From Nitrospinota bacterium (lineage in GTDB: Bacteria > JADFOP01), in contig JADFOP010000043.1 of NCBI GenBank assembly GCA_022562795.1, positions 1 to 17,423 of the forward strand: a stretch of 17,423 nucleotides of DNA. Direction: 5' to 3'. The position numbers and the translations under genes were made by a program. Below, one piece after another: positions 1 through 17,423 of this stretch. Every line of letters starts with the position of its first letter. Within the stretch, counting starts at the first letter, position 1. The notes beneath the pieces were generated by a model, which saw only the letters and a program-made list of their open reading frames with translations, did not search any database and was not told the DNA's origin.

Positions 1-370
1 GAGAAGCTCCTGGAGAAGTTGGTGGCCGAGGAGGTCCAGATCACCGACGCCACCCAGATGGTGGCCTACATTGCTATTGTCAACACCTTGGCGTGCTCTG
101 GAAGGCGAACCGCTCGTTGTTGATAAGCCTCAAGTCCCGAGATTGGGAGGTGCAGGTCGAGGCCGGCGCGTACCGCTCTGAGGGGCGCTACGAGAGGGTG
201 AGCGAAGACGAGCGGCGGGCCAAGCTGCTGGAGCTTGTGGACGATGCCCGCCGTCTGGTGGCCTTCGTGGAACCAAGAGGCAAGAAGATGGAGGTGCTAA
301 GGCGCATCCTCCAGGAGCGGGTGGAGGAAGACGCTACCGGTGAGGTGACCGTGCGCAAGGCCATTGGGTG
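1..370 (+). pseudogene. Decayed IS1182-like DDE transposase fragment
   Basis: Two reading frames carry consecutive pieces of what looks like an IS1182-type transposase. Frame 1 (1 to about 90) reads EKLLEKLVAEEVQITDATQM, like the segment with the first catalytic Asp (usually D-A/S-T-H; here the His is Gln). It then runs into a stop. Frame 3 (about 93 to 360) carries ERRAKLLELVDDARRLV and LRRILQERVEEDATGEV, resembling the family's stretch ahead of the (D)PE/D-x-R-H-G-x-K-S motif. That motif is absent and the similarity ends near 360. A frameshift or deletion near 90 separates the halves, the rest lies beyond the window or is lost, and no terminal inverted repeat is visible. It is the only plus-strand gene material found and it converges on the response regulator at 518-982. 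Family assignment is from remembered motif patterns. Confidence 0.55.
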
Positions 371-517
371 CACCACGGCCAATGTGGCTGCCCATTTTAT
401 GATATTGATGAGAAGCTCTGGTGGGGAACCTGAGCGGCCAGCTTACTTCTACTGGACCAAGTGTCCGGGAAGCTGGCAACCAGAACATATAAAGCCCAGG
501 ACCTTCCCGGTTCTTAA
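371..517. other. Short gap with possible Cys-rich peptide scraps
   Basis: No intact gene is seen. On the plus strand two adjacent frames give QCGCPFYDIDEKLWWG (about 389-437) and PERPAYFYWTKCPG (about 430-471). Together they look like one small cysteine-rich peptide split by a one-base shift. I cannot name a family, and chance is possible. Confidence 0.2.
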
Positions 518-982
518 TCAATGTGACTCCTGTGGCTGATCGGCTTGCTTCTTGCGCCTCTCAATGGCATAGCTTATTGAACGCTTCAGTTTCTTCTTGT
601 GCCTCTCAATGGCATAGCGAATTGAACGCTCCAGTGAGGTGGAGTTCATGTTATTCTTATTCAAGTAGTCTTGCGCGCCTGCCTTCATCGCCTCCATGTC
701 CACTTCCCGGTCTCCTTGTCCGGTCAACAAAATCATCGGTGCCTTGCATCCCAGCTCAAGGGACTCGCGCAAGAGGTCAAGCCCAGTTCGCGCACCAAGG
801 CGGTAGTCGAGAAGATAGACGTCGTGCTCTTGCTGCCGAATCTTCTCCAGGGCGACATCATACGTGTCCACCCATTCCAGATCGAAGTGCCACCCCTCAA
901 TTTCTGAGAGCAAATTACGGGTTATCACATGGTCGTCATCGTCATCATCGACGAGCAATATTTTGATGCGGTCGTTGTCCAT
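518..982 (-). CDS. Single-domain response regulator with duplicated C-terminal helix
   Basis: A 154-residue receiver-only protein. The acidic pocket is a run of six Asp (residues 12-17), the phosphoacceptor is Asp59 (LLDYRLG), the switch Thr lies in ILLTGQ and the conserved Lys in DYLNK. There is no output domain, so it probably acts by protein contact or in phosphotransfer with the kinase encoded upstream. I start it at the ATG at 982 because GGAAGGAGG lies a few bases upstream; a longer reading from 1018 would overlap the previous gene. The start follows the stop of the preceding regulator (984) almost directly, so it is the third gene of a tight kinase-regulator-regulator operon. The tail is odd: RSIRYAIERHKKK is followed at once by RSISYAIERRKKQ, a 15-residue tandem duplication of a basic helix. 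Confidence 0.9.
   Translation of the reverse strand: MDNDRIKILLVDDDDDDHVITRNLLSEIEGWHFDLEWVDTYDVALEKIRQQEHDVYLLDYRLGARTGLDLLRESLELGCKAPMILLTGQGDREVDMEAMKAGAQDYLNKNNMNSTSLERSIRYAIERHKKKLKRSISYAIERRKKQADQPQESH
551..640 (-). repeat. 45-bp in-frame tandem duplication
   Basis: Two adjacent 45-bp units (551-595 and 596-640) share a long common core starting CTCTCAATGGCATAGC. They encode the two copies of the (R)SI-x-YAIER-x-KK helix at the end of the response regulator. The period is a multiple of three, so the frame is kept. The units differ at several positions, so the duplication is not brand new. Confidence 0.9.
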
Positions 983-983
983 C

Positions 984-1445
984 TCAGCCTCCTTCCCGAG
1001 CAATAGGAAGCTCGACAATTTCGAACCAATAGTTTCTCAGGGACTTCAAAACCTCCGACAGGCCCTCCAACGAGACCGGCTTGGTAATGAATCCGCTGAC
1101 ACCCAAATTGTAGCTGTGAAAGATGTCTTCCTCCTCCTTCGATGTCGTAAACACGATGATAGGGATTTTCCGCAGATCAGGGTCGGCCTTGATCTCCTGC
1201 AGCGCCTCAAACCCATTTTTTTTCGGCATGTTCAGATCGAGCAGGATTAGACCGGGGCGAGGCGCGCTGCCTTCATTTGCATATTTGCCGCGACTGTAGA
1301 GATAGTCCATCAGTTCTATGCCATCCTCGACGAATCGTAGCCCGTTAGCTAACCGACTATCTTCCCACGCTTCCTTCACCAACAAGCGGTCATCGTCGTC
1401 GTCATCGGCAATCAGGATCGTGATTGGTTTTAGGCGTTTGCTCAT
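984..1445 (-). CDS. Rcp1-like single-domain response regulator
   Basis: A 153-residue receiver protein of the Rcp1 type that usually partners phytochrome-like or PAS kinases. An acidic run of six Asp (residues 14-19) precedes the phosphoacceptor Asp70 in LILLDLNMP; the switch Thr is in VFTTS (about 100) and the Lys in FITKP (122). The family insert SRGKYANEGSAPRPG before the phosphorylation site is present. There is no DNA-binding domain. The ATG overlaps the stop of the upstream kinase (ATGA, 1442-1445), so translation is probably coupled and this is the likely direct partner of that kinase. The next regulator begins immediately after its stop. The kinase has the SHDLQEPLRKV type of phosphorylation site often paired with Rcp1-like receivers. 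Confidence 0.92.
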   Translation of the reverse strand: MSKRLKPITILIADDDDDDRLLVKEAWEDSRLANGLRFVEDGIELMDYLYSRGKYANEGSAPRPGLILLDLNMPKKNGFEALQEIKADPDLRKIPIIVFTTSKEEEDIFHSYNLGVSGFITKPVSLEGLSEVLKSLRNYWFEIVELPIAREGG

Positions 1446-3427
1446 TGTCCGTTTTCTCCTTGTTTTTGTTTGACGGGCAGCGTAACGATAAATGTCGCTC
1501 CCTCTCCGGGGGCGCTCTTTGCTGTAATACTTCCACCATGGCGCTCGGCAATCTTACGGCAAACCGACAGGCCGATTCCTGAACCCTCGTACTCTTTGCG
1601 ACCGTGAAGGCGCTGAAAAACGCCGAAGATGCGGTCTGCATATCCCTCGTCGAACCCGATGCCGTTGTCTTCCACAATGATTTGACAACGCTCAACGGCT
1701 TGAGAACCCCCGCCCCCATGCCCGTCTTGATCGTTACAAAGTGTGCCATGGACCTTCACGACTGGAGCCTCATTCTCCCGATGGAACTTTAGCCCATTGC
1801 CGATAAGATTCAGAAATAGTTGGCGCATTTGTGTAGGGTCGGCGTCAATGGTCGGCAGATCGCCCACTTCCACATTTCCTCCTATCTGCCCAATGCGCAC
1901 TTCCAAATCGGACACCACCTCTCGTGCCGCCTTGGCGAGGTCGACTGGAACGTAAGGCTCGGCCGTGGTCGTCACCCGCGAGAAGGCTAGCAGAGAGTTG
2001 ATCAAGCCCTGCATTCGTTCCGTTGCATTCAGCATTCGCGCCAGGTAGTCTCTGCCCTCGTCGCTTAGGTCCTCGCCACATTTCGCCTCCAGCCTGCTGG
2101 AGAATGCCTGAACCTTACGTAGGGGCTCCTGAAGGTCGTGGGAGGCGACCCTAGAGAATTCTTCCAGCTCGGCATTGGAGCGCGCCAACTCGGCGCTGAG
2201 CTTTTCCAGGTGATCGCGCTGTTTACTCAATTTCTCCTCGGCCCCCTTGCGCTCGGCGATTTCGGTTCCAAGTGCTTTAACGGTCTTCCCCAACTCGGCG
2301 GTGCGCCCTGCCACGAGTTCTTCCAGATGGTCCCGGTGCTTTCTTAATTCCTCCTCCACCTGCTTGCGCTCGCGCAAGTCCTTGTTGAACCCCACGGTGC
2401 CGGCCTTTTGACCATCCTCGTCATAGAGCAAGGAGGCAGAGATCAAAACGGGGATGAGGCTGCCGTCCTTCGCCTGCAAGGTGGTCTCGAAGGCCGAGAC
2501 CGTCCCGCCGCCTTCACGCATCCGGTGCATTACCTCTTTTGCCCGTTCCTCGCTCTCGTAGAGCTTTACGACGTATCGGCCTATGACCTCTTCGCGCCGG
2601 TAGCCCAATAGGGCCTCGGCGCCTGAGTTGAAGAAGACCACATTCCCATCCCTGTCAGTTGCGATGATTGCGTCCGTGGAACTCTCGATGAGGCTTTCAA
2701 GATGCTGCTTAGCCTGGTGAATCTCCTTTTTGGATTCACTAATGACCTCCTCGGTCTCGGCCATTTTAAATGCCATTAAAATAATGGTGCCCATAAGGCC
2801 AAACCCTACCACGAACAGGAAGGTAGAAAAGCGCGCCGCCAGCCTATTAACAATTCGCATTTTGTTTGTGATGTTGTAAGAAATCTCAAGTGCGCCAACA
2901 AGACTATTATCTCTCATTATTGGAACGATCGTTTCCACTATATAAACGGTCCTTGTCTGACCGTCAGAAAGTCTCACGTCTTTTCGCAATAAATTTGTTT
3001 GAGCAATCCCTTTGCCTATAATTTCGTCGAAGTATTTTTCTCGATCAGGTTCTCCTATTTCTATGGTCCTATAAGAATATATAGTCTCTCCTGACTTTGT
3101 GTAAATTTTCACATTCATCAGGGTAAGTCTTTGTTCTATAAGTTTTTTTTCTAAACGTTTAACTTGGCTTTGAAGATCACGTTGCATGTCGTCACTTTCC
3201 AATTCTCCCTTGCTTAAACCCAGTGTCAACGCCATGTCAAATGCTAACCGTTGCGCTTCATTTTTAATGCCATCAACTATAGACCTAGTCATTACAGGAT
3301 AGATGACATTAATAGCGATTACTGGATATATTATTATTGCCAGTATAGATAAGATGAGAATGTTTCTTAAGAGTTTATTCTTAACAAAGATATCCAGGTT
3401 TGCTATTATTTTGCGTAATTTTTGCAT
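1442..3427 (-). CDS. Membrane PAS-domain sensor histidine kinase
   Basis: A 661-residue sensor kinase. TM1 spans about 20-46, an extracytoplasmic sensor domain about 47-198 (probably Cache/PAS-like fold, not assignable further) and TM2 about 200-221. A PAS/PAC domain follows (about 243-355), then a long coiled coil with the repeated segments KHRDHLEEL and KQRDHLEKL. The HisKA domain carries phosphoacceptor His430 in SRVASHDLQEPL, and the ATPase domain shows VEDNGIGFD and a glycine-rich GSGIGLSV lid. All kinase motifs are present. The start has GGAAGAAG just upstream. The gene lies 21 bp after a broken kinase gene and overlaps the next regulator by 4 bp. The first third of the gene (about 2760-3430) is strikingly AT-rich compared with the rest, which suggests the sensing domain came from another source. 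Confidence 0.93.
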   Translation of the reverse strand: MQKLRKIIANLDIFVKNKLLRNILILSILAIIIYPVIAINVIYPVMTRSIVDGIKNEAQRLAFDMALTLGLSKGELESDDMQRDLQSQVKRLEKKLIEQRLTLMNVKIYTKSGETIYSYRTIEIGEPDREKYFDEIIGKGIAQTNLLRKDVRLSDGQTRTVYIVETIVPIMRDNSLVGALEISYNITNKMRIVNRLAARFSTFLFVVGFGLMGTIILMAFKMAETEEVISESKKEIHQAKQHLESLIESSTDAIIATDRDGNVVFFNSGAEALLGYRREEVIGRYVVKLYESEERAKEVMHRMREGGGTVSAFETTLQAKDGSLIPVLISASLLYDEDGQKAGTVGFNKDLRERKQVEEELRKHRDHLEELVAGRTAELGKTVKALGTEIAERKGAEEKLSKQRDHLEKLSAELARSNAELEEFSRVASHDLQEPLRKVQAFSSRLEAKCGEDLSDEGRDYLARMLNATERMQGLINSLLAFSRVTTTAEPYVPVDLAKAAREVVSDLEVRIGQIGGNVEVGDLPTIDADPTQMRQLFLNLIGNGLKFHRENEAPVVKVHGTLCNDQDGHGGGGSQAVERCQIIVEDNGIGFDEGYADRIFGVFQRLHGRKEYEGSGIGLSVCRKIAERHGGSITAKSAPGEGATFIVTLPVKQKQGENGQ

Positions 3428-3448
3428 CGCACACTTCTTCCTAAGACC

Positions 3449-3850
3449 TCAGCCAAATGATCCAGTGGTGTTGAGCGAAGGCTTGCCTGGACGGTAGGAG
3501 GTGAGGCTGACGGAGAAGGCGGTCCCTGCGAGGCAGACCACCGCCATGCCTACTTGTCGTGCTGTTTCAATCAGTTCGTGGTGGGTCGATACCAGCTCCG
3601 CCGTCCGTTCCTCAACCCGGCGCTCCAAGTCTCGATCTCGAAGGTAGCCCAAGACCACTCTGGCCGTCTCGCCCACGTTGATCTCCACCTTCAGGAGGGC
3701 CTCTTCAAGGGGCTCCTCAACGTTGGCCAACTGCAGCACATCTCGGTTGATGCGTTTGACCGCCCAGTAGGAGACAAAACCGGTAAGGACCAGAATAAAG
3801 ATCAGGGCCCCAAAGATTAAGGCTAGCTTCCGTCCAATGGTTAATTTCAT
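3449..3850 (-). pseudogene. Deletion-scarred sensor kinase remnant
   Basis: A 133-residue reading frame starting at the ATG at 3850 (MKLTIGRKLAL), with one N-terminal membrane helix and the start of a four-helix MCP-like sensor (NVEEPLEEALLKVEINV). It then jumps to the coiled coil LERRVEERTAEL and to TARQVGMA. In a known kinase family this last segment leads into EVATGVLHNVGNVLNS, the phosphorylation site. Here GMA is followed instead by GTAFSVSL, which resembles the last strand of an ATPase domain. The second membrane helix, HAMP, phosphoacceptor His and nearly all of the ATPase domain are missing. It therefore cannot be a kinase, although a short membrane protein might still be made. It is 21 bp upstream of the intact kinase gene and probably co-transcribed with it. 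Confidence 0.7.
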
Positions 3851-3995
3851 CAGCTCTCTCTGCCAACCAAGGGCTTCAAAACCGCCCCCCTGGCCCCTAT
3901 TCGTACTTCTTGAGCAAACTGTTGGATATGGCCATCCAGTCCCAAGACCCTTAAACCCAATGAAAGCGGAGCAAGTCAAAGGGTTCCTTAATTAC

Positions 3996-4022
3996 TTATC
4001 GTTCGGTTGAATTACAAATTAA
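3996..4022 (-). promoter_or_regulatory. Possible FliA (sigma-28)-type promoter
   Basis: Minus-strand TTAATTTG, 11 bases, then AACGATAA, compared with the FliA consensus TAAAGTTT-N11-GCCGATAA: 5 of 8 and 6 of 8 matches. It lies about 145 bp upstream of the broken kinase that heads the kinase-regulator operon. The match is weak and could be chance, but the spacing is right and fliA is in the window. Confidence 0.22.
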
Positions 4023-4258
4023 GTTCCTTGGTAGCTTTTTCCCTGCCCTTTACACTGAGCAACGTGCAATAGCTCCCCCAGGGCCTCAGAGCAACCCTGG
4101 CCCGGCCCCGGCACGTCTAGCACCATCTCGAATGCCTTGTAGTCGGGGTTTGAAAAGTTGGCGATGTTGCTGACAATCTGGAGGTGCTTCTGGGCCCTCA
4201 GTTTGAGGTTCTGCTCCAATAAGTTCAGGCTCTTGAGGCCCTGCAAAATACTCTTCAC
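4019..4258 (-). pseudogene. flgB: Truncated flgB (flagellar rod protein)
   Basis: From a GTG at 4258 (AAGGGA about 10 bases upstream) the frame gives SLNLLEQNLKLRAQKHLQIV and then SNIANFSNPDYKAFEMVL. This is the N-terminal signature of FlgB, the proximal rod protein (RAQR..-ASNIAN-TPxYKA-F). The resemblance stops near residue 48 (about 4115). A low-complexity tail with no FlgB features follows to the stop at 4019, giving 79 residues against about 130 expected. The rod-forming C-terminal helix is missing, so it cannot be a working rod subunit. It lies downstream of the FleQ-like activator and the LolA-like gene, in the same direction. None of flgC, fliE or fliF follows it, although they normally do. 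Confidence 0.7.
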
Positions 4259-4478
4259 CGCTTTTTTGTCCCTTTTCAAGAAACGCCATAGCCGTAAGGT
4301 GCATACCACCGGATATTCCCCGGGGGCTTAACGTAGAGATCGGCGATCTCTGGAGTAAAGGCAGTAACAACAAGCGCTTACAAAGATGAGAGGTTTTTGG
4401 TGTCAAGGCTGAAATTACTCTGAAGGGGTACGAGTGGGAAGATTTTACCTACCAGGGAGAATTTTCCAGCGTCCTTAC
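4259..4478. other. Gap between flgB remnant and LolA-like gene
   Basis: About 220 bp with no coding frame I can recognise, no convincing promoter and no clear terminator. It may hold the leader of the former flgB operon. Confidence 0.5.
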
Positions 4479-5150
4479 CTACCCCTTGCTGGCTAGGTGG
4501 TCCTTGTCCGAGGCTTTGGTGATTGAAGGGGGGTCCACACGGTAGTCTTCGAACGTCCAAACCTCATAGGCTTCGGAGGAGGTAGCGTCAAACCGCTCAA
4601 TCCGAGTCGGAAGCCACTGACGCCGGTCCACGACTATGATGACCCGCTGGCCTAAAGAGCGGTTGACCATTGTCAGGGCCCAAACGGGCCAATCAGCTGA
4701 ATCAACCACTCTTAGACCAGTAGCCTCCCAGCCAGGACCATCAAGCTGACCAATTATGGCCTCTAAGTGGGTCTCGTAGATCCTACGGTCGCCTCTTAAC
4801 TCGTCGGCGTCGATAAAAATGGGCATAGGCAGGTGAGGGAACTTCACTTTTACCATGTGGTCTGAGGCCGTATAGAGGGCCTCAACCCCCGCCTTCTCAC
4901 CTTCCAGGAAACGGATGCGGATGTTATGCGAAGGGCCCCACAATTCATAGCGGACTAAGCTCTGCTTGAGGCTACCCCCACTCTTTTTCGTGTGTCGGAT
5001 GGTCACAGCGTATCCTGTCAAGTCCTGGATTCTCTGCCGGAGCGTCGCCAAAACCTCCCCGGTGCTCGTCTTCATTGTCCCGGCATGAAGAGGAGTCGAG
5101 AGGAAAGCGACGAGGGAAAGTGCCAGGAGAGTCCTTGCAACGGTTCTCAT
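4479..5150 (-). CDS. Secreted LolA/DUF1571-like protein of unknown role
   Basis: A 223-residue protein beginning with a clear signal peptide (MRTVARTLLALSLVAFLS, cleavage likely after LHA). I choose the second ATG (5150) because GGAG lies six bases upstream; an ATG at 5162 would add four residues. The mature part looks like the curved beta-sheet fold of LolA/LolB-type or DUF1571 proteins: WGPSHNIRIRFLEGEK near the middle, then RVIIVVDRRQWLPTRIERFD and EVWTFEDYRVDPP near the end. The last two resemble the usual VD-x-x-x-xLP-x-RIE and dY/F-x-d-x-R-x-dP strands. It has no lipobox and no membrane anchor beyond the signal, so it is probably periplasmic. It starts 26 bp after the FleQ-like activator and is probably in its transcript. 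The fold assignment is by pattern only and the substrate is unknown. Confidence 0.75.
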   Translation of the reverse strand: MRTVARTLLALSLVAFLSTPLHAGTMKTSTGEVLATLRQRIQDLTGYAVTIRHTKKSGGSLKQSLVRYELWGPSHNIRIRFLEGEKAGVEALYTASDHMVKVKFPHLPMPIFIDADELRGDRRIYETHLEAIIGQLDGPGWEATGLRVVDSADWPVWALTMVNRSLGQRVIIVVDRRQWLPTRIERFDATSSEAYEVWTFEDYRVDPPSITKASDKDHLASKG

Positions 5151-5176
5151 GCTTCGCTCCATAGCTCTACACTCAA

Positions 5177-6667
5177 TTAAGAAGAAGACTTCGGGGAACC
5201 GTTACTTTCGCGTAAGCCCTCTGGCTGAGGGGCCGTCCGTTCTAGGCCTATCTTTTTCACTTTCTCCACCAGGGTCGTCCGTTTTATGTTCAAGAGCTTG
5301 GCCGCCCGGGTTTTAACCCAGTTACACCTATCCAGGGCCTGGACGATTAAACCGCTCTCTAACTCCTCCACCATACTATTCAGGCATACACCCTGATCGG
5401 GTACGGACGGGATGGCAAAAGACTTGGTAGTTTTGCGGGCGTGGAAGCTTTCAGGAAGATCGGCCGGCATAATGATGCCAGAGCCCTTTAGCACCACCAA
5501 TCTCTCCATAAGGTTCTTCAGCTCCCTGACGTTACCCGGCCAGGGGTACTCCAGCATGAGTTGAGCGGCCGCAGGCGAAAACCCCTCTACGGAACCGAGC
5601 TTGGTCCTGTTGGCAACGTCAAGATAATACTGCGTCAGGACTTGGATGTCCTCAGGTCGCTCTCGAAGGGCCGGCAGATCAATAGGAATGACATTAAGCC
5701 GGTAGTAGAGGTCCAAACGGAATCGCCCCTCGTCCACCTCTTTCTGAAGGTCTCTGTTGGTCGCGGCCAAGATACGGAAATCGGCCGAGATGGTTTTCTC
5801 TCCTCCCACCCGCTCGAACTTCCTATCCTGCAGGACTCGGAGGAGCTTGAGCTGGAGGTGCAGCGGGATGTCTCCCACCTCATCAAGGAAGATGGTCCCG
5901 CCGTCAGCAAGCTCGAACCGGCCAACCCTGGTCCGGTGAGCCCCCGTAAAGGCGCCCTTTTCGTGACCAAAGAACTCGCTTTCGAGGAGCGTCTCCGGAA
6001 TGGCCCCACAATGGACGACCACGAAAGGCTTCGAACTCCTGTTACTGAGCCGATGAAGGGTCTTGGCCACTAGCTCCTTGCCCGTCCCGCTCTCGCCGGA
6101 GACGAGTACAGTGCTGTCGCTGGCCGCGACCTTATCGATCAGCTCCATCACCCGGACCATCTTAAGGCTGGAGCTGATGATGAGCCTATCAGATATGTCA
6201 GCCCAGTCCCGTTCGGCCTGTAAGGCCTTGGAGCGTAAGCCCTCCTCGATAACCTTAAAGACCCGTTTGGGGCTGATTGGTTTTGGCAGAAAATCGTAGG
6301 CTCCAGCTTTAATGGCCTCCACGCTCTGCTCAATTGAGATGTAACCAGTTACCACGATGCCTATACAATCGGGCTGAACCCGCTTCATGTGCTCGACCAC
6401 CTCGATCCCGCTTTTTCCCGGCATTTTCAGGTCTGTGATTAAAACCCGATACGGTTTTGTGACAAGCATTTTGCACGCCTGGGAGCCGTTCTCGGCAACC
6501 GTCGTAGGATACCCATTTTCCTCTAAAAGGTCTTGGAGCCACTTCAGGTGCTGTGGTTCGTCGTCCACAATTAAGACGCTCTTGGAGCCCGATTCGGCCT
6601 CGGACCCGCCACGTTCAGCGCCAACCAGGTTCCTCTCTCTCGCAGTCCCTACTCCAGCTCTGGTCAT
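5177..6667 (-). CDS. FleQ/FlrA-like sigma-54-dependent activator
   Basis: A 496-residue enhancer-binding protein of NtrC architecture. The receiver domain (about 28-145) has acidic residues IVDDE and phosphoacceptor Asp79 (ITDLKMPG). The AAA+ domain has Walker A GESGTGKE (191-198), the sigma-54 contact loop GAFTGA (238-243), Walker B TIFLDEVGD and the sensor segment YPWPGNVRELKN. The Fis-type helix-turn-helix is at 451-475 (TRAAKLLNIKRTTLVEKVKK). The RTTLVEK recognition helix is typical of FleQ/FlrA-type flagellar master activators, hence the call, but here the receiver keeps its phosphorylation site. I start at the ATG at 6667; the residues before the receiver look disordered and the true start could be further in. 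Downstream come the LolA-like gene and the truncated flgB, fitting a former flagellar role. Confidence 0.88.
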   Translation of the reverse strand: MTRAGVGTARERNLVGAERGGSEAESGSKSVLIVDDEPQHLKWLQDLLEENGYPTTVAENGSQACKMLVTKPYRVLITDLKMPGKSGIEVVEHMKRVQPDCIGIVVTGYISIEQSVEAIKAGAYDFLPKPISPKRVFKVIEEGLRSKALQAERDWADISDRLIISSSLKMVRVMELIDKVAASDSTVLVSGESGTGKELVAKTLHRLSNRSSKPFVVVHCGAIPETLLESEFFGHEKGAFTGAHRTRVGRFELADGGTIFLDEVGDIPLHLQLKLLRVLQDRKFERVGGEKTISADFRILAATNRDLQKEVDEGRFRLDLYYRLNVIPIDLPALRERPEDIQVLTQYYLDVANRTKLGSVEGFSPAAAQLMLEYPWPGNVRELKNLMERLVVLKGSGIIMPADLPESFHARKTTKSFAIPSVPDQGVCLNSMVEELESGLIVQALDRCNWVKTRAAKLLNIKRTTLVEKVKKIGLERTAPQPEGLRESNGSPKSSS

Positions 6668-7054
6668 CAGCAATAACCCTCATCTACTAGAAAGTGAACT
6701 CCACCTGGACCCCACCGCCTGAGGCGATTCCTCAGAGACCCCATCTTCTCTAAGGCCCAAGTCCCATCCTAGGCCCGGCACAAGTAAAAGACAATCCGAC
6801 AAGCGAAGCCGTTCTCGGCCTCAAGCCTGAGCCTTAAGCTCATTAGGCCTGACTCTTGGACTCCCGGAGCTGTTTGGAAAGCTCGAACATGAAAACCCCG
6901 CTGTTGTCTTAAATTGCCCAGCCCTGAAATCCCGCTTCACAGCCTGGCCCTATCGGACAAAACCTGTATTTCTAAGCCCAAAGAGGGAATCGTAACAAAC
7001 GAGAGGGCTCCGGCTAAGAGCCCCGGTATCAATGTCTTGCTTGCGTTGGTTGAG
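6668..7054. other. Gene-free stretch upstream of the FleQ-like activator
   Basis: About 390 bp. On the minus strand there are only peptides of some 14-25 residues between stops (for example MFELSKQLRESKSQA). I looked for GG-N10-GC sigma-54 elements reading toward 6667 and found none. It may be the eroded remains of a gene, but nothing can be named. Confidence 0.5.
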
Positions 7055-7261
7055 CTAGTCATACACGTCAACCTTATTTCCTCCAACGCCGCCAGCGACC
7101 AAATCCTCATCTTCTGACACTTTCTCTCTCGGCTCCGAATCCTTCGACGGCGACTGGCTGATGACCACTTTTTCTTGGTCCTTTTCGAGGCTGGCCTCAG
7201 ACCCATCTGGTTTTTGGCAACTCGGCCTGGGCTGCCAACGCTTCGCCTGATCCCGCAACAT
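7055..7261 (-). pseudogene. Small ORF after fliA, possibly frameshifted
   Basis: The reading frame codes 68 residues with a hydrophilic, protein-like second half: EKVVISQSPSKDSEPREKVS and LVAGGVGGNKVDVYD before the stop. It resembles the short soluble proteins that often follow fliA in flagellated Deltaproteobacteria and end in G-x-K-V-D-x-Y. Its first half looks non-native, while a neighbouring frame upstream reads NVAGSGEALAAQAELPKT, which would make a sensible beginning, so one or two frameshifts may have split it. It starts about 40 bp after the fliA stop. It is not FlgM by any motif I can see. Whether it is a gene at all is uncertain. Confidence 0.35.
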
Positions 7262-7299
7262 TCTGCCCCGCTCACCTGTAATGACGGGAAATGCTCCAC

Positions 7300-8016
7300 C
7301 TAGTCTCTCACCACTTTTTTCTCTTCCATGAGGACCGAGAGCCTCTGCCGGGCGGAGTGAAGGGCCTTTGAGTGAATCTGAGAGATCCGCGAGACGGTAA
7401 CCTCTAGGGCTTTGGAAATTACCTTCATGGAAAGCCCCTCGAAGTAGTAGAGGGACAGCACCAACCTCTCCCGTTGGGGCAGGTCCGCTATAGTCGTCGT
7501 AAGGTGCTTTCGCAGGTCCTCCTTTTCCAAATTATCAAACGGGTCAATGGCATGCTCATCCGCGATAGAGGCTATCCTTTCCGCTCCCTCTTCGTAGAGG
7601 CTCAGGGTGACGAGGTTATTGTTGTACCACAGGAGCTTGTCTACGTTTTCGAGCGTCTCGCCCGTAGCCTCGGCAAGCTCTTCTCGAGTTAAAGCACGGC
7701 ACTTTTGGGCCTCCAGTCGCCTCTCGACCTCCTTGAGCCTTTTGATTTTCTTCCTTTGGGAGGTAGGTACCCAATCTAACGACCTCAGGTAGTCCAGCAT
7801 CGCTCCCCAGACGCGAATTTCCGCGTAGGTCTTGAATTGAACATTGCGGCTAGGGTCATAACGCTCCAAGGCTTCCAAGAGCCCTATGACCCCGGTCTGG
7901 ACGAGGTCATCCAGCTCCACCGCTGGAGGCGTCCGCATTGCGAGTCGTCCTGCCATAAGCTTTATGATCGAGGCATATTCTGTTACCAGCTGCCTTTTCT
8001 GCTCGTCGGAAATCAT
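7300..8016 (-). CDS. fliA: RNA polymerase sigma factor FliA (sigma-28)
   Basis: A 238-residue sigma factor of normal FliA length. Region 2 (about 10-85) carries ELDDLVQTGVIGLLEALERY and FKTYAEIRVWGAMLDYLRSL followed by DWVPTSQRKK, the FliA core and -10 recognition signature. Region 3 spans about 90-150. Region 4 (about 180-232) has LPQRERLVLSLYYFEGLSM and a helix-turn-helix VTVSRISQIHSKAL. There is no frameshift or truncation. The ATG at 8016 is the first residue of the conserved domain. In flagellated bacteria this factor transcribes late genes (flagellin, motor, chemotaxis). Upstream is the fliF-flhF fossil; flhG, expected between flhF and fliA, is absent. A sigma-54-like element about 103 bp upstream could drive it independently. 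No anti-sigma flgM is visible. Confidence 0.95.
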   Translation of the reverse strand: MISDEQKRQLVTEYASIIKLMAGRLAMRTPPAVELDDLVQTGVIGLLEALERYDPSRNVQFKTYAEIRVWGAMLDYLRSLDWVPTSQRKKIKRLKEVERRLEAQKCRALTREELAEATGETLENVDKLLWYNNNLVTLSLYEEGAERIASIADEHAIDPFDNLEKEDLRKHLTTTIADLPQRERLVLSLYYFEGLSMKVISKALEVTVSRISQIHSKALHSARQRLSVLMEEKKVVRD

Positions 8017-8256
8017 TTATCTCATCAGCTCCCAATGTGGCGGGAGAAATGAGCGAGGCTCTTGAGGTATCCCATCGAGCAATAAACAGTCTGCCGCCAT
8101 GTGCTCCTACCTTTTGAAGCGACATTATTGCCTACCCCTGCGTCTTTTTTCCCACCTCACCCTGTCCTAGAAACACGAGGAATCCTTCACCTCCACCTTT
8201 CTCCGACAGGACGCGAGCCCAATCCCTCTGAGCCCGTCGCTAGTCCAACGCGTTTA
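8017..8256. other. Gap where flhG would be expected
   Basis: About 240 bp between the end of the flhF remnant and fliA. No P-loop or other FlhG/FleN motif is readable on the minus strand in any frame. It holds a possible sigma-54 promoter (8118-8133). Confidence 0.55.
8118..8133 (-). promoter_or_regulatory. Possible sigma-54 promoter for fliA
   Basis: The minus strand reads AGGCAATAATGTCGCT, keeping GG and GC exactly 10 bases apart and the CA after GG. It departs from consensus TGGCACG-N4-TTGCW at the first T, the CG and one T of TTGC. Start of transcription would be near 8107, about 90 bp before fliA. Confidence 0.35.
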
Positions 8257-8745
8257 TTAATAAGCATTTAGACCGCTCTCCCAATGCGCCTTTAGGATCA
8301 GGCCTGTTATCCGCTCCGGGGTCGCAACCTCCAAGTCCTCCGGAATCCGCTGGCCCGTCGAGACATACGAGATAGTACAGTTCAATTCCCATGCCAAATT
8401 CAGCATTGACCCAGGACGACTCCCTCGTCGACTTTGGTGAAAAGCACCCGATGGAAGGGGACTTCATAGAATCCCTTGGCCACGGCCTCCATTTCCTGCT
8501 CCCGGGTGGTCGCACTCAGCACCAGATGGACCTCCAAGGAGGGGATTCGGCGAAACGACCCTCGAAGGTGAGCTATGTGGTGCATGTCGCCTGGCCCCCT
8601 GCCCGGCGTATCTACGCAAATGAGGCTGGCGCGACCATATCGGTCGACGATGTCGGCTAGGTCTCGGTAATCGCGGGCCACCTCGACAGGGACGCCCAAG
8701 AGCTCCCCGTAGAGAGAAAGCTCCTCCACCGCACCCACCTGCTCC
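8257..8745 (-). pseudogene. flhF: 3' half of flhF, fused to fliF and frameshifted
   Basis: The reading frame joined to fliF continues as AVEELSLYGELLGVPVEV, CVDTPGRGPGD, VHLVLSATTREQE and VLFTKVDEG. This is the second half of the FlhF SRP-type GTPase: the segment after ADTYR, the DTAGR switch and the TKLDE base-recognition motif (DTPGR and TKVDE here). It stops at 8400, but another frame carries on without a gap: SMLNLAWELN, then STGQRIPEDLEVATPERI, ending at TAA 8257 as FlhF does. One missing base (probably one G in the run near 8411-8415) explains the shift. The N-terminal domain and P-loop are gone, so there is no GTPase. FlhF normally positions flagella at the cell pole. The single-base shift could be a sequencing error; the loss of the 5' half cannot. 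Confidence 0.85.
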
Positions 8746-9027
8746 AACCGCGTGAAGTCCATATCCACCGAAACACGTACTATGGCCATGTTAGGCCCCA
8801 GGACCCGCTCTACCATCTCATGAATCCGCTGCTCCATGGGCCCCTCGTACCGACGGTGATACTGGAGCTGGGAGGTGCTCAGTAGGGCCGCATCGTCACC
8901 CTTTTCACCACCCGACAGGGCCCCCCTGATGGCCGACCACCACCAGCCCGACCAAAACCGTGAGGGCAATACGCTGGCCCCAGGATAGGCCAGCAAAGAG
9001 ACGAGCAAATGGTTCAAGAAAGCCCAT
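8746..9027 (-). pseudogene. fliF: fliF remnant (MS-ring protein) with large deletions
   Basis: The ATG at 9027 overlaps the stop of the FlgR-like gene (TGATG), as in a real operon. It reads [20 protein letters not shown] and then a membrane helix ALTVLVGLVVVG, the N-terminus of FliF with its first TM segment; that frame hits a stop at 8905. One frame over, coding resumes as LSGGEKGDDAALLSTSQLQY and VLGPNMAIVRVSVDMDFT, which is the mid-protein FliF segment (LSxxQLEYQ..., VRVSxDLDF). Some two hundred residues between these two pieces are missing, and the whole C-terminal half, including the second TM and the FliG-binding tail, is gone. Past FTRLEQ the frame becomes FlhF. No MS-ring can be built from it. 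Confidence 0.85.
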
Positions 9028-10457
9028 CACACCCTGTCCACCTCCGTGTAGTAGGCATCACCACACGGGATTGTGATGCCCTCTTCCTCCCGATAGAGGC
9101 GAAGCTTGTTTCGAATGGTCCTTAGACTGACGTCTAGCATCTTTGCTGCCTTGGTCCGATTGCCCCTAGTCGCCTCCAAGGTCTTGAGAATCAGGCGCTT
9201 TTCCATCTCTCGGACCGAAAGACCCGCGGAAAGCTCAAGGTCCGACGGCTGCAAAGCCCAGGAGCCTTCTAGGTCCATGTCCGACGGGCCTATCTTGTCT
9301 CCGGCGCAGAAAATTACTGCCCTTATAATGGCGTTTTCCAGCTCCCGGATATTTCCGGGCCAGGGGTAGCCGAGCATCTTTTCCACACACTGAGGGGCGA
9401 AGCCCGTTATCTCCCTTCCCGCCAGCTGACTAGAGTCCTTGAGGAAGAACTCTGCAAGGAAGACGATGTCATCTTTCCGCTCCCTGAGCGGTGGAATAGT
9501 GAGGGTCACCACCTTGAGCCGGTAGTAGAGGTCCTCCCGGAAGCGGCCCTTTTCGACCTCCTTCCGGACGTCTTTGTTGGTGGTAGCGATAATCCGAACA
9601 TCGATGGAAATCGGCGACTTGCCCCCTATCCGATCTACCTCCCTTTCTTGAATAGCTCGAAGGAGCTTGGCCTGCAGGCTCGTCTGCATCTCGCTGATTT
9701 CGTCGAGCAGGAGGGTTCCTTTGTTGGCAAGCTCAAACTTCCCCTCTCTCTGAGCAACCGCGCCCGTAAAGGCCCCCTTCTCGTGTCCAAAAAGCTCGCT
9801 TTCCAGGAGGTTTTCGTTCAGGGCAGCGCAATTGACGGCCACGAAAGGCCCATTTTTTCGCCCGGAGTTGCGGTGGATTAAGCGGGCCAGGAGCTCCTTG
9901 CCAGTGCCACTCTCGCCCGTTATGAGGACCGTGGCGTCGGTTGCCGCGACTACTTGGGCCTTTTGCTCCACCTCCTTCGAGCGAGAGTCTTGGCAGAGAA
10001 ATTGAGCCCGCCTTTTGAGCTTTTTCCCGACCCCCCCAAGAGTGGTCACTGGCTGAGGGCGTCCCCGCTTCCGCCAAAAAATGCGCTTCACCACTTCTTC
10101 CAGCTTCTGGATGGGGAAGGGCTTGACGAGGAACTCATCGGCCCCTCGCTTCATAGCTTCAACGGCCTCCTCCACATCCCCGAAGGCAGTCACTACAACC
10201 ACGGCTGTATCGGGCGAGCGCTCCTTCACCTTACTCAGCACATCCATGCCTCCGGTCTTGGGCATGCGCAGGTCGGTGATCACAATCCCGAATTTTTGGC
10301 CGTCGAACTTCGCCAGGCCATCGGCTCCGTCTCGGGCCACGGTCACGTTGTAGCCCTTGTGTATCAGAGCCTGAGACAATGCGTGGCGCATCTGGTAGTC
10401 GTCGTCCACAACCAAGATGGAAGGGGGTTTCCCGTCAACGAGCGGATTTTCCGGCAT
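9027..10457 (-). CDS. FlgR/FlrC-like sigma-54-dependent activator
   Basis: A 476-residue NtrC-family response regulator. The receiver (about 12-125) has phosphoacceptor Asp62 (VITDLRMP), Thr in VVTAFG and Lys in LVKPF. The AAA+ domain has Walker A GESGTGKE (181-188), GAFTGA (228-233), Walker B LLLDE (about 249-253) and [12 protein letters not shown]. The C-terminal Fis helix-turn-helix lies in [20 protein letters not shown], preceded by [16 protein letters not shown]. This tail is characteristic of FlgR/FlrC/FleR, which switch on hook-basal-body genes with sigma-54. The start at 10457 (GAGGGGAAG upstream) overlaps the end of the kinase gene by 23 bp, and the stop overlaps the fliF start, so the original order was kinase-regulator-fliF. 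The gene is intact although its apparent target operon is wrecked. Confidence 0.92.
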
Positions 10458-11775
10458 AATTTGCTTCCCCTCGTTCAGATAGGTGACTCTGCAACTCCAA
10501 GACCCCCGGCAGCAGGACGGTAAATGAGGTGCCCCGGCCCGGGTCGCTCTCTACGTCTATGGAGCCCCGGTGGACTTCCACGATCTTATGGGCGATGGCG
10601 AGGCCTAATCCCGTGCCCTTCGGGCGGGTCGTGAAAAAGGGATGAAAGATACGCTCCAACAGCTTGGGGGCGATCCCGTGGCCGGTATCAGCGATCTGAA
10701 GCTCTACATCAACGGGGGAGTAAGACCCATCGGCGCCGTCGGGCTCGGCAATGCCAAGAGCCACAGGCCGCTGGCGAGCTGATACCTTGATTCGTCCTCC
10801 CTCGGGCATCGCCTGTAAGGCATTAACCAACAAGTTTAGCCAGAGCTGACTTAGAAGCTCTCTATCGCCCAAGGCGAACGGGAGCCCCTCATCGACCTCG
10901 AGCTCAGCTCCCACCGCCTGGCCCTCGAGCATTGGCCGTATGAAACCCAGGGTCTCTTCGAGGTGCTCCTTCACGTTGATGGGGACGAATTGCGAAGAAG
11001 GCTCCTGGTTGATGAGGAGCATATTGGAGACGATGAGCTTTAGGCTCCTAACACCCCTCAGAATGTGCTCCAGGTTCTCCCCCCAGGCAGGCTCATCGGG
11101 GGCCTCCTCGAGTAGCCTCTCTGTGAGGGACGCGTGAAGCTCTATGCTGCCCAGGGGATTTCTAATCTCGTGGGCCAAAGCGGCTACCATCTCGCCCATG
11201 GCCGAAAGCTGGTTGGCACGTTGTACCTGTTTCTCCAGGCGTTTCAGTCGGGTAACCTCCTCCAGGATCGCTACCGTGCCGTTGCGCCGCCGTGCCCCGT
11301 CGTACAGGGGACATAAGGAGACTAGAAGATACCGCCGGTTATGGCTCCCGGCTCGCCGGAAAGAGCACTCCGCGGGTGTGGACCAATCCCGCTCTTGCAA
11401 GTTGATGGGCCTTGGGCCCTCCCAGTTGTCCAACTTCTCGAAGACCCCGGTCAAGGGCTGGCTTAGAAGTCCCAAAGGATCGCATTCCCAAATTGCACCC
11501 ACAGCGCGGTTTACCGTGGTCACCACCCCATCCATATCGGCTACCAGGATCCCGCACGAGACGCTCTCTAGAATGTTTTTCAAGTGGTTCTTGATGCGGT
11601 CCTTCTCCTGGAGGTTGGTCTCCAGGTCAGCCGAAAGGGTGGAAATGTAGGACTTGAGGCTTCCGTAGGTGTATCGGAGCCGCTCAGTGGTGTCGTTAAA
11701 ACTAAACACGACATTGGCAGGGCGCTCCAGGTCCTCTGGAGGACCCTCCTGACCGACGCTTCGACTCTCGCTCAT
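10435..11775 (-). CDS. FlgS/FleS-like cytoplasmic PAS histidine kinase
   Basis: A 446-residue soluble kinase counted from the ATG at 11775. There is no membrane segment. An N-terminal helix lies at about 30-60 and a PAS domain at about 62-175 ([18 protein letters not shown]). The HisKA domain has His202 in [12 protein letters not shown]. The ATPase domain has Asn318 (LLVNALQAM), [10 protein letters not shown] and the lid [15 protein letters not shown]. The architecture and its position directly before an FlrC-type regulator match FlgS/FleS/FlrB, which phosphorylate that regulator during flagellar assembly. A longer reading from a TTG at 11877 is possible, but that extension is low-complexity and would begin almost on the sigma-54-like promoter's start point. 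A sigma-54-like promoter lies about 110 bp upstream. Confidence 0.9.
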
Positions 11776-11885
11776 CTTGTAAGCACCGCCCCTGCCACTG
11801 TTCCTTCCTCTCGAGGGCTCCAGGGTATTCGGCAGCCACCTTGGGCTCATAGCGCCTAACGCTCCGTACTGACTCAATGGAACCG

Positions 11886-11901
11886 TGCAAGAATACTGCC
11901 A
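11886..11901 (-). promoter_or_regulatory. Probable sigma-54 promoter of the FlgS/FlgR operon
   Basis: The minus strand reads TGGCAGTATTCTTGCA: TGGCA, then TTGCA, with GG and GC exactly 10 bases apart. Against TGGCACG-N4-TTGCW only the C and G after TGGCA differ. Transcription would start near 11874, about 100 bp before the kinase ATG, as expected for a FleQ-activated second-tier operon. Confidence 0.6.
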
Positions 11902-12229
11902 TGTTCCGGCAAATAGTTCCTGCCAATCAATAATAGGAGTGTTTTCAAAGAGTTGAGAAACTACAGGAGGGGACTGGAGAGGTTAAATATGCACTTCGCC
12001 CTGATGTCGTTCGTCGAAATTCCGTCGCAGGGTCAGTGTCCTTGACACTATGACGTTCGGATCACCCAGGCATTCGGGGCGCCTTTTCCCAAAGGAGGGA
12101 ACGAATTTTCCTGATGCGCTGTTGGCCTACCGGGCGACTATCCTAGATTGTGAGAAGATAGATGGTGTTTGGGAAGTAAATATGAGCAGTGAAGTATTGC
12201 TTCAAAGGCCAGTCCAGGGCGCGGTAAGG
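11902..12229. other. Intergenic stretch between the two kinase genes
   Basis: About 330 bp with no recognisable coding frame on either strand. It would hold activator sites for the promoter at 11886-11901, and it contains the inverted repeat at 12035-12049. No terminator for the GAF kinase gene is obvious. Confidence 0.5.
12035..12049. repeat. Perfect 6-bp inverted repeat, operator-like
   Basis: AGTGTC-CTT-GACACT is a perfect palindrome with a 3-base centre. It extends to GTCA/TGAC if a two-base bulge is allowed. It lies about 140 bp upstream of the sigma-54-like promoter at 11886, a normal distance for an enhancer site. Confidence 0.4.
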
Positions 12230-13474
12230 TTATACGCCTTGGGCGGCCTTGGGGAGGGAGATGGTCACGGTCGTGCCCCGGCCCACAGCGCTCTCGACCT
12301 CCACATCACCCTGCTGCGATTTAATAAGATTGTGTGTCATTGCCATGCCCATACCAAACCCATCGTCTCCTTTGGTGGTGAAGAAGGGCTCAAAAATCCT
12401 GGAGCGAACTTCCTGGGACATACCAACACCGGTGTCGCTGACGGCAATGTGAACCGTTCCGCTCCCCTCCCATGTTCGAATGGTCAGCTTTCCACCTTTA
12501 GGCATTGCCTGGATGGAGTTCAAAACGACGTTGATCAGGGCCTCCCTTAGCAGGGCCGCATCGGCCAAGATCGGCCTTTCCAACTTCAAGTCCTTTTGAA
12601 TCTCGATGGATATTCCTTTCGCCAGGACCTCTTTGAATTTGACCCGGAGCATCTCAAGCACGTCCTCTGCCAACTCGTTCAGGTCCACCGGTGTGACCCG
12701 AGGACCAGCCGCCGTCCTAGAGGTAAGTTCATGTAGACGCCTTACGGTCTCGGTCGCGTCCATGACCGTCCGCTCCATGACATCGAGGATACGAAAAGCC
12801 TCCTTGTCGGATTGATCTAGGCGAGGGCTGAGCAGATAGAGGTTTCCAAGGATAAGGCCCAAGAAGTTGTTGAAGTCGTGCGTTTTTCCAATGGCCCTCT
12901 TTGCGAGCACCTCAAACGTTTCGGTCAGGAGGAGCTTCTCCCGGGCCTCGTTCAACCCCTGCCTGGTCTGGTAAAGCTCCCAGGCCGTGGCCAGATGCCG
13001 GGCGAAAATACCCAGGATGGCGTCATCCCACGAGGTGAACCTCTCGGGGCTTGGGCTTAAAAGGACAAATGCCCCCACCGACCGCCCATCCACTACCAAG
13101 GGGGCTCCAAGAAGGGCTCTATGAGCAGTGACCTCGAGGAGAGTTCGATTGCCCCAACGAGGCTCTCGAGAAAGGTCCCGAACAACAAGGGGCCTCCCGC
13201 GACGCATAAGCTCTTTTACGAAAGGCTCGTCAGCCCTGAGCACCTCCTCGACTCTATTGCGGTCCGCTCCGGAGACTCCAGCAAGCTGGAGCTGCCCTGA
13301 GACCTCATCCACGCTCCACATTAGCACGAGCGAAACGCCCCAGATACGATTAGCCACATCGGCCAGGGCCGCTGTGATTGTATCGGGCTCACCCCCTAGG
13401 TCTGACTGGCGAAGGAACGAGACCATGGAGTTCAACATCCTCGCCCTTTTCCCTCTATCGCGACGCCGCGCCAT
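12230..13474 (-). CDS. GAF-domain soluble histidine kinase
   Basis: A 414-residue cytoplasmic kinase: GAF domain at about 20-170 (HRALLGAPLVVDGRSVGAFV is its central strand region), a helical linker, then HisKA with His199 in GKTHDFNNFLGLILGN. The ATPase domain has Asn319 (NVVLNSIQAM), VSDTGVGMS and lid residues DDGFGMGMAM. The box around His is slightly unusual (THDFNN in place of the common AHDFNN), and the lid is GFGMGMA rather than GTGLGLA, but all catalytic positions are filled. The ATG is preceded by AAGGAGG four bases upstream. The gene follows the NtrC-type activator at 13731, the most likely partner by position. The gap carries a sigma-54-like promoter and a hairpin, so it can also be expressed separately. 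The GAF ligand is unknown. Confidence 0.9.
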   Translation of the reverse strand: MARRRDRGKRARMLNSMVSFLRQSDLGGEPDTITAALADVANRIWGVSLVLMWSVDEVSGQLQLAGVSGADRNRVEEVLRADEPFVKELMRRGRPLVVRDLSREPRWGNRTLLEVTAHRALLGAPLVVDGRSVGAFVLLSPSPERFTSWDDAILGIFARHLATAWELYQTRQGLNEAREKLLLTETFEVLAKRAIGKTHDFNNFLGLILGNLYLLSPRLDQSDKEAFRILDVMERTVMDATETVRRLHELTSRTAAGPRVTPVDLNELAEDVLEMLRVKFKEVLAKGISIEIQKDLKLERPILADAALLREALINVVLNSIQAMPKGGKLTIRTWEGSGTVHIAVSDTGVGMSQEVRSRIFEPFFTTKGDDGFGMGMAMTHNLIKSQQGDVEVESAVGRGTTVTISLPKAAQGV

Positions 13475-13503
13475 AAGGCCTCCTTGCTCTTCCCGCCGCT
13501 TCC

Positions 13504-13536
13504 AAAACTAACCCCCCCTCCCTGGGGGTTTTAGTT
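13504..13536 (-). terminator. GC-rich hairpin with U-rich flank (terminator or leader attenuator)
   Basis: On the minus strand, AACTAAAACCCCC, a short loop, then GGGGGGTTAGTTTT form a stem of at least five G-C pairs that extends through the A/T arms. The T-rich flank would act as a weak intrinsic terminator. It could end the NtrC transcript (stop at 13731). However, it lies downstream of the sigma-54-like promoter, so it would also sit in the GAF kinase leader. Confidence 0.5.
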
Positions 13537-13578
13537 CCCTCGGCCACATCTTTGGGACCACCCCACTTCCGAAAGATA

Positions 13579-13594
13579 AGCAAAATTCGTTCCA
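13579..13594 (-). promoter_or_regulatory. Probable sigma-54 promoter of the GAF kinase
   Basis: The minus strand reads TGGAACGAATTTTGCT, matching TGGCACG-N4-TTGCW at all fixed positions but one (C to A), with GG and GC 10 bases apart. Transcription would start near 13568, about 94 bp before the ATG at 13474. The gene directly upstream encodes a sigma-54 activator, an obvious candidate regulator. Confidence 0.62.
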
Positions 13595-13730
13595 GGGCGT
13601 GGCAGCAAACGTTACCCTGCTGGGGGGGCAGCCCTAAAGGTCTATTAACAAACGCGGTGCGGGATGCAGGATATTTGGCAAGACCCCGGAGCCGGGGGCA
13701 TGGAGGCAGGAGGTGCGTCTTTTAGTGGTG

Positions 13731-15248
13731 TTACTCCGACAAAGGGATAGAAGTCGAGGGGTGCTTCGAATGGCCTAACTCATTAGAACCAAGGGGCATA
13801 TCGTCACTGCGTCCGGGGGGACCCACATCGGTAAAATCCGTGCGACTTAGTGTGGCTTTCTTCATGATTCGCTGGAATGTGCGTCTTTCCATCCCTGAAG
13901 CGCTCGCCGCCTTGGAGACGTTCCCCCCGTGTTTTTCCAGCTGGGCCTTAACGTAATTATACTGGAACTTATCCAAGAAAAGCCGCTTGGCCTCCTTGTA
14001 AGTATGACCTGACGAATCCAAAGTGGAGACCAAGAGACTGGGTGAGGGTGTCGATTTAATGAACTTGGGTGAGAGGTCATCCACGGTTATCTCATCTTTC
14101 GGGCATAAGGCCACGATTCGGGCCACCTCATTCTCGAGCTCCCGGACGTTTCCTGGCCAAGGATGCTCCATCATCGCCTCGACGGCTGTCGCGGTGAAGA
14201 CCTTGGAGGGTGTGTTTAGCTCCGAAGCTGCTTTGGTCAGAAAATTTTGGATTAGCAACGGAATGTCTTCGGTCCGTTCCCTCAGCGGAGGCAAGTGAAT
14301 GGGAATGACATGGAGACGGTAGAAGAGGTCGGACCTAAACTTCCCTTCCTCGACCATTTCGGCCAAAGGCTGATTCGTTGCAGCAACAACCCTGAGGTCT
14401 ACTTTAACCGGGCGGGTGTCGCCAACCCTACGGACTTCACCTAGCTGCAAGGCCCTCAGGAGCTTGGGCTGCAAGGATATATCCATGTCGCCGATCTCGT
14501 CGAAGAAGACCGTTCCGCCATCTGCAACCTCCAGCAGACCTCTCTTGGACTGGTACGCGCCGGTAAAGGCCCCCTTGACATATCCGAAAAGCTCGCTGGT
14601 CAGGAGGGTTCCAGAAAGAGCACTACAGTCTACAACGACAAGGGGCTTGGTGTGCCTGGCGCTTAAGTCGTGGATGGCCGCAGCCACCAGCTCCTTGCCT
14701 GTCCCGGTCTCGCCTTCTATAAGCACAGTGGCGTCGGATCGCGCGGCGCGCTGGATGGTCTTAAAGACCTCCTGCATCTCGGGGCTTTTACCTATGATTT
14801 GATTGAGGGTCCAGGGCCCTTCGATCCTGCTCCACAGGTATTCGTTTTCCCTCTGGAGCTGCAAGCTCTCGGCACCCCTCCGGATTACGTGGAGAAGCTC
14901 CTCGTCGATCAATGGTTTGGTTATGTAATCATAAGCCCCAAGCTTTAGGGACCTTATGGCCGAGCTGGCGTCATTGAGAGCGGTCACCATGATGACGAGG
15001 GGTTGGCCCAGACTATCTTTAATGGTTTCCAGAAGCTTGAACCCATCGACGTCGGGCATCCTGATATCGGAGATTAAGATGTCTATCGAATTTGAATTGA
15101 GCTTCTTAAGGGCCTCCTTGCCGCCCCTGGCGGTGGTGACGTTCAGGTACGGTTCCCTCTCTACGATAGTCTTGATGAGGTCAACCATCAATGGCTCATC
15201 GTCTACGACCAAAACGTTGAACCTGTCCGAGAGGGAAACCTTTTCCAT
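13731..15248 (-). CDS. NtrC-family sigma-54-dependent response regulator
   Basis: A 505-residue activator. The receiver (about 9-125) has acidic VVDDE, phosphoacceptor Asp61 (LISDIRMP), Thr in IMVTAL and Lys in YITKP. The AAA+ domain has Walker A GETGTGKE (179-186), sigma-54 loop GAFTGA (226-231, inside FGYVKGAFTGA, where [11 protein letters not shown] is more usual), Walker B VFFDEIGD and HPWPGNVRELEN. The Fis-type helix-turn-helix is at about 441-467 (GGNVSKAASASGMERRTFQR). A hydrophilic tail of about 38 residues follows that most relatives lack. I start at the third in-frame ATG (15248) because AAAGGA lies six bases upstream; ATGs at 15266 and 15254 are also in frame. Its tail is not of the FlgR or FleQ type, so a link to flagella is not supported. 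Its likely partner is the GAF kinase that follows. Confidence 0.9.
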   Translation of the reverse strand: MEKVSLSDRFNVLVVDDEPLMVDLIKTIVEREPYLNVTTARGGKEALKKLNSNSIDILISDIRMPDVDGFKLLETIKDSLGQPLVIMVTALNDASSAIRSLKLGAYDYITKPLIDEELLHVIRRGAESLQLQRENEYLWSRIEGPWTLNQIIGKSPEMQEVFKTIQRAARSDATVLIEGETGTGKELVAAAIHDLSARHTKPLVVVDCSALSGTLLTSELFGYVKGAFTGAYQSKRGLLEVADGGTVFFDEIGDMDISLQPKLLRALQLGEVRRVGDTRPVKVDLRVVAATNQPLAEMVEEGKFRSDLFYRLHVIPIHLPPLRERTEDIPLLIQNFLTKAASELNTPSKVFTATAVEAMMEHPWPGNVRELENEVARIVALCPKDEITVDDLSPKFIKSTPSPSLLVSTLDSSGHTYKEAKRLFLDKFQYNYVKAQLEKHGGNVSKAASASGMERRTFQRIMKKATLSRTDFTDVGPPGRSDDMPLGSNELGHSKHPSTSIPLSE

Positions 15249-15823
15249 GGGCATTCCTTTCACCATTCCCTACTAGAGTCTTCGACCAAACATCCAAGCG
15301 GTCCTGGGATGTGATAAGTCTCGAGCAAGCGCCACCTTGTTTACCAAGCGTCAGCTTTTCGGGGGGGGTATTACACACTAGCCCCCGTTTTACGGTAGAC
15401 TTATAATTACCCTCGGGACGAATCACCCTGCCCACTAAAGAACCGGGTGTTTCAGGTGTAAGTCTTAAGTCCCAGTCCCACGGGACAAAGCCGTACTGAA
15501 ACCTGAGCCTTTATATTGCTGAGGAAATAGAAATCAAAGGAGTATAGTTAAAACGTCAGAATTCAACGAAGAAAATTTTACTGTATACTCCCTCCGACCA
15601 CCCTCCCATCCCACGGGTCACTAAACAATATAAACTCTTCCATGCCTCCGTGTCTAGTCCAAAAATCATTTTCCGACGCACGAGGGGGCTTTTTTTTTCA
15701 ATTACAGGGTCCATATTCCAATGATCAAGATTGGGTATGTGCAAGCCCCGACCCCCTATCTCGATAAGAGCAAGCTACCCAACAGGAAAGGGCGGAAATG
15801 CTAAGACCCCCATTCCCAATCCC
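15249..15823. other. Long gene-poor region upstream of the NtrC-type activator
   Basis: About 570 bp. No protein-like frame was found on either strand; the longest minus-strand frame (62 residues, 15556-15744) has no recognisable features. Runs of G/C (15361-15368) and of T (about 15691-15699) occur but form no clear stem. I found no good GG-N10-GC sigma-54 element reading toward 15248. Confidence 0.5.
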
Positions 15824-15832
15824 TTATTGGGA
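15814..15832. repeat. Perfect 7-bp inverted repeat
   Basis: TCCCAAT-CCCTT-ATTGGGA forms a 7-bp stem and 5-base loop, extendable by a wobble and an A-T pair. It overlaps the end of the possible TPR scrap. As a terminator for the regulator at 16046 it would be weak, with no strong U-run on the minus strand. Confidence 0.4.
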
Positions 15833-15931
15833 GTAAGTTTTCAGAAGAACCTGAATATGGTGCTGGTTAGGATTCAGCCGTAAGGATTCCCGCCAACAGC
15901 GACAGGCCTCCTCAACCTTAAGAGATCTCTT
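15824..15931 (-). pseudogene. Possible C-terminal scrap of a TPR protein
   Basis: Between two in-frame stops the minus strand encodes about 35 residues including EEACRCWRESLRLNPNQHHI and then LLKTYSQ at the stop. The spacing of A..C W...L.LNPN......L...Y fits the second half of a TPR repeat followed by the next helix, as at the end of TPR proteins. Nothing protein-like precedes the upstream stop. The stretch is short, so chance is possible. If real, it is another fossil on the same strand. Confidence 0.3.
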
Positions 15932-16045
15932 TTATCGACAGTCTCATCGTGAAGACTGCCCATTTGAGAGGAGCTCCTGAGGCCTTCTTATTAATACTAT
16001 TTCGACCGAAAGCTTTCGAAACGCGGGCGAGAAGTTTAACTTGTA
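15932..16045. other. Non-coding stretch after the 16046 response regulator
   Basis: About 115 bp with a GAAAGCTTTC palindrome near 16010-16020 and an AT-rich patch. No terminator with a U-run is clear. Confidence 0.35.
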
Positions 16046-16423
16046 CTATGCGTCCGCATCTATCAGTTCCATTGTTGTGGCTATGACTGAATCTAAATAG
16101 TCAAGGTCGACAGGTTTGGTGATGTATTCTAAGGCTCCTTCGGCCCTGGCCATCCGGGCAAGCTCCTCGTCTCGGACAGCAGCGACCATAATAACACTCG
16201 CTGCCGGGTCAATGACCTTGAGCTCACGCAAGACCTGCAGGCCATCCTTGCCAGGCATCCTCACATCAAGCAGTATTACATCAGGCCTTGCTTGATCGTA
16301 GACTACCAAGGCCTGGTCACCATCGTAGGCCTCGACCACGCTGTAGCCCCTTCCCTCGAGAAACCTCCGAACCATCTCACAGAACAAAGGCTCATCATCA
16401 ACCACCAGGACCTTCTTGTCCAT
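16046..16423 (-). CDS. CheY-like response regulator lacking the switch Thr
   Basis: A 125-residue receiver-only protein. The acidic pair lies in VVDDE (Asp9, Asp10), the phosphoacceptor is Asp53 (ILLDVRMPG) and Lys103 is in YITKP. The residue that is Thr or Ser in nearly all receivers is Ala here: SVIMVAAVRDEE where relatives read VIMVTAV (about position 81). That residue normally rotates to contact the phosphoryl group, so signalling may be altered or phosphorylation-independent, or the protein may serve as a phosphate sink. The ATG at 16423 follows GAGGGTAAGG and lies 8 bases after the kinase stop (16432); a TTG at 16435 would overlap the kinase end. It is co-transcribed with that kinase and is its likely partner. 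Confidence 0.9.
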   Translation of the reverse strand: MDKKVLVVDDEPLFCEMVRRFLEGRGYSVVEAYDGDQALVVYDQARPDVILLDVRMPGKDGLQVLRELKVIDPAASVIMVAAVRDEELARMARAEGALEYITKPVDLDYLDSVIATTMELIDADA

Positions 16424-16431
16424 CCTTACCC

Positions 16432-17423
16432 TCAACTATACACCGCTAGTCGCACGATGAAGGCAGCACCGCCTCCAGGGACGTTCTCGGCCCGTATCGA
16501 GCCCCCATGCGAATCAACAATGCCTTGGCATATTGAAAGCCCCAGGCCCGTCCCCTCGCCTTCGCCCTTCGTGGTGAAGAAGGGGTCGAAGAGCTTGCCG
16601 AGGTGCTCAGGGGCGATGCCTTCTCCCGTATCCTCGACTCGAAGCTTCACAAACTTCTGTCCGTTTGTCTGGACCGACTTGGTGCTCAGAGAGAGTCGGC
16701 CACCTTCGGGCATGGCGTCGCGGGCGTTGGTCAGCAGGTTGAGAACTACCTGCTGGAGCTGGTGTTGGTCTGCCGAGACGGGCGGCAGCCCCTCGGCCAG
16801 TTTCAGATCCAATTCAATGTTATCCAACGTCAGTTCGCGCTCCAAAAGGCCGAGCGTCTGCGTGACAATCTCACCGAGGTCGATCCGACGACGCTCCGGC
16901 TCTCGCTGGCGGGAGAAGTAGAGGAGGTTCTGGGTGATTTTCGCTATCCGGTCGGCTTGTTCTTGGAGAATCCGGAGCTGGTCGGTGGTTGCAGGGTGGC
17001 TATCAGGGTCCTTGATCATCAACTGGAGGCTCATCATGATGATGTTGAGGGGGTTTAGAATCTCGTGGGAGACACCAGCGGTTAGTTTCCCAACAGAGGC
17101 CAGCTTCTCGGATCGGACGAGCTGCGCCTGGGTTCGCTCCATGGCCTCGTACGCCTGTTTAAGCTCTTCGTGGGCCTGCCTCCGCTCCTCCTCCGCCTGC
17201 GTGCGCTCCCGCAGGTCCTTGTTGAAACCAACGGTTCCGGCTTCCTCCCCTTCTTCATCGTAAAGTATGGATGCTGAAATCAAGACGGGGATTTGGCTGC
17301 CGTCCTTCGCCCTAAGGATCGTCTCGAAGGCCGATACCGCACCGTCCTCTTTGCGCATCTGGCGCATCACCTCTTTCGCCCGTTCCTCACTTTCGTAAAG
17401 TAACGTCACACGCTGGCCGAAAA
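16432..17423 (-). CDS. PAS-domain sensor histidine kinase (5' end beyond window)
   Basis: A partial gene: the frame is still open at the window edge (FGQRVTLLYESEERAKEV), so the N-terminus with any sensor domain is outside. Visible from the edge are the second half of a PAS/PAC domain (AKDGSQIPVLISASILYDEE, then GTVGFNKDLRER) and a short coiled coil. HisKA follows with the phosphoacceptor His in AGVSHEILNPLNIIM (codon near 17065), then the ATPase domain with NLLTNARDAMPEGG, VEDTGEGIAP and the lid GEGTGLGLSI. All visible catalytic motifs are intact. It is followed 8 bases later by a CheY-like regulator. The PAS/PAC segment is closely similar to that of the kinase at 1442-3427 in both protein and DNA, although the two kinase cores belong to different subtypes. 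Confidence 0.93.
   Translation of the reverse strand, partial: FGQRVTLLYESEERAKEVMRQMRKEDGAVSAFETILRAKDGSQIPVLISASILYDEEGEEAGTVGFNKDLRERTQAEEERRQAHEELKQAYEAMERTQAQLVRSEKLASVGKLTAGVSHEILNPLNIIMMSLQLMIKDPDSHPATTDQLRILQEQADRIAKITQNLLYFSRQREPERRRIDLGEIVTQTLGLLERELTLDNIELDLKLAEGLPPVSADQHQLQQVVLNLLTNARDAMPEGGRLSLSTKSVQTNGQKFVKLRVEDTGEGIAPEHLGKLFDPFFTTKGEGEGTGLGLSICQGIVDSHGGSIRAENVPGGGAAFIVRLAVYS

Follow-up and report, generated by a model that had tools for sequence, protein, structure and literature searches.

Remnants of fliF and flhF between intact flgR and fliA form a probable deletion scar of stepwise flagellar loss in a Nitrospinota genome

Between two intact flagellar regulatory genes, flgR and fliA, the Nitrospinota genome studied here carries only pieces of fliF and flhF, and we consider it highly likely that the flagellum was lost step by step and that this locus is a resulting deletion scar. 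The window, the whole stretch of DNA that was analysed, is a complete contig (G000:C43, 17,423 bases) from a MAG of 2.15 Mb in 84 contigs (G000; 97.1% complete, 0.94% contaminated), of which up to 3% may be missing. We compared it with a second species of the same genus (G001; 85% complete) and, as main reference, with a sister genome from the same class but a different family (G002), whose flagellar gene names we assigned from ORF sequences and gene order. The scar and all related genes lie on the minus strand of the window:

10435..11877, minus strand: intact histidine kinase gene (PAS-HisKA-HATPase; Pfam HisKA and HATPase_c), partner of FlgR
9027..10457, minus strand: intact FlgR-type sigma-54 activator gene (receiver, AAA+ and Fis domains), upstream edge of the scar
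8932..9027, minus strand: fliF codons 1-32, encoding the N-terminus and first membrane span, aligned without gaps to G002 FliF 12-37
8400..9017, minus strand: 205-aa open frame across the mid-fliF/flhF join, starting at a TTG that lies within the fliF N-terminal piece but in a different frame
8739..8882, minus strand: mid-fliF fragment (FliF 232-279), in a frame different from that of the N-terminal piece (tblastn, NCBIfam fliF)
8409..8741, minus strand: flhF GTPase domain, second half only (P-loop half missing), continuing the mid-fliF frame
8293..8412, minus strand: flhF C-terminus, after a frameshift
8017..8256, minus strand: gap between flhF and fliA where relatives carry flhG, with no flhG remnant
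7300..8016, minus strand: intact fliA (sigma-28) gene (NCBIfam FliA_WhiG, Pfam), downstream edge of the scar
4115..4234, minus strand: flgB stub covering FlgB residues 15-54, the window's second scar

Three-frame translation of 9120-8120 yielded four pieces. At 9027 the FlgR stop codon, TGA, and the fliF ATG overlap by one base, the final A of the former being the first base of the latter; frame 0 opens there with the 32-residue fliF start and resumes later with GSMLNLAWELNCTISYVSTGQRIPEDLEVATPERITGLIL, while frame 1 carries LLSTSQLQYHRRYEGPMEQRIHEMVERVLGPNMAIVRVSVDMDFTRLEQ, running unbroken into VGAVEELSLYGELLGVPVEVARDYRDLADIV...VLFTKVDEGVVLG. Residues 7-32 of the N-terminal piece aligned with G002 FliF 12-37 at a score of 51, which was reached in 0 of 5000 shuffles using the first 120 residues and in 1 of 2000 using the whole protein. 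The mid-FliF fragment was 40% identical to its counterpart in G002 (E 4e-8, tblastn against the window alone); searched genome-wide, the match had an E value of 1.7e-5 and was placed at 8736-8918, with no other FliF in G000. The fragment also matched positions 229-280 of the NCBIfam fliF model (E 2.5e-4). The FlhF segment that follows was 37% identical to G002 FlhF (tblastn, E 1e-22), covered positions 42-157 of the 196 in the Pfam SRP54 profile and matched the PDB FlhF structure 2px0 (E 8e-14). Past a frameshift near 8409-8412, the FlhF C-terminus was recovered by tblastn (E 9e-11; 0 of 2000 shuffles) in an alignment spanning 8460-8293, the homologous part being 8412-8293. The initial annotation, made from the letters alone, had proposed just this succession: a FliF start and TM1 from an ATG overlapping the flgR stop, a mid-FliF segment after a frame change, the second half of FlhF in that same frame and, after one more frameshift, the FlhF C-terminus. 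Every segment aligned to the family it had been given.

The pieces are homologous to parts of FliF (MS ring) and FlhF (SRP-type GTPase), but they are incomplete and frame-broken, and neither can work as its parent protein. FliF survives only as about codons 1-32 and 225-279, in different frames, and no single frame holds two membrane spans and the ring-building domains. The FlhF remnant lacks a complete NG domain with its P-loop (G1), the SRP54 match starting only at position 42, and its C-terminal part lies in another frame. Junction 1, between the fliF N-terminus and mid-fliF, falls near 8905-8931. Junction 2 is tight, with fliF up to 8739 and flhF from 8741. Repeat-mediated deletion at the scar was considered and rejected: self-comparison of the window returned only kinase and NtrC paralogy and no junction repeats.

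Relatives preserve the gene order that the scar interrupts. In G002, one contig carries kinase-flgR-flgB-flgC-fliE-fliF-fliG-fliH-fliI, a second fliQ-fliR-flhB-flhA and a third flhF-flhG-fliA. The order fliQ-fliR-flhB-flhA-flhF-flhG-fliA recurs, whole or in part, in many relatives, including Nitrospirae and Nitrospinota MAGs, and in G020 fliI and flhF lie ~21 kb apart on a single contig. The earlier claim that fliF and flhF are far apart in related genomes is borne out, and at 8739/8741 truncated flagellar genes adjoin each other where relatives hold a long cluster. G002 has flgB-flgC-fliE between flgR and fliF; in the window only the flgB stub is left, ~4 kb downstream of the scar. DNA comparison of the scar locus with G001 gave matches to paralogous kinase and regulator genes only.

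Because fliF and flhF are so distant in relatives, at least two deletions are needed, the minimum that the initial annotation had set; the missing flhG adds a third, and there is one frameshift besides. All three frames of 8017-8256 matched G002 FlhG no better than shuffles did. We propose an ancestral operon ordered kinase-flgR-[flgB-flgC-fliE]-fliF-fliG-fliH-fliI ... fliQ-fliR-flhB-flhA-flhF-flhG-fliA, whose body would have disappeared in three or more deletions. Of these, one would have fallen within fliF (about codons 38-225), another, probably of 10-20 kb, would have run from mid-fliF to mid-flhF, and another would have taken out flhG. A frameshift would have broken what remained of flhF.

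The genes on either side of the scar are intact. The kinase is 38% identical to the kinase beside flgR in G002 (E 1e-53), and FlgR is 48% identical to its G002 counterpart (E 8e-148). FliA scored 230.7 bits against NCBIfam FliA_WhiG (TIGR02479; cut-off 189.6), has Pfam sigma regions 2, 3 and 4, is 43% identical to G002 FliA and belongs to the FliA/WhiG family. The window as a whole is rich in two-component genes: the scar is surrounded by at least four histidine kinases, three NtrC-type activators and several receivers that stand alone.

The body of the operon is missing not only from the locus. FlhA was not found in G000 or G001 and is present in G002. G000 has no FliF, FliG, FlhB or FliR besides the scar, no rod or hook protein of the Flg_bb_rod family, and no FlgC, FliE, FlgI or FliW among the proteins searched for; as assembled, this 97.1%-complete genome lacks the export gate, the MS ring, FliG and the rod. 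The idea that the ends of the operon were kept and its body lost therefore held, and no intact fliF...flhF, which would have spoken for a collapsed assembly, turned up elsewhere in G000. In G001, neither a flagellin nor fliA was found.

Further scars are present. The flgB stub was detected by tblastn with G002 FlgB (42% identity, E 5e-7). On contig C12, flgK retains only its last 150 codons, the sequence upstream of them containing stops, and a cheA-like gene keeps its Hpt and dimerisation domains and has no ATPase domain. The same contig encodes a flagellin of 373 aa and an FlgL of 295 aa, both full length with complete N and C domains. They lie at 8402-14026 of G000:C12:33001-48479 (L060), together with a probable flaG and the C-terminal flgK, in a genome with no detectable export gate.

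Several other features of the window were recorded. A GAF-HATPase kinase gene occurs in two copies that are 81.5% identical, neither of them at the fliF-flhF junction. The copy at window 12243-13539 sits immediately upstream of the flgR kinase, and the copy at L060:14180-15479 borders the truncated flgK where contig C12 ends. A 176-aa frame at 3449-3979, matched to no family, looks from its sequence like the beginning of a sensor kinase fused to a late coiled-coil segment, as if a further internal deletion had occurred; smc has a comparable short frame next to it, at L112:1628-1933. The 227-aa product of 4479-5162, a gene flanked by an NtrC-type activator and the flgB stub, begins with what resembles a signal peptide and gave no confident match in Pfam.

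Full-length flagellin and flgL genes are odd for an old loss. One rival explanation is that flgR, fliA, flagellin and flgL now serve some different function, as a reduced but working regulon. The intact kinase, FlgR and FliA and the complete domains of flagellin and FlgL would suit such a system, as would sigma-54-like sites upstream of the kinase gene and of a TPR gene near flgL (equalled in 1.7% and 0.7% of shuffles, respectively). However, no export gate was found, making the exit of flagellin by the known route impossible, and flgK beside flgL is broken. Nor did any sigma-28-like promoter upstream of fliC, flgL or fliA rise above shuffles, in a search that used the E. coli consensus only. 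We regard a retained partial system as improbable.

Less probable still is that the organism has the whole operon and that a misassembly brought its two ends together, the operon body being either not assembled or not binned. G000 is a fragmented MAG of 84 contigs, as this explanation would want, but it would have to account for the absence of at least twelve flagellar proteins at 97% completeness, and for a congener that is also without FlhA, fliA and flagellin. Frameshifts and separate scars on two contigs are, moreover, unlike the product of one misjoin. When an assembly collapses or is misjoined, the genes lost from the locus would usually turn up on other contigs; no such genes were found, and there are more scars, so that real, staged flagellar loss is the most likely explanation.

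Very doubtful, finally, is a FliF-FlhF fusion protein that is expressed from the 205-aa frame and has its own function: the two fragments meet in frame (in NCBIfam matches, fliF ends at residue 92 and FlhF begins at residue 93), the frame is open from 9017 to 8400 and its GC by codon position (0.72/0.38/0.72) is similar to that of the surrounding genes, but the P-loop half of FlhF is gone, its C-terminus is severed by the frameshift, no FliF membrane span is in frame and no fused homologue was found in the class, for which reasons we think, from the sequence, that it is not a working protein.

Under staged flagellar loss, the picture is of a genome caught partway through the process. We infer that the deletions are present in the living population and were not made by assembly, and that the cell has no flagellum; fliA, flgR, fliC and flgL would survive because decay is incomplete.

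Apart from the scar, Ffh, FtsY and the SRP RNA were apparently missing from both species of the genus, and all three are present in G002. In G000, PF00448 recovered the flhF scar and a weak ABC transporter ATPase match only, with no Ffh and no FtsY. TIGR00959 found Ffh, FtsY and FlhF in G002 and nothing in G000 or G001, and RF00169 detected an SRP RNA in G002 only. Gene neighbourhoods point the same way. G002:C114 (L080) has the order rpe-ffh-rpsP-KH-rimM-trmD; in G000:C16 (L110:1940-3029) and G001:C729 (L111:2502-3609) the order is rpe-rpsP-KH-rimM-trmD, ffh being cleanly absent within assembled contigs, with 142 bases between rpe and rpsP in G000 and 175 in G001. Likewise, ftsY follows smc in G002 and does not follow it in G000 or G001. 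Leptospira is reported to lack SRP, and the same paper names Dehalococcoides and, apparently, SAR86 as further cases (PMC4758666).

Should the absence prove real, the loss of SRP would predate the split between the two species; with flagellin and FlgL remaining full length in one of these species, it would also have preceded the end of flagellar loss. A bolder reading, which we hold to be possible but unlikely, is that the genus lost every SRP-type GTPase (Ffh, FtsY and FlhF) along with the SRP RNA, SRP going first, in the common ancestor, and the flagellum decaying afterwards, so that the scar would mark the second step. The membrane-embedded base of the flagellum and its FlhF-directed placement would, on that reading, have relied on the SRP-type GTPase family. 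A causal link between the two losses is speculation. The apparent absence of SRP may matter more than the scar.

Scars of this type are already known, and the fliF-flhF scar is a new example. Flagellar gene loss is common, as a survey of host-associated Pseudomonadota illustrates (PMC13063649), and there is the precedent of Flag-2, which together place our scar within a known type. The survey likewise describes stepwise, incomplete loss of flagellar genes, but in another phylum with another lifestyle, and it scored presence and absence only, which by its own account leaves it blind to the difference between complete and degenerate systems. Of known cases the nearest is the Flag-2 scar of E. 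coli K-12 and B, as PMC3032704 describes it after Ren et al. 2005: all that is left are terminal remnants, the pseudogenes fhiA (= lfhA) and mbhA (= lafU). As that account has it, the body of the cluster was lost and truncated terminal genes remain at the site, as here. In that case the strain keeps a second flagellar set (Flag-1), whereas no other export gate was found in G000; and in G000, unlike the Flag-2 scar as described there, the pieces of fliF and flhF meet in a single reading frame and intact regulators flank the scar. What is unusual here is the tight in-frame join of fliF to flhF together with the survival of both regulatory ends.

For annotation, the locus counsels caution: flagellin and fliA hits in G000 are not proof of motility, and the 205-aa frame could be mislabelled as FlhF. 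For the biology of flagellar decay, the scar shows the ordered loss of a large machine, in which the operon body, the rod and the export gate are gone while sigma-28, the FlgR two-component pair, flagellin and FlgL can still be read in the genome. With the apparent absence of SRP, the genus may also add a lineage for studying what takes the place of SRP.
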